From positions 62,001-126,000 of the forward strand of contig CASELE010000002.1 of NCBI GenBank assembly GCA_949288735.1: a stretch of 64,000 nucleotides of DNA, written 5' to 3'. A model generated the notes under the pieces. The model saw nothing but the letters and a program-made list of their open reading frames with translations. It was not told where the DNA came from and ran no database searches. Below are positions 1 to 64,000 of the stretch, in pieces (position 1 is the stretch's first letter; the number at the start of each line of letters is the position of its first letter). Both the position numbers and the translations under genes were made by a program. The DNA comes from an uncultured Alistipes sp. Its GTDB lineage: Bacteria > Bacteroidota > Bacteroidia > Bacteroidales > Rikenellaceae.

Positions 1-214
1 CGTCGATGATCAGATTCATCCCCGAGAGGCGGATTACCTCGTGGAGCTGATGACGCCGTTCGTTGATACAGCCGTAGCGCGGCATGAAGGTGCGGATCTC
101 GTTGCCCCGTTCCTGCATGGCCTGCGTGAGCCTGCGGCAGAGCAGCGAGCACTCCGTATCGGGGAGATAGGGAGCGATCTCCTGACAGACGTACAGTATC
201 CTGCTTGATGCCAT
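1..214 (-). CDS. Glycogen/starch synthase (GT5-type), 5' end only
   Basis: The first 71 codons of a minus-strand gene that runs out of the window. The protein starts MASSRILYVCQEIAPYLPD and continues with RTFMPRYGCINERR and LHEVIRLSGMNLIID. This is the N-terminal Rossmann half of the Bacteroidetes glycogen/starch synthase-like family, which would extend an alpha-1,4-glucan from a sugar nucleotide in the cytoplasm. The conserved KxGG-type donor site of classic GlgA is not recognisable here (the first strand reads YVCQEIAPYLP), as in many Bacteroidetes members, so catalytic function is not proven. The ATG at 212-214 is chosen because a TATCTTTG promoter box lies just upstream. In related genomes this gene precedes panC; that neighbour is outside the window. 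Confidence 0.8.
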   Translation of the reverse strand, partial: MASSRILYVCQEIAPYLPDTECSLLCRRLTQAMQERGNEIRTFMPRYGCINERRHQLHEVIRLSGMNLIID

Positions 215-233
215 CGAGTGTGTGTTTATTGGG

Positions 234-241
234 CAAAGATA
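234..241 (-). promoter_or_regulatory. Bacteroidetes -7 box for the glycogen synthase gene
   Basis: On the minus strand this reads TATCTTTG, matching TAnnTTTG, about 20 bases before the ATG. No clear TTTG -33 element lies at the usual distance, so only the -7 half is supported. Confidence 0.6.
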
Positions 242-267
242 CGAAAAAAACCGTATTTTCCGGCATT

Positions 268-302
268 TCCGCCCTCCGTCCGCGTTGCGCGGCGCACGGG
301 GC
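268..302 (-). terminator. Possible terminator after queA
   Basis: Just past the queA stop the minus strand can fold into a two-part GC hairpin: CCGCG/CGCGG with a CAA loop inside, and CCGCCC/GGGCGG outside. There is no long U tract. It would close the yfhO-queA operon. Confidence 0.4.
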
Positions 303-305
303 GGG

Positions 306-1355
306 TCAGAGAATCAGCATCGCGTCGCCGTAGGTCCCGAAGCGGTACCCCTCCTCGCGGGCCACGCGGTAGGCCTCCATGATGCGGTCGTAGCCTCCGA
401 AGGCGGCCGTCATCATCAGCTGCGTGGAGTAGGGAAGGTGGAAGTTGGTCACCATGGCGTCGGCCACCGAGAACTCGTAGGGCGAGAAGATGAACTTGTT
501 GGTCCACCCCTCCGCCGCCTTGATGTGGCCGTGGGTCGAGACGGCCGTTTCGAGCGTCCGCATCACGGTCGTGCCGATCGCCGCGATGCGGTGCCCCTCC
601 TCCTTGGCCCGATTGACGGTGGCGGCCGCCTCGTCGGTCACGAAGAACTGCTCCGAGTCCATCTTGTGCTTCGAGAGATCCTCGACGTCGACCGTGCGGA
701 AGTTGCCTAGCCCCACGTGCAGGGTGATGAAGGCGCTCTCCACCCCCTTGATCTCCATGCGCTTCATCAGGTGCTTCGAGAAATGCATGCCGGCCGTCGG
801 GGCGGCCACGGCCCCTTCGTGGCGGGCGAAGATGGTCTGGTAGCGCTCGGCGTCCTCGGGTTCGACCTTGTCGCGCACCCACTTCGGCAGCGGCGTCTCG
901 CCCAGCCGGAAAAGGGTCTCCTTGAACTCCTCGTAGGAGCCGTCGAAGAGGAAGCGCAGCGTGCGGCCGCGCGAGGTGGTGTTGTCGATCACCTCGGCGA
1001 CGAGCAGGTCGTCGTCACCGAAGTAGAGTTTGTTGCCGATGCGGATCTTGCGGGCGGGGTCGACCAGCACGTCCCACAGCCGCAGCTCGCGGTTCAGTTC
1101 GCGCAGCAGGAAGATCTCGATTTCGGCCCCCGTCTTCTCCTTGTTGCCGTAGAGGCGGGCCGGGAAGACCTTCGTGTCGTTGAAGACGAAGACGTCGCGC
1201 TCGTCGAAGTAGTCGAGAATATCCTTGAATATTCGGTGTTCGATGGTGCCCTTCGCCCGATTGACGACCATCAGGCGCGATTCGTCGCGGTTCGGGGCGG
1301 GGTATTTGGCCAGCAGCTCGGGGCTGAATTCGTATCCGTACTGGGAGAGTTTCAT
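306..1355 (-). CDS. queA: S-adenosylmethionine:tRNA ribosyltransferase-isomerase QueA
   Basis: 349 aa, normal length for QueA. It transfers and isomerises the ribose of SAM onto 7-aminomethyl-7-deazaguanine at tRNA position 34, making epoxyqueuosine in the cytoplasm. Family landmarks visible are the N-terminal [29 protein letters not shown], the central [14 protein letters not shown] and [11 protein letters not shown]-like [10 protein letters not shown], and C-terminal [18 protein letters not shown]. It is the last gene of the minus-strand operon uppP-truB-queA, 63 bases after truB, so two adjacent genes act on tRNA. Nothing is missing or broken. Confidence 0.96.
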
Positions 1356-1418
1356 GGATGTAGACGGTCGATTGTGTTCCGGCGGGGGAACGATACCGGA
1401 AGCAATACGTGAAAAAGA

Positions 1419-2153
1419 CTATTTTGTTTCGCTTTCGAGCAGTTTTTCGCAGAAATACTCCGGCGGGCAGGCCGCCTCGAGGCGGAAGCCGCCGCTGCGC
1501 GTGCGGCAGAGCGAGGTGAGGTGGGCGCCGCTGTGGAGCGCCTCGCCGATTTCGCGGCCCAGCGAACGGATGTAGGTCCCCTTGCTGCACCGCACGTGGA
1601 TGCGGATGCGCGGCAGGTCGTACTCCACGAGGTCGAGGTCGTAGATGCGGACGAGCGTCTGCCTGAGTTCCACCTCCTCGCCCGTGCGGGCCAGTTCGTA
1701 GGCGCGCGTCCCCTCGATTTTCTTGGCCGAGTAGAGGGGCGGCGTCTGGTAGCGTTCGCCCGTGAGCGAGGCGAGCGCCTCGACCACCGCCTCGCGCGTG
1801 ATGTGGTCGATGGGATAGGTGCGGTCGACGGGGTGCTCGAGGTCGTAGCTCGGCGTCGTGGCGCCGAGCATCAGGTCGCTTACGTACTCCTTCTCCTCGG
1901 CCTGGAGCGCGTCGACCATCTTGGTGGCGCGGCCGATGCAGATGACCAGGACCCCCGTGGCCAGCGGGTCGAGCGTGCCGGCGTGGCCCACCTTGATGCG
2001 GCGGTAGCCCAGCCGACGGAGCGTGAACTTGATCTTGCGCACCACATCGGCCGAGGTCCACCCCAGCGGCTTGTCGATGACGGCGATGTAGCCCTCCTCG
2101 AAGTTGATGCCCCGCAGGTCGAGGGGCGCTCCGGTACGTATCTCTTCGCTCAT
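1419..2153 (-). CDS. truB: tRNA pseudouridine(55) synthase TruB
   Basis: 244 aa. It converts U55 of the tRNA T-loop to pseudouridine. The motif GHAGTLDPLATGVLVI around residues 55-72 carries the catalytic Asp; DKPLGWTSADVVRKIK at the N-terminus and RIHVRCSKGTYIRSLGRDIG-like RCSKGTYIRSLGREIG are further TruB signatures. The protein is shorter than the E. coli enzyme and lacks most of the C-terminal PUA domain, as is usual in Bacteroidetes. The start lies 2 bases after the uppP stop, so the two genes are almost certainly cotranscribed and perhaps translationally coupled. Confidence 0.96.
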   Translation of the reverse strand: MSEEIRTGAPLDLRGINFEEGYIAVIDKPLGWTSADVVRKIKFTLRRLGYRRIKVGHAGTLDPLATGVLVICIGRATKMVDALQAEEKEYVSDLMLGATTPSYDLEHPVDRTYPIDHITREAVVEALASLTGERYQTPPLYSAKKIEGTRAYELARTGEEVELRQTLVRIYDLDLVEYDLPRIRIHVRCSKGTYIRSLGREIGEALHSGAHLTSLCRTRSGGFRLEAACPPEYFCEKLLESETK

Positions 2154-2155
2154 CG

Positions 2156-2947
2156 TCAGAACAGGTAGCTGAACAGGGAGACGGCGCCCGCCACCGCGCA
2201 GTAGAGGGCGAACCAGATGAGGCGGCCGCGCCGTACGATGCCGAGCATGAAGCGGCAGGCGAGACAGCCCGAGACGAAGGCGGCGAGGAAACCGGCAGCC
2301 AGCGGGGCGAAGCCGATGTCCGTAGCCAGCTCGCCGCTCAGCAGCTGGAGCAGCGTCTCGCCGAGGATGGGGGCCAGCACCATTAGGAACGAGAACTGCG
2401 CCACGGCCGCGCGCCGGTTGCCGAGCAGCAGCCCCGTGGCGATGGTCGTGCCCGAGCGCGAGAGCCCGGGCATGGCGGCGCAGGCCTGCGCGAGGCCGAT
2501 GACGAAGGCGTCGCGGTAGGAGATCTGCTCTCTGGGGCGCGGCCGCGCGTAGTGGGCGAAGGCGAGCAGCAGGGCCGTGAGCAACAGCATGGCCCCCACG
2601 ACGGCGAGGATGGCGGGCGAGGCGAGCAGCGCGTCGAGCTCATCCTTGAAGGCGAAGCCCACGATGCCGATGGGAATCATCGATAGCAGCAGCTTGAGGA
2701 TGTAGCGTTTCTCGTCGTTCATGCCGCGGCGGAAGAGCCCCGTGAGGAGTCCGCGGATCTCGGCCCACAGCACCACGAAGGTGCTCAGCACGGTGGCGGC
2801 ATGGAGCATGACGTCGAACGAGAGGTTCTCCTCCAGCTCGACGCCGAGCAGCTCCTTGGCTATCTGGAGGTGCCCGCTGCTCGATACGGGCAGGAATTCG
2901 GTGAGGCCCTGCACGATGCCGAGCAGGATGGCTTGCAGCGTATCCAT
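2156..2947 (-). CDS. uppP: Undecaprenyl-diphosphatase UppP (BacA)
   Basis: 263 aa polytopic membrane protein. It dephosphorylates undecaprenyl diphosphate, recycling the lipid carrier for peptidoglycan and other surface polymers; extra copies give bacitracin resistance in other bacteria. Both signature motifs are present: [11 protein letters not shown] near the N-terminus and [17 protein letters not shown] in the middle, which together form the active site. It sits 4 bases after the DUF3098 gene and 2 bases before truB in a tight minus-strand operon, the order commonly seen in Bacteroidetes (ftsX-DUF3098-uppP-truB-queA). Confidence 0.96.
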
Positions 2948-2951
2948 CGTT

Positions 2952-3218
2952 CTATCGGTCGAAACGTTTGAGCAGTGCGTAGATCTCGAAGGCGAAGCCG
3001 CCGACGACCAGCAGGGGCGCCAGCGTGATGCGGCGCCACGAGAACATGGCGTAGTTGAATTCGTCGGGCGAATCGCTGCCTCCGCCGGCCATCAGCACGA
3101 AGCCGAGGAGGATGACGGCGAAGCCGGCCGCGAGCAGCAGGTAGTTCTTGCGCGTGAGCGGCAGCCGGGGGTCGCCTCCGCGTTGCGGTTCGGCACCGCG
3201 CTCCTTTTCGTTTTTCAT
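2952..3218 (-). CDS. DUF3098 small membrane protein
   Basis: 88 aa, two hydrophobic segments (about residues 27-47 and 63-82) after a charged N-terminus. The segment [20 protein letters not shown] followed by [13 protein letters not shown] and [15 protein letters not shown] is typical of DUF3098, a Bacteroidetes family of unknown function. It lies 1 base after ftsX and 4 bases before uppP. That conserved position suggests a role linked to division or envelope synthesis, but the sequence shows no catalytic motif. Confidence 0.85.
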
Positions 3219-3219
3219 G

Positions 3220-4101
3220 TCAGTAGAGGTGGATCTTGTTCGATTGCATGTTGACGAATTTGTTGACGGCGAAGAGGGTGAAGAGCAGCGAGATGATCAG
3301 TCCGCCGACAATCATCGACCCGAGTATGAGGGCGGCGTCGCGCGTCTGCGCCGCGGTGATCAGCTCGGGAACGGTCTCCGCGAGCCCGTAGACCGAGAGG
3401 GCGAATAACGCCGCCGCGACCGTGCCGGCCAGAAGCCCCTGCGTGATGCTGCTCGCCAGGAAGGGTTTCATGATGAACCACTTGGTTGCGCCGACGAGCT
3501 TCATCGTGTTGATCAGGTAGCGTTTCGAGAAGATGGCCAGCCGGATCGTGTTGTTCAGCAGGATGAGCGAGATGCAGAGCAGCGCCCCGCCGAAGAGGAG
3601 CAGCACGAAGCGGATCTTGTGTACGGTGGTGTGGAGCCGTTCGACCATCATCGCCGGGTAGGAGACGCGGTCGACCCCCTCCCAGCTCTCGAGCCGTGCG
3701 ACAAAGGCGCCGAGCTCCTCGCTCTCCTCCGAGCGGGCCGTGAGGGTCAGCTCGAAGGAGTCGAGCAGGGGATTCTCCTCGAGCAGCTCTTCGATTTCGC
3801 TCTCGAACATCTTGCGGAAGTCGCCGTCGGCGAGCTTCTCCTCCTTCGTCGAGTAGATCATTGTCCCCACGAGGGGTTCGGCGGCGAGCCGCTGCGCGAG
3901 TTCGGCGCGGAGTTCGTCGCTCACGCCGTCGCTCAGTTCGATGGTTACGGGCACGCGCTCCTGCAGCGTGCGCGACATGTGCAGGGCCGCCGTCAGCAGG
4001 TAGCCCACCGACCCCAGCAGGAAGAGCACCAGCGCGATGCTCGCCGTGGAGACGAGGTAGGAGTTGCGGACCTTGCGTTTGAGCCTCTTGTCGTCTTTCA
4101 T
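3220..4101 (-). CDS. ftsX: Cell division protein FtsX (permease-like)
   Basis: 293 aa. An N-terminal membrane segment (about 15-40), a periplasmic domain and three C-terminal membrane segments give the FtsX topology. FtsX with the ATPase FtsE activates peptidoglycan hydrolases at the septum. Features seen are SYLVSTASIALVLFLLGSVG at the N-terminus, LLNNTIRLAIFSKRYLINTM and KLVGATKWFIMKPFL, the usual FtsX core. No ftsE is adjacent, which is normal for Bacteroidetes. The gene follows yfhO by 7 bases and precedes DUF3098 by 1 base. Confidence 0.92.
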   Translation of the reverse strand: MKDDKRLKRKVRNSYLVSTASIALVLFLLGSVGYLLTAALHMSRTLQERVPVTIELSDGVSDELRAELAQRLAAEPLVGTMIYSTKEEKLADGDFRKMFESEIEELLEENPLLDSFELTLTARSEESEELGAFVARLESWEGVDRVSYPAMMVERLHTTVHKIRFVLLLFGGALLCISLILLNNTIRLAIFSKRYLINTMKLVGATKWFIMKPFLASSITQGLLAGTVAAALFALSVYGLAETVPELITAAQTRDAALILGSMIVGGLIISLLFTLFAVNKFVNMQSNKIHLY

Positions 4102-4108
4102 ATCTCGG

Positions 4109-6613
4109 TTATGCGTTCTTCGTCCTTCCGTCGCGCCGCCTCTCCCCGCGGCCGCGCATCTGTCCGGCGACGGCCGTCGCGCCGGCGGCGAGCGTGCCGC
4201 CCAGGATGACGAGCGACGCGGCGAGCGTTACCCCCTCGACCGTGCGCCAGCCCGGGGCGCGGAAGCTCCATTCGACCGTGTGGCTGCCGGCGGGCAGCTC
4301 CATGGCACGCAGCACATAGTCTGCGCGGAAGAAGGGGGCCTCCTCTCCGTCGATGCGGGCCGTCCACCCCTTGTCATAGTAGATTTCGGAGAAGAGGGCG
4401 ACGGCCGGCGCGTCGGCCGTATATTCGTAGAGCAGCCGGTTGGGCCGGTAGGAGACGAGCCTGATGCTCCCTCCGCCCTGCGGCTCCGCCGCGGGGGCCG
4501 TGCCTTCGCGCACGACGGCGGCGCGGCGCGTATCGATTCTCCCCAGCAGCTCGAGCTCCTCTTCGGCCGATGCCGCCGGGACGAGCTCCTCCACGAACCA
4601 GGCGGGACCGTACTCCGTGCCGCGCGGCAGCGCCTCGGGGCTGCCGTCGGCGCCGGGAACGATGAGGTAGCGCGTGTTGAGCAGGTCGAGCACCGCCGGG
4701 TCTGCGCGGTTGAGGTAGCGGTCGATGAGGTCTTGGTAGCGCGAGAGCTTGGCTCCGTGGTAGCCGCCCACCGAACGGTGGAAATAGGAAGTGGTGGCGT
4801 CGTTGAAGGGGCTGACGGTGAGGTTCAGCACCCGGAATCCGGGGAGCGTGTCGGCCAGGATCTGCCGGTCGGCCGCCGAGGGCACGATGCGCTGGGTGCG
4901 GGGCAGCACGAAGCGGTCGTGCGGTAGGTAGCGCAGTCCTACGGCCGCGAGGTCGGCGACGATGAGCGCGACGGCGGCCGTCGTGAAGAGTCCGCGGCCG
5001 ATGCGGCGGGCGGCGAAGAGCCAGAGGGCTCCCGCCGCGAGGGCGACGAAGAGGAGCGACCGCGCGGCGTCGGCACGCATGACCGAGAGCCGTTCGGCGG
5101 CCATGGCGTCGCCGCAGGCGAGCCCCATCTCCTCGGGCATGCCGCGGTCGATATACTCCTGCAGCCCCGACTGGGCGAAGAGCCCGCGGAACTGTTCGGT
5201 CATCAGTGCGGCCGAGTCGTCGCGGCCGAAGTCGAAGAGGAGCCCTCCGGCCGCTATGAGCAGCAGGCAGACGCCGCCCGTGAGACCTGCGGCCCAGGCG
5301 ATGGCCTGCCGCAGGCGTGCGGGCTCGACGTCGCCGCGCCAGAGCCGTCCGAGAGCCAGGGCCGCCAGCAGGGGCACGCTCCACTGCACCACCACGAGGG
5401 TCATCGAGACGGTGCGGAACTTGTCGTATCCGGGCAGGATGCGGAACATCAGCTCCGTGAGCCCCATGAAGTGACGCCCCCAGGCGAGGAGCACCATGAG
5501 GAGCGAGATGGCCAGGAGCCACCAGCGGGTCCGACCTCCGACCAGAAAGAGCCCCGCGACGGCGAAGAAGAGGACCGCGGCGCCCAGGTAGGTGGGACCG
5601 GCGGTGTAGGGCTGGTCGCCCCAGTAGAGGGGCAGCTGCCCGGCGACCGAGGCGGGCAGTCCGTAGTCGGTGAGGAGGGCGGCGACGGGTCCGTCGTCGG
5701 AGAAGCCGCGTCCGGAGTCGCCCCCCATGAAGTCGGGGACGAGCAGTGTGAGGGTCTCGTCACGGCCGTAGCTCCAGGCCGTGGCGTAGTCGAGGTCGAG
5801 TCCCGACTCCGTACCGGCGTCGGCGCGCAGCTCCGAACCGCCGCGTACGGTGTCGGGACTGTGGCGGGCGGTGTACCACAGCGGGGCGAAGTTGGAGCCC
5901 ACGGCCAGCAGGCCCGCCGCGACAAGGAGCGCCGTGCGCCGTCCGAAGTCGCGCAGCGCACGGCCACGCACCGCGACGACGAGCTCCGAGAGCCAGAAGG
6001 CGGCCATCGCCATGAGGAAGTAGTAGGTGATCTGCGGGTGTCCCGCCCCGATCTCGAGCGAGGCGGAGAGGGCGGTGAGGACCGCCCCCGCCCACATGTT
6101 GCGGCGCAGTGTCATCCAGGCGCCCCCCATCATGAGGGGGGCGTAGACCGCGGCCCACATCTTGGTGATGTGTCCCGCCCCGATGATGAGGAAAAAGTAG
6201 GTCGAGAGGCCGTAGGCGAGCGCTCCGGCCGCCGCCGGCCATCGTCCGACGCCCATCATGAGAAGCATGGCCCACATGGCCGCCGAGGCGAAGAAGAGAA
6301 AGGCGGCCGGCGTGTCGAGCAGTCCGGTGATCTTGCCCGCGGCGCTCTTGACGATCTGGGCCGGGTAGGCCACGTTGATCAGGTAGGCCGGCATGCCGCC
6401 GAACATGCGTCCGGTCCACTGCGGGTCTTCGCCCGTGCGGGCGCGGCAGTCGCGGATGTCCTGCGTCATGCCCTCGTACTGGAGCACGTCGTGCTGCGGC
6501 AGCACCTCGCCCGTGAACTGCGGGGCGAAGCAGAAGGCGGCGACCGCGAAGAAGAGCAGCAGAATCGCGACGGCGGAGCCCGTGCGGGCGAGGAGCCTCT
6601 TGGGTGGTGTCAT
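4109..6613 (-). CDS. YfhO-family membrane protein (GT-C-like)
   Basis: 834 aa, a very hydrophobic N-terminal two thirds with many membrane segments, then a C-terminal extracytoplasmic beta-rich domain ending in a final hydrophobic helix and a basic tail. Family signatures include the N-terminal HDVLQYEGMTQDIRD and the C-terminal VALFSEIYYDKGWTARIDG. YfhO proteins resemble GT-C glycosyltransferases; the B. subtilis member acts in glycosylation of surface polymer, but the substrate here is unknown. First gene of the yfhO-ftsX-DUF3098-uppP-truB-queA operon, with a TACCTTTG box upstream of the ATG. Confidence 0.88.
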   Translation of the reverse strand: MTPPKRLLARTGSAVAILLLFFAVAAFCFAPQFTGEVLPQHDVLQYEGMTQDIRDCRARTGEDPQWTGRMFGGMPAYLINVAYPAQIVKSAAGKITGLLDTPAAFLFFASAAMWAMLLMMGVGRWPAAAGALAYGLSTYFFLIIGAGHITKMWAAVYAPLMMGGAWMTLRRNMWAGAVLTALSASLEIGAGHPQITYYFLMAMAAFWLSELVVAVRGRALRDFGRRTALLVAAGLLAVGSNFAPLWYTARHSPDTVRGGSELRADAGTESGLDLDYATAWSYGRDETLTLLVPDFMGGDSGRGFSDDGPVAALLTDYGLPASVAGQLPLYWGDQPYTAGPTYLGAAVLFFAVAGLFLVGGRTRWWLLAISLLMVLLAWGRHFMGLTELMFRILPGYDKFRTVSMTLVVVQWSVPLLAALALGRLWRGDVEPARLRQAIAWAAGLTGGVCLLLIAAGGLLFDFGRDDSAALMTEQFRGLFAQSGLQEYIDRGMPEEMGLACGDAMAAERLSVMRADAARSLLFVALAAGALWLFAARRIGRGLFTTAAVALIVADLAAVGLRYLPHDRFVLPRTQRIVPSAADRQILADTLPGFRVLNLTVSPFNDATTSYFHRSVGGYHGAKLSRYQDLIDRYLNRADPAVLDLLNTRYLIVPGADGSPEALPRGTEYGPAWFVEELVPAASAEEELELLGRIDTRRAAVVREGTAPAAEPQGGGSIRLVSYRPNRLLYEYTADAPAVALFSEIYYDKGWTARIDGEEAPFFRADYVLRAMELPAGSHTVEWSFRAPGWRTVEGVTLAASLVILGGTLAAGATAVAGQMRGRGERRRDGRTKNA

Positions 6614-6636
6614 CGGCGTGGATGTTGGTCGAACGA

Positions 6637-6644
6637 CAAAGGTA
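6637..6644 (-). promoter_or_regulatory. -7 box for the yfhO operon
   Basis: Minus strand TACCTTTG, 23 bases before the yfhO ATG. It stands back to back with the box at 6687-6694, making a short divergent promoter region. Confidence 0.65.
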
Positions 6645-6686
6645 CGAAAAAATCGCGACGTGCGGGAGCCGTCCGCGAAAAATCAC

Positions 6687-6694
6687 TATCTTTG
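6687..6694 (+). promoter_or_regulatory. -7 box for the prenyl synthase gene
   Basis: TATCTTTG, 22 bases before the chosen ATG at 6717. It supports that start over longer readings of the frame that would begin inside yfhO. Confidence 0.65.
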
Positions 6695-6716
6695 CGGAGT
6701 CAATTCCGCATCCTGC

Positions 6717-7706
6717 ATGATCACGCTCGACTCCATACGTCGTCCCGTCGAAAGGGAACTCGAGGCGTTCGACGCCTTCGTGGAGCGGAATATCCGAGCC
6801 GAAGGAGAGCTTCTCTCCGAGATGCTGCGCTACGCCCTTTCGTCGCGCGGCAAGGGCATACGCCCCATCGTGGTGATGCTCTCGGCGGCGCTCCACTCGC
6901 CGGAGGGGCGCGTCGTCGCGCTGGAGCGCAGCTGCCTGGCCGCCATGCTGGTGGAGATGATCCACGTCGCCTCGCTCATCCACGACGACGTGATCGACGA
7001 GGCGGATACGCGGCGCGGCAAACCCTCGGTCAACGCCCGCTGGCAGTCGCACCGTGCGGTGTTGCTGGGCGACTACATCCTCGCGAAGAACCTCGGCGTG
7101 GGGATGGCGAGCGGCGAGTTCGACCTCGTCTCGCACGTATGCGCGGCGATGGCCACCCTCTGCGAGGGCGAGGCGTTGCAGAGCGACTGCGCGGGGCGAC
7201 GTGGGGCGACGCGGGGCGAATATTTCGACATCATCAACAAGAAGACGGCGAGCCTGATAGCCGTGAGCGCCTCGGCCGGCGCCATGGCCGCAGGGGCCCC
7301 GGCCGAGGCGGTGGAGCGCATGCGCCGCTACGGCGAGGCGCTCGGCACGGCTTTCCAGATACAGGACGATATCCTCGACTATACGCGCTCGGCCCGCACG
7401 GGCAAGCCCGCGAACAACGATCTGCGCGAGGGCAAGGTGACGCTGCCGCTGCTGCCGCTGCTCGAAGAGGCGGATGCGGCGCGGCGCGACGAGCTGCTCG
7501 ACCGCCTCGCCCGCTGTGCCGACGACGAACGGAGCGTCGACTATCTCCAGCAGGCCGTGGAGCGGGGCGGCGGTCTGGCCGCTGCGGCCGCCACGATGGG
7601 GGAATACGTGGCCCGGGCCCGGGCGCAGCTGGCCCCCTATCCCCCCTCGCCGGTGCGTGCGGCGCTCGACGCCCTCTGCTCCTACGTCGCCGAACGCGAC
7701 CGCTGA
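6717..7706 (+). CDS. Long-chain polyprenyl diphosphate synthase
   Basis: 329 aa from the ATG at 6717 (MITLDSIRRPVERELEAFD). It condenses isopentenyl diphosphate with an allylic diphosphate to make all-trans polyprenyl chains, probably the menaquinone side chain. Both Asp-rich motifs are intact: LIHDDVIDEADTRRGKPS (first) and FQIQDDILDY (second). GKGIRPIVVMLSA is the substrate-binding KGIRP region. Long open frame upstream of 6717 overlaps yfhO on the other strand and lies before the promoter box, so it was rejected. MenA and MenG, encoded elsewhere in this window, would use the product; octaprenyl versus heptaprenyl length cannot be read from sequence. Confidence 0.92.
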   Translation: MITLDSIRRPVERELEAFDAFVERNIRAEGELLSEMLRYALSSRGKGIRPIVVMLSAALHSPEGRVVALERSCLAAMLVEMIHVASLIHDDVIDEADTRRGKPSVNARWQSHRAVLLGDYILAKNLGVGMASGEFDLVSHVCAAMATLCEGEALQSDCAGRRGATRGEYFDIINKKTASLIAVSASAGAMAAGAPAEAVERMRRYGEALGTAFQIQDDILDYTRSARTGKPANNDLREGKVTLPLLPLLEEADAARRDELLDRLARCADDERSVDYLQQAVERGGGLAAAAATMGEYVARARAQLAPYPPSPVRAALDALCSYVAERDR

Positions 7707-7760
7707 CGTCGCCGCGGCGTCTTCCGGAATCCGAACGAAGAAAACCAAACGATAGGAAGT

Positions 7761-9098
7761 ATGGACCAATCCAAGAAAAGCAACCTGCTGCCGATCGTCG
7801 CGATGTGCTTTCTCTTCGCGATGATTTCGTTCGTGACGAATCTGGCGGCTCCGTTCGGCACCATCTGGAAGAACGAATACGCCGGCGCCAATACGCTGGG
7901 CATGATGGGCAACCTGATGAATTTCCTCGCCTACCTCTTCATGGGCATACCGGCCGGAAACCTGCTCGTGCGCATCGGCTACAAGAAGACGGCGCTCATC
8001 GCCATGGCCGTCGGCATCGCGGGCCTCTTCACGCAGTATCTGTCGAGCGTCGTCGGCGCCGGGAAGACGGTCTTCTCGCTCGGCGACTACGTCATCGAAC
8101 TCGACTTCGTCATCTATCTGCTGGGCGCCTTCATCTGCGGCTTCTGCGTCTGCATGCTCAACACGGTGGTCAACCCGATGCTCAACCTGCTGGGCGGCGG
8201 CGGCAACCGCGGCAACCAGCTCATCCAGACGGGCAGCACCTTCAATTCGCTGGCCGGCACGCTGACCCCCTTCTTTGTCGGGGCGCTGATCGGTACGGTG
8301 ACGCCCCGCACGGCGATGTCCGACGTGACGCCGCTGCTCTTCATCGCCATGGGCGTCTTCGCCTTCGCCTTCGTAATCATCTCGCTCGTCTCGATTCCCG
8401 AGCCCGACATGGGACGTGCCGCTGCACCGGCCGCCGGCCGGCGCTACAGCCCCTGGAGTTTCCGCCACACGGTGCTGGGCGTGGTGGGCATCTTCGTATA
8501 CGTGGGCGTCGAGGTGGGTATCCCCGGTACGCTCAACTTCTATCTGGCCGACCCCACGGCGCGAGGTGCCGGACTCGCGACCGACGGCGCGGCCGTGGGC
8601 GGCGCCATCGCCGCGATGTACTGGCTGCTCATGCTGGTGGGCCGTTCGGCGAGCAGTCTCGTGAGCGGCCGCGTGTCGAGCCGCACGCAGCTTGTCTGCG
8701 CCGCTTCGGTGGCCCTCCTTCTCGTGGTGGCCGCCATCCTGATGCCCCGGTCGATCACCGTCTCCATGCCCGGCTACGGCGTAGAGTCGGGCTTCAGCAT
8801 GGCACAGGTGCCCCTGAGCGCCCTTCTGCTGGTGCTCTGCGGTCTCTGCACCTCGGTGATGTGGGGCGTCATCTTCAACCTCGCGGTCGAGGGACTCGGT
8901 CGCTATACGGCCCAGGCTTCGGGCATCTTCATGATGATGGTCGTGGGCGGCGGCGTGCTGCCCCTCGTGCAGCAGTTCATCTCCGACGGCGTCGGCTACA
9001 TGGCCAGCTACTGGGTGATCGTCGCCGGGCTGCTCTATCTGCTCTACTACGCCCTGTTCGGGTCGCGGAACGTCAACCGCGACATACCGGTCGACTGA
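7761..9098 (+). CDS. MFS transporter, FHS/sugar-permease-like
   Basis: 445 aa integral membrane protein with about twelve hydrophobic segments, starting MDQSKKSNLLPIVAMCFLFA. The first half has FMGIPAGNLLVRIGYKKTAL, the loop motif of major facilitator transporters, and the overall pattern fits the fucose/glucose-galactose permease (FHS) branch. The substrate cannot be told. It follows the prenyl synthase by 54 bases with an AGGAA just before the ATG and no promoter box between, so it may be cotranscribed. A strong palindrome after the stop ends the unit. Confidence 0.8.
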   Translation: MDQSKKSNLLPIVAMCFLFAMISFVTNLAAPFGTIWKNEYAGANTLGMMGNLMNFLAYLFMGIPAGNLLVRIGYKKTALIAMAVGIAGLFTQYLSSVVGAGKTVFSLGDYVIELDFVIYLLGAFICGFCVCMLNTVVNPMLNLLGGGGNRGNQLIQTGSTFNSLAGTLTPFFVGALIGTVTPRTAMSDVTPLLFIAMGVFAFAFVIISLVSIPEPDMGRAAAPAAGRRYSPWSFRHTVLGVVGIFVYVGVEVGIPGTLNFYLADPTARGAGLATDGAAVGGAIAAMYWLLMLVGRSASSLVSGRVSSRTQLVCAASVALLLVVAAILMPRSITVSMPGYGVESGFSMAQVPLSALLLVLCGLCTSVMWGVIFNLAVEGLGRYTAQASGIFMMMVVGGGVLPLVQQFISDGVGYMASYWVIVAGLLYLLYYALFGSRNVNRDIPVD

Positions 9099-9114
9099 CG
9101 CCGCCTCCGGTACC

Positions 9115-9154
9115 ATGCGAAGCGGGCACCCCGGCCGGGGTGCCCGCTTCGCAT
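9115..9154. terminator. 40-base perfect palindrome, convergent terminator
   Basis: Two exact 20-base arms (9115-9134 and 9135-9154) between the converging MFS gene and the rel gene. No T tract on either side. Probably stops or protects transcripts from both directions. Confidence 0.75.
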
Positions 9155-9186
9155 TCTGTCCGCCGCCGTCGCAAGGGGGCGGAGCC

Positions 9187-11403
9187 TCATCCGCCGATGC
9201 GGTAGGCGCGCTGTACGCCCCGGAGTTGCTGCAGCGCGTGCAGCAGCCGGTCGAGGGTTGCCGTGTCGGGCACCTCGACGCTTACGGTGCCGGTCGCCGT
9301 ACCGCCCCGCCGGCTCTCGAAGCGGATGGAGCGGATGTCGAGTCCCAGGTCGCGGCTGATGACCTCGGTGACACGGTTCCCGATACCTGTCAGGTCGGCC
9401 GCGACGATGCGCACCGTGGCGCGGAAGGCTCCTTCCGTCCCCTCGCGCCAGCACGCCTCGATGACGCGGTATGGGTACTTCTCGCGCATGCGCCGGGCAT
9501 TGGGACAGTCGGCGCGGTGGATCGTGATGCCCGAGCCTACGGTGACGAAGCCGAATACCTCGTCGCCGCGCACGGGGTTGCAGCAGCGGGCCATCTTGTA
9601 TTCGAGCTTTCCGATGCGGTCGTCGATGACGAGCGCATCGCTGCTCCGCCTCTGCCCGGCCTCGTGGTTCTCTCCCCTGCGACGTTCGGCCTCGGCGGCG
9701 CGTCGCTCCTCTTCGGCGCGTCGTCGCTCCTCCTCGGCCGTACCCGAGAGTTCGCTGCGGAGCACTTCGCGGACCTCGGTCAGGTCGAGCGAGCGGGTGG
9801 CGATGAGGGCGTAGGCCTCGGTGCCGCTCTTGAGCCGGTATCGGCGGACGAGCAGGGCCACCGCCTCGTCGATGGTGCAGGGCAGCTTCCAGTTGCGGAG
9901 CTTGCGTTCGAACTCTTCGCGTCCCATGCGGGCGTGGCGGGCCTGCTCCTCGCGCAGGAAGGCGCGGATGCGGTTGCGGGCCTTCGACGTGGTGACGAAC
10001 CCGAGCCAGTCGGCCTTGGGCGTCTGGTTCTTCTGGGTCAGAATCTCCACGATGTCGCCGTTGTGGAGCACCTCGCGGATCGGTACGGCGCGCTGGTTCA
10101 CGCGACCGCCGACGCAGGTGGCGCCGAGCCCCGAGTGGATGTCGAAGGCGAAGTCGAGCACGGTCGCCCCTTCGGGCAGCTTGCGCAGGTCGCCGTCGGG
10201 CGTGAAGACGAAGACTTCGCCCGAGGCGGGGTGTGCATCGAAACGCCGGGCGAGCGTGCGGGGCGTCTCCTCCATGAGGCGGCGCAGGCGGCCGAGCCAC
10301 TCCTCGCTCGTTGTGCCCCCCTGCCTGAGCCCCTTGTAGCGCCAGTGGGCGGCGATGCCGCGCTCGGCCACGGCATCCATCCGCTCGGTTCGGATCTGCA
10401 CCTCGACCCACCGGCCTTCGGCCGAGACGGTCGTATGGAGCGACTCGTAGCCGTTGGATTTCGGAATCGAGATCCAGTCGCGCATGCGGGTGGGGTTGGG
10501 GGTATAGAAGTCGGTGACCACCGAGTAGACGGTCCAGCACTGCGGTTTCTCCTCTTCGGGCGGACAGTCGAGTATGATGCGTATGGCGAAGATGTCGTAG
10601 ACCCCTTCGAAGGGGACGCGCTGCCGGCGCATCTTGTTCCAGATGGAGAAGACCGACTTCGTGCGGCTCTTCACGTGGTAGCGGAGCCCCATGCGGTCGA
10701 GCCGCCCGGTGACGGGGCGCAGGAAGCGGGCGATGAAGGCGCGTCGCTCCTCCTCGGTTTCGGCGAGCTTCTCCACGATGTGGGCGTAGTCCTTCGGCTC
10801 GAGGTATTTGAGCGCGAGGTCCTCCAGCTCGCTCTTGAGGTTGTAGAGTCCCAGCTTGTGGGCGATCTGTGCGTAGAGGTTGAGGCTCTCCCAGCTCTTG
10901 GACCGCCGCTTTGCGGGCGGGAAGATGTCGAGCGAACGCATCACCTCGAGCCGGTCGGCCAGCTTGATGAGCAGCACGCGCGGGTCTTCGGAGTAGGCGA
11001 TGAGCAGGTCGCGGAAGTTCTCGGCCTGGGCCTGGTCCGCTTTCATCCGGGTTTCCGAGATGTTGCAGAGCCCCAGTGTGATGCTCACGACCTCTTCGCC
11101 GAAGAGGCGGCGCAGCTCGGCCGTCAGCTCCTCGAACGGCTCTCCCTCCTGGCGGGTGTGGGCCATGCGCACCACGTCGTGAAGCAGGGCCGCGACGGCC
11201 GAACTGCCGTCGAGACCGATATCGCCCACCGCTATGGCGGCGACGGCGGCGCCGTGGTCGAGCATCGGGGTGCCGTCGTAGCGGCGCTCCCCCTCCAGTC
11301 TTGCGGCGGCATACTCCAGGGCGCGCCGCGTCGCCTCGAGGCTCTCGGCGGGAAGGCTCTCCGCAACGAGGGAGAGCAGTTTTTCGTAACGCTTCGTCTC
11401 CAT
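9187..11403 (-). CDS. RelA/SpoT-family (p)ppGpp synthetase with degenerate hydrolase site
   Basis: 738 aa from ATG at 11403. Order: HD hydrolase-like domain (about 40-165), synthetase domain (about 225-375), TGS (about 395-455), Cys-containing conserved region (ARCCNPVRGDEVFGF) and C-terminal ACT. The synthetase keeps YDIFAIRI, RMRDWISIPKSNGYESLHTT and VEVQIRTERM. In the HD domain the metal ligands H50, H75-D76 and D150 are kept, but the catalytic ED of HDxxED reads R79-M80 (LLHDVVRMAHT) and ADRLHNMR reads ADRLEVMR. I therefore predict a synthetase with little or no hydrolase activity. A TATCTTTG box lies upstream of the start; longer upstream reading frame is beyond that promoter. Confidence 0.92.
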   Translation of the reverse strand: METKRYEKLLSLVAESLPAESLEATRRALEYAAARLEGERRYDGTPMLDHGAAVAAIAVGDIGLDGSSAVAALLHDVVRMAHTRQEGEPFEELTAELRRLFGEEVVSITLGLCNISETRMKADQAQAENFRDLLIAYSEDPRVLLIKLADRLEVMRSLDIFPPAKRRSKSWESLNLYAQIAHKLGLYNLKSELEDLALKYLEPKDYAHIVEKLAETEEERRAFIARFLRPVTGRLDRMGLRYHVKSRTKSVFSIWNKMRRQRVPFEGVYDIFAIRIILDCPPEEEKPQCWTVYSVVTDFYTPNPTRMRDWISIPKSNGYESLHTTVSAEGRWVEVQIRTERMDAVAERGIAAHWRYKGLRQGGTTSEEWLGRLRRLMEETPRTLARRFDAHPASGEVFVFTPDGDLRKLPEGATVLDFAFDIHSGLGATCVGGRVNQRAVPIREVLHNGDIVEILTQKNQTPKADWLGFVTTSKARNRIRAFLREEQARHARMGREEFERKLRNWKLPCTIDEAVALLVRRYRLKSGTEAYALIATRSLDLTEVREVLRSELSGTAEEERRRAEEERRAAEAERRRGENHEAGQRRSSDALVIDDRIGKLEYKMARCCNPVRGDEVFGFVTVGSGITIHRADCPNARRMREKYPYRVIEACWREGTEGAFRATVRIVAADLTGIGNRVTEVISRDLGLDIRSIRFESRRGGTATGTVSVEVPDTATLDRLLHALQQLRGVQRAYRIGG

Positions 11404-11451
11404 AATGCTTCGTTCGGACGGACCGGGCGGTGCCGCGGTCCGCTTCGCTAA

Positions 11452-11459
11452 CAAAGATA
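11452..11459 (-). promoter_or_regulatory. -7 box for the rel homologue
   Basis: Minus-strand TATCTTTG, 48 bases upstream of the ATG at 11403. It excludes the longer start at 11559. Confidence 0.6.
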
Positions 11460-11578
11460 GCGAAATTTTCCATATTGGCGTGCGGAGAACGGACCTTCCT
11501 GAAACCGGAGCGTCGGAGAAGCTGTCCCGTTTTTCGGCTGACGGACCGCTCCCTCGCATGGCCGCGGCCTGCCCGCTT

Positions 11579-12049
11579 CTATCGTTTCATCTCCAATATC
11601 GGGAACGGATTGCCTCCGCTGTCATGTTCATTGCGCCTGAATACCCTGAATCCCATCCGCTCGTAAAATCTCGTGGCGCCGGGATTCTGCTCGTTGACAT
11701 CGACGAATATCGCGTCCGACTCGTCGAAAGCCCGTTGTACGAGCTCCCGGCCCAGCCCTTTCCTGAAATATTCGGGATGGAGAAAGAGCATCTCTATCTT
11801 TCGCTCCTGCACGCCCATGAAACCGACGGGCCGCAGTCTGTCCCGCACGATCCAGAGCGTGTTGACATGGCGCAGGGCCTCTTCGGCCTGTGGGGCCAGA
11901 CGGTCGATGTCCGCTTCCGTCAGGAAACGGTGGCTGGCGCGTACGGATGCCTTCCAGAGATGCAGCAGCCGGCTTATCAGCGCCGGGTCTCTTCTCTCTT
12001 TTCCGACCACTCCGATGACGAATCCTTCGTGCTCCGGTACGTTACTCAT
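11579..12049 (-). CDS. GNAT-family N-acetyltransferase
   Basis: 156 aa from ATG at 12049 (MSNVPEHEGFVIGVV). The acetyl-CoA loop is recognisable in LHPEYFRKGLGRELVQRAF (R/Q-x-x-G-x-G/A pattern as RKGLG), followed by VDVNEQNPGATRFYERMGF, the C-terminal GNAT helix. The acceptor (amino acid, antibiotic or protein) cannot be deduced. The longer possible start at 12112 would add a basic stretch overlapping the divergent hemolysin III promoter and is unlikely. It lies between two promoters facing away and is likely transcribed on its own. Confidence 0.82.
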   Translation of the reverse strand: MSNVPEHEGFVIGVVGKERRDPALISRLLHLWKASVRASHRFLTEADIDRLAPQAEEALRHVNTLWIVRDRLRPVGFMGVQERKIEMLFLHPEYFRKGLGRELVQRAFDESDAIFVDVNEQNPGATRFYERMGFRVFRRNEHDSGGNPFPILEMKR

Positions 12050-12081
12050 TTTTTTATTCCGGTTCCGTCGTGAATTTTTCC

Positions 12082-12089
12082 TATTTTTG
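12082..12089 (+). promoter_or_regulatory. -7 box for the hemolysin III gene
   Basis: TATTTTTG, matching TAnnTTTG, 17 bases before the ATG at 12107. No good -33 element seen. Confidence 0.55.
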
Positions 12090-12106
12090 AAGCGTTTCCC
12101 AAAACC

Positions 12107-12781
12107 TTGCACATGCGAACCGATTCCTCTTCACGGCCGGCCTACCGCTCCACTCCGGGCGAGGAGGCGGCCAATACGGCGACGCACGCCGTCATGGCCC
12201 TTGCTGCCCTCTGCGCGCTGCCCTATGCGGCGGTGCACGCCTATCTCCACGCCGCCGGCGACCCGGTGCGGGCCTCGGCGGCCACGAGCCTCTTCGTGGG
12301 TTCGGTCTTCCTCATGTTCCTCGTATCGGCGCTCTACCATGCCATGGCGCCCGGATCGCGCCACAAGGAGGTGTTCCACGTGCTGGACCACATCTGCATC
12401 TTCGTGGCCATCGCCGGCTCCTATTCGCCCGTGGCGCTGCTGGTCATCGGCGGATGGCAGGGGTGGCTGGTCTTCGGGTTGCAGTGGGCCATGGTGTTCT
12501 GCGGCATCTTCTACAAGAGCCTGGCGCGCAGGTCGATTCCCGCGCTCAGCCTGACCATCTATCTCGTGATGGGTTGGTCGCTGCTCTTCTTCCTGCCGCT
12601 CTTTCTGCGTCATGCCTCGCCGGCGCTCGTGTGGTGGATTGCCGCGGGCGGACTCTTCTATACGGCCGGAGCCTGCATCTATGCGAAGAAGGGGTTCCGC
12701 TACCACCACGCCGTGTGGCATCTGCTTATCAACCTCGGTGTGGCGAGCCACTTCGTGGGGCTCGTCTACTGCATCGGCTGA
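12107..12781 (+). CDS. Hemolysin III family protein (PAQR-like)
   Basis: 224 aa with seven hydrophobic segments. The N-terminal EEAANTATHAVMALAALCAL, the LVSALYHAMAPGSRHKEVFH-type block with HVLDHICIFVAIAGSYSPVA, and the C-terminal KKGFRYHHAVWHLLINLGV carry the conserved Ser, His and Asp of the PAQR/HlyIII family, proposed metal-dependent hydrolases. The 'hemolysin' name is historic; no toxin role is implied. Start could be the second ATG two codons in (12113). It converges with menA with only 15 bases between stops and no hairpin. Confidence 0.88.
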   Translation: MHMRTDSSSRPAYRSTPGEEAANTATHAVMALAALCALPYAAVHAYLHAAGDPVRASAATSLFVGSVFLMFLVSALYHAMAPGSRHKEVFHVLDHICIFVAIAGSYSPVALLVIGGWQGWLVFGLQWAMVFCGIFYKSLARRSIPALSLTIYLVMGWSLLFFLPLFLRHASPALVWWIAAGGLFYTAGACIYAKKGFRYHHAVWHLLINLGVASHFVGLVYCIG

Positions 12782-12796
12782 TGCCGTGGCGTCTTC

Positions 12797-13693
12797 TCAG
12801 AGCAGCAACCCCACGGTCAGCACCACTCCGAAGAGGAGCAGGTTGCGCGCCGTCTGGCCGAGCGAGGCATTGAGCGCCTCGCCGTGGTCGGTGCGTACCA
12901 TGCGCCGCCAGGCCGGCACGAAGAGCAGCAGCCACCACGCCGCGGGGAGCGCGAGGGCCCAGGGGGCGCCTCCGAGCGCCAGCGGCAGGCAGCAGAGCGT
13001 GGCTCCGGTGCCGAGCGCGAAGTAGGCCCACTTGCCGAATCCCTTTCCGAAGAGGACCACGACGGTGCGCTTGCCGCAGCGGGCATCCTCCTCGCGGTCG
13101 CGGAAGTTGTTCACCATGAGCATCGTGTCGATGACCAGCCCGCAGGCCAGCGCCGCGAAGGTGGTCTGCGCGGTCCAGGCGTGCGTCTGTATCCAGTAGG
13201 TGAAGCCGACGGGCACCACGCCGAAAAACAGGATGACGGCTACGTCGCCCAGTCCGTTGTAGGCGAGCGGCCAGGGCCCTGCCGTGTAGAGGTAGGCGAA
13301 AAGCAGGCAGGCGATGCCTACCCACAGCAGCCCCCACCCGCCGTAGCAGAGAAGCCCGGCCCCTGCGGCGCAGGCCGCGAGCGAGAAGCCGGCGATGCCC
13401 CCCTTCATGGCCCGCGGCGTGATGTAGCCCTTGGCGAAGGCGCGGTCCGGACCGAGACGGTCGGGCAGGTCGGAGCCCTTGAGGAAATCGCACAGGTCGT
13501 TCACGAGATTGGCCACGCACTGCATGAGCAGCGCGAAGAGCAGGCAGAGCAGCGCGGGCCGCCATCCGAAGTGCCCGTTGCGCCAGGCGAGGGCCGAGGC
13601 GACGAAGACGGGAATCGTGGCGGCGCCGAAACTGTAGGGGCGCACGGCGATGAGCCATGCGCGCAGCGAGTTGGTCTTTACGGGTTTTTTCAT
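12797..13693 (-). CDS. menA: 1,4-dihydroxy-2-naphthoate polyprenyltransferase MenA
   Basis: 298 aa UbiA-family membrane protein. It attaches the polyprenyl chain to 1,4-dihydroxy-2-naphthoate, giving demethylmenaquinone. The first Asp-rich site reads NLVNDLCDFLKGSDLPDR and the second MVNNFRDREEDARCGKRT, both with the expected Asp pattern; MKKPVKTNSLRAWLIAVRPY is a typical MenA N-terminus. The ATG overlaps the stop of the upstream methyltransferase (ATGA), implying coupled translation. MenG, the next enzyme in the pathway, is encoded at 54007. Confidence 0.93.
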   Translation of the reverse strand: MKKPVKTNSLRAWLIAVRPYSFGAATIPVFVASALAWRNGHFGWRPALLCLLFALLMQCVANLVNDLCDFLKGSDLPDRLGPDRAFAKGYITPRAMKGGIAGFSLAACAAGAGLLCYGGWGLLWVGIACLLFAYLYTAGPWPLAYNGLGDVAVILFFGVVPVGFTYWIQTHAWTAQTTFAALACGLVIDTMLMVNNFRDREEDARCGKRTVVVLFGKGFGKWAYFALGTGATLCCLPLALGGAPWALALPAAWWLLLFVPAWRRMVRTDHGEALNASLGQTARNLLLFGVVLTVGLLL

Positions 13694-14478
13694 GGCTTGC
13701 GTATCACGTAGAGACGGTCGGCGGTGCCGAGACCGTAGAGACGCCGTTCCGAGGCGTCGAGTCGTGCGGCGTAGTCAATCTCCTCGGCCTCGAAGCCGGC
13801 GCTCCGCAGACGGTCGGCGTAGTCGCGGCCGTAGAGACGCCGGTGGTCGTACTGCCCGAAGAGCCGGGTCCGCTCGTCGGGGTCGGTGACCGAGTCGTCC
13901 TCGAAGGTGGTGCCGCGGCTGTAGTCGACCGGCGCGAGGAGTACGCCCCAGCCGCCCGGACGCAGGATGCGGCGCAGTTCGCCGAGGGCGGCGCGGTCGT
14001 CGGCGACATGTTCGAGCAGATGGTTGCAGAAGACGACGTCGAACGAGCCGTCGGGCAGCGGGATCCGCTGTACGTCGAAGTGCATTTCGGCGAGCGGGCT
14101 CTCGAGGTCGGCCGTGACGTAGCGCGACGGGGCGTCGGCGTAGAGCTGCCGCAGCCGTCGCATGAGGCATACTTCGGGTGCGATGTGCAGCAGCCGCGGA
14201 CGCACCGCCGCCGTGTCGGCGAAGCGGGTTTCGCGTATGAGCCAGAGCCATAGCAGCCGGTGGCGCTCCAGCGAGAGGCAGCGCGGGCAGAGCGCGTCGG
14301 AGCGCGCGGCGACGTAGCCGTAGGGCAGGAAGCGGCGGCGCCGGAGGCCGCAGAGGGGGCAGGTGCGGCCGCGGCCGACGTAGAGCAGTCCCATGAGCGG
14401 GACGCTCCACCCGGCGAGCCGCTGCAGTACGGGACGCGGCACGTGGTTGAGCACCCAGCGGATAAGTCGTTTCATCAT
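13690..14478 (-). CDS. Class I SAM-dependent methyltransferase with N-terminal zinc-ribbon-like region
   Basis: 262 aa. Residues about 35-75 hold two Cys pairs, RTCPLCGLRR and ALCPRCLSLER, a zinc-ribbon-like head. The methyltransferase fold follows: LLHIAPEVCLMRRLR (SAM site), DVVFCNHLLEHVADDRAAL and LRRILRPGGWGVLLAPVDY, the motifs of methyltransferase-11 types. Substrate unknown; such proteins often act on sugars or lipids. It is translationally coupled to menA (ATGA overlap), which might hint at a link with quinone synthesis, but this is only a positional argument. Confidence 0.82.
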   Translation of the reverse strand: MMKRLIRWVLNHVPRPVLQRLAGWSVPLMGLLYVGRGRTCPLCGLRRRRFLPYGYVAARSDALCPRCLSLERHRLLWLWLIRETRFADTAAVRPRLLHIAPEVCLMRRLRQLYADAPSRYVTADLESPLAEMHFDVQRIPLPDGSFDVVFCNHLLEHVADDRAALGELRRILRPGGWGVLLAPVDYSRGTTFEDDSVTDPDERTRLFGQYDHRRLYGRDYADRLRSAGFEAEEIDYAARLDASERRLYGLGTADRLYVIRKP

Positions 14479-14526
14479 TTTTCCGAGCCTTTCTTCCCGG
14501 TGCTCCCGCGGGGGAGCGCGGCGGGA

Positions 14527-14739
14527 CTATTCCAAAATCTTCTTCACCTCCTCTTCGGCCTTCACGAGCCGCTTGCGGCAGTGGGCGATGAGCTCCGTGG
14601 CGCGCTTCACCTCGGCGGCGAGGCGGTCCACATCCATAGCCCCGTCGCGGAAACGGTCGAGGATGGCTTCGATTTCGGCCATCGCCTCGGCGTAGGAGGG
14701 CTCCGCGGCGGGAGTCTCTTTTTCCTTTTTGCTTGCCAT
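14527..14739 (-). CDS. xseB: Exodeoxyribonuclease VII small subunit
   Basis: 70 aa, mostly helical and charged. SYAEAMAEIEAILDRFRDG, MDVDRLAAEVKRATELIAHC and RLVKAEEEVKKIL match the XseB coiled-coil family. The small subunits bind several per XseA and are needed for exonuclease VII, which degrades single-stranded DNA from both ends. The gene follows xseA by 21 bases, confirming identity by context. Confidence 0.93.
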   Translation of the reverse strand: MASKKEKETPAAEPSYAEAMAEIEAILDRFRDGAMDVDRLAAEVKRATELIAHCRKRLVKAEEEVKKILE

Positions 14740-14760
14740 GTTCGGGTATCTCGTTTTCCG

Positions 14761-15987
14761 TTATTTCACTTCGGCTTCGAAGCGGCCGTCGGCCACCTCG
14801 ATTTCGAGCCTTCGGCCGCGCTCCGCCGCGCGGACCGAGGCGACGGCCTTGCCGTCGCTGCGCACCACGGCGAAGCCCAGCTGCAGGATGCGTTGCGGCG
14901 AGCGGCTGCGGGCGAGCGCGTCGGCCGCATCGAGCCGTTCGCGGCAGCGCTTCACGAAAGCGGCCGCCTCGCGCGGCAGGGCCGCCGCATGGGTGTCGAG
15001 CCGGTTCCGTTCGCGGGCCGCGAGGGCAGCCGCACGGCTCGCCGCCTCGCCGCCGAGACGGTGCAGCTCCACCTCGCGCTCGCGCAGCAGCAGCACGACG
15101 GCGTCGTGGAGCCGTGCGGCTGCCTCGCCGAGCCGGCCCTCGGCCTCGGCGGCGCGTTCCGTGAGCCAGACGGCCACGGCCGTCGGGGTCTTGAGCGGGG
15201 TGTGCGCCACCATGTCGGCGACGCTCGTATCCTTGTCGTGGCCGATGCCCGTGAGGACCGGGAGCGGAAACTGCGCCACGTAGGAGCAGAGCCGGTAGGC
15301 GTTGAAGCAGTTGAGGTCGCTCACCGAGCCGCCGCCGCGCAGGATGGCCACCGCGTCGAAGCGCTCCTCCGTTTCGGCCACGGCACACAGGGCGGCGATG
15401 ATCGACTCCTCGGCCGCCTCGCCCTGCATGAAGGCGTCGAAGAGGCGGTGCTCGATGCGGTAGGGCGACCGCTCCAGCTCCTTGCTGAAGTCGCGGTAGC
15501 CCGCCGCCTGGGCGCTCGACACGACCGCCACCCGCTGTACGGGCAGGGGCATGGCGAGCGAGCGGTTCATATCCCACACCCCTTCGCTTTGCAGTCGGGC
15601 GATGGTCTCCTGGCGCTGGCGTTCCATGTCGCCGAGCGTATAGGCGGGGTCGATGTCGGTGATTCGGAGCGAGAAGCCGTAGAGCTCGTGGTAGCTGACC
15701 GCCGCACGTACCAGGATACGCATGCCCGAGGCGAGGGGCCGGCCGGTCGCCGCCTCGAAGTCGGCGGCGAGGCGTGCGTAGTGGCTGCGCCAGATGACGG
15801 CCCGCGTCTGGGCCGTGGGGACACCGTTGTCGCCCCCCTTCTCGACCAGCTCCAGGTAGCAGTGCCCCGAGTAGTTCACCTTCAGGTCGGCGATTTCTGC
15901 GCTCACCCACACGGGGAGCGGAAAGCGCTCGTCGAGGGCGGTGCGGACGAGCCGCTGCAGTTCGGAGAGGGTGATATGGTGTTGCAC
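14761..15987 (-). CDS. xseA: Exodeoxyribonuclease VII large subunit
   Basis: 408 aa. An N-terminal OB-fold for ssDNA binding (VWVSAEIADLKVNYSGHCYL) is followed by the catalytic part with VAVVSSAQAAGYRDFSKEL, AILRGGGSVSDLNCFN and LTGIGHDKDTSVADMVAHT, all strong XseA signatures. The C-terminal half is a long helical region that binds XseB. Upstream is the small plug/TonB-like gene (16 bases away); xseB and a methyltransferase follow on the same strand. Confidence 0.95.
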   Translation of the reverse strand: MQHHITLSELQRLVRTALDERFPLPVWVSAEIADLKVNYSGHCYLELVEKGGDNGVPTAQTRAVIWRSHYARLAADFEAATGRPLASGMRILVRAAVSYHELYGFSLRITDIDPAYTLGDMERQRQETIARLQSEGVWDMNRSLAMPLPVQRVAVVSSAQAAGYRDFSKELERSPYRIEHRLFDAFMQGEAAEESIIAALCAVAETEERFDAVAILRGGGSVSDLNCFNAYRLCSYVAQFPLPVLTGIGHDKDTSVADMVAHTPLKTPTAVAVWLTERAAEAEGRLGEAAARLHDAVVLLLREREVELHRLGGEAASRAAALAARERNRLDTHAAALPREAAAFVKRCRERLDAADALARSRSPQRILQLGFAVVRSDGKAVASVRAAERGRRLEIEVADGRFEAEVK

Positions 15988-16003
15988 GGTCCCGGTTCGT
16001 ATT

Positions 16004-16543
16004 CTATCGGATGACGACCTCCGCCTCGCGGGGCAGCTCCTTGCCTGCGGGCAGTTGTACGGTGAGTACTCCTTCGCTTGCGACGGCCTCGCCCCGTTTC
16101 GTGGCGGGTTCCCATGCCGGGGCCTCCTCCACGGCGCGCATCACGCGGCGCAGCAGCCGGCGGTCCGTGACCTCCAGTTCGCGTGTGACGACGGCGCGTC
16201 CCGCCGGAGTCACCGTGTAGCGCAGCACGACGCGTGCGGCCGGTTCGCGTTCGGACCAGACGACCCGCGCGGCGATGTAGTCGTCGAACGAGGCGTCTCC
16301 CGTGAAGCGGGCCGCGCGGTCGTGGCGCAGCGTGACGAGCAGCACGCCGTGGGTTGCGGCCGGGCCGTAGCGGGCGATGGTCTCCTCGTCGGCGGGCAGC
16401 CGCTCGGCCCGCTCGATGAGATCGGGCGGGATGGAGCTTATCTCCTCGCGCACGGTGCCGTTCACGATGTAGAGCGGCTCCTGGGCGGCGGCTCCGCCCG
16501 GGAGCGCCATGGCGAGAAGCAGAAGAATCGGTAGTCGTGTCAT
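16004..16543 (-). CDS. Small secreted protein with plug-like and TonB-C-like halves
   Basis: 179 aa from ATG at 16543; an alternative ATG at 16555 adds four residues. A signal peptide (MTRLPILLLLAMALPGGAAA) is followed by PLYIVNGTVREEISSIPPD and GPAATHGVLLVTLRHD, which resembles the plug domain of TonB-dependent receptors (PLYVIDG...YG..AANGVVLVTTK). The second half, PAGRAVVTRELEVTDRRLL with VEEAPAWEPATKRGE, resembles the C-terminal domain of TonB. No barrel and no membrane anchor are present. Function unknown. It lies between prfA and xseA on the same strand. Confidence 0.65.
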   Translation of the reverse strand: MTRLPILLLLAMALPGGAAAQEPLYIVNGTVREEISSIPPDLIERAERLPADEETIARYGPAATHGVLLVTLRHDRAARFTGDASFDDYIAARVVWSEREPAARVVLRYTVTPAGRAVVTRELEVTDRRLLRRVMRAVEEAPAWEPATKRGEAVASEGVLTVQLPAGKELPREAEVVIR

Positions 16544-16588
16544 CGGTCCGTTCACTTGGTGCCGCCGCGTTGCGTCGCGACGCGCTCC

Positions 16589-16611
16589 GCCGGACGGCCC
16601 GGCCGTCCGGC
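16589..16611 (-). terminator. Hairpin after prfA
   Basis: Inverted repeat of 9 to 11 bp (GCCGGACGG / CCGTCCGGC) with a short loop, 21 bases after the prfA stop. No U tract. Confidence 0.5.
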
Positions 16612-16631
16612 GCCGGTGCGCGGCTCGGGTC

Positions 16632-17717
<1,086 letters not shown>

Positions 17718-17733
17718 ATCATGCAATTTCCCG

Positions 17734-17764
17734 CAAAGGTAGCGATTATTCGCGATTCGGCAAA
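17734..17764 (-). promoter_or_regulatory. Promoter of prfA (TTTG-N19-TACCTTTG)
   Basis: The minus strand carries TACCTTTG at 17734-17741 and TTTG at 17761-17764, spaced 19 bases. Both elements of the Bacteroidetes housekeeping promoter are present, 16 bases before the prfA ATG. Confidence 0.8.
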
Positions 17765-17772
17765 GGCGAAAC

Positions 17773-17811
17773 GCAGGGAGGGGCGGAGCCGACGGCTCCG
17801 CCCCTCCCTGC
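17773..17811 (-). terminator. 18-bp GC hairpin after leuS
   Basis: Perfect inverted repeat, arms 17773-17790 and 17794-17811 around a 3-base loop, 16 bases past the leuS stop and just upstream of the prfA promoter. Separates the two units. Confidence 0.75.
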
Positions 17812-17827
17812 GGCGCTGCGGGGCGCC

Positions 17828-20581
17828 TCAGAGCACGATGTTGATGATCTTGCCCCGCACGACGATCACCTTCTTCGGCGTGCGGCCCTCGAGCCACTTG
17901 CGGGCTTCGGGCGCCTGCACCACGTCGGCTTCGATGTCGGCCGGGGCGGCGTCGAGCGGATACTCCCGCCGGAAGCGCAGCTTGCCGTTCACCGAGACGG
18001 GGTATTCGAAGCTGCTCTCGACGACGTAGCGCTCGTCGCACGTCGGGTAGGGGGCGTCGCATACCATCTGCGTGTGGCCCAGCCTGTGCCACAGCTCCTC
18101 GGCCATGTGCGGGGCGAAGGGGGCCACGAGCGCCACGAGCGGCTCGAGCACCGCGCGCTTGCGGCATTCGCCCAGTTCGTTGAGGCAGATCATGAAGGCC
18201 GCCACGGCCGTGTTGAACGAGAAGTGCTCGATGTCGTCGCTCACCTTGCGTATGGTGCGGTGGAGCGTCCGCAGCTCGGCGGGCGTGGCCTCCTCGTCGG
18301 TCACGGCGAGCCGGTCGCCCTCGAAGAAGCGGTTCCAGAGACGGCGCAGGAACTTGTGCACGCCGTCGATTCCGTTCGTGTCCCACGGCTTCGACTGCTC
18401 GAGCGGGCCGAGGAACATCTCGTACATGCGGAGCGTGTCGGCGCCGTAGCGCTCGACGATGTAGTCGGGGTTCACCACGTTGAACATCGACTTCGACATC
18501 TTTTCCACGGCCCAGCCGCAGACGTAGCGCCCCTCCTCGAGGATGAATTCGGCATCCCGGAATTCGGGGCGCCAGGCGCGGAAGGCCTCGATGTCGAGCA
18601 GGTCGTTGTGCACGAGGTTCACGTCGACGTGGATCTCCTGCGTCTCGTACCGCTCCTTGAGTCCGAGCGAGACGAAGCGGTTCGTTCCCACCACGCGGTA
18701 GACGAAGTTCGAGCGGCCCTGGATCATGCCCTGGTTCACCAGCCGGCGGAAGGGCTCCTCCTCGCAGACGACGCCCAGGTCGTAGAGGAACATGTTCCAG
18801 AAGCGCGAGTAGACGAGATGGCCCGTGGCGTGCTCGATGCCTCCCACGTAGAGATCGACATTGCGCCAGTAGCGGTTCGCCTCGGGGCTTACGAGCGCCT
18901 CGTCGTTGTGCGGATCCATGTAGCGCAGGTAGTAGGCCGACGAACCGGCGAAGCCCGGCATGGTCGAGAGCTCGTAGGGATACCCCTCGTCCGTGTGCCA
19001 TCCGGCCACGCGGGCCAGCGGCGGCTCGCCCTCGGAGGTGGGGCCGAAGTCTTCGACGGGAGGCAGCTCGAGCGGCAGTTTCTCGTCGGGCAGCGGCCGG
19101 GCCGTCTCGCCCGTATAGTAGACGGGGAAGGGCTCGCCCCAGTAGCGCTGGCGCGAGAAGATGGCGTCGCGCAGGCGATAGTTCACCAGGCGTCGGCCCA
19201 GACCGCGGCGCTCGATCTCGCCGAACATGAAGGCGATGGCCTCCTTGACCTGCTTGCCGTCGAGCAGCTGCGAATTGATGAGCCTGCCCTCCTTGGCGTC
19301 GTAGGAGCCCTTTTCGGGGTCGCCCCCCTCGACCACGGGCACGATCTCGAGTCCGAAGTGGCGGGCGAAGGCCCAGTCGCGCGAGTCGTGGGCCGGCACG
19401 GCCATGATCGCCCCCGTGCCGTATCCGGCCAGCACGTAGTCCGACATGTATACGGGTATCTTCTTGCCCGTGAACGGGTTGATGGCGTACGAACCGGTGA
19501 AGGCGCCGCTCACGTGCTTCGTCTCGGCGATGCGTTCGCGTTCGGAGCGGCGGCGGGTCCGGACCTGGTAGGCCTCGATCTCCCCGCGGTGCTCCGGGGT
19601 TGTGAGTTCGGCGGCGCAGGGGTGTTCGGGGGCGATGACCATGAAGGTGACGCCGAAGATGGTGTCGGGGCGCGTGGTGAAGATCTCCAGGCGGCGCTCC
19701 GAGCCGGCGATGTCGAAGAAGAGCTGCGCACCCTCCGAGCGGCCGATCCAGTTGCGCTGTATCTCCTTGAGCGAGTCGCTCCACTCGAGCCCGTCCAGTC
19801 CGCGGAGCATCCGTTCGGCGTAGGCCGTCACGCGCAGGAGCCACTGTTTCATGCGCTTCTGCTCCACGGGGAAGCCGCCGCGCACGGAGAGCCCGTCGCG
19901 CACCTCGTCGTTGGCGAGCACGGTGCCCAGCTGCGGGCACCAGTTGACCATCGTGTCGGCACGGAAGGCGAGTCGGTAGTTTTGCAGCACCTCCTCGCGG
20001 CGCGTCTCGTCCCATCCGTTCCACTCCGCGGCCGTGAAGTGCAGCTCGCGGGTGCAGGCGGCGTCGAGCCCCTCGGTGCCGCGGGCGGCGAAGGCTTCGG
20101 CCAGTTCGCCGATGGGGCGGGCGCGCTCCGCCCTGCGGTCGTACCAGTGGCCGAACATGCGCAGGAAGGCCCACTGCGTCCACTTGTAGTATTTCGGGTC
20201 GCAGGTGCGCACCTCGCGGCTCCAGTCGAACGAGAAGCCGATCTTGTCGAGCTGCTCGCGGTAGCGGGCGATGTTGTGCTCGGTCGTCACGGCGGGGTGC
20301 TGGCCCGTCTGTATGGCGTACTGCTCGGCCGGCAGGCCGAAGGCGTCGTAGCCCATCGGATGCAGGACGTTGAAGCCCCGCTGGCGCTTGTAGCGGGCGT
20401 AGATGTCCGAGGCGATGTAGCCCAGCGGATGACCCACGTGAAGCCCCGCCCCCGAAGGGTATGGGAACATGTCGAGCACGTAGAATTTCGGACGCGACGG
20501 ATCCTCCGTCACGCGGTAGGTCCCCTCCTCCCGCCAGCGGCGCTGCCAGTCGGTCTCCACTCTTCTGAAGTCGTATTCCAT
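17828..20581 (-). CDS. leuS: Leucyl-tRNA synthetase
   Basis: 917 aa class I synthetase. HIGH-type motif [12 protein letters not shown] lies near residue 50 within [14 protein letters not shown], and the second signature [15 protein letters not shown] near residue 680. Between them sits the CP1 editing domain ([19 protein letters not shown] with the conserved Thr-rich and Asp-containing regions). The C-terminus [18 protein letters not shown] is the usual LeuRS tail that contacts tRNA. A TATCTTTG box upstream and a strong terminator downstream make it a single-gene unit. Confidence 0.97.
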
Positions 20582-20613
20582 TCGAAATCGGATTTTCGTT
20601 CGCTATTTCGACG

Positions 20614-20644
20614 CAAAGATACGAAACATTCGCCGTCGCGGCAA
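20614..20644 (-). promoter_or_regulatory. Promoter of leuS
   Basis: Minus-strand TATCTTTG at 20614-20621, 32 bases before the ATG, with a TTG at 20642-20644 at the expected -33 distance (20 bases). Confidence 0.65.
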
Positions 20645-20960
20645 GCTGTCGGGCCTCCGGTCTTCCGGTTTTCCTGCCGGAAGGCCTTCCGGCGCGGCGG
20701 CGCTTCGCGACGTGACGGCCGGAGCGGAACGGGTGCTCCCGCGCCGTCTCCGTATCCCCTCTTTCCGTCGTCCGGGGTCCTCCCGGGCTGTTCGGCAGGG
20801 TCGGGTATAAAGCTCGGAATACAAACTGATTGCGGAAAAAGGCATAAATGAAACATTATAGTTTTTCAGATTGTATAAGCGCAAAAGAAGCAAAATGGGC
20901 TAAAATCCTGAAAAAGGAGAAAAAAGATGCGGATTTCTATGGTTTCTCGGAAAAAATGCC

Positions 20961-20968
20961 TACCTTTG
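20961..20968 (+). promoter_or_regulatory. -7 box of the ribosomal supercluster (rpsL promoter)
   Basis: TACCTTTG preceded by an A-rich tract, 60 bases upstream of the rpsL ATG. The -33 element is weak (TTTC around 20934). This is the main visible promoter for rpsL to rpsN. Confidence 0.75.
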
Positions 20969-20971
20969 CAG

Positions 20972-20990
20972 TCCATTATCGGACAATGGA
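20972..20990 (+). promoter_or_regulatory. Leader hairpin at the 5' end of the rpsL transcript
   Basis: TCCATT (20972-20977) pairs with AATGGA (20985-20990) around a 7-base loop, right at the expected transcript start. It could stabilise the mRNA or bind a regulatory ribosomal protein; this is inference from position. Confidence 0.4.
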
Positions 20991-21028
20991 GATAGATTTT
21001 TAACAACAAAGGACAAAAACCAAAAGCA

Positions 21029-21409
21029 ATGCCAACGATTCAACAGTTAGTTCGTAACGGTCGGGTAAGTCTGGAGGACAAGTCGAAGTCGCCGGCTCTG
21101 GCCGCGTGCCCGCAGCGCCGGGGCGTGTGCACCCGTGTGTACACCACGACTCCCAAGAAGCCTAACTCGGCCATGCGTAAGGTGGCCCGTGTGCGTCTGA
21201 CCAACGGCAAGGAGGTCAACGCCTACATTCCGGGCGAAGGCCACAACCTGCAGGAGCACTCCATCGTGCTGGTACGCGGCGGTCGTGTGAAGGACCTTCC
21301 GGGCGTACGTTATCACCTCGTGCGCGGCGCGCTCGACTCGGCCGGTGTGGACGGCCGTCGCCAGCGTCGCTCGAAGTACGGCGCCAAGCGTCCCAAGGCG
21401 GGCAAATAG
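21029..21409 (+). CDS. rpsL: 30S ribosomal protein S12
   Basis: 126 aa. S12 sits at the decoding centre. [19 protein letters not shown] keeps the two lysines where streptomycin-resistance changes arise, and [20 protein letters not shown] keeps the second lysine hotspot and the Asp that is methylthiolated in other bacteria, so the sequence is wild-type at these sites. First gene of the supercluster, with rpsG 36 bases downstream. Confidence 0.98.
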
Positions 21410-21445
21410 TCGAACGGAGAACAAACACATTTTTAGCCAATAACG

Positions 21446-21922
21446 ATGAGAAAAGCTAAGCCAAAGAAGCGAATTCTACTTCCGGATCCGAAGTTCAACG
21501 ATGTCGAGGTAACCCGATTCGTGAACAACCTCATGCTGGACGGTAAGAAGAGTATTGCCTACACCATTTTCTACGACTCGCTGGAGCTGGTGGGCAAGAA
21601 GATGAAGGATGCTGATAAATCTCCTCTGGAAATCTGGAAACAGGCCCTCGAGAATATCACGCCCCAAGTCGAAGTGAAGTCGAAGCGTGTCGGTGGCGCG
21701 ACGTTCCAGGTTCCGATGGAGGTCCGGCCCGAGCGCAAGATTTCTATTTCCATGAAGAACCTTGTCCTTTATTCGCGCAAGCGTGCCGGTAAGACGATGG
21801 CTGACAAACTCGCGGCTGAGATCGTAGACGCCTACAACCAGCAGGGTGCCGCCTTCAAGCGCAAGGAGGAGATGCACCGCATGGCCGAGGCGAACAAGGC
21901 TTTCGCGCACTTCAGATTCTAA
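21446..21922 (+). CDS. rpsG: 30S ribosomal protein S7
   Basis: 158 aa, standard length for S7, which nucleates assembly of the 16S 3' domain and lies near the E site. Conserved stretches are [40 protein letters not shown] and the C-terminal [19 protein letters not shown]-like [15 protein letters not shown]. Lies between rpsL and fusA (15 bases to fusA), the classic str order. Confidence 0.98.
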
Positions 21923-21937
21923 CAGGGAGCGTAGCAC

Positions 21938-24052
<2,115 letters not shown>

Positions 24053-24061
24053 AAAACGGAT

Positions 24062-24367
24062 ATGAGCCAGAAAATCAGAATCAAACTGAAGTCCTACGAT
24101 CATAGTCTGGTCGACAAGTCGGCCGAGAAGATCGTGAAGACCGTCAAGAGTACGGGTGCCGTCGTGAGCGGCCCCGTGCCCCTGCCCACGCGCAAGCAGA
24201 TCTTTACGGTGAACCGCTCCACCTTCGTCAACAAGAAGGCCCGCGAGCAGTTCCAGCTCTGCACCTTCAAGCGCATCCTGGACATCTATTCGTCGACCCC
24301 CAAGACGATCGATGCCCTGATGAAGCTCGAGCTTCCCTCGGGCGTGGAGGTCGAGATCAAGGTCTGA
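24062..24367 (+). CDS. rpsJ: 30S ribosomal protein S10
   Basis: 101 aa, normal S10 length. [20 protein letters not shown] and [19 protein letters not shown] are the conserved core, and [14 protein letters not shown] the C-terminus. S10 belongs to the 30S head and in other bacteria also acts in antitermination with NusB. It starts the S10 part of the cluster; a palindromic hairpin separates it from rplC. Confidence 0.97.
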
Positions 24368-24372
24368 TCACA

Positions 24373-24390
24373 GGCCGCCCCGGGGCGGCC
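24373..24390 (+). other. Intercistronic hairpin between rpsJ and rplC
   Basis: Perfect 18-base palindrome with 9-base arms (GGCCGCCCC / GGGGCGGCC) six bases after the rpsJ stop, in a 74-base gap, the largest gap in this stretch of the operon. No U tract. Could be an attenuator, an RNA-processing site or an autoregulatory element. Confidence 0.5.
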
Positions 24391-24441
24391 TTACGGAACG
24401 CAAGAAGACTCACAGAATACAAACACGTAATTTGACAAGAA

Positions 24442-25056
24442 ATGTCAGGACTTATTGGAAAGAAAATCGGAATGACTTCCGTTTACAGTGCCGAGGGTAA
24501 GAACATACCATGCACTGTCATCGAAGCTGGTCCGTGTGTAGTTACGCAAATCAAGACCGTCGAGAAGGACTCCTACGCGGCGGTACAGATTGCCTATGAC
24601 GACAAAAGTGAGAAGCACACCAGCAAGAGCCTGCTCGGCCACTTCAAGAAGGCCGGCACGACGCCCAAGCGCAAGCTGGCCGAATTCAAGGAGATGCCCG
24701 AGGTGAATCTGGGCGACACGCTCACCGTGGAGCTCTTCTCGGAGGAGGACTGGGTGGACGTGACCGGGATCTCGAAGGGCCGCGGTTTCCAGGGCGTAGT
24801 GAAGCGCCACGGCTTCGGCGGCGTGGGCGGCCAGACGCACGGCCAGCACAACCGTCAGCGCAAGCCCGGTTCGCTGGGAGCGTCGTCCTATCCGTCGCGC
24901 GTATTCCCCGGCAAGCGCCTTCCGGGCCAGATGGGCGGCGAGCAGGTGAAGGTTCTGAACCTGAAAGTATTGAAAGTGATTCCCGAGAGCAATCTGATTC
25001 TCGTGAAGGGGTCGATTCCCGGGGCCAAGGGTGCTTATTTAACGATTGAGAAGTAG
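24442..25056 (+). CDS. rplC: 50S ribosomal protein L3
   Basis: 204 aa. L3 is an early assembly protein whose long loop reaches towards the peptidyl transferase centre. [19 protein letters not shown], the [20 protein letters not shown] loop (with the Gln that is methylated in other bacteria) and the [20 protein letters not shown] segment identify it. It is followed immediately by rplD (1 base between stop and ATG). Confidence 0.98.
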
Positions 25057-25057
25057 T

Positions 25058-25684
25058 ATGGAATTAGCTGTTTACAATATCCAGGGAAAGGAGACCGGAC
25101 GCAAGGCGGTTCTTTCGGACGCAGTCTTCGGCGTGGAGGCTAATGACCACGCGATCTATCTCGATGTGAAGCAGTACCTCGCCGACCAGCGTCAGGGTAC
25201 GCACAAGTCGAAGCAGCGCAACGAGGTGGCCGGCTCGACCCGTAAGCTCAAGCGCCAGAAGGGTACCGGCGGCGCCCGTGCGGGCAGCATCAAGTCGCCT
25301 CTCTTCCCGGGCGGCGGCCGCATCTTCGGCCCCGTGCCCCGCGACTACAGCTTCAAGCTGAACAAGAAGCTCAAGCAGCTCGCCCGTCGCAGCGCGCTCA
25401 CCTACAAGGCCCAGGCCGGTGCGATCAGCGTCGTGGAGCCCCTCTCGATGGAGGCCCCGAAGACGAAGAGCATGGCCGCGATGGCCGATGCGCTGAAGGT
25501 ATCGGACAAGAAGGTGCTGCTCGTGCTGCCCGAGTCGAACGCGAACGTGCAGCTCTCGTGCCGCAACCTGCCCTATGTGAAGCCTGTGCTGGCCCGCAAC
25601 CTCTGCACCTACGACGTGATGTCGGCTTCGGCCATCGTGCTGGTGGAGGGCGCCGAGGAGATCCTCAATACGATGTTAGCCTAA
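25058..25684 (+). CDS. rplD: 50S ribosomal protein L4
   Basis: 208 aa from ATG at 25058 ([20 protein letters not shown]). A start four codons upstream would overlap rplC and lacks family support. The extended loop that lines the exit tunnel is visible as [20 protein letters not shown] with [13 protein letters not shown]. In some bacteria L4 regulates its own operon; nothing here proves that. 15 bases separate it from rplW. Confidence 0.97.
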
Positions 25685-25699
25685 AAAACGCTTTCGGAG

Positions 25700-25990
25700 A
25701 TGGAAATTATTATTAAGCCGGTTTTGACCGAAAAAATGACGATTCAGGGCGATAAGTTGAATCGCTACGGTTTTATCGTGGACGTGAGAGCCAACAAGCT
25801 GCAGATCCGGAACGCGGTGGAGCAGATGTACAACGTCGTCGTGACGGACGTGAACACCATCAACTGCATGGGCAAGCGCAAGAGCCGTTACACGAAGGCG
25901 GGGCTGCTCGAGGGCCGCACCAACAACTTCAAGAAGGCGATCGTCACGCTGAAGGAGGGAGACAAGATAGATTTTTACAGTAATATCTAA
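25700..25990 (+). CDS. rplW: 50S ribosomal protein L23
   Basis: 96 aa, the usual bacterial size. It sits at the tunnel exit and docks SRP and trigger factor. [20 protein letters not shown] and [20 protein letters not shown] are conserved. Spacing to rplB is only 5 bases. Confidence 0.97.
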
Positions 25991-25995
25991 CGAAG

Positions 25996-26817
25996 ATGGC
26001 AGTAAGAAAGTTCAAGCCTGTTACCGCAGGCACGAGGCATAAGATCATCGGCACGTTCGACGACATCACGACGAACCTTCCCGAAAAGTCGCTGCTGGCC
26101 CCCAAGAAGAGCACCGGCGGCCGCAACAATACGGGCAAGATGACGGTCCGCTACATCGGCGGAGGCCACAAGCAGATGTACCGCATCATCGACTTCAAGC
26201 GTGCGAAGGACGGCGTGGCGGCTACTGTAAAGTCTATCGAGTATGACCCGAACCGCACGGCGCGTATCGCGCTGCTGGTCTATGCCGACGGCGAGAAGCG
26301 CTACATCATCGCTCCGAACGGTCTGCAGGTGGGCCAGACGGTGATGAGCGGCGCAGGTGTCGCTCCCGAGGTGGGCAATACGCTCTTCCTGAGCGAGATT
26401 CCGCTCGGTACGGTGATCCACAACATCGAACTCTACCCGGGCCAGGGCGCCGCGATGGCGCGTTCGGCCGGCTCGTATGCTCAACTGCTGGCTCGCGAGG
26501 GCAAATTCGCCATCATCAAGCTGCCCTCGGGCGAGACCCGCATGGTACTCGTAACCTGCCGTGCGACGATCGGCGTCGTCTCGAACCTCGACCACAACCT
26601 CGAGAGCTCGGGCAAGGCCGGCCGTGAGCGCTGGCTGGGCCGTCGTCCGCGCAACCGCGGCGTCGTGATGAACCCCGTCGATCACCCGATGGGTGGTGGC
26701 GAAGGCCGCGCTTCGGGTGGTCACCCGCGTTCGCGCAAGGGTCTTCTGGCCAAGGGATACAAGACCCGCAACCCGAAGAAGACGACCTCGAAGTTCATCA
26801 TTTCCAAGAAAAAGTAA
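25996..26817 (+). CDS. rplB: 50S ribosomal protein L2
   Basis: 273 aa. L2 is a primary 23S rRNA binder needed for peptidyl transferase assembly. The conserved C-terminal loop [20 protein letters not shown] with its essential His is intact, as are [15 protein letters not shown] and [20 protein letters not shown]. Fully normal. Confidence 0.98.
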
Positions 26818-26836
26818 TTAAAAGAGAGTACACATA

Positions 26837-27106
26837 ATGAGCCGTTCATTAAAAAAGGGACCGTACATCGAGCCGAAACTCGAGGCCAAGGTGGTCGCAC
26901 AGGTCGAGAGCAACAAGAAGTCGGTGATCAAGACCTGGTCGCGTGCGAGCATGATCTCGCCTGACTTCGTGGGTCAGACGATCGCCGTCCACAACGGAAA
27001 CAAATTCATCCCGGTCTACGTGACCGAGAACATGGTGGGACACAAGCTCGGCGAATTCGCCCCCACGCGTACGTTCCGCGGTCACAGTGGTAACAAGAAA
27101 AAATAG
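26837..27106 (+). CDS. rpsS: 30S ribosomal protein S19
   Basis: 89 aa. [18 protein letters not shown], the [18 protein letters not shown] core and [16 protein letters not shown] are the S19 signature. It forms a complex with S13 in the 30S head. Followed by rplV after 9 bases. Confidence 0.98.
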
Positions 27107-27115
27107 TAGGCAGAC

Positions 27116-27526
27116 ATGGGTGCAAGAAAAGCAATAAGAGCCGAGAAACTGAAGGCTGAGAAGAAGCAGAAGGCAATCGCCGTGATGCGCGACTGCCCCA
27201 CCTCGCCCCGCAAGATGCGCCTGGTGGCCGACATCATCCGCGGCGTGGAGATCAACAAGGCGCTGGGCATTCTCCGCTACTCGAAGAAGGAGGCGTCGAT
27301 CCGTCTGGAGAAGCTCCTGAAGTCGGCGATCGCCAACTGGGAAGCCAAGAACGAGAACGAGCGTCTGGAGGACACGAAGCTCTGCGTGAAGGAGATCTTC
27401 GTGGACGGCGGCCGCATGCTGAAGCGTATTCAGGCTGCGCCGCAGGGACGTGCGCACCGCATCCGCAAGCGTTCGAACCACGTGACGATCGTAGTAGACA
27501 AAATGGTAACCGAAGAAAAGAAGTAG
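27116..27526 (+). CDS. rplV: 50S ribosomal protein L22
   Basis: 136 aa, somewhat longer than the 110 aa of E. coli because of a charged N-terminal extension (residues 1-22), a Bacteroidetes trait. The tunnel hairpin region is in [20 protein letters not shown] followed by [30 protein letters not shown] is the family core. Four bases before rpsC. Confidence 0.97.
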
Positions 27527-27530
27527 ACAA

Positions 27531-28277
27531 ATGGGACAGAAAGTTAATCCGATAGCCAATCGTCTGGGTATCATCCGCGGTTGGGACTCCAACTGGTACG
27601 GAGGCAAGGACTTCTCGGACAAGCTGGTCGAGGATGCCAAGATCCGCAAGTATCTGAATGTCCGTTTGGCCAAGGCGAGCATCTCGAAGATCATCATCGA
27701 GCGCACGCTGAAACTCGTCACGGTTACCATCTCGACCGCCCGTCCGGGTATCATCATCGGTAAGGGCGGCCAGGAGGTCGACAAGCTGAAGGAGGAGCTG
27801 AAGAAGCTCACCGGCAAGGAGATCCAGATCAACATCTACGAGGTGAAGCGTCCCGAGGTGGATGCCGTCATCGTGGGCCAGAACATCGCCCGTCAGCTCG
27901 AGGGCCGCGTGTCGTTCCGCCGCGCCGTGAAGACGGCAGTGGCCTCGACCATCCGCATGGGCGCCGAGGGCATCAAGGTGCAGGTGTCGGGCCGCGTGGG
28001 CGGCGCCGAGATGGCGCGCAGCGAGACGGTCAAGGAGGGACGTATTCCTCTGCACACCTTCCGTGCCGACGTGGACTACTGCCTCACGGAGGCGCTCACG
28101 AAGGTGGGTATCCTCGGCGTGAAGGTGTGGATCTGCCACGGTACGGTATACGGCAAGCGCGACCTCTTCGAGATCGCCGGTGCTTCGGCCCAGGCCCCGA
28201 CCGGCGGACAGCGCGAGGGCGACCGTCGTCGCGGCGAGCGTCGCGGCGGACCCCGTCGTCGCGGCAACAAGCAGTAA
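27531..28277 (+). CDS. rpsC: 30S ribosomal protein S3
   Basis: 248 aa. The type-II KH domain contains [20 protein letters not shown], and the C-terminal domain has [20 protein letters not shown] and [15 protein letters not shown]3 lines the mRNA entry channel and helps unwind mRNA. The last 25 residues form an Arg/Gly-rich tail ([19 protein letters not shown]) that may contact RNA. Confidence 0.98.
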
Positions 28278-28303
28278 GTAGGACCTTTTAAAGCAAACTC
28301 AAG

Positions 28304-28732
28304 ATGTTACAGCCGAAGAAGACCAAGTTTAGAAGAATGCAGAAGGGCCGTATGAAAGGTTTAGCTCAAAGAGGTAACCAGCTTGCATACGGATCCTTCG
28401 CCATCAAGGCGCTCGAGTCGTCGTGGATCACGGGCCGTCAGATCGAGGCAGCCCGTCAGGCCATCACCCGATACATGAAGCGTGAGGGACAGCTCTGGAT
28501 CCGCATCTTCCCCGACAAACCGATTACGAAGAAGCCCGCCGAGGTGCGAATGGGTAAGGGTAAGGGTAATCCCGAAGGATTCGTGGCTCCCGTTACTCCC
28601 GGCCGCATCCTCTTCGAGGCCGAGGGCGTGCCCCTGGCCGTGGCTCAGGAGGCGCTGCGCCTGGGTGCGCAGAAGCTGCCCATCACGACCAAGTTCATCG
28701 TGCGGCGCGACTATGTAGAAACTTCAATCTAA
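28304..28732 (+). CDS. rplP: 50S ribosomal protein L16
   Basis: 142 aa. [20 protein letters not shown], the [20 protein letters not shown] stretch and [15 protein letters not shown] identify L16, which positions the A-site tRNA elbow near the peptidyl transferase centre. 15 bases before rpmC, which has a strong Shine-Dalgarno. Confidence 0.98.
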
Positions 28733-28737
28733 GGAGG
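28731..28737 (+). promoter_or_regulatory. Strong Shine-Dalgarno before rpmC
   Basis: AAGGAGG overlapping the rplP stop region, 10 bases before the rpmC ATG. Full-length Shine-Dalgarno sequences are rare in Bacteroidetes, so it stands out. Confidence 0.6.
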
Positions 28738-28747
28738 AGAGAACAAG

Positions 28748-28942
28748 ATGAAAAGTGCAGAAATAAGAGAGCTCTCGACGAAGGACCTCACCGAGCGCAT
28801 CGAGGCCGAGAAGGCCGAGCTCGCCAAGCTGAAGGTGCAGCACGCGGTGTCGCCCGTCGAGAACGCTTCGATCATCAAGAAGAGCCGCAGAAACATAGCG
28901 CGCATGCTGACCATCCTGCGCGAGAAAAACGCCAAATGCTAA
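28748..28942 (+). CDS. rpmC: 50S ribosomal protein L29
   Basis: 64 aa helical hairpin. [20 protein letters not shown] and [20 protein letters not shown] match L29, which sits near the tunnel exit beside L23. Preceded by an exceptionally good Shine-Dalgarno. Confidence 0.96.
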
Positions 28943-28950
28943 TTACGACT

Positions 28951-29205
28951 ATGGAAAGGAATCTGAGAAAAGAGCGTATCGGGTTGGTTGTCAGCAATAA
29001 GATGGAGAAGACCATCGTGGTCGCCGTGGCCCGAAAGGTGAAGCACCCCATCTACGGCAAGTTCGTGAACAAGACCACGAAGTTCGTGGCCGAGTGCCTG
29101 GACGACTCCTGCCGGGAGGGCGACACCGTGCGCATCATGGAGACGCGGCCGCTGAGCAAGACCAAGCGTTGGAGATTAGTACAAATCATTGAAAGAGCGA
29201 AGTAA
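28951..29205 (+). CDS. rpsQ: 30S ribosomal protein S17
   Basis: 84 aa from ATG at 28951 ([20 protein letters not shown]), matching the usual 84-85 aa. An upstream in-frame ATG at 28936 would overlap rpmC and add MLITT without family support. [20 protein letters not shown] and [18 protein letters not shown] are the OB-fold core. Confidence 0.96.
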
Positions 29206-29207
29206 TT

Positions 29208-29573
29208 ATGATACAGCAAGAAAGCAGGCTCGTAGTAGCTGACAACAGCGGCGCGAAGGAGGTGCTCTGCATCCGCGTGCTCGGCGGTACGAAGCGTCGC
29301 TACGCCTCGATCGGCGACAAGATCGTGGTGGCCGTGAAGAGCGCATCGCCCTCGGGCGACGTGAAGAAGGGCGCCGTATCGAAGGCCGTGGTCGTGCGTA
29401 CGACCAAGGAGATCCGCCGTGCCAACGGTTCGTACATCCGGTTCGACGACAACGCCGTCGTACTTCTCAACAACCAGGGCGAGATGCGCGGAACCCGTAT
29501 CTTCGGTCCCGTGGCCCGCGAGCTGCGCGACCAGTACATGAAGATCATCTCGCTCGCACCCGAAGTATTGTAA
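29208..29573 (+). CDS. rplN: 50S ribosomal protein L14
   Basis: 121 aa. [20 protein letters not shown] and [20 protein letters not shown] are near-invariant L14 sequences. L14 contacts 16S rRNA in an intersubunit bridge. First gene of the classical spc operon, but here in continuous transcription from the S10 genes (2 bases after rpsQ). Confidence 0.98.
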
Positions 29574-29592
29574 CCTTCAAAACACAGGGAAC

Positions 29593-29916
29593 ATGTCAGT
29601 CAAATTGCATATCAAGAAGGGGGATACGGTCTACGTCAACGCGGGCGACAACAAGGGCCAGCAGGGCAAGGTCCTGGAGGTCGACGTGAAGAAGCAGCGC
29701 GCGATCGTCGAGGGCGTGAACCTCTGCAAGAAGGCCACCAAGCCCAATGCGCAGAATCCCCAGGGAGGCATCGTCGAGAAGGAGGCGGGCATCCACATCT
29801 CCAACTTGCAGGTCCTCGACCCCAAGAGCGGCAAGCCGACCCGTATCGGCCGCCGGGAGAACGATAAAGGTAAATTAGTCCGTTACGCTAAAAAGTCAGG
29901 GGAGGAGATCAAATAA
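29593..29916 (+). CDS. rplX: 50S ribosomal protein L24
   Basis: 107 aa. The KOW motif is in [20 protein letters not shown], followed by [20 protein letters not shown] and [20 protein letters not shown]24 is an assembly initiator of the 50S subunit. The last base of its stop is the first base of the rplE ATG, so translation is coupled. Confidence 0.97.
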
Positions 29917-30476
29917 TGGCAGCATACGTACCTACACTGAAGACCCAGTATAAGGAGCAGATCGTCGCTGCCCTTATGAAGGAGTTCGGCTACACGAGCG
30001 TCATGCAGTGTCCGAAACTGGAGAAGATCGTCATCAACCAGGGTATGGGTCAGGCCGTCGCCGACAAGAAGCTCATCGACGTGGCCCAGCAGGAGCTGAC
30101 GATGATCGCAGGCCAGAAGGCCGTACAGACCCGTTCGCGCAAGGATATCTCGAACTTCAAGCTGCGTCGCGGCATGCCTATCGGCGTGCGTGTCACGCTG
30201 CGTGGCACGCGCATGTACGAGTTCCTCGAGCGTCTGATCGCCGTGGCTCTGCCCCGTATCCGCGACTTCAAGGGTATCAACGAGAAGTTCGACGGCCAGG
30301 GCAACTACACGCTCGGCATCACGGAGCAGATCATCTTCCCGGAGATCGACATCGACAAGATCACGAAGATCTTCGGCATGGAGATCACGTTCGTCACGAC
30401 GGCCCGGACCGACGAAGAGGCCTATGCCCTTCTGCGTGAGTTCGGTCTGCCTTTCAAGAATGCCAAAAAGAACTAA
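29916..30476 (+). CDS. rplE: 50S ribosomal protein L5
   Basis: 186 aa. It carries 5S rRNA into the 50S subunit with L18. [40 protein letters not shown] and [20 protein letters not shown] are L5 signatures. One-base overlap with rplX and 3 bases to rpsN. Confidence 0.98.
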
Positions 30477-30479
30477 ACG

Positions 30480-30776
30480 ATGGCTAAGGAATCGATGAAG
30501 GCGCGCGAGGTGAAGCGCGAGAAGCTCGCCAAGCGCTACGCACACAAACGCGAGGAGATCGCCGCCAAGGTCAAGAGCGGTGAGATGGACCACGAGGAGG
30601 CATGGATCGCCCTCTCGAAGCTGCCCCGCAACTCGAACCCCATCCGTCAGCACAACCGCTGCAAGATCACGGGGCGTCCGAAGGGGTACATCCGTCTCTT
30701 CGGCATCAGCCGTATCCAGTTCCGCGAGATGGCCTCGCAGGGACTGATCCCGGGCGTGAAGAAGGCCAGCTGGTAG
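30480..30776 (+). CDS. rpsN: 30S ribosomal protein S14 (zinc-free type)
   Basis: 98 aa. [20 protein letters not shown] at the N-terminus and [20 protein letters not shown] then [17 protein letters not shown] at the C-terminus identify S14. The paired Cys-x-x-Cys of the zinc form are absent (a single Cys remains), so this is the C-minus type. It is about nine residues longer than the 89-aa form I know from Bacteroides, in the loop between the helices ([20 protein letters not shown]). The normal neighbour rpsH does not follow directly; 663 bases intervene. Confidence 0.96.
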
Positions 30777-30782
30777 TCGCAG

Positions 30783-30817
30783 GGCGCATGGTCCGACCGT
30801 GGGCCGGACCATGCGCC
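30783..30817 (+). terminator. 13-bp hairpin right after rpsN
   Basis: Arms 30783-30795 and 30805-30817 are exact complements (GGCGCATGGTCCG / CGGACCATGCGCC) with a 9-base loop, six bases past the rpsN stop. No U tract. It could terminate or attenuate transcription inside the ribosomal cluster, or protect the upstream mRNA end. Confidence 0.6.
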
Positions 30818-31305
30818 GCGAGCACCCGGCGCACAGGGGTCCTCTTGCCGAGGGTGTACCGGCGACGTGCGTGGAGTCTCTCCGCAGCGTGTCGGCCGGG
30901 AGCCTGCAGGCGAGCGTTGCGGGGTCGACGGGTTAGTCGGCCGCGGATGCTTTGCCGGGACGCGGGATGATCCGATACGGGCGCGGAGTCCGAGTAACGG
31001 AGGCGTGAAGCCGGGGAAAGTGCCGTCGCAAGCGGTAACTTCCCGACGGAGCGTGCCGTGAAGGGGTCCGGCGCAGGTTACAAAGTTTCCGGAATCCGGG
31101 GCGGGTCGATACGGCGCAGATGCCGCCATCGGCAGTTCCGGCGCTTCGGCACCCGTCGCAGGCGGGTGCGCGGGGCACCGTTCCGGCGATTTGTGCGGGT
31201 GAGATGTTGGCTGCCGATGGCATGCCGGCATCGTCCGCATTCCGGCGGAGAGAGTAAAATACTGAAATAAAAGGCCCTTTCCGCGGGAATTCGCGAAAAA
31301 ATGCC

Positions 31306-31313
31306 TATATTTG
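31306..31313 (+). promoter_or_regulatory. -7 box of an internal promoter ahead of rpsH
   Basis: TATATTTG, 126 bases before the rpsH ATG, after an A-rich tract. No clear -33 TTTG. It would restart transcription of rpsH to rplQ independently of the rpsL promoter. Confidence 0.6.
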
Positions 31314-31439
31314 CGCGCTTGTGCCCGCGGCATGTCCGTGCACGAGGGAGGGCAGATGCCCGCTACGGCCGGTGCAAATGCCTGATACGAAAGAAGAAAG
31401 AGATTTAACGACCATTTAATTTTTAACTTTTAATTCACC

Positions 31440-31838
31440 ATGACGGATCCTATTTCGGATTTTCTGACCAGAATTAGAAACGCGGTGAAAGCCAACCACA
31501 AGGTGGTTGAAGCTCCCGGCTCAAAAATTAAACAGGAGATCACCAAGATTCTCTACGAACAGGGCTACATCCTCGCCTACAAGTTCGATACGGACGAGAA
31601 GGGTCATCCGACCATCAAGATCGCCCTGAAGTGGGACGCCGCGACGAAGTGCAACGCCATCAAGGGCCTCAAGCGCGTGAGCCGTCCCGGTCTGCGCCGC
31701 TACGCTTCGGTGGCCGACATGCCGCGCGTGCTCAACGGTCTGGGCATCGCCATTCTCTCCACCTCGAAGGGCATCATGACCGACGCCCGTGCCCGCCGCG
31801 AGAACGTGGGCGGCGAGGTGCTCTGCTACATCTACTAA
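31440..31838 (+). CDS. rpsH: 30S ribosomal protein S8
   Basis: 132 aa. MTDPISDFLTRIRNAVKANH at the N-terminus and LSTSKGIMTDARARRENVGG at the C-terminus are invariant S8 features. In E. coli S8 represses the spc operon by binding its mRNA; here it is the first gene after the internal promoter, so its leader (31314-31439) is a candidate regulatory target, which is inference. Confidence 0.98.
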   Translation: MTDPISDFLTRIRNAVKANHKVVEAPGSKIKQEITKILYEQGYILAYKFDTDEKGHPTIKIALKWDAATKCNAIKGLKRVSRPGLRRYASVADMPRVLNGLGIAILSTSKGIMTDARARRENVGGEVLCYIY

Positions 31839-31866
31839 CCCGTAACATCAAACACCCGGATAAATC

Positions 31867-32454
31867 ATGTCAAGAATTGGTAAATTACCTGTAAACCTGC
31901 CCGCCGGCGTGACCGTGACGGTCGCACCCGACAACGTGGTCAGTGTGAAAGGGCCTCTGGGGTCGCTCGACCTCAAGGTAGACTCGGACATCAAGGTCGA
32001 GGTGGGTTCCCATACCGATGCGCACACCGGCAAGGAGATTCCCGCGGTGATCGTAACGCGTCCGACGAACCAGCCGCGTCACCGCTCGCTGCACGGGCTC
32101 TACCGCGCCCTGATCAACAACATGGTCATCGGCGTTTCGAAGGGCTACGAGATCAAGCAGGAGCTCGTGGGCGTGGGCTTCAAGGCCGACGTGAAGGGCA
32201 ACGTGCTCGAGATGAGCCTGGGCTATTCGCACGATACCTACCTGATGCTTCCGCCGGAGGTGACCGCCACGGCCGTGACCGAGAAGAAGGGTAACCCGAT
32301 CGTCACGCTGAAGAGCATCGACAAGCAGCTCGTCGGCCAGGTGGCCGCCAAGATCCGTTCGCTGCGCAAGCCGGAACCGTACAAGGGCAAGGGTATCAAG
32401 TTCGTGGGCGAGCAGATCCGCCGCAAGGCAGGCAAGTCCGCGGGCGCTAAATAG
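31867..32454 (+). CDS. rplF: 50S ribosomal protein L6
   Basis: 195 aa, slightly longer than the usual 178-184. [40 protein letters not shown] and [20 protein letters not shown] are the conserved core and C-terminal motif. L6 lies near the factor-binding site. An internal insertion around residues 45-60 ([16 protein letters not shown]) accounts for the extra length. Confidence 0.97.
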
Positions 32455-32471
32455 TAAAGAGATATAGAGCT

Positions 32472-32834
32472 ATGTCACTGAATAAGATAGAGAGAAGGGA
32501 GCGTATCAAGATGCGCATCCGCAAGATCGTGAACGGCACCTCGGAGCGCCCCCGCATGACGGTGTTCCGCAGCAACAAGCAGATCTACGTGCAGTTCATC
32601 GACGACCAGAAGGGCGTGACGCTCGCCGCCGCCTCCTCGCTCGAAAAGGAGGTTGCCGAGGCTGCCGCAGGCAAGAACAAGTGCGAGGTTGCCGCGCTGG
32701 TGGGCAAGCTGGCCGCCGAGCGCGCCGCCGCCAAGGGCATCTCGGCCGTGTCGTTCGACCGCAACGGATACCTTTATCACGGAAGAGTTAAACAGCTGGC
32801 CGACGCAGCGCGCGAGGGCGGTCTTAAATTCTAA
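32472..32834 (+). CDS. rplR: 50S ribosomal protein L18
   Basis: 120 aa, usual length. [40 protein letters not shown] and [20 protein letters not shown] are L18 signatures. It binds 5S rRNA with L5. Eight bases before rpsE. Confidence 0.97.
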
Positions 32835-32842
32835 CTGGGGAT

Positions 32843-33361
32843 ATGTCTAATACGAACGTAAAGAAAGTACGCACCAGCGACCTCGAGCTCAAGGACAGAC
32901 TCGTGAGCATTCAGCGTGTTACGAAGGTAACCAAGGGAGGCCGCACATTCAGTTTCTCGGCCATCGTCGTGGTGGGCAACGAGGACGGTGTCGTAGGCTA
33001 CGGCCTGGGCAAGGCCTCGGAGGTGCAGGCCGCCATCTCGAAGGGTATCGAGGATGCGAAGAAGAACCTCGTGCGCATTCCCGTGATCAACGGCACGATT
33101 CCCCACAAGCAGGAGTTCCGCTTCGGCGGCTCGCTCGTGATGGTGCGTCCGGCCGCTCCCGGTACGGGTATCATCGCCGGCGGCGCCATGCGTGCGGTGC
33201 TCGAGTCGGTGGGCGTGAAGAACGTGCTGGCCAAGAGCAAGGGCTCGTCGAACCCCCACAACCTCGTGAAGGCGACGATCGGCGCCCTGTGCGAGCTCCG
33301 CGATGCCCGCAGTGTCGCCCAGCTCCGCGGCATCTCGATGTCCCAGGTGTTTAACGGCTAA
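32843..33361 (+). CDS. rpsE: 30S ribosomal protein S5
   Basis: 172 aa. The double-stranded RNA-binding fold is in [20 protein letters not shown] with [20 protein letters not shown], then [21 protein letters not shown]5 lies at the mRNA entry and affects fidelity. Two bases before a strong Shine-Dalgarno for rpmD. Confidence 0.98.
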
Positions 33362-33363
33362 TC

Positions 33364-33370
33364 AAGGAGG
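33364..33370 (+). promoter_or_regulatory. Strong Shine-Dalgarno before rpmD
   Basis: AAGGAGG six bases before the rpmD ATG, as before rpmC. Both serve very small ribosomal proteins. Confidence 0.6.
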
Positions 33371-33376
33371 CAGACT

Positions 33377-33559
33377 ATGGCAAGATTGAAGATCACTCAG
33401 GTGAGGAGCCGCATCGGCGCCACGGAGCGCCAGTGCCGCAACCTCGACGCGCTGGGTCTGAAGCGGATCCATGCGACGGTCGAGCACGACGACTCGGCGA
33501 TCATCAAGGGTATGATCGAGCGCGTGAAGCACCTCGTGAAAGTGGAAGAGGTAAAATAA
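33377..33559 (+). CDS. rpmD: 50S ribosomal protein L30
   Basis: 60 aa. MARLKITQVRSRIGATERQC, LDALGLKRIHATVEHDD and KGMIERVKHLVKVEEV match the short bacterial L30. Located between rpsE and rplO as in the standard spc order. Confidence 0.97.
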   Translation: MARLKITQVRSRIGATERQCRNLDALGLKRIHATVEHDDSAIIKGMIERVKHLVKVEEVK

Positions 33560-33583
33560 GTCTAACCGATCAACGTAAGAAAG

Positions 33584-34033
33584 ATGGAACTCAATAATCT
33601 CAAACCCGCCAAGGGTTCTACGCACCACGACAAGCGCGTCGGCCGCGGCGCCGGCTCGGGTCTGGGCGGATACTCCACGCGCGGTAACAAGGGCGCCAAG
33701 TCGCGCTCGGGCTACAAGCGCAAACTGGGCTTCGAGGGCGGTCAGATGCCGCTGCAGCGCCGTGTGCCGAAGTTCGGCTTCACGAACCTGAAGCGGGTCG
33801 AGTACAAGGCGATCAACCTCTCGACGCTCGAGGAGCTGGCCGCCAAGAAGTCGCTCTCGGAGATCACGGTCGATACGCTCGTGGAGGCCGGTTTCGTCTC
33901 GTCGAAGGACCGCGTGAAGATCCTCGGCGACGGCTCGCTGACGCGTGCGCTGAGCGTGAAGGCACACGCCTTCTCGAAGAGCGCCGAGGCGGCCGTGACG
34001 GCTGCGGGCGGCAGCGTCGAGAAACTCGGATAA
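33584..34033 (+). CDS. rplO: 50S ribosomal protein L15
   Basis: 149 aa. The Gly/Arg-rich N-terminal arm (KRVGRGAGSGLGGYSTRGNK with GAKSRSGYKRKLGFEGGQMP) threads into 23S rRNA, and the C-terminal globular part shows VKILGDGSLTRALSVKAHAF. Upstream of secY by 21 bases. Confidence 0.98.
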   Translation: MELNNLKPAKGSTHHDKRVGRGAGSGLGGYSTRGNKGAKSRSGYKRKLGFEGGQMPLQRRVPKFGFTNLKRVEYKAINLSTLEELAAKKSLSEITVDTLVEAGFVSSKDRVKILGDGSLTRALSVKAHAFSKSAEAAVTAAGGSVEKLG

Positions 34034-34054
34034 CGGATCCTAAGCGCGAAAATC

Positions 34055-35431
34055 ATGAATCAGTATCTCGTAGTTGGTATCGTCTTTTTGGTGATCATCG
34101 CTCTTTTGGCGACCAACAAGAAGGTAGTCGAAACGCTCAAGAACATCTACAAGATCGAGGAGCTGCGCAAGCGTGTGATCTACACGATCGGGCTGCTTTT
34201 GGTCTACCGTCTGGGCAGTTTCATCGTGCTTCCGGGCATCAACCCCAACGCCCTGGGCGAGGGGTCGGCGCTCGCCAGCCAGCTGGAGGGCAACGGGCTC
34301 CTGGGCCTGCTGAACGTCTTCTCGGGAGGCGCCTTCGGCAATGCGGCGATCTTCGCCCTGGGAGTGATGCCGTACATCACGGCCTCGATCGTCATACAGC
34401 TTGCCGGTATGATGATTCCTGCGGTGCAGAAGCTGCAGAAGGAGGGCGAGAGCGGCCGCCGCAAGATGAATCAGTGGACCCGTCTGCTGACCATCGTGGT
34501 ACTGGTGCTGCAGGGCCCCGCATACATCGCGAACCTCTATCACCAGGTGCCCAACGCGTTCGTCTACGGCAATTCGTTCGGCTTCATCGCCTATGCGACG
34601 ACGATTCTGATCGCCGGCACCATGTTCGTCATGTGGCTGGGCGAGAAGATCACGGACAAGGGTATCGGCAACGGCATATCGCTGATCATCATGATCGGTA
34701 TCGTGGCGCGTCTGCCGCACGCCCTGCTGGCCGAGGTGAACGCCCGGTTCCAGACCTCGACGGGCAGCGCCATCATGCTGATCCTCGAGCTGGTGCTCCT
34801 CTTCCTCGTCTTCATGGCGACGATCGCGCTGGTGCAGGCGGTCCGCAAGGTCCCCGTGCAGTACGCCAAGCGCATCGTGGGCAACAAGCAGTACGGCGGC
34901 GTACGTCAGTATATCCCGCTGAAGATGAATGCGGCCAACGTGATGCCGATCATCTTCGCGCAGGCGCTGATGTTCATCCCCGTGCTCTTCACCGGAACGA
35001 AGTTCGCCGCTGCGTTCAGCACGATGACCGGGTTCTGGTACAACTTTACACTGGCAGTGCTGGTGATCGCGTTCACCTATTTCTACACCGCGATCATCAT
35101 CAATCCCCAAATGATGGCCGATGACATGAAGCGCAACGGCGGCTTCATCCCGGGCGTGAAACCGGGCAAGCAGACGGTGAACTACATCGACACCATCATG
35201 ACGCGCATCACCCTTCCGGGTTCGATCTTCCTGGCCATCGTGGCGATCCTGCCGGCTCTGGCCATGAAGTTCCTCGGTGTCCAGCAGGCGTTCGCCTACT
35301 TCTACGGAGGTACGTCGCTGCTGATCATGGTGGGTGTGGTGCTCGACACTCTGAAGCAGATCGAGAGCTACCTGCTGATGCGTCACTACGACGGTCTGAT
35401 GAAGACGGGCCGTATCCAGGGACGCCATTAG
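34055..35431 (+). CDS. secY: Preprotein translocase subunit SecY, N-terminally extended
   Basis: 458 aa, the pore of the Sec translocon. The family start normally lies near VETLKNIYKIEELRKRVIYT (here residues 25-44), but this protein begins with a hydrophobic stretch, MNQYLVVGIVFLVIIALLAT, that could be an eleventh membrane segment. No ATG lies between; a TTG in the extension (codon for Leu about residue 18) is the only near alternative. YRLGSFIVLPGINP (plug side), GIGNGISLIIMIGIVARLP and the cytoplasmic loop QYAKRIVGNKQYGGVRQYIP are standard. Lies between rplO and map. Confidence 0.95.
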   Translation: MNQYLVVGIVFLVIIALLATNKKVVETLKNIYKIEELRKRVIYTIGLLLVYRLGSFIVLPGINPNALGEGSALASQLEGNGLLGLLNVFSGGAFGNAAIFALGVMPYITASIVIQLAGMMIPAVQKLQKEGESGRRKMNQWTRLLTIVVLVLQGPAYIANLYHQVPNAFVYGNSFGFIAYATTILIAGTMFVMWLGEKITDKGIGNGISLIIMIGIVARLPHALLAEVNARFQTSTGSAIMLILELVLLFLVFMATIALVQAVRKVPVQYAKRIVGNKQYGGVRQYIPLKMNAANVMPIIFAQALMFIPVLFTGTKFAAAFSTMTGFWYNFTLAVLVIAFTYFYTAIIINPQMMADDMKRNGGFIPGVKPGKQTVNYIDTIMTRITLPGSIFLAIVAILPALAMKFLGVQQAFAYFYGGTSLLIMVGVVLDTLKQIESYLLMRHYDGLMKTGRIQGRH

Positions 35432-35454
35432 CCGTTTGCGAGAGTCAGACGAAG

Positions 35455-36231
35455 ATGATATACCTGAAGACAGACGAGGAGATCGAGCTTCTGAGGGAGA
35501 ACAACCTTCTGGTGAGCATGACCCTGGCCGAAGTGGGCAAGCACATTCGGCCCGGGGTCACCACCAAAGAGCTCGATACGCTGGCCGAGACTTTCATCCG
35601 CGACCACGGGGCGGTACCGGCCTTCCTCGGATACGAGGGTTATCCCGCGTCGCTGTGCATCTCTGTGAACGAGCAGGTGGTTCATGGCATTCCGTCCGCG
35701 AAGTGCGTCCTCCGCGAGGGCGACATCGTATCGGTGGATTGCGGTACGTTCATGAAGGGGTTTGTTGGTGATTCAGCGTACACGTTCGCCGTAGGGGAGG
35801 TCTCCGCCGAGGTGCGGCAGCTCTGCGACGTCACCAAAGAGGCTCTTCATAAAGGTACGGCGCAGGCCGTGGCGGGACATCGCGTGGGCGATGTTTCGGC
35901 GGCCGTGCAGGAGTACGCCGAGAGCTTCGGCTACGGCGTGGTGCGCGAACTGGAGGGACACGGGCTGGGTCGCTCGATGCACGAGGACCCGGGCGTGCCG
36001 AACTACGGGGCGCGCGGCAGGGGACCGCTCCTGAAGGAGGGGATGGTCATCTGCATCGAACCGATGATAACGATGGGAAACAAGGCGGTGGTCTTCGAGC
36101 GGGACGGATGGACGGTCCGGACGCGCGACCGCAAGCCGGCGGCTCACTACGAGTTCGCGGTGGCGGTACGGCGGAGCGGCCCCGATGTGCTGACGGACTT
36201 CAGCATCATAGAAAACGCACTGAAAAACTGA
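35455..36231 (+). CDS. map: Methionine aminopeptidase, type I
   Basis: 258 aa metalloenzyme that removes the initiator Met. All five metal ligands are visible: two Asp in VSVDCGTFMKGFVGDSAYTF, His in LEGHGLGRSMHEDPGVPNYG, Glu in VICIEPMITMG and Glu in HYEFAVAV. HGIPS and the CISVNEQVVHGIP stretch hold the substrate His. Located between secY and infA, as in many bacteria. Confidence 0.97.
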   Translation: MIYLKTDEEIELLRENNLLVSMTLAEVGKHIRPGVTTKELDTLAETFIRDHGAVPAFLGYEGYPASLCISVNEQVVHGIPSAKCVLREGDIVSVDCGTFMKGFVGDSAYTFAVGEVSAEVRQLCDVTKEALHKGTAQAVAGHRVGDVSAAVQEYAESFGYGVVRELEGHGLGRSMHEDPGVPNYGARGRGPLLKEGMVICIEPMITMGNKAVVFERDGWTVRTRDRKPAAHYEFAVAVRRSGPDVLTDFSIIENALKN

Positions 36232-36237
36232 GGCTCT

Positions 36238-36456
36238 ATGGCAAAACAGGCTGCTATCGAACGGGACGGTACGATCATCGAGGCCCTCTCCAACGCGATG
36301 TTCCGCGTCGAGCTGGACAACGGCCACGTGCTCACGGCCCACATCTCGGGTAAGATGCGGATGCACTACATCAAGATCCTGCCCGGTGACAAAGTGAAGG
36401 TGGAGATGACGCCCTACGATCTGACGAAGGGTCGTATCTCCTTCAGGTACAAGTAA
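36238..36456 (+). CDS. infA: Translation initiation factor IF-1
   Basis: 72 aa OB-fold protein that blocks the A site in initiation. [40 protein letters not shown] and [11 protein letters not shown] are near-invariant. Between map (6 bases) and rpmJ. Confidence 0.98.
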
Positions 36457-36478
36457 AACACAGATCCTAAGAAAGACC

Positions 36479-36595
36479 ATGAAAGTTAAGGCATCCATCA
36501 AGAAGCGCAGCGAGGATTGCAAGATCGTGAAGCGTAAGGGCAAGCTCTACGTGATCTGCAAGAAGAATCCCAAGTTCAAGATGCGCCAGGGATAG
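36479..36595 (+). CDS. rpmJ: 50S ribosomal protein L36 (zinc-free type)
   Basis: 38 aa, too short for most gene callers' default cut-off. [20 protein letters not shown] then [18 protein letters not shown]. Cys11 and His33 of the zinc form are replaced (Ser and Phe/Lys region) while Cys14 and Cys27 remain, so the canonical C-C-C-H zinc site is absent, as in other Bacteroidetes. Sits at its normal place between infA and rpsM. Confidence 0.96.
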
Positions 36596-36634
36596 TTCAA
36601 CGTTTACCAAACAGAAGAAAAGAAAAGCATTCAT

Positions 36635-37015
36635 ATGGCACGTATAGTTGGTGTAGATTTACCCAAGAACAAGCGGGGCGAAATAGGCCTTACCTACATC
36701 TACGGTATCGGCCGTTCGACGGCCCGCAAGATCCTCGATGCCGCCGGCATCGGCTACGACCTCAAGGTACAGGACTGGAACGACGACCAGGTGAGCGCCA
36801 TCCGCTCGACGATTGCCGAGATGGGCATCAAGGTCGAGGGCGAGTGCCGTTCGGTGGTCCAGCTCAACATCAAGCGTCTGATGGATATCGGCTGCTACCG
36901 CGGTATCCGTCACCGTCTGGGCCTTCCGGTTCGCGGCCAGTCGACCAAGAACAACGCCCGCACGCGCAAGGGTCGCAAGAAGACCGTCGCAAACAAGAAA
37001 AAGGCAACTAAGTAA
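36635..37015 (+). CDS. rpsM: 30S ribosomal protein S13
   Basis: 126 aa. [20 protein letters not shown], the [19 protein letters not shown] motif and [20 protein letters not shown] identify S13. The basic C-terminal tail ([17 protein letters not shown]) contacts P-site tRNA. Begins the alpha-operon part. Confidence 0.98.
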
Positions 37016-37027
37016 TCGCAGAGAGCT

Positions 37028-37417
37028 ATGGCAAAGAAAACTGGAACAGTCAAGAAGAAGGTTGTCAAGGTGGGCGCCGTGGGCAACGCCTATGTGCATT
37101 CGACTTTCAACAACGTGATCATCACCATCACCAACGAGAACGGCGACGTGATCAGCTGGTCGTCGGCCGGTAAGATGGGTTTCCGCGGTTCGAAGAAGAA
37201 TACGCCCTACGCTGCCCAGACCTCTGCGGCCGACTGCGCGAAGGTCGCCTACGACATGGGCCTGCGCAAGGTGAAGGTCTATGTGAAGGGTCCGGGTGCC
37301 GGCCGCGAGTCGGCCGTGCGCACGATCCACGGTGCAGGCCTCGAGGTGACGGAGATCATCGACGTCACGCCGCTGCCGCACAACGGCTGCCGTGCTCCCA
37401 ACCGCCGTCGCGTATAG
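37028..37417 (+). CDS. rpsK: 30S ribosomal protein S11
   Basis: 129 aa. [20 protein letters not shown], the [20 protein letters not shown] segment and the C-terminal [18 protein letters not shown] are diagnostic. It forms part of the platform near the E site. 12 bases after rpsM. Confidence 0.98.
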
Positions 37418-37468
37418 TGCGCGCAAGCGAAGGGGAGAACTATTCGGATATTTAAAAATGTCAAAGCA

Positions 37469-38077
37469 ATGGGAAAATACATAGGACCTAAATCGAAAAT
37501 CGCCAGGAAGTTCGGCGAAGCCATCTACGGAGCGGACAAAGTGCTCGAGAAGCGCAACTATCCTCCCGGACAGCACGGCATGATGCGCCGTCGCAAGAAG
37601 GTGTCGGAGTACGGCACGCAGCTCAGCGAGAAGCAGAAGGCGAAGTACACCTACGGTCTGCTCGAGAAGCAGTTCGCCCGCACCTACGAGGCGGCCGCAC
37701 GTATGGGCGGTATCACGGGCGAGAACCTGCTCAAGCTGCTGGAGTGCCGTCTGGACAACGTGGTATACCGTCTGGGTATCGCTCCGACGCGTGCGGCGGC
37801 CCGTCAGCTCGTGTCGCACCGTCACATCTGCGTAAACGGCAACGTGGTGAACATTCCCTCCTATTCGCTCAAGGAGGGCGACGTGGTGTCGGTTCGCGAG
37901 AAGTCGAAGAGTCTGGAGGTGATCACGGCATCGCTCGCGGGCGGCTCGCGCAGCCGCTACGCATGGCTCGAGTGGGACGGCGCCGCCATGGCGGGCAAGT
38001 TCCTGCAGCGGCCCGAGCGCGAGGAGATTCCCGAGAACATCAAAGAGCAGCTGATCGTCGAGTTGTACTCCAAGTAG
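37469..38077 (+). CDS. rpsD: 30S ribosomal protein S4
   Basis: 202 aa. [40 protein letters not shown] and the S4 RNA-binding domain ([20 protein letters not shown] then [13 protein letters not shown]) are typical. The N-terminus lacks zinc cysteines. S4 is a primary assembly protein and represses the alpha operon in E. coli. 51 bases after rpsK, 21 before rpoA. Confidence 0.98.
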
Positions 38078-38098
38078 TCGTTAAACAAATTCCGTATT

Positions 38099-39091
38099 AT
38101 GGCAATATTAGCATTCCAGAAGCCTGAGAAGGTCATTATGCTGGAGTCCACTTCGTCGTTCGGAAAGTTCGAGTTCCGACCGCTGGAGCCCGGTTTCGGC
38201 ATGACCGTCGGCAACGCGCTGCGCCGCATACTGCTCTCCTCGCTGGAGGGCTATGCGATCACGACCGTCAAGGTGGCCGGTGTGGATCACGAGTTCGCCG
38301 CCGTTCCCGGCGTGATGGAGGGAATGATCGACATCATTCTCAATCTGAAGCAGGTCCGCTTTATCCGTACCGTAGAGAACCAGGATGCCGAGAAGGTATC
38401 GGTGAACGTGGCGGGCGTGACGGAGCTTACTGCCGGATACATCTCGAACTATCTCTCGTTCTTCAAGGTGCTGAATCCCGATCTGGTCATCTGCCACCTC
38501 GCGCCCGGCACCAAGATGCAACTCACGCTCACGATCGGCAAGGGCCGCGGCTATGTGCCTGCCGAGGAGAACACTCCGGCAGACTGTGAGTTCGGCACGC
38601 TGCCTATCGACTCGATCTTCACGCCCATCAAGAACGTGAAGTACACGATCGAGAACTACCGTGTGGAGCAGAAGACCGACTACGAGAAACTGAATTTGGA
38701 GATAACGACCGACGGATCGATCCATCCGAAGGAGGCGCTGAAGGAGGCCGCCAAGATCCTCATCCAGCACTTCATGCTCTTTTCGGACGAGAAGATCACC
38801 GTCAACATGGAGGACAACAACGGTGCCGAGGAGTTCGACGAAGACGTGCTCCACATGCGTCAGCTGCTGAAGACGAAGCTCTCGGACCAGGACCTGAGCG
38901 TGCGCGCGCTGAACTGCCTGAAGGCGGCCGACGTGGACACGGTCGGCGATCTGGTGAAACTCAACCGCAACGACCTGCTGAAGTTCCGCAACTTCGGCAA
39001 GAAGTCGCTCACGGAGCTCGACGAGCTGCTGGCTTCGCTCAACCTCAAATTCGGCATGGACGTATCAATCTACAAACTTGACAAAGACTAA
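38099..39091 (+). CDS. rpoA: RNA polymerase subunit alpha
   Basis: 330 aa. N-terminal dimer domain (residues 1 to about 235) with [20 protein letters not shown] and the C-terminal domain (about 255-320) with [20 protein letters not shown] and [16 protein letters not shown], a pair of helix-hairpin-helix elements that bind DNA and activators. An acidic linker ([13 protein letters not shown]) joins them. Between rpsD and rplQ. Confidence 0.98.
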
Positions 39092-39094
39092 CGT

Positions 39095-39676
39095 ATGAGA
39101 CACAATAAGAATTTCAACCACCTGGGCCGTCAGGCAGGGCACCGCAAGGCGCTGATGTCGAACATGGCCTCGTCGCTGATTCTGCACAAGCGCATCGAGA
39201 CGACGCTGGCGAAGGCAAAGGCCCTCAAGCAGTTCGTCGAGCCTCTGGTGACGAAGTCGAAGGAGGATACGACGCACCAGCGTCGCGTGGTCTTCTCCTA
39301 CCTCAAGCAGAAGGAGGCCGTGACGGAGCTCTTCCGCACCATCGCGCCGAAGATCGCCGACCGTCCGGGCGGCTACACGCGCATCCTGAAGACGGGTTTC
39401 CGTCTGGGCGATGCCGCCGACATGTGCATCATCGAGTTCGTTGACTTCAACGAGGCCTACACGCTGGGTGTGACCCCGACGGCCGAGGCCGCGAAGCCCA
39501 AGACGCGCCGTTCGCGCAAGTCGTCGGCCGCGAAGAGCGCCGAGGCGGGCGAGACGGCTGCCGAGGGAGAGAAGAGCGCTCCGAAGAAGGCCGCTCCCAA
39601 GGCTCCGAAGGCTGCCGCTGCCAAGGCTTCGGCTCCGAAGGTCGCCAAGAAGACGAACGTCGGCAAGAAGATGTAA
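39095..39676 (+). CDS. rplQ: 50S ribosomal protein L17 with Ala/Lys-rich tail
   Basis: 193 aa. The L17 core occupies residues 1 to about 125 ([58 protein letters not shown]). The last 65 residues are a low-complexity basic tail of Ala, Lys, Pro and Ser with repeats such as [19 protein letters not shown], similar in style to histone H1. E. coli L17 is 127 aa and has no such tail; some Bacteroidetes L17 are extended. Last gene of the cluster, followed by a strong terminator. Confidence 0.96.
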
Positions 39677-39718
39677 TCGGACCGACGGCCGCGTGGCCGG
39701 TCGGCTTCCGTCGAGATT

Positions 39719-39759
39719 CCCGGGCGGGACACAGTGCGTGTCCCGCCCGGGAGTTTTTT
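39719..39759 (+). terminator. Terminator of the ribosomal supercluster
   Basis: 14-bp stem (39719-39732 with 39738-39751), 5-base loop, then AG and six T. The best classical intrinsic terminator of the window, 42 bases after rplQ. A weaker hairpin precedes it at 39682-39704. Confidence 0.9.
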
Positions 39760-39842
39760 GGCTCGGACCGCCCCGGGACGCGTATGTCGTGCGGGCCCTT
39801 CGGCCGGCAGGCGGTATTGCCCGTCCGGTATGTCCGTGTTAC

Positions 39843-39880
39843 GAAATGGGGTCCTCCGCCGATGCGGAGGACCCCATTTC
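39843..39880 (-). terminator. Terminator of the lysS-tpiA unit
   Basis: 17-bp exact stem, arms 39843-39859 and 39864-39880 with a 4-base loop, 19 bases after the tpiA stop on the minus strand. Also faces the ribosomal terminator, so the converging units are well insulated. Confidence 0.8.
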
Positions 39881-39899
39881 CGTTGTCCGTATGCGAGGC

Positions 39900-40661
39900 C
39901 TATTTGCCGAAGCCGTTGCGACCGATGGCCAGGAAGTCTTCGGCCTTGAGGGCCGCTCCGCCGATCAGGCCGCCGTCGACATCCTCCTTGGCGAAGAGTT
40001 CGGCGGCATTGCCCGGCTTGCACGAGCCGCCGTAGAGGATGGCCGTGCCGTCGGCGGCGGCGCCGAACTTCGCTGCCAGCACCTTGCGGATGCAGGCGTG
40101 GATCTCCTGCGCCTGGTCGGCCGTGGCGGTCTTGCCCGTACCGATGGCCCATACGGGTTCGTAGGCAATCACCAGCTTCGCGAACTGCTCGTCCGTCAGT
40201 CCGTAGACCACCTCCTCGATCTGTCTCTTCACCACGTCGAAGTGTTTGCCGGCTTCGCGTTCGGCGAGGTTCTCGCCCACGCAGTAGATCGGCGTCAGAC
40301 CGTGCGCATAGGCCCTCTCCATCTTGGCGCGGAGCGTTGCGGAGGTCTCGCCGTAGTACTGGCGGCGTTCCGAGTGGCCCAGGATGACGTATTCGCATCC
40401 CAGGGCGGCGAGCATTGCGGCCGACACCTCGCCCGTGTAGGCTCCCTGCTCCTCGGCGGCGCAGTTCTGTGCGCCGAGGGCTATTCCGCTGCCCTTCAGT
40501 GCATGGGCCACCTCCGAAAGGTGGGTGAACGGAGGGCAGACGATGAAGCTCACGCAGTCGCATACCGTACCCTTGCCGCCGACGATCTCGCGTGCCAACG
40601 CGACGCCCTCGCCCGGGAGGGTGTTCATCTTCCAGTTGCCTGCTACGATTCTCTTTCTCAT
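39900..40661 (-). CDS. tpiA: Triosephosphate isomerase
   Basis: 253 aa TIM barrel that interconverts dihydroxyacetone phosphate and glyceraldehyde 3-phosphate in glycolysis. Catalytic Lys in [10 protein letters not shown], His in [15 protein letters not shown], and Glu in [20 protein letters not shown]; phosphate loop [14 protein letters not shown] at the C-terminus. Three bases after the metallophosphoesterase gene in a minus-strand operon. Confidence 0.97.
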
Positions 40662-40664
40662 ATC

Positions 40665-41753
40665 TCAGTCTGTTTTGGTGTTGGACATGGTCGTATCCTT
40701 CTCCGTGCGGAACTCCGTGCGGCGTGCCTCGCGGCCGTTGGCCAGCCGCTCCCAGGTGACGAATCCCTCCTCCCCCTGCCGCAGCTCGAAGAGCCGGGCG
40801 CCGCTCAGGAGCTCCTGATATTCGGCGAATCCGCCGCTGTAGCGTCCGTATCCGAGGGCGATGCCTTTCTTGCGGGCGACGTAGTTGTTCGCGTGGTCGT
40901 GGCCCGCGAACAGTCCCATCACCTCGCCGCGCCGCACCAGCGCTTCGAAGAGTCCGTGGTTGTCGCGGCCGGGACATTCGCGTTCGAGTCGGAAACCGAC
41001 GGCCTGCGGATCGGCGTCGAAGGCCTCGGCGAATTCATTCAGGGGTATGTGCAGGAAGAGGAGCGCCGGAACCTTGCGGCCGCACTGCCGCTCCAGCTCC
41101 TCGCTCCGCCGTTCGTACCATGCCACCTGCGCGGCGTCGACGCCGGCGTAGGAGTGGTCGTCGGCGTTGTAGTCGTTCGAATCCATCATGTAGATGCGTG
41201 CGGCCACCCGGCCGTCGGTTCCCTGCAGCGGAATGACGAAGTCGCCCTGCCGCTCGTCGTCGGCGTTGTAGCGGGCGTTGATGCAGCCCGGGAGGGTGCG
41301 TATCACTCCGTACACCTCGTCGCGCGTGAGTCCCTGCTCGGCGTCGTGGTTGCCCAGCGTGACGGCATAGGGGACGCCCGTTGCGGCGAGGGCCGCACCT
41401 ATGCGGCGCAGCAGCCGTTCGGCGTTGCGGGCGTAAACGAGGTCGCCCGTGAGGACGATGAGGTCCGGATGCTCCCACTCGACGAGCTTCGCCACGAGCG
41501 GCAGCACGTGGCCCGACTGGTGCTCGGCGGCGGTATAGTGCAGATCGGTGAGCTGCATGATGCGGAACCGGCCGTCCGAGCCGAAACGGAGCGCCTCCTC
41601 CGCCTCTTCCCCGTCGGCAGCCGACCGGTGCGGGACGCCGGTCACGGCGTCGCTTCCACCCCTCTGGCCGCGTGCCGGTTCGGCCGCGGCGGCCTGAGCG
41701 AGCGCTGTGCCCGCGAGGAGCAGCAGCGAGCCGATGAGGATGCGTGCCGTCAT
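40665..41753 (-). CDS. Secreted calcineurin-type metallophosphoesterase
   Basis: 362 aa from ATG at 41753; the signal peptide MTARILIGSLLLLAGTALAQ fixes this start, 13 bases after lysS. Metal-binding blocks of the family appear in order: IMQLTDLHYT, DLIVLTGDLVYAR, VTLGNHDAEQ and LFAGHDHANNY. It would hydrolyse phosphoesters in the periplasm or outside; the substrate is unknown. The longer frame beginning at 41798 overlaps lysS and masks the signal peptide. Confidence 0.85.
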   Translation of the reverse strand: MTARILIGSLLLLAGTALAQAAAAEPARGQRGGSDAVTGVPHRSAADGEEAEEALRFGSDGRFRIMQLTDLHYTAAEHQSGHVLPLVAKLVEWEHPDLIVLTGDLVYARNAERLLRRIGAALAATGVPYAVTLGNHDAEQGLTRDEVYGVIRTLPGCINARYNADDERQGDFVIPLQGTDGRVAARIYMMDSNDYNADDHSYAGVDAAQVAWYERRSEELERQCGRKVPALLFLHIPLNEFAEAFDADPQAVGFRLERECPGRDNHGLFEALVRRGEVMGLFAGHDHANNYVARKKGIALGYGRYSGGFAEYQELLSGARLFELRQGEEGFVTWERLANGREARRTEFRTEKDTTMSNTKTD

Positions 41754-41766
41754 GGTCGTGCGGGGA

Positions 41767-43512
41767 CTATCGGTCAGCGGACGGCTCCTCTTCGTCACCG
41801 CACCAGCGTTTCACCTCGTCGGGCGTGGGGTTCTTCAGCCCGAGCTTGTTCTTCTTGTTGAAGCCGCACAGATCGTTGAAGAGGCGGCCGGCGGGAAGCT
41901 TGCGGAGCGAGTCGGCCGTCACGTAGCCCATCTTGCGGAGGACGGGAATCCACTCTTCCGGAATGCCGAGGGCCGCATACCGCTCGTCGGGGTCGTTGGC
42001 CACGCGCTTTTCGGGGCGCATCTGCGGGAAGAGCAGCACGTCCTGGATGGAGCTCTGCCCCGTGAGGAGCATCGTCAGACGGTCGATGCCCATGCCCATG
42101 CCCGAGCAGGTGGGCATGCCGTATTCGAGAGCGCGCACGAAGTCGGTGTCGATGAACATCGCCTCGTCGTCGCCCTTCTCCGAGAGGCGCAGCTGCTCCT
42201 GGAAACGTTCCAGCTGGTCGATCGGGTCGTTGAGCTCGGAATAGGCGTTGCAGAGCTCCTTGCCGTTGACGAAGAGCTCGAAGCGCTCGGTGAGGGCGGG
42301 GTCGGCGCGGTGGCGCTTGCTGAGGGGCGACATCTCGATGGGGTAGTCCATGAGGAAGGTGGGCTGCACGAGATCCTCCTCGCAGAAGTGACCGAAGAGG
42401 GCGTCGATGAGCTTGCCCTTGCCCATCGTCGGGTCGGTCTCGACGCCGAGCCGTGCGCAGGCCGCGCGGAGCTGCTCCTCGCTCTGGCCCGTGATGTCGT
42501 AGCCGCACTTCTCGCGGATGGCGTCGGTCATCGTGAGACGGCGGAACGGGGCCTTGAACGAGATGCGCCGACCGCCGATCTCCACCTCGGGGGTGCCGTT
42601 CACGGCGACGGCGATGCGCTCGAGCAGCTGCTCGGTGAACTCCATCATCCAGAGATAGTCCTTGTAGGCGATGTAGATCTCCATGCAGGTGAACTCCGGA
42701 TTGTGGGTGCGGTCCATTCCCTCGTTGCGGAAGTTGCGACCGATCTCGTACACGCCCTCGAAACCGCCGACGATCAGGCGTTTGAGGTATAGTTCCGTAG
42801 CGATGCGCAGATAGAGCTCCGTGTCGAGCGTGTTGTGGTGCGTGACAAAAGGACGGGCCGCCGCGCCGCCGGGGATGGGCTGCAGGATGGGGGTCTCCAC
42901 CTCCAGATAGCCCCGCTCGTCGAAAAAGTCGCGCATGGCCCGGATGATGCGGGCGCGCTTGGCGAATACATCGCGTACCTGCGGGTTGACCGCCAGATCC
43001 ACGTAGCGCTGGCGGTAGCGGGCCTCGGGGTCGGTGAAGGCGTCGAAGGTCTGGCCGTCCTTCTCCTTGACCACGGGGAGCGGACGCAGCGACTTGGAGA
43101 GAAGCGTGAAGCGGCGGCAGTGGACCGACAGTTCGCCCGTCTTGGTGATGAAGGCCGAGCCTTCGACCCCCACGATGTCGCCGATGTCGAGCAGTTTCTT
43201 GAATACGGTGTTGTAGAGCGTCGGGTCATCGGCGGGACAGATGTCGTCGCGTCGGACGTAGACCTGGATGCGCCCCGTGTGGTCCTGCAGTTCGAAGAAG
43301 GAGGCGCTGCCCATGATGCGGCGCGACATGATGCGCCCCGCGATGCGTACGTCGGCGTAGCTCCCTTCCGAGCCGTCGTAGCGGTCGGCTATTTCGCGGG
43401 CCGTGGCCGTCACGTCGAATCGTGCGGCGGGGTAGGGTTCTATGCCCAGTTCGCGCAGCGCGGCGAGCGACCGGCGCCGGAGCTGTTCCTGTTCGCTGAG
43501 TTCGGTTGCCAT
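41767..43512 (-). CDS. lysS: Lysyl-tRNA synthetase, class II
   Basis: 581 aa. N-terminal OB anticodon-binding domain (about 55-150), then class II motifs: motif 2 [20 protein letters not shown] and motif 3 [19 protein letters not shown]. It is about 75 residues longer than the E. coli enzyme because of a C-terminal extension ([19 protein letters not shown] to the end) that I know from Bacteroidetes LysRS. A complete promoter lies upstream; a phosphoesterase and tpiA follow in the same operon. Confidence 0.97.
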
Positions 43513-43543
43513 ATCGGATTCTTGCTTTTTCGTTTGGAATTTA

Positions 43544-43575
43544 CAAAGATAGGCAATGACGGCCGGATCTCCAAA
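43544..43575 (-). promoter_or_regulatory. Promoter of lysS (TTTG-N20-TATCTTTG)
   Basis: Minus-strand TATCTTTG at 43544-43551 and TTTG at 43572-43575 with 20 bases between. 31 bases upstream of the lysS ATG. Confidence 0.8.
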
Positions 43576-43628
43576 TCCGGCTTCGGGTTTCGTGCGAAAA
43601 GCCCCTTTTTCGTGCCGCCGTACCTTCT

Positions 43629-43662
43629 TTTGCGGTACGATGGCAATAATTGGCTATCTTTG
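43629..43662 (+). promoter_or_regulatory. Promoter of the first nuclease lipoprotein
   Basis: TTTG at 43629-43632 and TATCTTTG at 43655-43662, 22 bases apart, 19 bases before the ATG at 43682. Sets the start inside a longer open frame. Confidence 0.75.
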
Positions 43663-43681
43663 GACCCAAAACCGATACGAG

Positions 43682-44881
43682 ATGTACCATACAAGCTTCC
43701 GCCGCGCGGCCCTGCTGCGCATGTTGCTCCTCTGCGCCGTGCCGATGCTCTTCGGCGCTGCGGCCTGCTCCGACTCCGGTTCGGAGGCCCCCTATCTGCG
43801 CGTCGATCCCGCCGCCCTCCTCTTCGACCCCTCCTCCGGCGAGGCGTGCGTCGTGAGCGTGGCGTCGAATACGTCGTGGCGGGTCGTGCCCGACGACCCC
43901 GCCCCCGCTACCGATTTGCGCGAAGGCTTCGGCGACGGCGCGATTCGTATCGTCGACGCCCCCGAGGGGCGGAGCTCCTTCGTCGTGCGGGCCGAGGGCG
44001 CGGACGACCGGCGGGTGACGGTCACCCGTTTCGGCGGTCTTCCCGACGACCCGGACAATCCCGAAGACCCCGAAGACCCGAACGATCCCGAAGACCCGGA
44101 TAACCCGGAAGGTCCGGATACGCCCGACGGTCCGACCGACGCCCTCTTCGGCAAGTCGTGGGCCGAGCTTCCTTCGGAGGTGGAGCGTGCGGGCGACTAC
44201 TACTACGCCTGCCACATGCGCGCCGATGCGCGGTCGATCCGCAACTATACGGTCTGCTACAGCCGCGAGATGATGTGCCCGGTCTGGGTGGCGGCGCCTA
44301 TGCACGAGTGCTATACGGGCAGCTCGGGCCGCACGGATTCCTATCGGCAGGATCCCGACCTGGGATGCGAGCAGGCGACGAAGTGGGACGGCTATACGCG
44401 TGGCCACCTGCTCGGCTCGAGCGACCGCACGGTGAGCCGCGAGACCAACCGCCAGGTCTTTTACTATTCGAACATCGCCCCGCAGCTCCAGAACGGGTTC
44501 AATACGGGGGGAGGCGTATGGAACAATCTGGAGGAGTTCACCGATCGGCAGTGGTGTGCCGACACGCTCTATCAGGTGGTGGGGTGTTACTGGGCCGACC
44601 GTGACACGTGGGTCGACGGCACGGTGATTCCGACCCACTACTACAAGGTGCTGCTGCGCACGCGCAGCGGCCGCACGGGCCGGCCGGTTGCGGAGTGTAC
44701 GGCCGACGAGCTGAAGTGCGCCGCCTTCGTGGTGGAGCACCGCGGCAGCAAGGGCGAGCAGCCGAACGCCTCGATGATGATCTCCGTGAGCGAGCTGGAA
44801 CGGATGACGGGCTTCACCTTCTTCCCCAACGTGCCCAACGCCCCGAAGGATCGCTGCAATCCTTCGGACTGGGGACTCTGA
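43682..44881 (+). CDS. Lipoprotein with BACON-like domain and DNA/RNA non-specific endonuclease (TRGH type)
   Basis: 399 aa. A lipoprotein-type signal with the Cys in LFGAAACSDSG, one BACON-like beta domain (about 35-115), an acidic Pro/Asp/Asn repeat linker (DDPDNPEDPEDPNDPEDP), then the nuclease domain. The catalytic motif is YTRGHLLGSSDR with T239-R-G-H242, the TRGH variant of the DRGH motif; NIAPQLQNGFNTGGGVWNNL supplies the metal-binding Asn and the W/E region. It would cut DNA and RNA at the cell surface or outside. A longer start at 43556 precedes the promoter and is rejected. Paralogue of the next gene. Confidence 0.88.
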   Translation: MYHTSFRRAALLRMLLLCAVPMLFGAAACSDSGSEAPYLRVDPAALLFDPSSGEACVVSVASNTSWRVVPDDPAPATDLREGFGDGAIRIVDAPEGRSSFVVRAEGADDRRVTVTRFGGLPDDPDNPEDPEDPNDPEDPDNPEGPDTPDGPTDALFGKSWAELPSEVERAGDYYYACHMRADARSIRNYTVCYSREMMCPVWVAAPMHECYTGSSGRTDSYRQDPDLGCEQATKWDGYTRGHLLGSSDRTVSRETNRQVFYYSNIAPQLQNGFNTGGGVWNNLEEFTDRQWCADTLYQVVGCYWADRDTWVDGTVIPTHYYKVLLRTRSGRTGRPVAECTADELKCAAFVVEHRGSKGEQPNASMMISVSELERMTGFTFFPNVPNAPKDRCNPSDWGL

Positions 44882-44904
44882 CCCCGCTTCGCGGCGGAAT
44901 CCGC

Positions 44905-44934
44905 GGGCCGCACCCGGAATGCCGGATGCGGCCC
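44905..44934 (+). terminator. Hairpin after the first nuclease gene
   Basis: 13-bp stem with one mismatch (44905-44917 with 44922-44934) and a 4-base loop, 23 bases past the stop. No T tract. Confidence 0.6.
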
Positions 44935-44968
44935 GTTCCGTTCCGGCCGGCGGAGGGAGACGGAAATG

Positions 44969-45000
44969 TTTGGAAATATACGGTGGAATTCTTATTTTTG
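44969..45000 (+). promoter_or_regulatory. Promoter of the second nuclease lipoprotein
   Basis: TTTG at 44969-44972 and TATTTTTG at 44993-45000, 20 bases apart; ATG at 45051. Both nuclease genes thus have their own promoter. Confidence 0.8.
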
Positions 45001-45050
45001 TCCTTATCGGAACAATCTCGAACATAACCGGTAACCCTAAAATTTCAGGT

Positions 45051-47090
45051 ATGAAACAAACTCTCTTCCATTCATCCTCCCTCCTGCGTCTGTGCTTTGT
45101 CCTTGCGTCGGGCCTCCTCCTTCTGGCCGGGGCCTGCTCCAAGTCGGACGAGGAGTCTGCGGAATCCTATCTGAGACTCTCGGTCGAGAAGCTGCTCTAC
45201 AACGAGGCTCTTGCCGACGTGAATGTCATCGGTGTGGAGACCGACGGTGCCTGGAGCGCCTCCTCCGACGAGGAGAGCCTCCGCTTCGAACCGACCGAAG
45301 GAGTCGGTCCCGCGACGATACGCATCCTCGACCTGGAGCCTGGCCGCACGGCCGAGCTGGTCGTTACGTCCGGCGCTCTCGAACGCCGTGTTACCGTCAC
45401 GCGCCGCGGCGGGAACGAACCCGTCGAGCTGACTCTCTCGCCCGAACGGCTCCGTTTCGACCCCTCGTCGGGCGACGGCAACCGGATCGAGGTGCGGTGC
45501 AATGCGCCGTGGAGCGTCTCGGCCGACGAGGGGCTCCGCTTTACCCCCGCGTCGGGTTCGGGCGACGGCACGATCGAGGTGACCGGTGCCGTCGAGGGCG
45601 CCACGCTGACCCTGACGGTGACGGCCGGCGAGGGCGACGAGGCGGTGAGCCGCAGCGTCGAGGTGTCGTACGAGGCCCAGGCGGAGCCCGGACGGATCAT
45701 CTATGCCGACGACTTCGACCTTACGCCGGTCGAGGGTACCGTCTGGGTCAACCAGGATGCCGTGTCGTGGCCCGAGCCCGAGGGCGAGGGCGCTTCCGGC
45801 GTGACCTACGAAGGCCTCTATACGCAGGTGCGCAGCGACAGTTACGGTTCGGCGTCGGTAGGCTCGGGCGAGAACTACCTGCGTCTCTACTACGAGGGCG
45901 GCGGGGGACCCTACTTCCTCGTGCGGGGCATCCGTCTGCCGGCCGACGTGCGAGACTATACCCTTTCGATGAGCGCATCGTTCACGGAGGCCGACTGTAC
46001 CGTCGAGCTGAGTGCCGACGGCGAGATCTGGGTCGGGCTCGACTACGAGGGAGCGGCCACCTACAACCGTTGGGAGAGCATCTCGACCGGTTTCACGCTT
46101 CCCGACGGTGTCTCGGAACTCCAGATCCGGATGCGTCCCGCCGGAACCTCCCAGAAATACGGCATCAACTTCGACGACCTGGAACTTGCCGCGGGCGGCG
46201 GAGGCCAGCAGATCGTCTTCGCCGAGCGCAACTACCGTTGGCCCGAACTGCCGGCCGAGTGCCTCTCCGCGGGCGACTACGTAGTCCATACGCACTGGGC
46301 CGAGACCGTGACCTCGCACCAGCGGCTGCGCAACTACACCTACTGCTACGACACGCGCCGCCACTGCCCGCTGTGGATAGCCCATCCGCAGCACGAGTGC
46401 TACGAGGAGGGCTACGGCCGCACGAACGTCTGGGCAGCCGATCCCTATATGACCGACGAACAGCAGGCCATCATGTACCCGATAGCCGGCTACCAGTACG
46501 TCTCGCTCTATACGGCGGCTACCGGTACGCAGTGGACCCGCGGCCACATGCTCATGTCGAACTATCGTGCCGGTGAAGGCTCGGAGCTCAATGCGCAGAC
46601 CTACTATGCGAGCAACGTGGCGCCCCAGAGCGGCGAGGCTTTCGCCAAGCTGTGGAACGACGCCGAGATGCGCATCCAGGACTACTACGTATGTCCCGAT
46701 ACGCTCTACTGTGTCTCGGGCGCGTATTTCGAGAACGAGAATACCGTGGCGATGGATGCCACCTATACGAGCGGCGGCACGCGCTACTACATCGACGGGT
46801 ATTCGAAGGAGTGCATCGTCCCGACCCACTACTACAAGGTGCTGCTGCGCACGCGCAGCGGCCGTACGGGCAAGGCCATCCAGGAGTGCGATCCGTCCGA
46901 GCTGAAGGCCGTCGGTTTCTGGTTCACCCACGCCGAGGTCGACCCCGTGAGCGGTTCGACGTCGCCGACGCTTTCGCAGGCCTACATGAAGTCGGTGAAG
47001 GATATCGAGGAGCTGACGGGCTTCACCTTCTTTCCCGACGTGCCCGACGAGGTCAAGGCCACCTACGATCCCGCCGACTGGAAACTCTGA
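45051..47090 (+). CDS. Large lipoprotein: two BACON-like domains, beta-sandwich and TRGH endonuclease
   Basis: 679 aa. Lipoprotein signal ending LLLLAGACSKSDEES; BACON-like domain 1 (about 35-120, RLSVEKLLYNEALADV); BACON-like domain 2 (about 125-215, LTLSPERLRFDPSSGDGNRI); a jelly-roll-like domain (about 220-385, RIIYADDFDLTPVEGT to YGINFDDLELA) that looks like a carbohydrate-binding or choice-of-anchor module; and a nuclease domain with TRGH at 496-499 (WTRGHMLMSN) and YYASNVAPQSGEAFAKLWND. 44 bases are identical with the first nuclease gene at the C-terminal HYYKVLLRTRSGR region. Substrate and role (defence, nutrient scavenging, biofilm DNA) are not determined. Confidence 0.87.
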   Translation: MKQTLFHSSSLLRLCFVLASGLLLLAGACSKSDEESAESYLRLSVEKLLYNEALADVNVIGVETDGAWSASSDEESLRFEPTEGVGPATIRILDLEPGRTAELVVTSGALERRVTVTRRGGNEPVELTLSPERLRFDPSSGDGNRIEVRCNAPWSVSADEGLRFTPASGSGDGTIEVTGAVEGATLTLTVTAGEGDEAVSRSVEVSYEAQAEPGRIIYADDFDLTPVEGTVWVNQDAVSWPEPEGEGASGVTYEGLYTQVRSDSYGSASVGSGENYLRLYYEGGGGPYFLVRGIRLPADVRDYTLSMSASFTEADCTVELSADGEIWVGLDYEGAATYNRWESISTGFTLPDGVSELQIRMRPAGTSQKYGINFDDLELAAGGGGQQIVFAERNYRWPELPAECLSAGDYVVHTHWAETVTSHQRLRNYTYCYDTRRHCPLWIAHPQHECYEEGYGRTNVWAADPYMTDEQQAIMYPIAGYQYVSLYTAATGTQWTRGHMLMSNYRAGEGSELNAQTYYASNVAPQSGEAFAKLWNDAEMRIQDYYVCPDTLYCVSGAYFENENTVAMDATYTSGGTRYYIDGYSKECIVPTHYYKVLLRTRSGRTGKAIQECDPSELKAVGFWFTHAEVDPVSGSTSPTLSQAYMKSVKDIEELTGFTFFPDVPDEVKATYDPADWKL

Positions 47091-47111
47091 CGCCGTACCG
47101 GCAGGATGCGG

Positions 47112-47144
47112 GAGGGGCCGTCCGACTGTGTCGGGCGGCCCCTC
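47112..47144. terminator. Bidirectional hairpin between nuclease and PAP2 genes
   Basis: 15-bp stem with one G-U pair (47112-47126 with 47130-47144), 3-base loop, between two converging genes. No strong T tract. Confidence 0.7.
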
Positions 47145-47167
47145 TCCGTGTGTGCTGCGGGCGAGAC

Positions 47168-47827
47168 TCACCGCTGCCTTCCGTACGGCCCGATATGCGG
47201 AGCGGCCAGCCTGTAGACGAGGAACATGAGGCCGCCCGTGAGCAGGCCGACGCCTGCGCCGAGCAGCAGGTCCAGGGGGAAGTGCTTGGCCAGATAGATG
47301 CGCGAATAGCAGACGAGCAGCGCTGCGGCGACCGTCGCGACGGTGAACCACCGGCGGCGGACAACGGGGATGGTGAGGGTCGCGAGGGCCGCGATGACGG
47401 CCGCATGGGAGGATACCGTGCCGTAGAGCCCCGCCACGGAGCCGGGCGGTACGTGAACGGCCCAGTCGCCGGCCGCGTAGGCCCGGCGGGCCGCGATGAG
47501 CGAGTCGGCCGGCAGGATTCCCCCCTCGAGCTCGGGCGTGAACATGGGCCGCAGGCGCGGCGGAAAGTCGGGCCAGAGCCCCTTCAGCGGGCCGGAGTGC
47601 TTGAAGATGCCCGCCGCCATGTCGGCGAGGGCGAGGGCCGCGGCGGCGCACGCCAGAAGGAGGAGCGTCTGTCGCCAGCCGCAGCGGCGTCCGACGATCC
47701 AGAGTGCCGTCGCGGCGAGCAGCGTCTGGAGCCAGGGTCCCGAGACGAAGGTCATGACGAGGTCCGTGAAGGGGCCGCCGTCGAAGTTGAGGGCGAGGAA
47801 GAGCCCGTGGTCGCAGTCGTAGTGCAT
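47168..47827 (-). CDS. PAP2-family phosphatase
   Basis: 219 aa membrane protein. The three PAP2 blocks are visible: K-x6-RP-like KHSGPLKGLWPDFPPRLRP, GTVSSHAAVIAALATL in place of PSGH, and YSRIYLAKHFPLDLLLGAGV with the catalytic His and Asp. It would dephosphorylate a lipid phosphate or diphosphate facing the periplasm. It follows the MBOAT gene by 7 bases, so a link to lipid or polymer modification is likely. Confidence 0.88.
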   Translation of the reverse strand: MHYDCDHGLFLALNFDGGPFTDLVMTFVSGPWLQTLLAATALWIVGRRCGWRQTLLLLACAAAALALADMAAGIFKHSGPLKGLWPDFPPRLRPMFTPELEGGILPADSLIAARRAYAAGDWAVHVPPGSVAGLYGTVSSHAAVIAALATLTIPVVRRRWFTVATVAAALLVCYSRIYLAKHFPLDLLLGAGVGLLTGGLMFLVYRLAAPHIGPYGRQR

Positions 47828-47834
47828 GGACGGA

Positions 47835-49331
47835 TCAGAACTGGAAGTAGATGAAGGGTTGTATGTCCGACGACTTGATCTGCATCACGCACCAGATCAT
47901 GGCGGCGGCCAGCACCACCTGCACCGCGAGGGGCGAGGCGGCGACGATGCGCCGGGCCAGCCGGTCGCTCGAGGCGGGGAGCATGTGCAGCAGGTAGCCG
48001 ATGCCCATGAGCAGGAAGACGCCGGGGTACCCCGAGACGACCTGCGGGGCGACCGGGAGGTTGAAGTCGTGGAATATCTGGTGGAGCATCAGTGCGACGG
48101 TCTGCATCGATTCGGCACGGAAGAGGAGCCATCCCAGGCAGACCAGATGGAAGGTGAAGAGGATGCCCGCGATGCGCCAGCCGGGCCGCATCTGTTCTCC
48201 GAGCGCCCGCGAACGCGGCACGAGGCGCATCCAGAGCTTGTGCAGCGCCAGAGCCACGCCGTGGAGCGCCCCCCAGAGTACGAAACGCACGGCGGCGCCG
48301 TGCCACAGGCCGCCGAGCAGCATGGTGACGAGCAGGTTGACGTAGGTCCGCACGCGCCCCTTGCGGTTGCCGCCGAGGGGGATGTAGAGGTAGTCGCGCA
48401 ACCAGGTGGAGAGCGAGATGTGCCAGCGGCGCCAGAATTCGGTGATGGTGGCCGACTTGTAGGGTGCGTCGAAGTTCTTCGGGAAGCGGAAGCCCAGCAT
48501 CAGCGCGATACCGATGGCCATGTCCGAGTAGCCCGAGAAGTCGCAGTAGATCTGCAGCGCGTAGCCGTAGATGCCCATGAGACACTCGAAGCCGGAGTAG
48601 AGGAGAGGTTCGTCGAAGATGCGGTCGACGAAGTTGAGCGATATGTAGTCCGAGATGATCGCCTTCTTGAAGAGTCCCGTGAGAATCAGAAAGACGCCCG
48701 TGCCGAACATTGCGCGCGAGACGTGGAGCGGCCGGCGTATCTGCGGAATGAAGTCGCGGGCCCGTACGATGGGACCGGCGACCAGCTGCGGGAAGAACGA
48801 GAGGAAGAATAGATAGTCGGTCCAGCGGTCGAGAGGCTTCAGTTCGCGACGGTAGACGTCGATGGTATAGCTCAGCGACTGGAAGACGAAAAACGAGATA
48901 CCGACGGGCAGGAAGATGTTGCGGAACTCGAGAAATCCTTCGCCGAACAGGTTGTTTGCTATGTCTATCAGGAAGTTGGTATACTTGAAGTAGGCCAGCA
49001 TCCCGAGATTCACCGCCACGCTCAGCGCTACCCAGACCCGCCGCACCCACGGCCGGCGTGCCCGGTGCAGGGCATGGGCGATCCAGTAGTCGCTCGTGGC
49101 GGCGAAGACCAGCAGCAGGAAGTAGATGCCGCTCGACTTGTAGTAGAAGTAGAGCGAGAAGAGGATGACGTAGACGATGCGCGCCGAGGTGTCGTGACGC
49201 AGCAGCGCATAGAAGAGAAGAAACCCGGCGAAGAGGAAGAGGAAGAGGCCGCTGCTGAATATGAGCGGCTGCTGCGCGTCGTAGACGAGCAGTCCGAGTG
49301 CGCGGTCGATGATATCGCTCAACTGCGTCAT
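47835..49331 (-). CDS. MBOAT-family O-acyltransferase
   Basis: 498 aa from ATG at 49331 (MTQLSDIIDRALGLLVYD), about eleven membrane segments. The MBOAT core is seen as FFPQLVAGPIVRARDFIPQI, YCDFSGYSDMAIGIALMLGF, EFWRRWHISLSTWLRDYLYI and the catalytic His in LLGGLWHGAAVRFVLWGALH. These proteins move acyl groups across the membrane for polymer O-acetylation (alginate AlgI, DltB). The start overlaps the stop of the SGNH gene by four bases (ATGA), so the two are coupled, as in AlgI/AlgJ-type pairs. The long upstream open frame is a shadow of that gene. Confidence 0.92.
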   Translation of the reverse strand: MTQLSDIIDRALGLLVYDAQQPLIFSSGLFLFLFAGFLLFYALLRHDTSARIVYVILFSLYFYYKSSGIYFLLLVFAATSDYWIAHALHRARRPWVRRVWVALSVAVNLGMLAYFKYTNFLIDIANNLFGEGFLEFRNIFLPVGISFFVFQSLSYTIDVYRRELKPLDRWTDYLFFLSFFPQLVAGPIVRARDFIPQIRRPLHVSRAMFGTGVFLILTGLFKKAIISDYISLNFVDRIFDEPLLYSGFECLMGIYGYALQIYCDFSGYSDMAIGIALMLGFRFPKNFDAPYKSATITEFWRRWHISLSTWLRDYLYIPLGGNRKGRVRTYVNLLVTMLLGGLWHGAAVRFVLWGALHGVALALHKLWMRLVPRSRALGEQMRPGWRIAGILFTFHLVCLGWLLFRAESMQTVALMLHQIFHDFNLPVAPQVVSGYPGVFLLMGIGYLLHMLPASSDRLARRIVAASPLAVQVVLAAAMIWCVMQIKSSDIQPFIYFQF

Positions 49332-50962
49332 GGCATGCGCTTGTCGGATGCGGGGGGCGGTACGGGAGCGACCGGCGCCAGCAGTTCGCGGCGCAGCCGC
49401 TGCCGTGTGCCGTCGGCCACGGCGCGGCCCAGCTCTTCCCGCTGCCGGAGCACCTCGCGGTTTCGGGCCTCGCGGCATGCGCCGTCGCGGAGGGCGGCGG
49501 CCAGGGCCCGGGCTACCTCGCGGCCGCCGGCGAAGTTGATGTGCGTGTAGTCCTTGCCGGCCCAGCCTTCGGCCACGAATCGCTCCATGCCTCCCATGGC
49601 CTCCATGGCGGCCGCCGTATCCCAGAAGGCGGCCCCCGCGGCGCGGGCCGCCGCGCGCTGGGCGGCTGTCATGTGGGGCACGGCGTCCATCCGCTCGAAT
49701 CCGTGGTCGGTGCGTACCGACCGGTCGCTCACGCCGAGCACGAGTACGGCAGCTGTGGGGAAGCATTCGCGCACGTAGGCGATCATCTTCTCCACCTGTG
49801 CGCCGTAGTTGGTGTAGCGGAGGATGCCCTGCTGCATGATGTTGAGGCCGTATTGCAGGATGACGAGATCGTATCCGCCGACCAGGGCGTCGGCCTGGGC
49901 GTTGAGCGCGGGATCGGTGCGGAAGAGGGCCTGCCCATTGTTGCTGCGTACCGAGTAGTTGTCCACGCCCACGCCGCCGATACCCAGCACGGCTCCGTAG
50001 CCCACCACGCTGTCGGCCCCTTCGGCAATGCGGAAGAGGAGCGAGTGGAGCGGGGTGCCGCGCACGACGATCTGACGCAGCGCCTCCGAGCCTTCGATGC
50101 CGAAGGAGCGGCGCAGCGTGTCGTTCACCTCTACCTCGATGCGGCTCCGGCCGCGGCTGAGGAAGAGTATGCGGGCCCCGTCGCATGGGTCGAGCCGACG
50201 GCGGGCGTCGCTCCCCGTCCAGCGGGTCTGAGCCCCCTCTTCGGGCCGGCAGACCCAGCCCGAGACGAAGAAATCGCCCCGCAGCGGTTCGGGAGTCGTG
50301 CGGTACTGCATGATGTTGTAGGGGGTCCATCCTTTCGATTCGGTGCGCACCGTGCGGCGGAAGCCCGTGAGCGGCGAGGCCATGGGGGCGAAGCCGGCGC
50401 CCGAACCGCCGTAAAGCTCCTGGAGCGCTTCGCGCAGGTCGGCGGTGAGGATGTCGCCCTCGATGAAGGAGTCGCCCAGCACGGCGATGCGTACGGGGCG
50501 GCCTCCGAGCAGCCGGGCGTAGAAGCGTTTCAGGGGGTCGTTCCCCGTGGTGTCGAACTCCTCGATGGGGCGTAGAGGCCCCTCCTCCTGCGGCGGAAGG
50601 GCGGCGGGGCGGGGCAGCGTGTCGACGGGGCCGATCTCCCAGTCGTAGGTGACGGGCGGCAGTACGGTCCGGAGCGAGTCGGCGCTCCGGGCGAGCGAGT
50701 CGGCGGTCGCGGCGTGCCGTGCGACCTGTTTGGCGACGGCCTCGAGGTCGACGCGGAACTCCTCCTCGTCGATCGCCGCCTCGGCGGGGGTGCCGACGGC
50801 GGCCGCATCGTCGAAGTCGATGAGGTCCGAGAGGATGTTGGCGCGTCGCAGCGTGATGCCTCCGACGCTCTGCGGGGGTATGAAACTCACGCCGACGAGC
50901 ACCGCGATCAGCGCCGTCACCGCCATCCATCCCCGGCAGGTGTAGTCCCGTCCCCCGTTCAT
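49328..50962 (-). CDS. SGNH/GDSL-type acyl hydrolase/transferase with N-terminal anchor
   Basis: 544 aa. One N-terminal membrane segment (about 11-30), a helical linker (70-100), then an SGNH fold. The nucleophile motif is IAVLGDSFIEGD (Ser165), the Asn block lies in ILQYGLNIMQQG, and the catalytic Asp-x-x-His in KDYTHINFAGGREVA. Partner of the downstream MBOAT: MBOAT supplies the acyl group across the membrane and the SGNH protein places it on a polymer, by analogy with AlgJ/AlgX or PatB. The polymer is unknown. Confidence 0.85.
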   Translation of the reverse strand: MNGGRDYTCRGWMAVTALIAVLVGVSFIPPQSVGGITLRRANILSDLIDFDDAAAVGTPAEAAIDEEEFRVDLEAVAKQVARHAATADSLARSADSLRTVLPPVTYDWEIGPVDTLPRPAALPPQEEGPLRPIEEFDTTGNDPLKRFYARLLGGRPVRIAVLGDSFIEGDILTADLREALQELYGGSGAGFAPMASPLTGFRRTVRTESKGWTPYNIMQYRTTPEPLRGDFFVSGWVCRPEEGAQTRWTGSDARRRLDPCDGARILFLSRGRSRIEVEVNDTLRRSFGIEGSEALRQIVVRGTPLHSLLFRIAEGADSVVGYGAVLGIGGVGVDNYSVRSNNGQALFRTDPALNAQADALVGGYDLVILQYGLNIMQQGILRYTNYGAQVEKMIAYVRECFPTAAVLVLGVSDRSVRTDHGFERMDAVPHMTAAQRAAARAAGAAFWDTAAAMEAMGGMERFVAEGWAGKDYTHINFAGGREVARALAAALRDGACREARNREVLRQREELGRAVADGTRQRLRRELLAPVAPVPPPASDKRMP

Positions 50963-50969
50963 CGAGTCT

Positions 50970-51746
50970 CTATTCGCGGCGTCCCAGGATCAGGAAGACG
51001 TAGTAGAGAAGCGAGGCGATGGCGCTGAGTGCCGCCACGAGGTAGGTGCGGGCTGCCCAGCCGAGCGCTTCGCGGGCCTGGCCCACCTGCGCGCCGGCAA
51101 TCGTGCCGCTCGACTCGAGCCAGGCGAGCGCGCGGGCCGAGGCGTTGTACTCCACGGGCAGCGTGACGATGGAGAAGAGGGCCGACATGGCGATCATGCC
51201 CACGCCGATCCAGCAGAGCAGCTCGTTCTGCGTGGTGGCCAGGATGCCCAGGCCGATGAGGATGACCCACGTGGCCATCTGCGACGAGAAGCTGACCACC
51301 GGAACCAGCCGCGAGCGCAGCACCAGCGGGCCGTAGCCCTCGGCGTGCTGCACGGCGTGGCCGCATTCGTGGGCCGCTACGGCGGCCGCGGCCACGCTGT
51401 TCGAGGAGTAGACCGAATCGCTCAGGTTGACGGTCATCGTCCGGGGGTTGAAGTGGTCGGTGAGCTGTCCGGCGACGTGGGTGACGCGGACGTTGTGGAT
51501 GCCGTGGTCGCGCAGCATCTTCTCGGCTACCTCGGCTCCGGTGAGACCTCCCGGGAAGGGCACCCTGGAGTATTTGCGGAATACGGACTGCAGGCGGGCC
51601 TGCACGATGTATCCGAGGACGCCGATGACGATGATCAGTATGAACATGCCCATCGTTGCGGCCGAGTAGTGGGCCGACTGCTGCGCGGCGGCCGAGTTGG
51701 CGTAGACTCCCGTCTGGAGCAGGAGCGCGGTAAGCGGAAGTGTCAT
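50970..51746 (-). CDS. Putative neutral zinc metallopeptidase (YugP family)
   Basis: 258 aa. HECGH at 126-130 in AAAVAAHECGHAVQHAEGYG is the HExxH zinc site; RLQSVFRKYSRVPFPGGLTG with EVAEKMLRDHGIHNVRV is the family N-terminal domain. Several hydrophobic segments flank the site, so the enzyme is membrane-bound. The start might be Met32 instead (MGMFILIIVIG), since the first 30 residues lack family support. Substrate unknown. Seven bases before the SGNH gene, same strand. Confidence 0.85.
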   Translation of the reverse strand: MTLPLTALLLQTGVYANSAAAQQSAHYSAATMGMFILIIVIGVLGYIVQARLQSVFRKYSRVPFPGGLTGAEVAEKMLRDHGIHNVRVTHVAGQLTDHFNPRTMTVNLSDSVYSSNSVAAAAVAAHECGHAVQHAEGYGPLVLRSRLVPVVSFSSQMATWVILIGLGILATTQNELLCWIGVGMIAMSALFSIVTLPVEYNASARALAWLESSGTIAGAQVGQAREALGWAARTYLVAALSAIASLLYYVFLILGRRE

Positions 51747-51839
51747 TTCGGTGATGTGTTGTGCCCGGACCGGCGGGGGGCTCCGGCGTACGGGCGGGTG
51801 TGTGTCGGGTGTTGCCGGTGTTTCCTTGCGGCGGAGCCT

Positions 51840-52592
51840 CTATTTCTCGTTCTTGCGGAAGGTGTAGTAGGCTCCCGCCTGCTGTGCGGGCATCAGCACG
51901 ATGTCGTTCACGTTCATGCGGGCGGGCAGCTGCACGATCCAGGCGATCGCCTCGGCGATGTCGTCGCCCGTGAGGGGCTCGACGCCCCGGTAGGTGCCGT
52001 CGGCACGCTCGCGGTCGCCGTGGAAGCGGACCAGCGAGAACTCCGTCTCGACCATGCCCGGGCGGATCTCGCTCACGCGGATGCCGCTCGAGAGCAGATC
52101 GGCGCGCATCGACTGCGAGATGGCGTGCACGGCGTGTTTCGAGGCACAGTAGACGGCGCCGTTCTCGTAGGGCTCCGTTCCAGCGATCGAGCCGATGTTG
52201 ACGATGTGGCCTCCGCCTGCGGCGACCATCTTCGGCGCGATGATGCGCGTGACGTAGAGCAACCCCTTCACGTTGGTGTCGATCATGGCGTCCCAGTCCC
52301 CGGTGTCGCCGCAGTCGATGTGTTCCAGTCCGGCGGCGAGCCCCGCGTTGTTCACCAGCAGATCGACCCGTCCGAGCGGGGCGAGGTGTTTCTCGCAGGC
52401 GGCCAGGTCGCGCACGTCGAAGCAGAGCGTCGTGCAACGGCCTCCGTTGCCTTCGATTTCGGCGCGCAGTGCGGCGAGCCGCTCCTCACGGCGGCCTGTC
52501 GCCACGATGTCGTATCCGAGCCCGGCCAGGCGCAGCGCCGTGGCGCGGCCGATGCCCGATGTGGCTCCCGTAATCAGTGCCAGTCTGTTCAT
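51840..52592 (-). CDS. Short-chain dehydrogenase/reductase
   Basis: 250 aa from ATG at 52592 (MNRLALITGATSGIGRATAL). Classical SDR motifs: TGATSGIG for NAD(P), VDLLVNNAGLAAG, the Ser in VNIGSIAGTEP, and the catalytic pair in YCASKHAVHAI. RPGMVETEFSLVRFHGD is typical of the YdfG-like branch, whose members oxidise 3-hydroxy acids or serine; the true substrate is not shown. The longer frame to 52763 crosses the promoter. It has its own promoter and 93 bases separate it from the metallopeptidase gene. Confidence 0.9.
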   Translation of the reverse strand: MNRLALITGATSGIGRATALRLAGLGYDIVATGRREERLAALRAEIEGNGGRCTTLCFDVRDLAACEKHLAPLGRVDLLVNNAGLAAGLEHIDCGDTGDWDAMIDTNVKGLLYVTRIIAPKMVAAGGGHIVNIGSIAGTEPYENGAVYCASKHAVHAISQSMRADLLSSGIRVSEIRPGMVETEFSLVRFHGDRERADGTYRGVEPLTGDDIAEAIAWIVQLPARMNVNDIVLMPAQQAGAYYTFRKNEK

Positions 52593-52622
52593 AGTCGGGG
52601 TGTGCTTGTATGTAGTAGCTTG

Positions 52623-52630
52623 CAAAAATA
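52623..52630 (-). promoter_or_regulatory. -7 box for the SDR gene
   Basis: Minus-strand TATTTTTG, 30 bases upstream of the ATG. No -33 element recognised. Confidence 0.55.
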
Positions 52631-52727
52631 GCCATTTTGCGCGAATGAAGAACGTTCCGCCCCTCTTTTTTATTTTGTCCGCCGGGTTTCGGCGGGACGG
52701 AATGTGCGAAAAAAGGGAAAAATGCGT

Positions 52728-52735
52728 TACTTTTG
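52728..52735 (+). promoter_or_regulatory. -7 box for the LolC/E-type permease operon
   Basis: TACTTTTG, 30 bases before the GTG at 52766, in an A-rich divergent region shared with the SDR promoter. Confidence 0.6.
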
Positions 52736-52765
52736 CGGCGGGTGCCCGACCGCACCCCAGCAAGC

Positions 52766-54010
52766 GTGGATGTCTCCTGGTTCATAGCCCGTCGTACGGC
52801 CCGTGCGGCCGATGGCCGTCGCAGCGTGATGAATCGCGTCGCCGGGGCGGCCGTGGCGCTCGGAGTCGCGGCGATGCTCCTCACGCTGGCCGTCGTCACG
52901 GGGTTCAAGCGCGAGATTTCGGGGCGTCTTGCGGGACTGCTCGCCCCGGTCGAGGTGACCGAACTGCAGGGCGGCGGCATGCCCGGAGCGGTACCCCTGC
53001 GCCGCAGCGCGGAGCTCGAGCGGACGATCCGTTCGGTCGAAGGGTTCGGGGCGCTCTGGCCCTACGCCGTGAAGGAGGCTGTCGTCCGTACGCCCGATGC
53101 GGTCGAAGGGGTGCTTCTGCGCGGCATGGACGCGACGGGCGACTGGAGCTTCTTCGCCCGGAGTCTGGTCGCGGGGCGGCTGCCCCGCGTGGCCGATTCG
53201 GTGCGGACGAAGGAGCTGCTCCTTCCGCAGCGGCTGGCCGACCGGATCGGGGCGGTGCCGGGCGACCGGATCGAGTTGCTCTTCGTCGATGCGTCGGAGA
53301 TGCCGCGGCGCGACCGATTCCGCATATCGGGGCTCTACGCCTCGGGGCTCGACGAGCCGGACGGAGCGCTGCTGCTGGGCGACCTGCGTGACGTGCAGCG
53401 GGTTGCCGAGTGGGGCCCCGACGAGATTTCGGGCTACGGTGTCGCGGTGCGCAATCCGCGCGAGGCGGCCGACTTCGCGCGGCGTCTCTCCCGGGTGCTC
53501 CTCTACGAGGCTCCCGACGACGGGGGACACCCCGTGGCGAGCAGTCTCGAAGAGCTCTATCCCCACCTCTTCGGGTGGCTCCGCACGCACGACGTGAATG
53601 CGGCGGTCGTCGTCGGAGTGATGTTCGCGGTGGCATTCTTCAACATGGCCACGGCGCTCATGATTCTGGTCCTGGAGCGCAGACGTACCATCGGACTGCT
53701 GAAGGCACTGGGCATGACCAACGCCGCCGTCGGGCGCATCTTCCTGTGGCGCGCCTCGTTCCTTGCCCTGCGGGGCATGGCCTGGGGCAACGCCGCCGCG
53801 CTGGCTCTCTGCCTGGTGCAGGGAGTGTTCCATCCGCTGCGTCTCGACCCCGAGGCCTACCTGCTCGATGCGGTGCCTGTGGCGGTGGAGTGGGGGTGGT
53901 GGCTGCCGCTCAACGGGGGCGTGCTGGCGGCGATCGTTCTTCTGCTGACGCTGCCGGCGCGGCTCGTCGCGACCGTGAAACCGAGTGAAACCATACGTTA
54001 CGAATCATGA
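52766..54010 (+). CDS. ABC transporter permease, LolC/LolE-like
   Basis: 414 aa from a GTG start at 52766. Read this way the protein begins VDVSWFIARRTARAADGRRS, the SWFIARR pattern typical of LolC/E and MacB permeases; TTG and GTG codons further upstream overlap the promoter. One N-terminal membrane segment (VAGAAVALGVAAMLLTLAVV), a periplasmic domain, and three C-terminal segments with LERRRTIGLLKALGMTNAAV follow the FtsX/LolE topology. It would help release lipoproteins from the inner membrane. No ATPase gene (lolD) is next to it. Its stop overlaps the menG start. Confidence 0.87.
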   Translation: MDVSWFIARRTARAADGRRSVMNRVAGAAVALGVAAMLLTLAVVTGFKREISGRLAGLLAPVEVTELQGGGMPGAVPLRRSAELERTIRSVEGFGALWPYAVKEAVVRTPDAVEGVLLRGMDATGDWSFFARSLVAGRLPRVADSVRTKELLLPQRLADRIGAVPGDRIELLFVDASEMPRRDRFRISGLYASGLDEPDGALLLGDLRDVQRVAEWGPDEISGYGVAVRNPREAADFARRLSRVLLYEAPDDGGHPVASSLEELYPHLFGWLRTHDVNAAVVVGVMFAVAFFNMATALMILVLERRRTIGLLKALGMTNAAVGRIFLWRASFLALRGMAWGNAAALALCLVQGVFHPLRLDPEAYLLDAVPVAVEWGWWLPLNGGVLAAIVLLLTLPARLVATVKPSETIRYES

Positions 54011-54723
54011 AACCATACCATACGGAACGGAGCAAGAAGGAGGAGGTGCGCGAGATGTTCGATCGCATCGCCCCGACCTACGACCTGCTGAACCACACCC
54101 TCTCGTTCAACATCGACCGGCTGTGGCGCCGCCGTGTCGTACGCATCGTGCGGCGGCTCGAGCCGCACCGCATACTCGACGTGGCGACCGGCACGGGCGA
54201 TCTGGCCATCGCCCTCGCCCGCCGCATCCGGGGTACCCGCGTGCTGGGCGTGGACCTCTCGGAACGGATGCTCGACATCGCGCGGCGCAAGGTCTCCGAG
54301 GCGGGGCTCGACGGCCGCATCGTGCTCGATACGGGCGACGCCGAGCATCTCGACCTGGCGGACGGCGCGGTGGATGTGGCGACGGTCGCCTTCGGTGTCC
54401 GCAATTTCGGCGACCTGGGCGCCGGGCTCCGCGAGCTTGCCCGTGTGGTGCGGCCGGGCGGCCGGGCCGTGATTCTCGAATTTTCGACCCCGTCGAATCC
54501 GCTCGCACGGGCCTTCTACGGGATCTGGAACCGGCGCGTGCTGCCCGGTGTCGGAGGCATGGTCTCGCACGACCGGGCGGCCTACCGCTATCTGCCCGAT
54601 TCTATCGGCGCCTTCCCCTCCCCCGACCGTTTCCTCGCCATGCTCTCCGAGGCGGGCTTCCGCAACGGACGGGCCCGGAGCCTGAGCTTCGGAATAGCCC
54701 ACATCTATACGGCCGAACGATGA
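54007..54723 (+). CDS. ubiE: Demethylmenaquinone methyltransferase MenG/UbiE
   Basis: 238 aa. It methylates demethylmenaquinone using SAM, the last step of menaquinone synthesis. MFDRIAPTYDLLNHTLSFNI is the UbiE/MenG signature 1, ILDVATGTGDLAIALARRI the SAM site, VLGVDLSERMLDIARRKV motif post I, and TVAFGVRNFGDLGAGLREL signature 2. Four-base overlaps at both ends (ATGA) couple it to the permease and to the next small gene. Partner of MenA at 12797. Confidence 0.95.
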   Translation: MKPYHTERSKKEEVREMFDRIAPTYDLLNHTLSFNIDRLWRRRVVRIVRRLEPHRILDVATGTGDLAIALARRIRGTRVLGVDLSERMLDIARRKVSEAGLDGRIVLDTGDAEHLDLADGAVDVATVAFGVRNFGDLGAGLRELARVVRPGGRAVILEFSTPSNPLARAFYGIWNRRVLPGVGGMVSHDRAAYRYLPDSIGAFPSPDRFLAMLSEAGFRNGRARSLSFGIAHIYTAER

Positions 54724-55244
54724 AGATGAAAAGGTGGCTCGTTGTGCTGTTCCTCGCCGCGCTGCTGCCGGCCTTCGTCTCGTGCCGGCGCGGCGACGGA
54801 CGTGCCGCGCGTCCCGTCCGGGGCGTCGGCATCGAGGCGGTGGAGGGTATCGAACTCCACGGTCTGGCGGGCGCCGACCTGACGCTCCTCGTGCGCAACG
54901 GCAGCCGCATGAGGCTCGCGCTGTACGATGCGGATCTCGAACTCTGTCTGAACGACACTCCCGTGGCGGGAATGCGGCTTGCGCAGGAGGTCTTCGTGCC
55001 GCGCCGTTCGGTGCAGCGCGTCGTGCTGCGGTGGGATTTCCGACTCGACGACCCGCTGACGCTCTATGCGCTCTCGCGGCGACTGGGCCGCGGCGAGGCG
55101 GCGGGGGTTACGGTGAATCTCCGTGCGGCGGGCCGGAGCGGTCCCGCGCCCGTGCATATCCGGCGCGACGGAGTGCCGCTGTCGGATTTTCTTCGTATCT
55201 TTGGCATCGATACCGACGAGTTGAAAAACTACCTGAACGAATGA
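54720..55244 (+). CDS. Small lipoprotein, function unknown
   Basis: 174 aa. Lipoprotein signal ending LPAFVSCRRGDGR, then a beta-rich domain with IELHGLAGADLTLLVRNGSR and RSVQRVVLRWDFRLDDPLTL, a pattern that resembles the LEA type 2 / WHy fold (a beta-sandwich that follows 'conserved region, hydrophobic NG, LYDADLELCLND'). This fold assignment is tentative. It is coupled to menG by an ATGA overlap and to the next gene by another, so these exported proteins are made with a quinone enzyme for reasons not evident. Confidence 0.72.
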   Translation: MKMKRWLVVLFLAALLPAFVSCRRGDGRAARPVRGVGIEAVEGIELHGLAGADLTLLVRNGSRMRLALYDADLELCLNDTPVAGMRLAQEVFVPRRSVQRVVLRWDFRLDDPLTLYALSRRLGRGEAAGVTVNLRAAGRSGPAPVHIRRDGVPLSDFLRIFGIDTDELKNYLNE

Positions 55245-55732
55245 AGTACCTTCCGAAAATCCTCCTTGCCGGCGCGGCGCTGCTGGCGGCCGCAACGCTC
55301 CGGGCGCAGTCGCTCGATGACTTCCGTGCCCGTCTGGCCGTGCCCGAGCCTGCGGCGTGGGGCCGCGGGGCCACGGTGACGGTCACCGAACACGGCGATG
55401 CGGCGGCGCGTCTGGCGCAGGCCTCCGAGGGCGAGGTGCGGCTGCGGTTCAAGGGCTACCGGGTCTGCATCTTCTTCGACAACGGCCCCGAAGCGCGGGC
55501 CGGAGCCGAGGCGGCGCGGCGGCTCTGCGCGGAGAACTATCCCTCCGTGCCGGTCTACATCTCCTACAGCGCCCCCTACTTCACGGTGACGGCGGGTGAC
55601 TGCGTGACGGCCGAAGAGGCGATCGTGCTGATGGGACGCATCCGTGCCACCTTTCCCAAGGCCTTTCCCCGCAGCGAGGAGCTCTCGGTGGCCGATTTGG
55701 TGCTGAAGGAGAGCGCCGAACCGACTTTTTGA
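55241..55732 (+). CDS. Small secreted protein with SPOR-like C-terminal domain
   Basis: 163 aa. Signal peptide (KYLPKILLAGAALLAAATLR then AQSLDDFRARL) and a C-terminal stretch, YRVCIFFDNGPEARAGAEAA then AENYPSVPVYISYSAPYFTV, resembling the alpha/beta SPOR fold that binds denuded peptidoglycan. SPOR would place it at the division site, but the match is weak. Start ATG at 55241 overlaps the previous stop. The frame ends at a palindromic T5/A5 sequence next to the promoter of the following gene. Confidence 0.65.
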   Translation: MKYLPKILLAGAALLAAATLRAQSLDDFRARLAVPEPAAWGRGATVTVTEHGDAAARLAQASEGEVRLRFKGYRVCIFFDNGPEARAGAEAARRLCAENYPSVPVYISYSAPYFTVTAGDCVTAEEAIVLMGRIRATFPKAFPRSEELSVADLVLKESAEPTF

Positions 55733-55752
55733 AAAAGTATCGCGCTTTTTTC

Positions 55753-55782
55753 TTGCGGATTTCCTGCGAATGAGTAACTTTG
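55753..55782 (+). promoter_or_regulatory. Promoter of the Cys-rich mini-lipoprotein
   Basis: TTG at 55753-55755 and TAACTTTG at 55775-55782, 19 bases apart, 38 bases before the ATG at 55821. It shows the mini-gene is a separate unit. Confidence 0.7.
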
Positions 55783-55820
55783 CGAGCGATAAACAATCAA
55801 TAACTCAAACGTTCGAAGCG

Positions 55821-56039
55821 ATGAAAAAGTTCTTTACGTTTGCTTTCGTTGCAGCAGCGGCCCTTTCGCTGGCCAGCTGCGGTGGCAACGCCAACACGAA
55901 GAAGGCCGCTGCGGAGTCCGAGGCTGCCGCAACGAAGACCGAGGAGGTTTGCTGCGAGCAGGCCGACAGCTGCGCTGCCGCTTGCGAGGAGGCTCCCTGC
56001 GAGGAGGCTGCCCAGCCCGCCGAGGCTCAGACGAAGTAA
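55821..56039 (+). CDS. 72-aa Cys/Glu/Ala-rich mini-lipoprotein
   Basis: Signal MKKFFTFAFVAAAALSLASC with lipobox LASC at residues 17-20, then a mature part of 52 residues rich in Glu, Ala and Lys. Besides Cys20 there are five cysteines at 44, 45, 51, 55 and 60 (CCEQADSCAAACEEAPC). They could bind metal or form disulfides; nothing proves either. A longer start at 55770 would overlap the promoter. Own promoter and terminator. I recognise no family. Confidence 0.8.
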   Translation: MKKFFTFAFVAAAALSLASCGGNANTKKAAAESEAAATKTEEVCCEQADSCAAACEEAPCEEAAQPAEAQTK

Positions 56040-56051
56040 TCCGTCCGATGC

Positions 56052-56084
56052 GAGCGAGGCCGTCCGGTGAGGGCGGCCTCGCTC
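56052..56084 (+). terminator. Terminator after the mini-lipoprotein gene
   Basis: 11-bp exact stem (GAGCGAGGCCG / CGGCCTCGCTC) with an 11-base loop, ending 11 bases before the exonuclease ATG and followed by TGTTTG. Confidence 0.65.
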
Positions 56085-56094
56085 TGTTTGTGCC

Positions 56095-56589
56095 ATGACC
56101 GACTTCGCAGCCATCGATTTCGAGACCGCCAACCGCGAGCGCACGAGCGTCTGCTCGGTGGGGGTGGTCGTCGTGCGCGAAGGGCGCATCGTCGATACGC
56201 TCTACCGCCTTGTCCGCCCCTCGCCCGACTACTACAGCCGCTTCTGCACGGCGGTGCACGGGCTGACGGCCTCCGATACGGCCTCGTCTCCCCGCTTCCC
56301 CGAGGTGTGGAGCGAGGTGGCGCCCCGCCTGTCGGACCTTCCGCTCGTGGCCCACAACGCCCCCTTCGACGAGGGGTGTCTGCGGGCCTGCTTCGACTAC
56401 TACGGGATGGAGTGGCCCGGTTATCTGTTCTATTGTACCTGCCGGGCGGCGCGGCGTTATTTCGGCCGCCGTCTGCCCGACCACCGTCTGCCGACCGTCT
56501 CGGCCGCATGCGGCTATCCGCTCGAGGCGCACCACCATGCCCTGGCCGACGCCGAGGCCTGCGCACGCATCGCCCTGCGGATTCTCTGA
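56095..56589 (+). CDS. DnaQ-like 3'-5' exonuclease (DEDDh)
   Basis: 164 aa single domain. DFAAIDFETANRERTSVCSV has the Exo I Asp/Glu pair; HNAPFDEGCLRACFDYYGME is Exo II; HHHALADAEACARIALRIL is Exo III with the His and Asp. The length fits the free-standing exonuclease-domain proteins related to the epsilon proofreading subunit. It could trim DNA or RNA 3' ends. A hairpin lies between it and the mini-lipoprotein gene, so its own promoter is not clear. Confidence 0.88.
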   Translation: MTDFAAIDFETANRERTSVCSVGVVVVREGRIVDTLYRLVRPSPDYYSRFCTAVHGLTASDTASSPRFPEVWSEVAPRLSDLPLVAHNAPFDEGCLRACFDYYGMEWPGYLFYCTCRAARRYFGRRLPDHRLPTVSAACGYPLEAHHHALADAEACARIALRIL

Positions 56590-57066
56590 ACCGCCGCATC
56601 CGCGCAGGTATCCTATATTAACTATATTTATATAGGTATCGGTCCCGATACCTCTCCGCCGCTGTTCCGTGCGGGCCCTCTTCCGATGCGCGGGGTGTTC
56701 CCCGATGCGGAGACGGGACCGACGTACGGCTAAAATGGTCGTCCGGAGTTTTCGGACCGTGAGGGAGAATGCAATTTTTTTCGTGCCCTCCGCGGGCCGT
56801 CTCCGTGGCCGGAAGAGACAGCGGCGACTCCTTCGAAATATCGCGAACAGGGGTCGTAATAACAATCATACCAAATAATTGCCGTTCTGAAAGCGCCGTG
56901 TCTGCCAGCGGCCGGATCCGGCCGGAGCGGCCTTCCGTCCGGCGGAACGGAACAGGCGGCGAGGCGGTGCTCCGAAAAAAAATCCGGCGTTTTTTTGCTT
57001 TTTTCCTTGCGCCTCCTTACATTTGTTAGCAATTATTCTACTCACACAACTAAAAAGTGTTTCGTT
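56590..57066 (+). other. 477-base intergenic region upstream of tlpA
   Basis: No supported gene. It contains an AT-rich palindromic segment, with CCTATAT (56612-56618) pairing with ATATAGG (56630-56636), directly joined to GGTATCGG / CCGATACC (56635-56642 and 56645-56652). Next come GC-rich stretches with poly-T runs and finally the tlpA promoter. Composition alternates sharply, unlike nearby coding DNA. It may hold a terminator for the exonuclease and a leader or small RNA. Confidence 0.55.
56994..57025 (+). promoter_or_regulatory. Promoter of the tlpA-DUF6029-omp28 locus
   Basis: TTTG at 56994-56997 and TACATTTG at 57018-57025, 20 bases apart, preceded by T tracts. ATG of tlpA is 42 bases downstream. 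Confidence 0.75.
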
Positions 57067-57561
57067 ATGATGAAAAAACTCTTCCTGACCCTTGCCGCTC
57101 TGACGGGCCTCGTCATGGTGGCTACGGCGCAGAATCGGATGCCTAATGTCAAGATCGAGAACGAGAAAGGCGAACTGATCCAGACCGCGTCGCTCATCGA
57201 CGGCAAGACGCCCATGATCATCTCGTTCTGGTCCACGACGTGCAAGCCCTGCATCCGCGAGCTGAACGCGATCAACGATCAGCTGGTGGATTGGCTCGAT
57301 CAGGCCGATTTCCGTGTAGTGGCCGTCTCGATCGACGACAGCCGCTCGGCATCGAAGGCGAAGGCCATGGCCAGCGGCTACGGCTGGTCGGATTTCACGG
57401 TTCTCTACGACAAGAACCAGGACTTCAAGCGTGCGCTGAACGTGAACCTCGTGCCGCAGGTCTTCGTGGTGGACGGCAACGGCAACGTAGTCTATTCGCA
57501 CACGGGCTATAACCCGGGCGGCGAGGCAGAGCTGCTCAAGCAGGTGCTCAAGCTTCAGTAA
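57067..57561 (+). CDS. Secreted TlpA-type thioredoxin-like protein
   Basis: 164 aa. Signal peptide to about residue 22 (MMKKLFLTLAALTGLVMVAT), then a thioredoxin fold with the redox pair C59-x-x-C62 in FWSTTCKPCIREL and the cis-Pro in VNLVPQVFVVDGNGNVV. Probably a periplasmic disulfide reductase. The start could be the second ATG one codon on. First gene of the locus: DUF6029 follows after 21 bases and three CxxC lipoproteins after that, so a reducing partner role for those is a plausible inference. Confidence 0.9.
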   Translation: MMKKLFLTLAALTGLVMVATAQNRMPNVKIENEKGELIQTASLIDGKTPMIISFWSTTCKPCIRELNAINDQLVDWLDQADFRVVAVSIDDSRSASKAKAMASGYGWSDFTVLYDKNQDFKRALNVNLVPQVFVVDGNGNVVYSHTGYNPGGEAELLKQVLKLQ

Positions 57562-57582
57562 TCCTAAGGAGACGACCGACAG

Positions 57583-59205
57583 ATGAAATCTGCAAAACTG
57601 CTCACCCTCGCGGCGTGCACGCTCTTCGCGGGCGCCGCTTTCGCCCAGGGCGACGAGGCCGGCGACAAGAAGGGATTCCTCACCGGCAGCTTCGAGACCA
57701 ACACGACCTACTATGTGGCCGACGGCGAAGTGCCCAACTACAACGTCCCCAACGACCGCTTCGGATCGAACAACTATCTGAAGGTGGACTATATCCGTGA
57801 CAAGTTCACGGCCGGTCTGCAGCTCGAGAGCTACCTCCCGCTGCTCTATGGCTATCCGACCGATTTCGAGGGCACGGCCATCACGAACATCTACGCTTCG
57901 TGGGTCGACGACTCCTTCTCGATTACGGCGGGTTCGTTCTACGATCAGTTCGGCAGCGGTCTGCTCTTCCGTGCCTGGGAGGACCGCGCGCTGGGTCTGA
58001 ACAATGCGCTGATGGGTGCCCGCTTCACCTACAACTTCAAGAACTACCTGGCCTTCAAGGCAATCTGGGGTACGCCCCGCCTCGGCATGACCTACGATAC
58101 GGGCGTGCAGTACCGCGGTGCCGACCTGAGCCTCAACCTCTCGGAGATGTGGGGCGCGCAGAATGCCACGCTGCTGGTCGAGGGTTCGATCCTGAACCAC
58201 TACGAGGCGCTTCCGCAGTCGCTGCGCAACAGCGACATGGCCCCCAGCTCGACGGGCTTCTCGACCCGTGTGAACTACGAGGTCGGCGGCTTCATGGCCA
58301 AGGGCGAGTGGGTGGACAACGGTACGAACTACTACCAGGACGCCACCTCGGAGAGCGGCTTCAAGGGACGTCGCGGTAACGCGCAGCTCGTCGAGCTGGG
58401 CTACAGCGGCCACGGTCTGGGCCTCTTCGTCTCGGCCCGCCGTCTGGAGTGGATGTATTCGTGGGGCACGCGCAACAGCACGAGCACGACGAACGTCTTC
58501 AACTACATTCCCGCCATGACGCTGCAGTACACCTACCTGCTGACCAACCTCCATCCCTACACGCCGATGGCCGGCGACAACGGTCTGGGCGTTCCGGGCG
58601 AGCTCGGCGGCCAGGTGGATGTCTACTACAACGTGAAGCGCGGTACGGCGCTGGGCGGCCGCCGCGGCATGAAACTGCACGCCAACTTCTCGACCTACTA
58701 CGGCCTGCAGGGGAGCGGCAGCATCTTCAAGACGCGCCACATGCTCTTCCGCGACTTCAGCGCCGATATCGAGAAGCAGTGGACGCGCAACTTCAAGATG
58801 AACCTGCTCTACTCGATGCAGGAGCGCAACACCACCTACGGTACGAGCGACAATACGGAGCTCTCGCACATCATCGTGGGCGACTTCCTCTACAAGTTCA
58901 CGCCGATGTTCTCGCTGCGCCTCGAACTGCAGTACCTGACCTCGAAGGAGGGCGAGAAGGATTGGATGGCCGGCCTGCTCGAGGCGTCGTTCGCCCCGAA
59001 GTGGAGCGTCTTCGTGAGCGACATGTACAACCACGGCAGCTCGAAGCTCCACTACTACAACGCCGGCGTCAGCTTCGCCCATTCGCGTACGCGTCTGCAG
59101 CTCAGCTACGGCCGCAACCGCGAGGGTTACGTCTGCTCGGGCGGCGTATGCCGTATCCAGCCCGCCTATACGGGTGCCAACTTCGCCATGACCATCTCCT
59201 TCTAA
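57583..59205 (+). CDS. DUF6029 family protein, outer-membrane beta-barrel-like
   Basis: 540 aa. Signal peptide MKSAKLLTLAACTLFAGAAF then AQGDEAG; the mature protein is dense in alternating aromatic strands (SFETNTTYYVADGEVPNYNV, YIRDKFTAGLQLESYLPLLY) and ends in FAMTISF, a C-terminal Phe typical of outer-membrane barrels. I assign it to DUF6029 from its length and its company with TlpA and Omp28; that is recollection, not a search. Function unknown, perhaps a porin or a scaffold. In frame, no Cys pair. Confidence 0.75.
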   Translation: MKSAKLLTLAACTLFAGAAFAQGDEAGDKKGFLTGSFETNTTYYVADGEVPNYNVPNDRFGSNNYLKVDYIRDKFTAGLQLESYLPLLYGYPTDFEGTAITNIYASWVDDSFSITAGSFYDQFGSGLLFRAWEDRALGLNNALMGARFTYNFKNYLAFKAIWGTPRLGMTYDTGVQYRGADLSLNLSEMWGAQNATLLVEGSILNHYEALPQSLRNSDMAPSSTGFSTRVNYEVGGFMAKGEWVDNGTNYYQDATSESGFKGRRGNAQLVELGYSGHGLGLFVSARRLEWMYSWGTRNSTSTTNVFNYIPAMTLQYTYLLTNLHPYTPMAGDNGLGVPGELGGQVDVYYNVKRGTALGGRRGMKLHANFSTYYGLQGSGSIFKTRHMLFRDFSADIEKQWTRNFKMNLLYSMQERNTTYGTSDNTELSHIIVGDFLYKFTPMFSLRLELQYLTSKEGEKDWMAGLLEASFAPKWSVFVSDMYNHGSSKLHYYNAGVSFAHSRTRLQLSYGRNREGYVCSGGVCRIQPAYTGANFAMTISF

Positions 59206-59328
59206 CCGAAGGGGATGCGTCGGCGCGATGCAGTATTTCAGACGCTGCACCGTTATATATATAGAAAACGAAAGCGAGGCGCGCTCCGGAGCGACGCCGC
59301 TACAAACTTGCAATACAACGAAACGAAG
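59206..59328 (+). other. Spacer before the omp28-like genes with a palindrome
   Basis: 123 bases between the DUF6029 gene and the first Omp28-like gene. It holds TATATATATAG near 59255 and a GC inverted repeat (GGCG-CGCTCC-GGAGCG-ACGCC, about 59279-59298). No TAnnTTTG box is present, so the operon may continue through it. Confidence 0.4.
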
Positions 59329-60447
59329 ATGAAAAAGTATCTTATCCTCGCGCTTGCGGCCCTGACGGGCGGTGCATTCGTGGCCTGCAGCGGCAGCGAA
59401 GAGGGTGGCGGCGATCCGTCGACGGCCACCTCCATCACCCTCGCGGTCGACAAGGAGACCATCGAGGCCGACGGCGCCGATGCCGTGCGCTTCACCGTGA
59501 CGACCGATACGGGCGTGGACATTACCGGCATGCAGGGCGTGCGCATCCTGATCCCCGGCGAGCAGGGCGACGCGGACGCCGTCTTCCTCGACGGCATGGA
59601 GTACACGTCGGTGACGAACGGCCCCGTGACCTTCCAGGCCCGCTACAACGGCATGCTCTCCAACAAGGTGACCGTGACGGCACAGAACCGCGGCGAGTAC
59701 GAGAAGTACATGCGCCGTCTGCTCATCGCCGACCTGACGAGCGTGGGCTGCATCAACTGCCCCAACATGACGACGGTGCTCGAGTCGCTCGCCGAGCGCT
59801 ACCCCGACCGTCTGGAGGTGCTGACCTACCATACGGACTACGACGGTAACGTCGACCCCTTCTCGACCGAGCTGCTCAACTCCATCTACAGCGATTTCGG
59901 CATCATGGGCTTCCCCGCCGCAGTGGTCGATTTCCGCATCGGCATCAACGGCGCCAACTCCTCGCGCCTGATGCAGGAGATCGAGGCTTCGCTCTACGAC
60001 TATCCCGCCACCTGCGGCATCAAGCTCTCGTCGAGCTACGACGAAGCCAAGCAGGAGGCTACGGTCGTGGTTACGGTGGCCGGCGCCAACGAGGTGGCCT
60101 CGGAGTACACGCTGGGCTATCTGCTCGTGGCCGACAACATCGAGGCCGTGGGCGGTGCGACCCAGAAGGGCGCCGACGCCAGCTACGTGCACAACGGCGT
60201 GGTGCTGGCGGGTTCGGAATATCTGGGCGACCGTCTCGACGGCGGTCTCCAGGCCGGTGTGGAGCGCGAGCCCGTCACGATCAAGTTCAACGTGGGCGGC
60301 CACATGCAGCCCGAATACTTCGGCGTGGAGGATCTGCGCGTCGTGGCCTACGTGATGGCCAAGAACGACGACAACACCTACTACGTGAACAACGTGGCCA
60401 GCTGCGCCGTCGACGGCGGTTCGGCCGACTACGTGCTCAACGAGTAA
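59329..60447 (+). CDS. Omp28-related outer membrane lipoprotein, copy 1
   Basis: 372 aa from ATG at 59329. Lipobox Cys20 in GGAFVACSGSEEG; a bacterial Ig-like domain (about 35-118, SITLAVDKETIEADGADAVR); a thioredoxin-like domain with C141-x-x-C144 (VGCINCPNM) and a cis-Pro in GIMGFPAAVVD near residue 196; and a C-terminal beta domain ending ADYVLNE. Omp28 of Porphyromonas gingivalis is an outer-membrane antigen of unknown role. The retained CxxC suggests redox or disulfide exchange at the cell surface. Longer start at 59215 rejected for lack of signal peptide. Confidence 0.85.
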   Translation: MKKYLILALAALTGGAFVACSGSEEGGGDPSTATSITLAVDKETIEADGADAVRFTVTTDTGVDITGMQGVRILIPGEQGDADAVFLDGMEYTSVTNGPVTFQARYNGMLSNKVTVTAQNRGEYEKYMRRLLIADLTSVGCINCPNMTTVLESLAERYPDRLEVLTYHTDYDGNVDPFSTELLNSIYSDFGIMGFPAAVVDFRIGINGANSSRLMQEIEASLYDYPATCGIKLSSSYDEAKQEATVVVTVAGANEVASEYTLGYLLVADNIEAVGGATQKGADASYVHNGVVLAGSEYLGDRLDGGLQAGVEREPVTIKFNVGGHMQPEYFGVEDLRVVAYVMAKNDDNTYYVNNVASCAVDGGSADYVLNE

Positions 60448-60472
60448 CGGAAAGCTGAAAACCTGAAGGACC

Positions 60473-61603
60473 ATGAAACGTATTCTCAACAGTTTCGTTC
60501 TCTTCGCCCTGGCCGCAGGCTTCGCGGCCTGCTCGGGCTCCTCGGATTCGCCCGCCCCGTCGGGCGTGGTGACGATTTCGGCCGACAAGACCGAGATCCT
60601 GGGCAACGGCGCCGACCGCGCGCAGTTCACGGTGATGAACGGCGACGTGGACATCACGAACGACGCCTATACGCGCATCATGCTCGTCGAGCGCAACGGC
60701 GAGACGGTCAACGAGCGCCAGCAGTCGCCCATCTTCGGTACGCGCGAGGCGGGCACCTATGTCTTCGAGGCGCGCTATACGGGTTCGAACCCGGCTCTCG
60801 TCTCGCAGAACCGCGTGACGATCACGGCCACCGAGGCCGATCGTCCGGAGGAGGTCTTCTACCGCCGCATCCTGGGCCAGTACTTCACCTCGACGGGCTG
60901 CCACAACTGCCCGCAGATGATGAACACCATCCATCAGCTCGAGTCGCAGCGTCCGGAACTGGCGGAGCGTCTGGTGATCGCCTCGTTCCATACGAACATG
61001 TCGCCCTTCACCGACCCGATGCTCATCTCGGAGACCCTCTCCTACATGAACGACGTCTTCATGACGCAGGGGCTGCCGAACTTCTACCTCGACGTGGATC
61101 CCGCCATGAGCTGCTACAACACGCTGGCCTACCAGACCACGGTGGACAACCTGGAGCGGACGCTCGCGGATTATCCCGCGGCCTGCGGCGTGAAGCTGAC
61201 GTCGACCTATGACGAGGCGTCGCGCCACGGCAAGGTCGACGTGACGGTGAAGGCCTCGTTCGCCAACGAGTACCGCCTGCTCGCCTTCCTCGTCGAGGAC
61301 GGCATCGAGGGCACACCCGGCACCGCCTACGAGCAGCAGGGCGCCAACGGCACCTACATCCACGAGAACGTGGTGCGCCACTGCTTCGCCAGCTCGCTGG
61401 TGGGCGAGCGCCTCGGCATGATCGAGGCCGACGGCGAGGCTTCGCTCTCGCTCGAGTTCGACGTGAACTCCGCCTGGAAGGCCGAGAACATGCGCGTGGT
61501 GGTCTGCGTGCTCGAACCCGCCGAGGGCGGTTCGTTCCGCGGCAACAACGCCGCCACGACCGAGGGCCTGAACGATACGGTCGACTACGCCTACAACGAA
61601 TAA
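60473..61603 (+). CDS. Omp28-related outer membrane lipoprotein, copy 2
   Basis: 376 aa. Lipobox Cys20 in AAGFAACSGSSDS; Ig-like domain (about 32-120); a segment EEVFYRRILGQYFTSTGC leading to C143-x-x-C146 (STGCHNCPQMM); cis-Pro in GLPNFYLDV; C-terminal beta domain ending DYAYNE. Same architecture as copy 1, 25 bases downstream of it and 23 bases before copy 3. Paralogues differ enough in residues to bind different partners. Confidence 0.87.
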   Translation: MKRILNSFVLFALAAGFAACSGSSDSPAPSGVVTISADKTEILGNGADRAQFTVMNGDVDITNDAYTRIMLVERNGETVNERQQSPIFGTREAGTYVFEARYTGSNPALVSQNRVTITATEADRPEEVFYRRILGQYFTSTGCHNCPQMMNTIHQLESQRPELAERLVIASFHTNMSPFTDPMLISETLSYMNDVFMTQGLPNFYLDVDPAMSCYNTLAYQTTVDNLERTLADYPAACGVKLTSTYDEASRHGKVDVTVKASFANEYRLLAFLVEDGIEGTPGTAYEQQGANGTYIHENVVRHCFASSLVGERLGMIEADGEASLSLEFDVNSAWKAENMRVVVCVLEPAEGGSFRGNNAATTEGLNDTVDYAYNE

Positions 61604-61626
61604 CAACTAACAACCGTACAACGACT

Positions 61627-62715
61627 ATGAACCTGAAGCATATCATCCGCAACCTCGCCCTGCTCGCCCTGCCTCTCGCGGTGGCGACGGCCTGCGAGGG
61701 CAGCAGCAGCGGCGACACCCCCGAAGGCGAGGCCTCGCTCCTGCTCGAGGCGAGCCGCACCACGATCATGGCCAACGGCTCCGACGAGGTCACCTTCAAG
61801 GTACAGAACAGCAGCAAGGTCAACGTCTCGACGCGCGCGACCATCACGATGACCGATCCTTCGGGCGCCCAGTCGCGCCTGCAGGGGCTCCGCTTCTCGA
61901 CCGAGATTCCGGGCACCTACTCGTTCGTCGCCTCGCTCGACGGCGAGGTGTCGAATACGGTCGAGGTGTCGGTTACGGGCCTCGTCGAGGAGATCTTCTA
62001 CCGCCGTGTCTGCATGATGGAGATCACGAGCGTGAAGTGCTCGTTCTGCCCGCAGGCGGCGGAGGCGATCAAGGAGATGAAGCGCAACCGTCCGGACCGC
62101 ATCGTCTCGATGGCCTTCCACGGCGCCGGCATGGGCGAGGATCCGATGATCACGCCCGCGTCGACGGCCCTCGAGTCGCTCTTCCCCGATGCCTCGGGCG
62201 GCTATCCCTTCGTCGTCACCGACCTGCGCGCATACTCGTCGGGTACGCTGACGTCGCAGTGGTCGCAGTGGTACAACGACTCGCGCCAGCTCTATTCGGC
62301 CACGTGCGGCATCAAGCTCTCGTCGGTCTATGACGAGGCCTCGAACAGCCTGAAGATCACCACGGGCCTGAAGACCAACGCGGGCGGCAAGTACGCCATG
62401 GCGGTCTACGTGCTCGAGAACGGCCTCCTCTTCCCCGACTATCCGCAGAGCGGTGTCGACAACGGCGAGGGCTACGTGCACAACGAGGTGGTGCGGGCCA
62501 TGCTCTCGGCGTCGCCGCTGGGCGATTCGCTGGGCACGCTCGAGGCCGACGGCGAGGCCACGAAGGAGTGGACGGTCGCCCTGGACGAGGGCTGGAAGCT
62601 CGAGAACCTGGTCGTGGTGGCCTATGCGACCGACGGCATGAACTACATCAACAACGTGGTGGAGTGCCCGGCCGACGGCGGCTCGGTGGACTACGAGTAC
62701 AACACGGAGGAGTAG
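61627..62715 (+). CDS. Omp28-related outer membrane lipoprotein, copy 3
   Basis: 362 aa. Lipobox Cys23 in PLAVATACEGSSS; Ig-like domain (about 36-117); EEIFYRRVCMMEITSVKC leads to C138-x-x-C141 (KCSFCPQAA); cis-Pro in GGYPFVVTD; C-terminal beta domain ending SVDYEYNTEE. An extra Cys129 lies in FYRRVCM, absent from copies 1 and 2. Third in the tandem array, followed by a hairpin. Confidence 0.86.
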   Translation: MNLKHIIRNLALLALPLAVATACEGSSSGDTPEGEASLLLEASRTTIMANGSDEVTFKVQNSSKVNVSTRATITMTDPSGAQSRLQGLRFSTEIPGTYSFVASLDGEVSNTVEVSVTGLVEEIFYRRVCMMEITSVKCSFCPQAAEAIKEMKRNRPDRIVSMAFHGAGMGEDPMITPASTALESLFPDASGGYPFVVTDLRAYSSGTLTSQWSQWYNDSRQLYSATCGIKLSSVYDEASNSLKITTGLKTNAGGKYAMAVYVLENGLLFPDYPQSGVDNGEGYVHNEVVRAMLSASPLGDSLGTLEADGEATKEWTVALDEGWKLENLVVVAYATDGMNYINNVVECPADGGSVDYEYNTEE

Positions 62716-62722
62716 AGCGTCG

Positions 62723-62754
62723 GCCGGCGTGCGGCCTCCGGGCCGCATGCCGGC
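62723..62754 (+). terminator. 14-bp hairpin with UCCG loop after copy 3
   Basis: Arms 62723-62736 and 62741-62754 pair with one G-U and a UCCG tetraloop, 8 bases past the stop of copy 3. No T tract. It could limit read-through into the next lipoprotein gene. Confidence 0.65.
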
Positions 62755-62830
62755 GGGCGGTCATCCCGATAAACACAAACCAAACCAAACCAACTAACTT
62801 TCTTTTTACACTCTTAACCAATTGTACGCT

Positions 62831-64000
62831 ATGAAAAGCTTTTTCAAGTGGCTTCCGGTCCTCGCGGCGTGCGCCGCGCTGACCGCGTCGTGCTCGAAGG
62901 ACGATCCTCAGCCCGGTCCGGGCGGTGAGGATGAGAAGGAGTACCTTACCGAGGCGAACGCCCTGACGGCCGAGGGTGCCAACATCAAACTCGACCTGAC
63001 GGACTACACGACCTTCGAGTGGACCATCGTCCCCAACTCGGAGTGCCTCTCGTACCGTTGCGAGATCATGATGGCCGACCGTTTCGAAAACGACCTCTGG
63101 GAGCAGCAGAAGGAGCGTCCCGATCTCACCGCCACGGACTATGCCAAGGAGCGCATGTTCGCCACCGACGGTTCGGGCGCCGGCACGTGGAACGGCGAGC
63201 GCGCCTTCTCGTCGAGCGAGACCATCTTCCAGCAGGCCGTCCTCTTCCCCGACACGGAGTACTACATCATGGTGTGGGGCTGTCTGACGCCCGACGGTGA
63301 GAACCCCTCGGAGTACACGCAGCTGCTCGTCCGCACGGCCGATCCCGGCGAACTGGTGGGCAGCCCCCGCGTCCAGGTCGAGGGTGTGGTGAACTACCGT
63401 GCCTCGCAGGGTGTCCTCATCCCGAACGAGGATGCCGCCTACTTCAACATGATGACGCTGCCCGGCGCCCACGTGCGCGAGTTCCTCGAGGTCTTCAGCG
63501 AGGAGAAGCTCTGCAACGTGATCAGCTCGTTCGCCGGCTCGCCCATCTCGATCGAGAACTGCACCGTCGACCCCGATTTCGGCAACGTCCTCACCTATCG
63601 TGACCAGGCGCTGAACTGGGGCTTCGATGCCGACTCCAGCAACGAGATCGCGACGGTCGGCGTGGCCCGCGACGTGAACATGAAGATGTATCCCGTGCCC
63701 GCCATCGCCTACTACAAGCTCAAGGAGAAGGATCCCAATGCGGTTCCCCCCTCGTACGAGTACACCTTCGGCGACATCTCGGCCTATGCCGTGCGGTTCC
63801 GTCTGGAGTTCGACCCCGCAACGACGGCCAACGTCTACTACAGCCTCCAGCCCAACACGGCGGGCGTGCCCGTCAACGCCGCAGACCTTATCCAGAACGG
63901 CGGCTGGGTCGTAGGTCCCGACACCTTCGATCAGTTCCAGTACATCTCCCCGGGCGTGCACAACTACATGTACGTATCGGCGCGTAACTTCCAGGCCGAC
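62831..64000 (+). CDS. Lipoprotein of unknown function, 3' end cut by window
   Basis: At least 390 aa with no stop before the window end. Lipobox in ALTASCSKDDPQ after MKSFFKWLPVLAACAALTAS; a spacer rich in Gly, Pro, Asp and Glu; then a beta-rich region (EANALTAEGANIKLDLTDYT, TTFEWTIVPNSECLSYRCEI) that reads like fibronectin-type or Ig-like modules with PDTEYYIMVWG. No CxxC in a thioredoxin context. It lies 115 bases after the Omp28-like array, behind a hairpin and a CAAAC-repeat leader, and may be a further surface component of the same locus. Confidence 0.78.
   Translation, partial: MKSFFKWLPVLAACAALTASCSKDDPQPGPGGEDEKEYLTEANALTAEGANIKLDLTDYTTFEWTIVPNSECLSYRCEIMMADRFENDLWEQQKERPDLTATDYAKERMFATDGSGAGTWNGERAFSSSETIFQQAVLFPDTEYYIMVWGCLTPDGENPSEYTQLLVRTADPGELVGSPRVQVEGVVNYRASQGVLIPNEDAAYFNMMTLPGAHVREFLEVFSEEKLCNVISSFAGSPISIENCTVDPDFGNVLTYRDQALNWGFDADSSNEIATVGVARDVNMKMYPVPAIAYYKLKEKDPNAVPPSYEYTFGDISAYAVRFRLEFDPATTANVYYSLQPNTAGVPVNAADLIQNGGWVVGPDTFDQFQYISPGVHNYMYVSARNFQAD

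Follow-up and report, generated by a model that had tools for sequence, protein, structure and literature searches.

Does a tandem of genes for a TlpA thioredoxin, a DUF6029 barrel and three CxxC-bearing Omp28-type lipoproteins encode one thiol-redox system of the cell envelope? The question is raised by an uncultured Alistipes sp., from which the window analyzed here was taken (64,000 nt; contig CASELE010000002.1 of assembly GCA_949288735.1, forward-strand positions 62,001 to 126,000). A sequence-only reading of this DNA had placed the five genes in tandem behind one promoter and had proposed that their products act together. Gene positions and Pfam matches bear out that order, and a Bacteroidota-type promoter is located ahead of tlpA (Table 1). 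With confidence only a little better than even, we favor the view that the cassette is a single module of the Bacteroidota envelope dedicated to thiol-disulfide exchange, probably operating in the reducing direction from DsbD to TlpA, to the outer membrane, and then to Omp28.

Layout and conservation of the cassette

Table 1. Features of the cassette and its flanks in the window
Feature	Position	Strand	Basis or remark
Bacteroidota-type promoter TTTG-N20-TACATTTG	56994..57025	+	5′ of tlpA; motif scan of window
TlpA/ResA-type thioredoxin, 164 aa	57067..57561	+	Redoxin/AhpC-TSA (Pfam)
DUF6029 outer-membrane beta-barrel, 540 aa	57583..59205	+	PF19494; AF2 model; about 24 predicted strands
DUF6029 Cys hairpin C518-S-G-G-V-C523	59134..59151	+	Invariant in homologues; loop-length topology
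Omp28-type lipoprotein 1, CINC (C141/C144)	59329..60447	+	Ig + thioredoxin + Omp28 domains; PF11551
Omp28-type lipoprotein 2, CHNC (C143/C146), cis-Pro202	60473..61603	+	PF11551; AF2 model
Omp28-type lipoprotein 3, CSFC (C138/C141)	61627..62715	+	PF11551; alignment
Large lipoprotein, CSKDD after lipobox	62831..64000, running on beyond the window to L005:9515	+	No Pfam family

Promoter sites of this type occur five times in the window versus 0.10 expected from shuffles. The large lipoprotein gene at the end of the window is a probable member of the operon, and loci of the triple-Omp28 subtype (L053, L054, L056, and L095) likewise have such a gene 3′ of Omp28. Large flanking lipoproteins have no conserved cysteines except for the lipobox and one scattered position, and thus they are not obvious thiol clients. 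For a small Cys-rich lipoprotein encoded upstream (55821-56039), the retrieved DUF6029 loci offered no convincing homologue.

The arrangement recurs among the 80 DUF6029 loci surveyed, which come from Bacteroidales, Chitinophagales, Flavobacteriales, and Cytophagales. TlpA is encoded immediately upstream of DUF6029 in 63 of 79 loci (median gap 10 bp), and every adjoining TlpA carries a CxxC motif, which is CKPC in 51. Omp28 follows DUF6029 directly in 67 of 81 loci (median gap 18 bp), and at least one Omp28 gene is present within 81 of 82. An adjoining TlpA is absent from about 20% of the loci, and therefore either the two genes need not be paired or the tlpA gene is at another site. No cytochrome genes are found among the conserved neighbors. 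The most frequent neighbor "family" was discarded because it consists of antisense ORFs on the cassette genes. Co-occurrence and gene order are thus conserved across Bacteroidota. Because three of the four Omp28 copies in the 1.66 Mb window genome are in the cassette and because this order recurs so broadly, the clustering exceeds chance.

Conserved cysteines and predicted folds

TlpA has a Redoxin/AhpC-TSA domain, a WxxxCxxC motif, a cis-Pro, and a signal peptide, as expected for the TlpA/ResA/DsbE group. Its active site is C59-K-P-C62 (57241-57252), as had been numbered from the sequence, and it is accompanied by E65 and cis-Pro130. W55, C59, C62, E65, and P130 are invariant in an alignment of 38 cassette TlpAs. 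The closest PDB relative is 2m72 (E 3.8e-61), with ResA next, and the resemblance to ResA includes the Glu three residues past the second Cys. The protein scores under every NCBIfam equivalog cut-off and hence cannot be called ResA or CcmG itself.

The DUF6029 protein is spanned in full by PF19494 (E 2.7e-171, 571 bits, profile positions 1-538 of 538), and its AF2 model (pLDDT 92.3) has about 24 strands. Fold searches rank 24- to 26-strand barrels highest, and none is a close match (top match FimD, TM about 0.5). DUF6029 has been likened to Wzi-type polysaccharide porins (PMC9603273), but Wzi is an 18-strand barrel and is absent from the top 50 PDB matches, and we rejected this assignment. RecA matches to the DUF6029 profile proved to be a short spurious stretch lacking the full domain. 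The invariant CxGGxC of DUF6029 is a new observation here: it is present in the last hairpin of 82 of 82 proteins, with C518, G520, G521, and C523 as its invariant columns, and C518 and C523 are the sole cysteines past the signal peptide. The hairpin joins the last two barrel strands and is predicted to be extracellular, a placement drawn from loop lengths in a single-chain model.

During assembly of the LptD barrel, DsbA/DsbC and the lipoprotein LptE act on LptD disulfides. A large barrel encoded with lipoproteins and thiol enzymes invites comparison with that logic. Perhaps DUF6029 is itself the client, with TlpA and Omp28 making, breaking, or proof-reading a C518-C523 disulfide as the barrel is assembled, and the barrel has a separate job such as polymer or ligand export. 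The 24-strand barrel, the invariance and hairpin shape of the Cys pair, and the published likeness to polysaccharide porins (PMC9603273) are all in keeping with this explanation. DUF6029 has no detected sequence relation to LptD, whose cysteines are located elsewhere and serve its own assembly. However, up to three Omp28 genes with differing CxxC dipeptides seem excessive for one hairpin, and the Cys-pair cargo and T9SS-exported thioredoxins described below point to chemistry beyond the barrel. We therefore consider maturation control of the barrel to be unlikely.

All three Omp28 lipoproteins exceed the curated Pfam cut-off for PF11551 of 34.9 bits (73.3, 87.7, and 86.6 bits; E 2.8e-20, 1e-24, and 2.3e-24 for lipoproteins 1, 2, and 3). 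They miss the 150-bit cut-off of NCBIfam NF033782 (60.5, 48.5, and 70.3 bits) and are relatives of that narrow lipoprotein subfamily rather than members. The CxxC numbering given earlier for each protein was right, and the cis-Pro aligns. The lipobox Cys, C143, C146, and cis-Pro P202 are the sole columns without variation across 62 of 62 aligned Omp28 proteins, and CxxC is present in 105 of 106 Omp28 ORFs. Modeled with AF2 (pLDDT 90), the middle lipoprotein contains both domains that had been suggested, a beta-sandwich (33-120) and a thioredoxin-like unit (133-233). A strand (133-139), the CxxC (143-146), and a helix (146-159) give thioredoxin-type CxxC placement. The modeled fold, together with the positions of CxxC and cis-Pro, indicates that the Omp28 lipoproteins are probably thioredoxin-fold proteins. 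Surface-exposed lipoproteins can bear an acidic export signal close behind the lipobox Cys. Acidic residues occupy 32% of positions +2 to +9 after this Cys in the cassette Omp28 set versus 13% elsewhere, and 54 of 62 proteins have at least two. The corresponding stretches in the window are weaker in acid (CSGSEEGGG, CSGSSDSP, and CEGSSSGD), and these three lipoproteins may lie at the cell surface.

The best PDB fold match of the middle model is HBP35 (Porphyromonas gingivalis PG0616; PDB 5y1a), which likewise combines thioredoxin and Omp28 domains and whose CxxC and cis-Pro align. HBP35 is a surface protein with CxxC-dependent thioredoxin activity that reduces insulin via C48/C51 (PMC2907840), and T9SS carries out its export (PMC2907840; PMC3120885). 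Unlike the cassette lipoproteins, it is exported by T9SS and LPS-anchored, it lacks their N-terminal Ig-like domain (the alignment begins past Ig), and it has been studied singly as a hemin binder and not as a member of a TlpA-DUF6029 cassette. A second relative, the Omp28-related surface protein 00502 of Paraprevotella clara, recruits trypsin and promotes its degradation (PMC9477747). The loss of trypsin was put down to oligomer-driven autolysis, with disulfides and thioredoxin unmentioned in the text (PMC9477747). It shares the Omp28 family with the cassette lipoproteins, a comparison made from its published description. Thus, the earlier statement that Omp28 is an outer-membrane antigen of unknown role is incomplete, given that two relatives have measured activities.

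These binding activities suggest another explanation, wherein DUF6029 is a heme, metal, or polymer porin, the Omp28 proteins are binders that use the thioredoxin fold as a mere scaffold, and TlpA is a general periplasmic reductase co-transcribed by chance. Hemin binding by HBP35 (PMC2907840), trypsin binding by 00502 (PMC9477747), and the comparison with polysaccharide porins (PMC9603273) agree with such ligand capture or adhesion. A pure scaffold, however, would not keep CxxC and cis-Pro as its sole invariants besides the lipobox Cys, nor would it recruit TlpA and DsbD, which makes this explanation quite improbable.

Putative electron source and candidate clients

In three genomes read from one family, TlpA, DUF6029, Omp28, and DsbD are encoded on one strand. 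In this lineage, DsbD lies within the cassette operon and would supply the missing electron source. DsbD is also found upstream of the cassette in Alistipes and Cryptobacteroides/Bacteroidales loci (two further lineages). Only about three lineages place it inside or close to the operon, which counts against the favored module. The window genome encodes a complete DsbD elsewhere, unlinked to the cassette (G000:C11; 680 aa; DsbD_N, DsbD_TM, and Thioredoxin_7), and it has no VKOR. In the favored module, DsbD would carry electrons across the inner membrane to periplasmic TlpA, which in turn would reduce the DUF6029 CxGGxC hairpin, the Omp28 lipoproteins, or both. The Omp28 thioredoxin domains might then hand reducing equivalents to client proteins located on the cell surface or in the outer membrane. 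Complementation of an E. coli dsbA mutant by HBP35 (PMC2907840) would fit an oxidizing role and counts against a reductive reading.

The best candidate client in T9SS lineages is a small T9SS cargo (about 240 aa) with an invariant Cys pair, whose motif, FCxGxxC, is similar to CxGGxC. It is present in 129 of 155 DUF6029-positive versus 4 of 140 DUF6029-negative genomes. The bias persists by family (59/70 versus 1/39) and inside mixed families (13/24 versus 3/32). A search of the PDB matched only T9SS tails and not PorA (PMC7712824), a protein of similar size and tail, and that identity was rejected. T9SS-tailed thioredoxin proteins of Omp28 or TlpA type adjoin the cassette in other loci, and outward-facing thioredoxins would also be made as T9SS cargo in lineages with T9SS.

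Profile searches of the window genome found no SprA_N, Por_Secre_tail, or Cys-pair cargo, and the cassette proteins of the window gave no Pfam match to Por_Secre_tail; this genome keeps a lipoprotein-only form of the cassette. Its DUF6029 retains the Cys pair although T9SS is absent. T9SS machinery was accordingly rejected as the function of the window's cassette. Across the order, T9SS is likewise unrelated to DUF6029 (147/155 positive versus 131/140 negative genomes).

The similarity of the two Cys motifs raises the prospect of a surface tether, in which CxGGxC is disulfide-bonded to FCxGxxC of the cargo (or to Omp28) and anchors cargo outside, with TlpA, DsbD, and Omp28 forming and resolving the bond. 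This would be an outside counterpart of the SprF/PorG-GldK disulfides (PMC12635249). Cargo and DUF6029 co-occur very tightly, though of the 102 genomes in which both could be placed, only 31 have them within 10 kb of each other. Moreover, in SprF/PorG-GldK/PorK, conserved cysteines in the periplasmic tail of a Bacteroidota outer-membrane barrel are functional and partner-exchanging, and they form covalent links that mechanically couple it to the T9SS/gliding track (PMC12635249). The DUF6029 cysteines, in contrast, are predicted to be extracellular, and the window genome lacks T9SS. Because the cargo is absent from seven of eight DUF6029-positive genomes without T9SS (the window's among them, with its Cys pair intact) and because T9SS CTD cargo is already LPS-anchored, we view tethering as improbable.

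A bolder version of the module, which we regard as doubtful, casts DUF6029 as a conduit that takes thiol reducing power across the outer membrane. DsbD-fed TlpA would pass electrons via the barrel to surface thioredoxins, either Omp28 lipoproteins or T9SS-exported thioredoxins, for the reduction of extracellular protein disulfides. Substrates might include the Cys-pair cargo of the same bacteria and perhaps proteins of the host.

A proposed envelope thiol pathway and its implications

The proposal that these proteins form one thiol-redox system is supported, as checks of fold, synteny, and cysteine conservation all failed to contradict it. The cassette resembles the DsbD-TlpA/ResA/CcmG and DsbD-DsbC pathways, in which inner-membrane DsbD feeds a periplasmic thioredoxin-fold reductase, and its TlpA has a ResA-type active site. 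The DsbD reductive pathways known so far end in the periplasm, with cytochrome maturation and disulfide repair. The cassette differs in that it adds two outer-membrane elements, lipoproteins and a barrel with invariant cysteines. We know of no Gram-negative pathway dedicated to disulfide reduction that extends as far as the outer membrane or the surface of the cell.

The phylum-wide association of TlpA, DUF6029, and Omp28 suggests an uncharacterized outward pathway for reducing power, ending in the outer membrane or on the surface of the cell. If this is true, then DUF6029 and Omp28 would gain functions, and the surface thioredoxin nature of HBP35 would be explained. Trypsin is a disulfide-held protein, and there would be a testable chemical reason why a gut commensal destroys it by means of an Omp28-related surface protein. 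T9SS biology, in which outer-membrane proteins with disulfide links were just described, would also gain a redox layer. If the conduit version were true, then the cassette would parallel, for disulfides, the MtrCAB electron conduit, and many Bacteroidota would reduce extracellular protein disulfides.

The TlpA-DUF6029-Omp28 cassette and its conservation

The genome containing the window (Rikenellaceae, Alistipes-like to judge from its neighbours, 1.66 Mb, 99.6% complete) carries genes for a TlpA thioredoxin, a DUF6029 barrel protein, and three tandem Omp28-type lipoproteins behind one promoter. This order, proposed by the sequence-only reading, is confirmed by gene coordinates and Pfam matches (see table), and the successive intergenic gaps are 21, 123, 25, and 23 bp. 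Across the whole window, five promoter sites of this type were found versus 0.10 expected. The gene run extends on this strand beyond the window end, with genes for a large lipoprotein (to L005:9515, in the locus from the window genome) and for fn3 and S41-protease lipoproteins. Right after these genes, at L005:13181-16894, come an OmpR-type response regulator and a histidine kinase, then three tandem PepSY_like (PF11396) proteins. About 1 kb 5′ of the cassette lies a small Cys-rich and Glu-rich lipoprotein (window positions 55821-56039, + strand) with the cysteine pattern CC..C...C....C close to its C-terminus, for which no convincing homologue was found among the fetched loci.

Features of the cassette and its relatives (plain coordinates, window; L numbers, loci fetched around cassette relatives; the cargo genes are four among others)
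Feature	Location	Strand	Remarks
Bacteroidota-type promoter, TTTG-N20-TACATTTG	56994-57025		ahead of TlpA
TlpA	57067-57561	+	Pfam Redoxin/AhpC-TSA
DUF6029	57583-59205	+	Pfam PF19494, full length, E 2.7e-171
Omp28-type lipoprotein 1	59329-60447	+	Pfam PF11551
Omp28-type lipoprotein 2 (middle)	60473-61603	+	Pfam PF11551
Omp28-type lipoprotein 3	61627-62715	+	Pfam PF11551
T9SS-tailed thioredoxin, Omp28-type	L106, L123, L131		beside cassette
T9SS-tailed thioredoxin, TlpA-type (CGPC) + Big_5	L107:7655-9418, L116:7532-9358		upstream of cassette
Cys-pair cargo, ~240 aa	L131:6645-7373	-
Cys-pair cargo, ~240 aa	L106:4656-5387	-
Cys-pair cargo, ~240 aa	L108:12516-13238	+
Cys-pair cargo, ~240 aa	L121:1646-2389	-

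Named genomes, scanned using an alignment of DUF6029, yielded 80 best-scoring loci (flanks up to 10 kb) from Bacteroidales, Chitinophagales, Flavobacteriales, and Cytophagales. In this set, which leans towards Rikenellaceae and whose percentages are not phylogenetically balanced, a same-strand TlpA lies immediately 5′ of DUF6029 in 63/79 testable cases (median gap 10 bp), Omp28 lies immediately 3′ in 67/81 (median gap 18 bp), and at least one Omp28 occurs somewhere in the locus in 81/82. All 63 adjoining TlpA proteins have a CxxC, which is CKPC in 51. Because the whole window genome has only four Omp28 genes, chance adjacency would be well below 1%. DUF6029 is present in 165 of 295 genomes of the order (155 count as positive in the cargo comparison below) and 36 of 61 of the genus, and the cassette is therefore widespread but dispensable.

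The subtype with three Omp28 genes and the large lipoprotein recurs in L053 (an uncultured Bacteroidales), Phocaeicola coprocola (L054), L056, and Tidjanibacter (L095). The window DUF6029 is 57-58% identical to the L053 and P. coprocola homologues and only about 42-47% identical to most Alistipes copies, and several members of the genus have two DUF6029 genes per genome. These patterns suggest horizontal transfer or ancient paralogues.

Invariant cysteines and predicted folds

Across an alignment of 62 Omp28 proteins, nothing is invariant except the lipobox Cys, both CxxC cysteines, and the cis-Pro; the invariant columns of 38 TlpA proteins include W55, C59, C62, E65, and P130. All three window lipoproteins weakly match the NCBIfam "Omp28-related selenoprotein" model, which fits a redox-active position in the family. 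The literature searched held nothing on Omp28 together with a selenoprotein. The sequence-only reading had missed a further pair, C518/C523 of DUF6029, which is invariant in the alignment together with G520/G521. The CxGGxC motif is kept in 82/82 homologues from the best-scoring loci, and beyond its signal peptide the window protein has no other cysteine. No other feature suggests as strongly as this pair that the barrel takes part in the chemistry, perhaps as conduit, receiver, or client.

An AF2 model of the middle Omp28 (62 sequences, pLDDT 90) has Ig-like, thioredoxin, and Omp28 parts. Its top PDB fold match is HBP35, the P. gingivalis surface protein (E 2.5e-12), and the Omp28 sequence profile aligns with the HBP35 thioredoxin and Omp28 domains (E 1.9e-25), with CGYC and Pro in register. 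Thus, cysteine conservation, co-occurrence across genomes, and a thioredoxin fold around the CxxC, all set as tests by the sequence-only reading, were borne out, and its proposal of one conserved thiol-redox module is supported by gene order, invariant cysteines, and fold.

The DUF6029 model (67 sequences, pLDDT 92.3) has about 24 barrel strands, whose connections are by turns long and short, averaging 14 and 4 (one-sided p 0.0005). If, as is usual, the termini and short turns are taken as periplasmic, the Cys hairpin (strands 23-24) would be on the outer side, but it could fold into the lumen instead. Foldseek returned generic large barrels only, such as the translocation domain of FimD at a TM of about 0.5, with LptD and MtrB also among the matches. 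The sole literature found on DUF6029 suggests a Wzi-like protein (PMC9603273). The main rival to an electron relay through the cassette is that, by analogy with LptD, the hairpin disulfide might itself be the client.

Probable electron source and direction

In three genomes of one family, TlpA, DUF6029, Omp28, and DsbD are encoded in the same direction, tens of bases apart; in the fourth sampled, DsbD is about 1 kb 3′ of DUF6029. Among the Alistipes loci one clade also has DsbD upstream of the cassette, as does L080, and L076 has a fragment. Away from the cassette, the window genome encodes an intact DsbD; VKOR was not found in this genome, and TlpA is ResA-like, including the Glu three residues past the second Cys. 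Together, these features favor a reducing direction. However, the ability of HBP35 to complement E. coli dsbA would by analogy argue against it; HBP35 also reduces insulin in a C48/C51-dependent manner (PMC2907840). Most likely, DsbD would pass electrons to TlpA, which would pass them to the outer membrane (the DUF6029 hairpin and/or the Omp28 CxxC), where these thiols would act on client disulfides.

The closest solved structure to TlpA is that of 2m72 (E 3.8e-61). We take this to be P. gingivalis PG_2175. PG2173 is an Omp28 lipoprotein according to PMC9722745, beyond which the literature searched gave nothing on Omp28 and thioredoxin in a Bacteroid context. PG_2174 is listed as a vesicle protein of uncharacterised function (PMC4335976). 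P. gingivalis may therefore have the same cassette.

Possible surface location and candidate clients

Where a lineage has T9SS, the cassette is adjoined by a thioredoxin protein that carries a T9SS sorting tail. The TlpA-type Big_5 fusions of L107 and L116 occupy the place held elsewhere by a T9SS-tailed Omp28. That two different redox domains share place and export tail argues that surface location matters. Acidic residues after the lipobox Cys are a Bacteroidota surface-export signal, and cassette Omp28 lipoproteins are acidic there (32% D/E versus 13% elsewhere). The window's three are weak examples, and their surface location in this organism is inferred. Its genome lacks T9SS (no SprA_N, no Por_Secre_tail); SprA_N is present in 278/295 sampled genomes of the order and absent from all four Rikenellaceae in that sample. 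T9SS export of HBP35 is the topic of PMC3120885.

Sixteen cassette loci encode a ~240-aa T9SS cargo whose only Pfam domain is the sorting tail, the N-terminal domain having no Pfam family. Besides the initiator Met and one Gln, the two cysteines of the FC(x3-7)C motif are the sole invariant residues among 15 aligned. Among 295 genomes of the order, the cargo occurs in 129/155 DUF6029-positive versus 4/140 DUF6029-negative genomes (Fisher 5e-51). With kinship taken into account, it is found in 59/70 positive versus 1/39 negative by family (3e-18), and in 13/24 versus 3/32 within the 17 families holding both kinds (3e-4). The association is no by-product of T9SS because DUF6029 does not track that system (147/155 positive versus 131/140 negative genomes), and it exceeds proximity because only 31/102 genomes with both genes placed have them within 10 kb. 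The cargo, not found in the window genome, is a candidate client of the cassette. A second rival would have the cargo tethered by a disulfide, as an outside analogue of SprF/PorG-GldK (PMC12635249).

If Omp28 thiols do act on client disulfides, a known relative may be relevant. Paraprevotella 00502, an Omp28-related surface protein, recruits and destroys trypsin (PMC9477747). The words "disulfide" and "thioredoxin" are absent from that text, and reduction of trypsin disulfides by 00502 was apparently not considered. A direct prediction is that the effect of 00502 on trypsin would be CxxC-dependent, which hinges first on the sequence of 00502.
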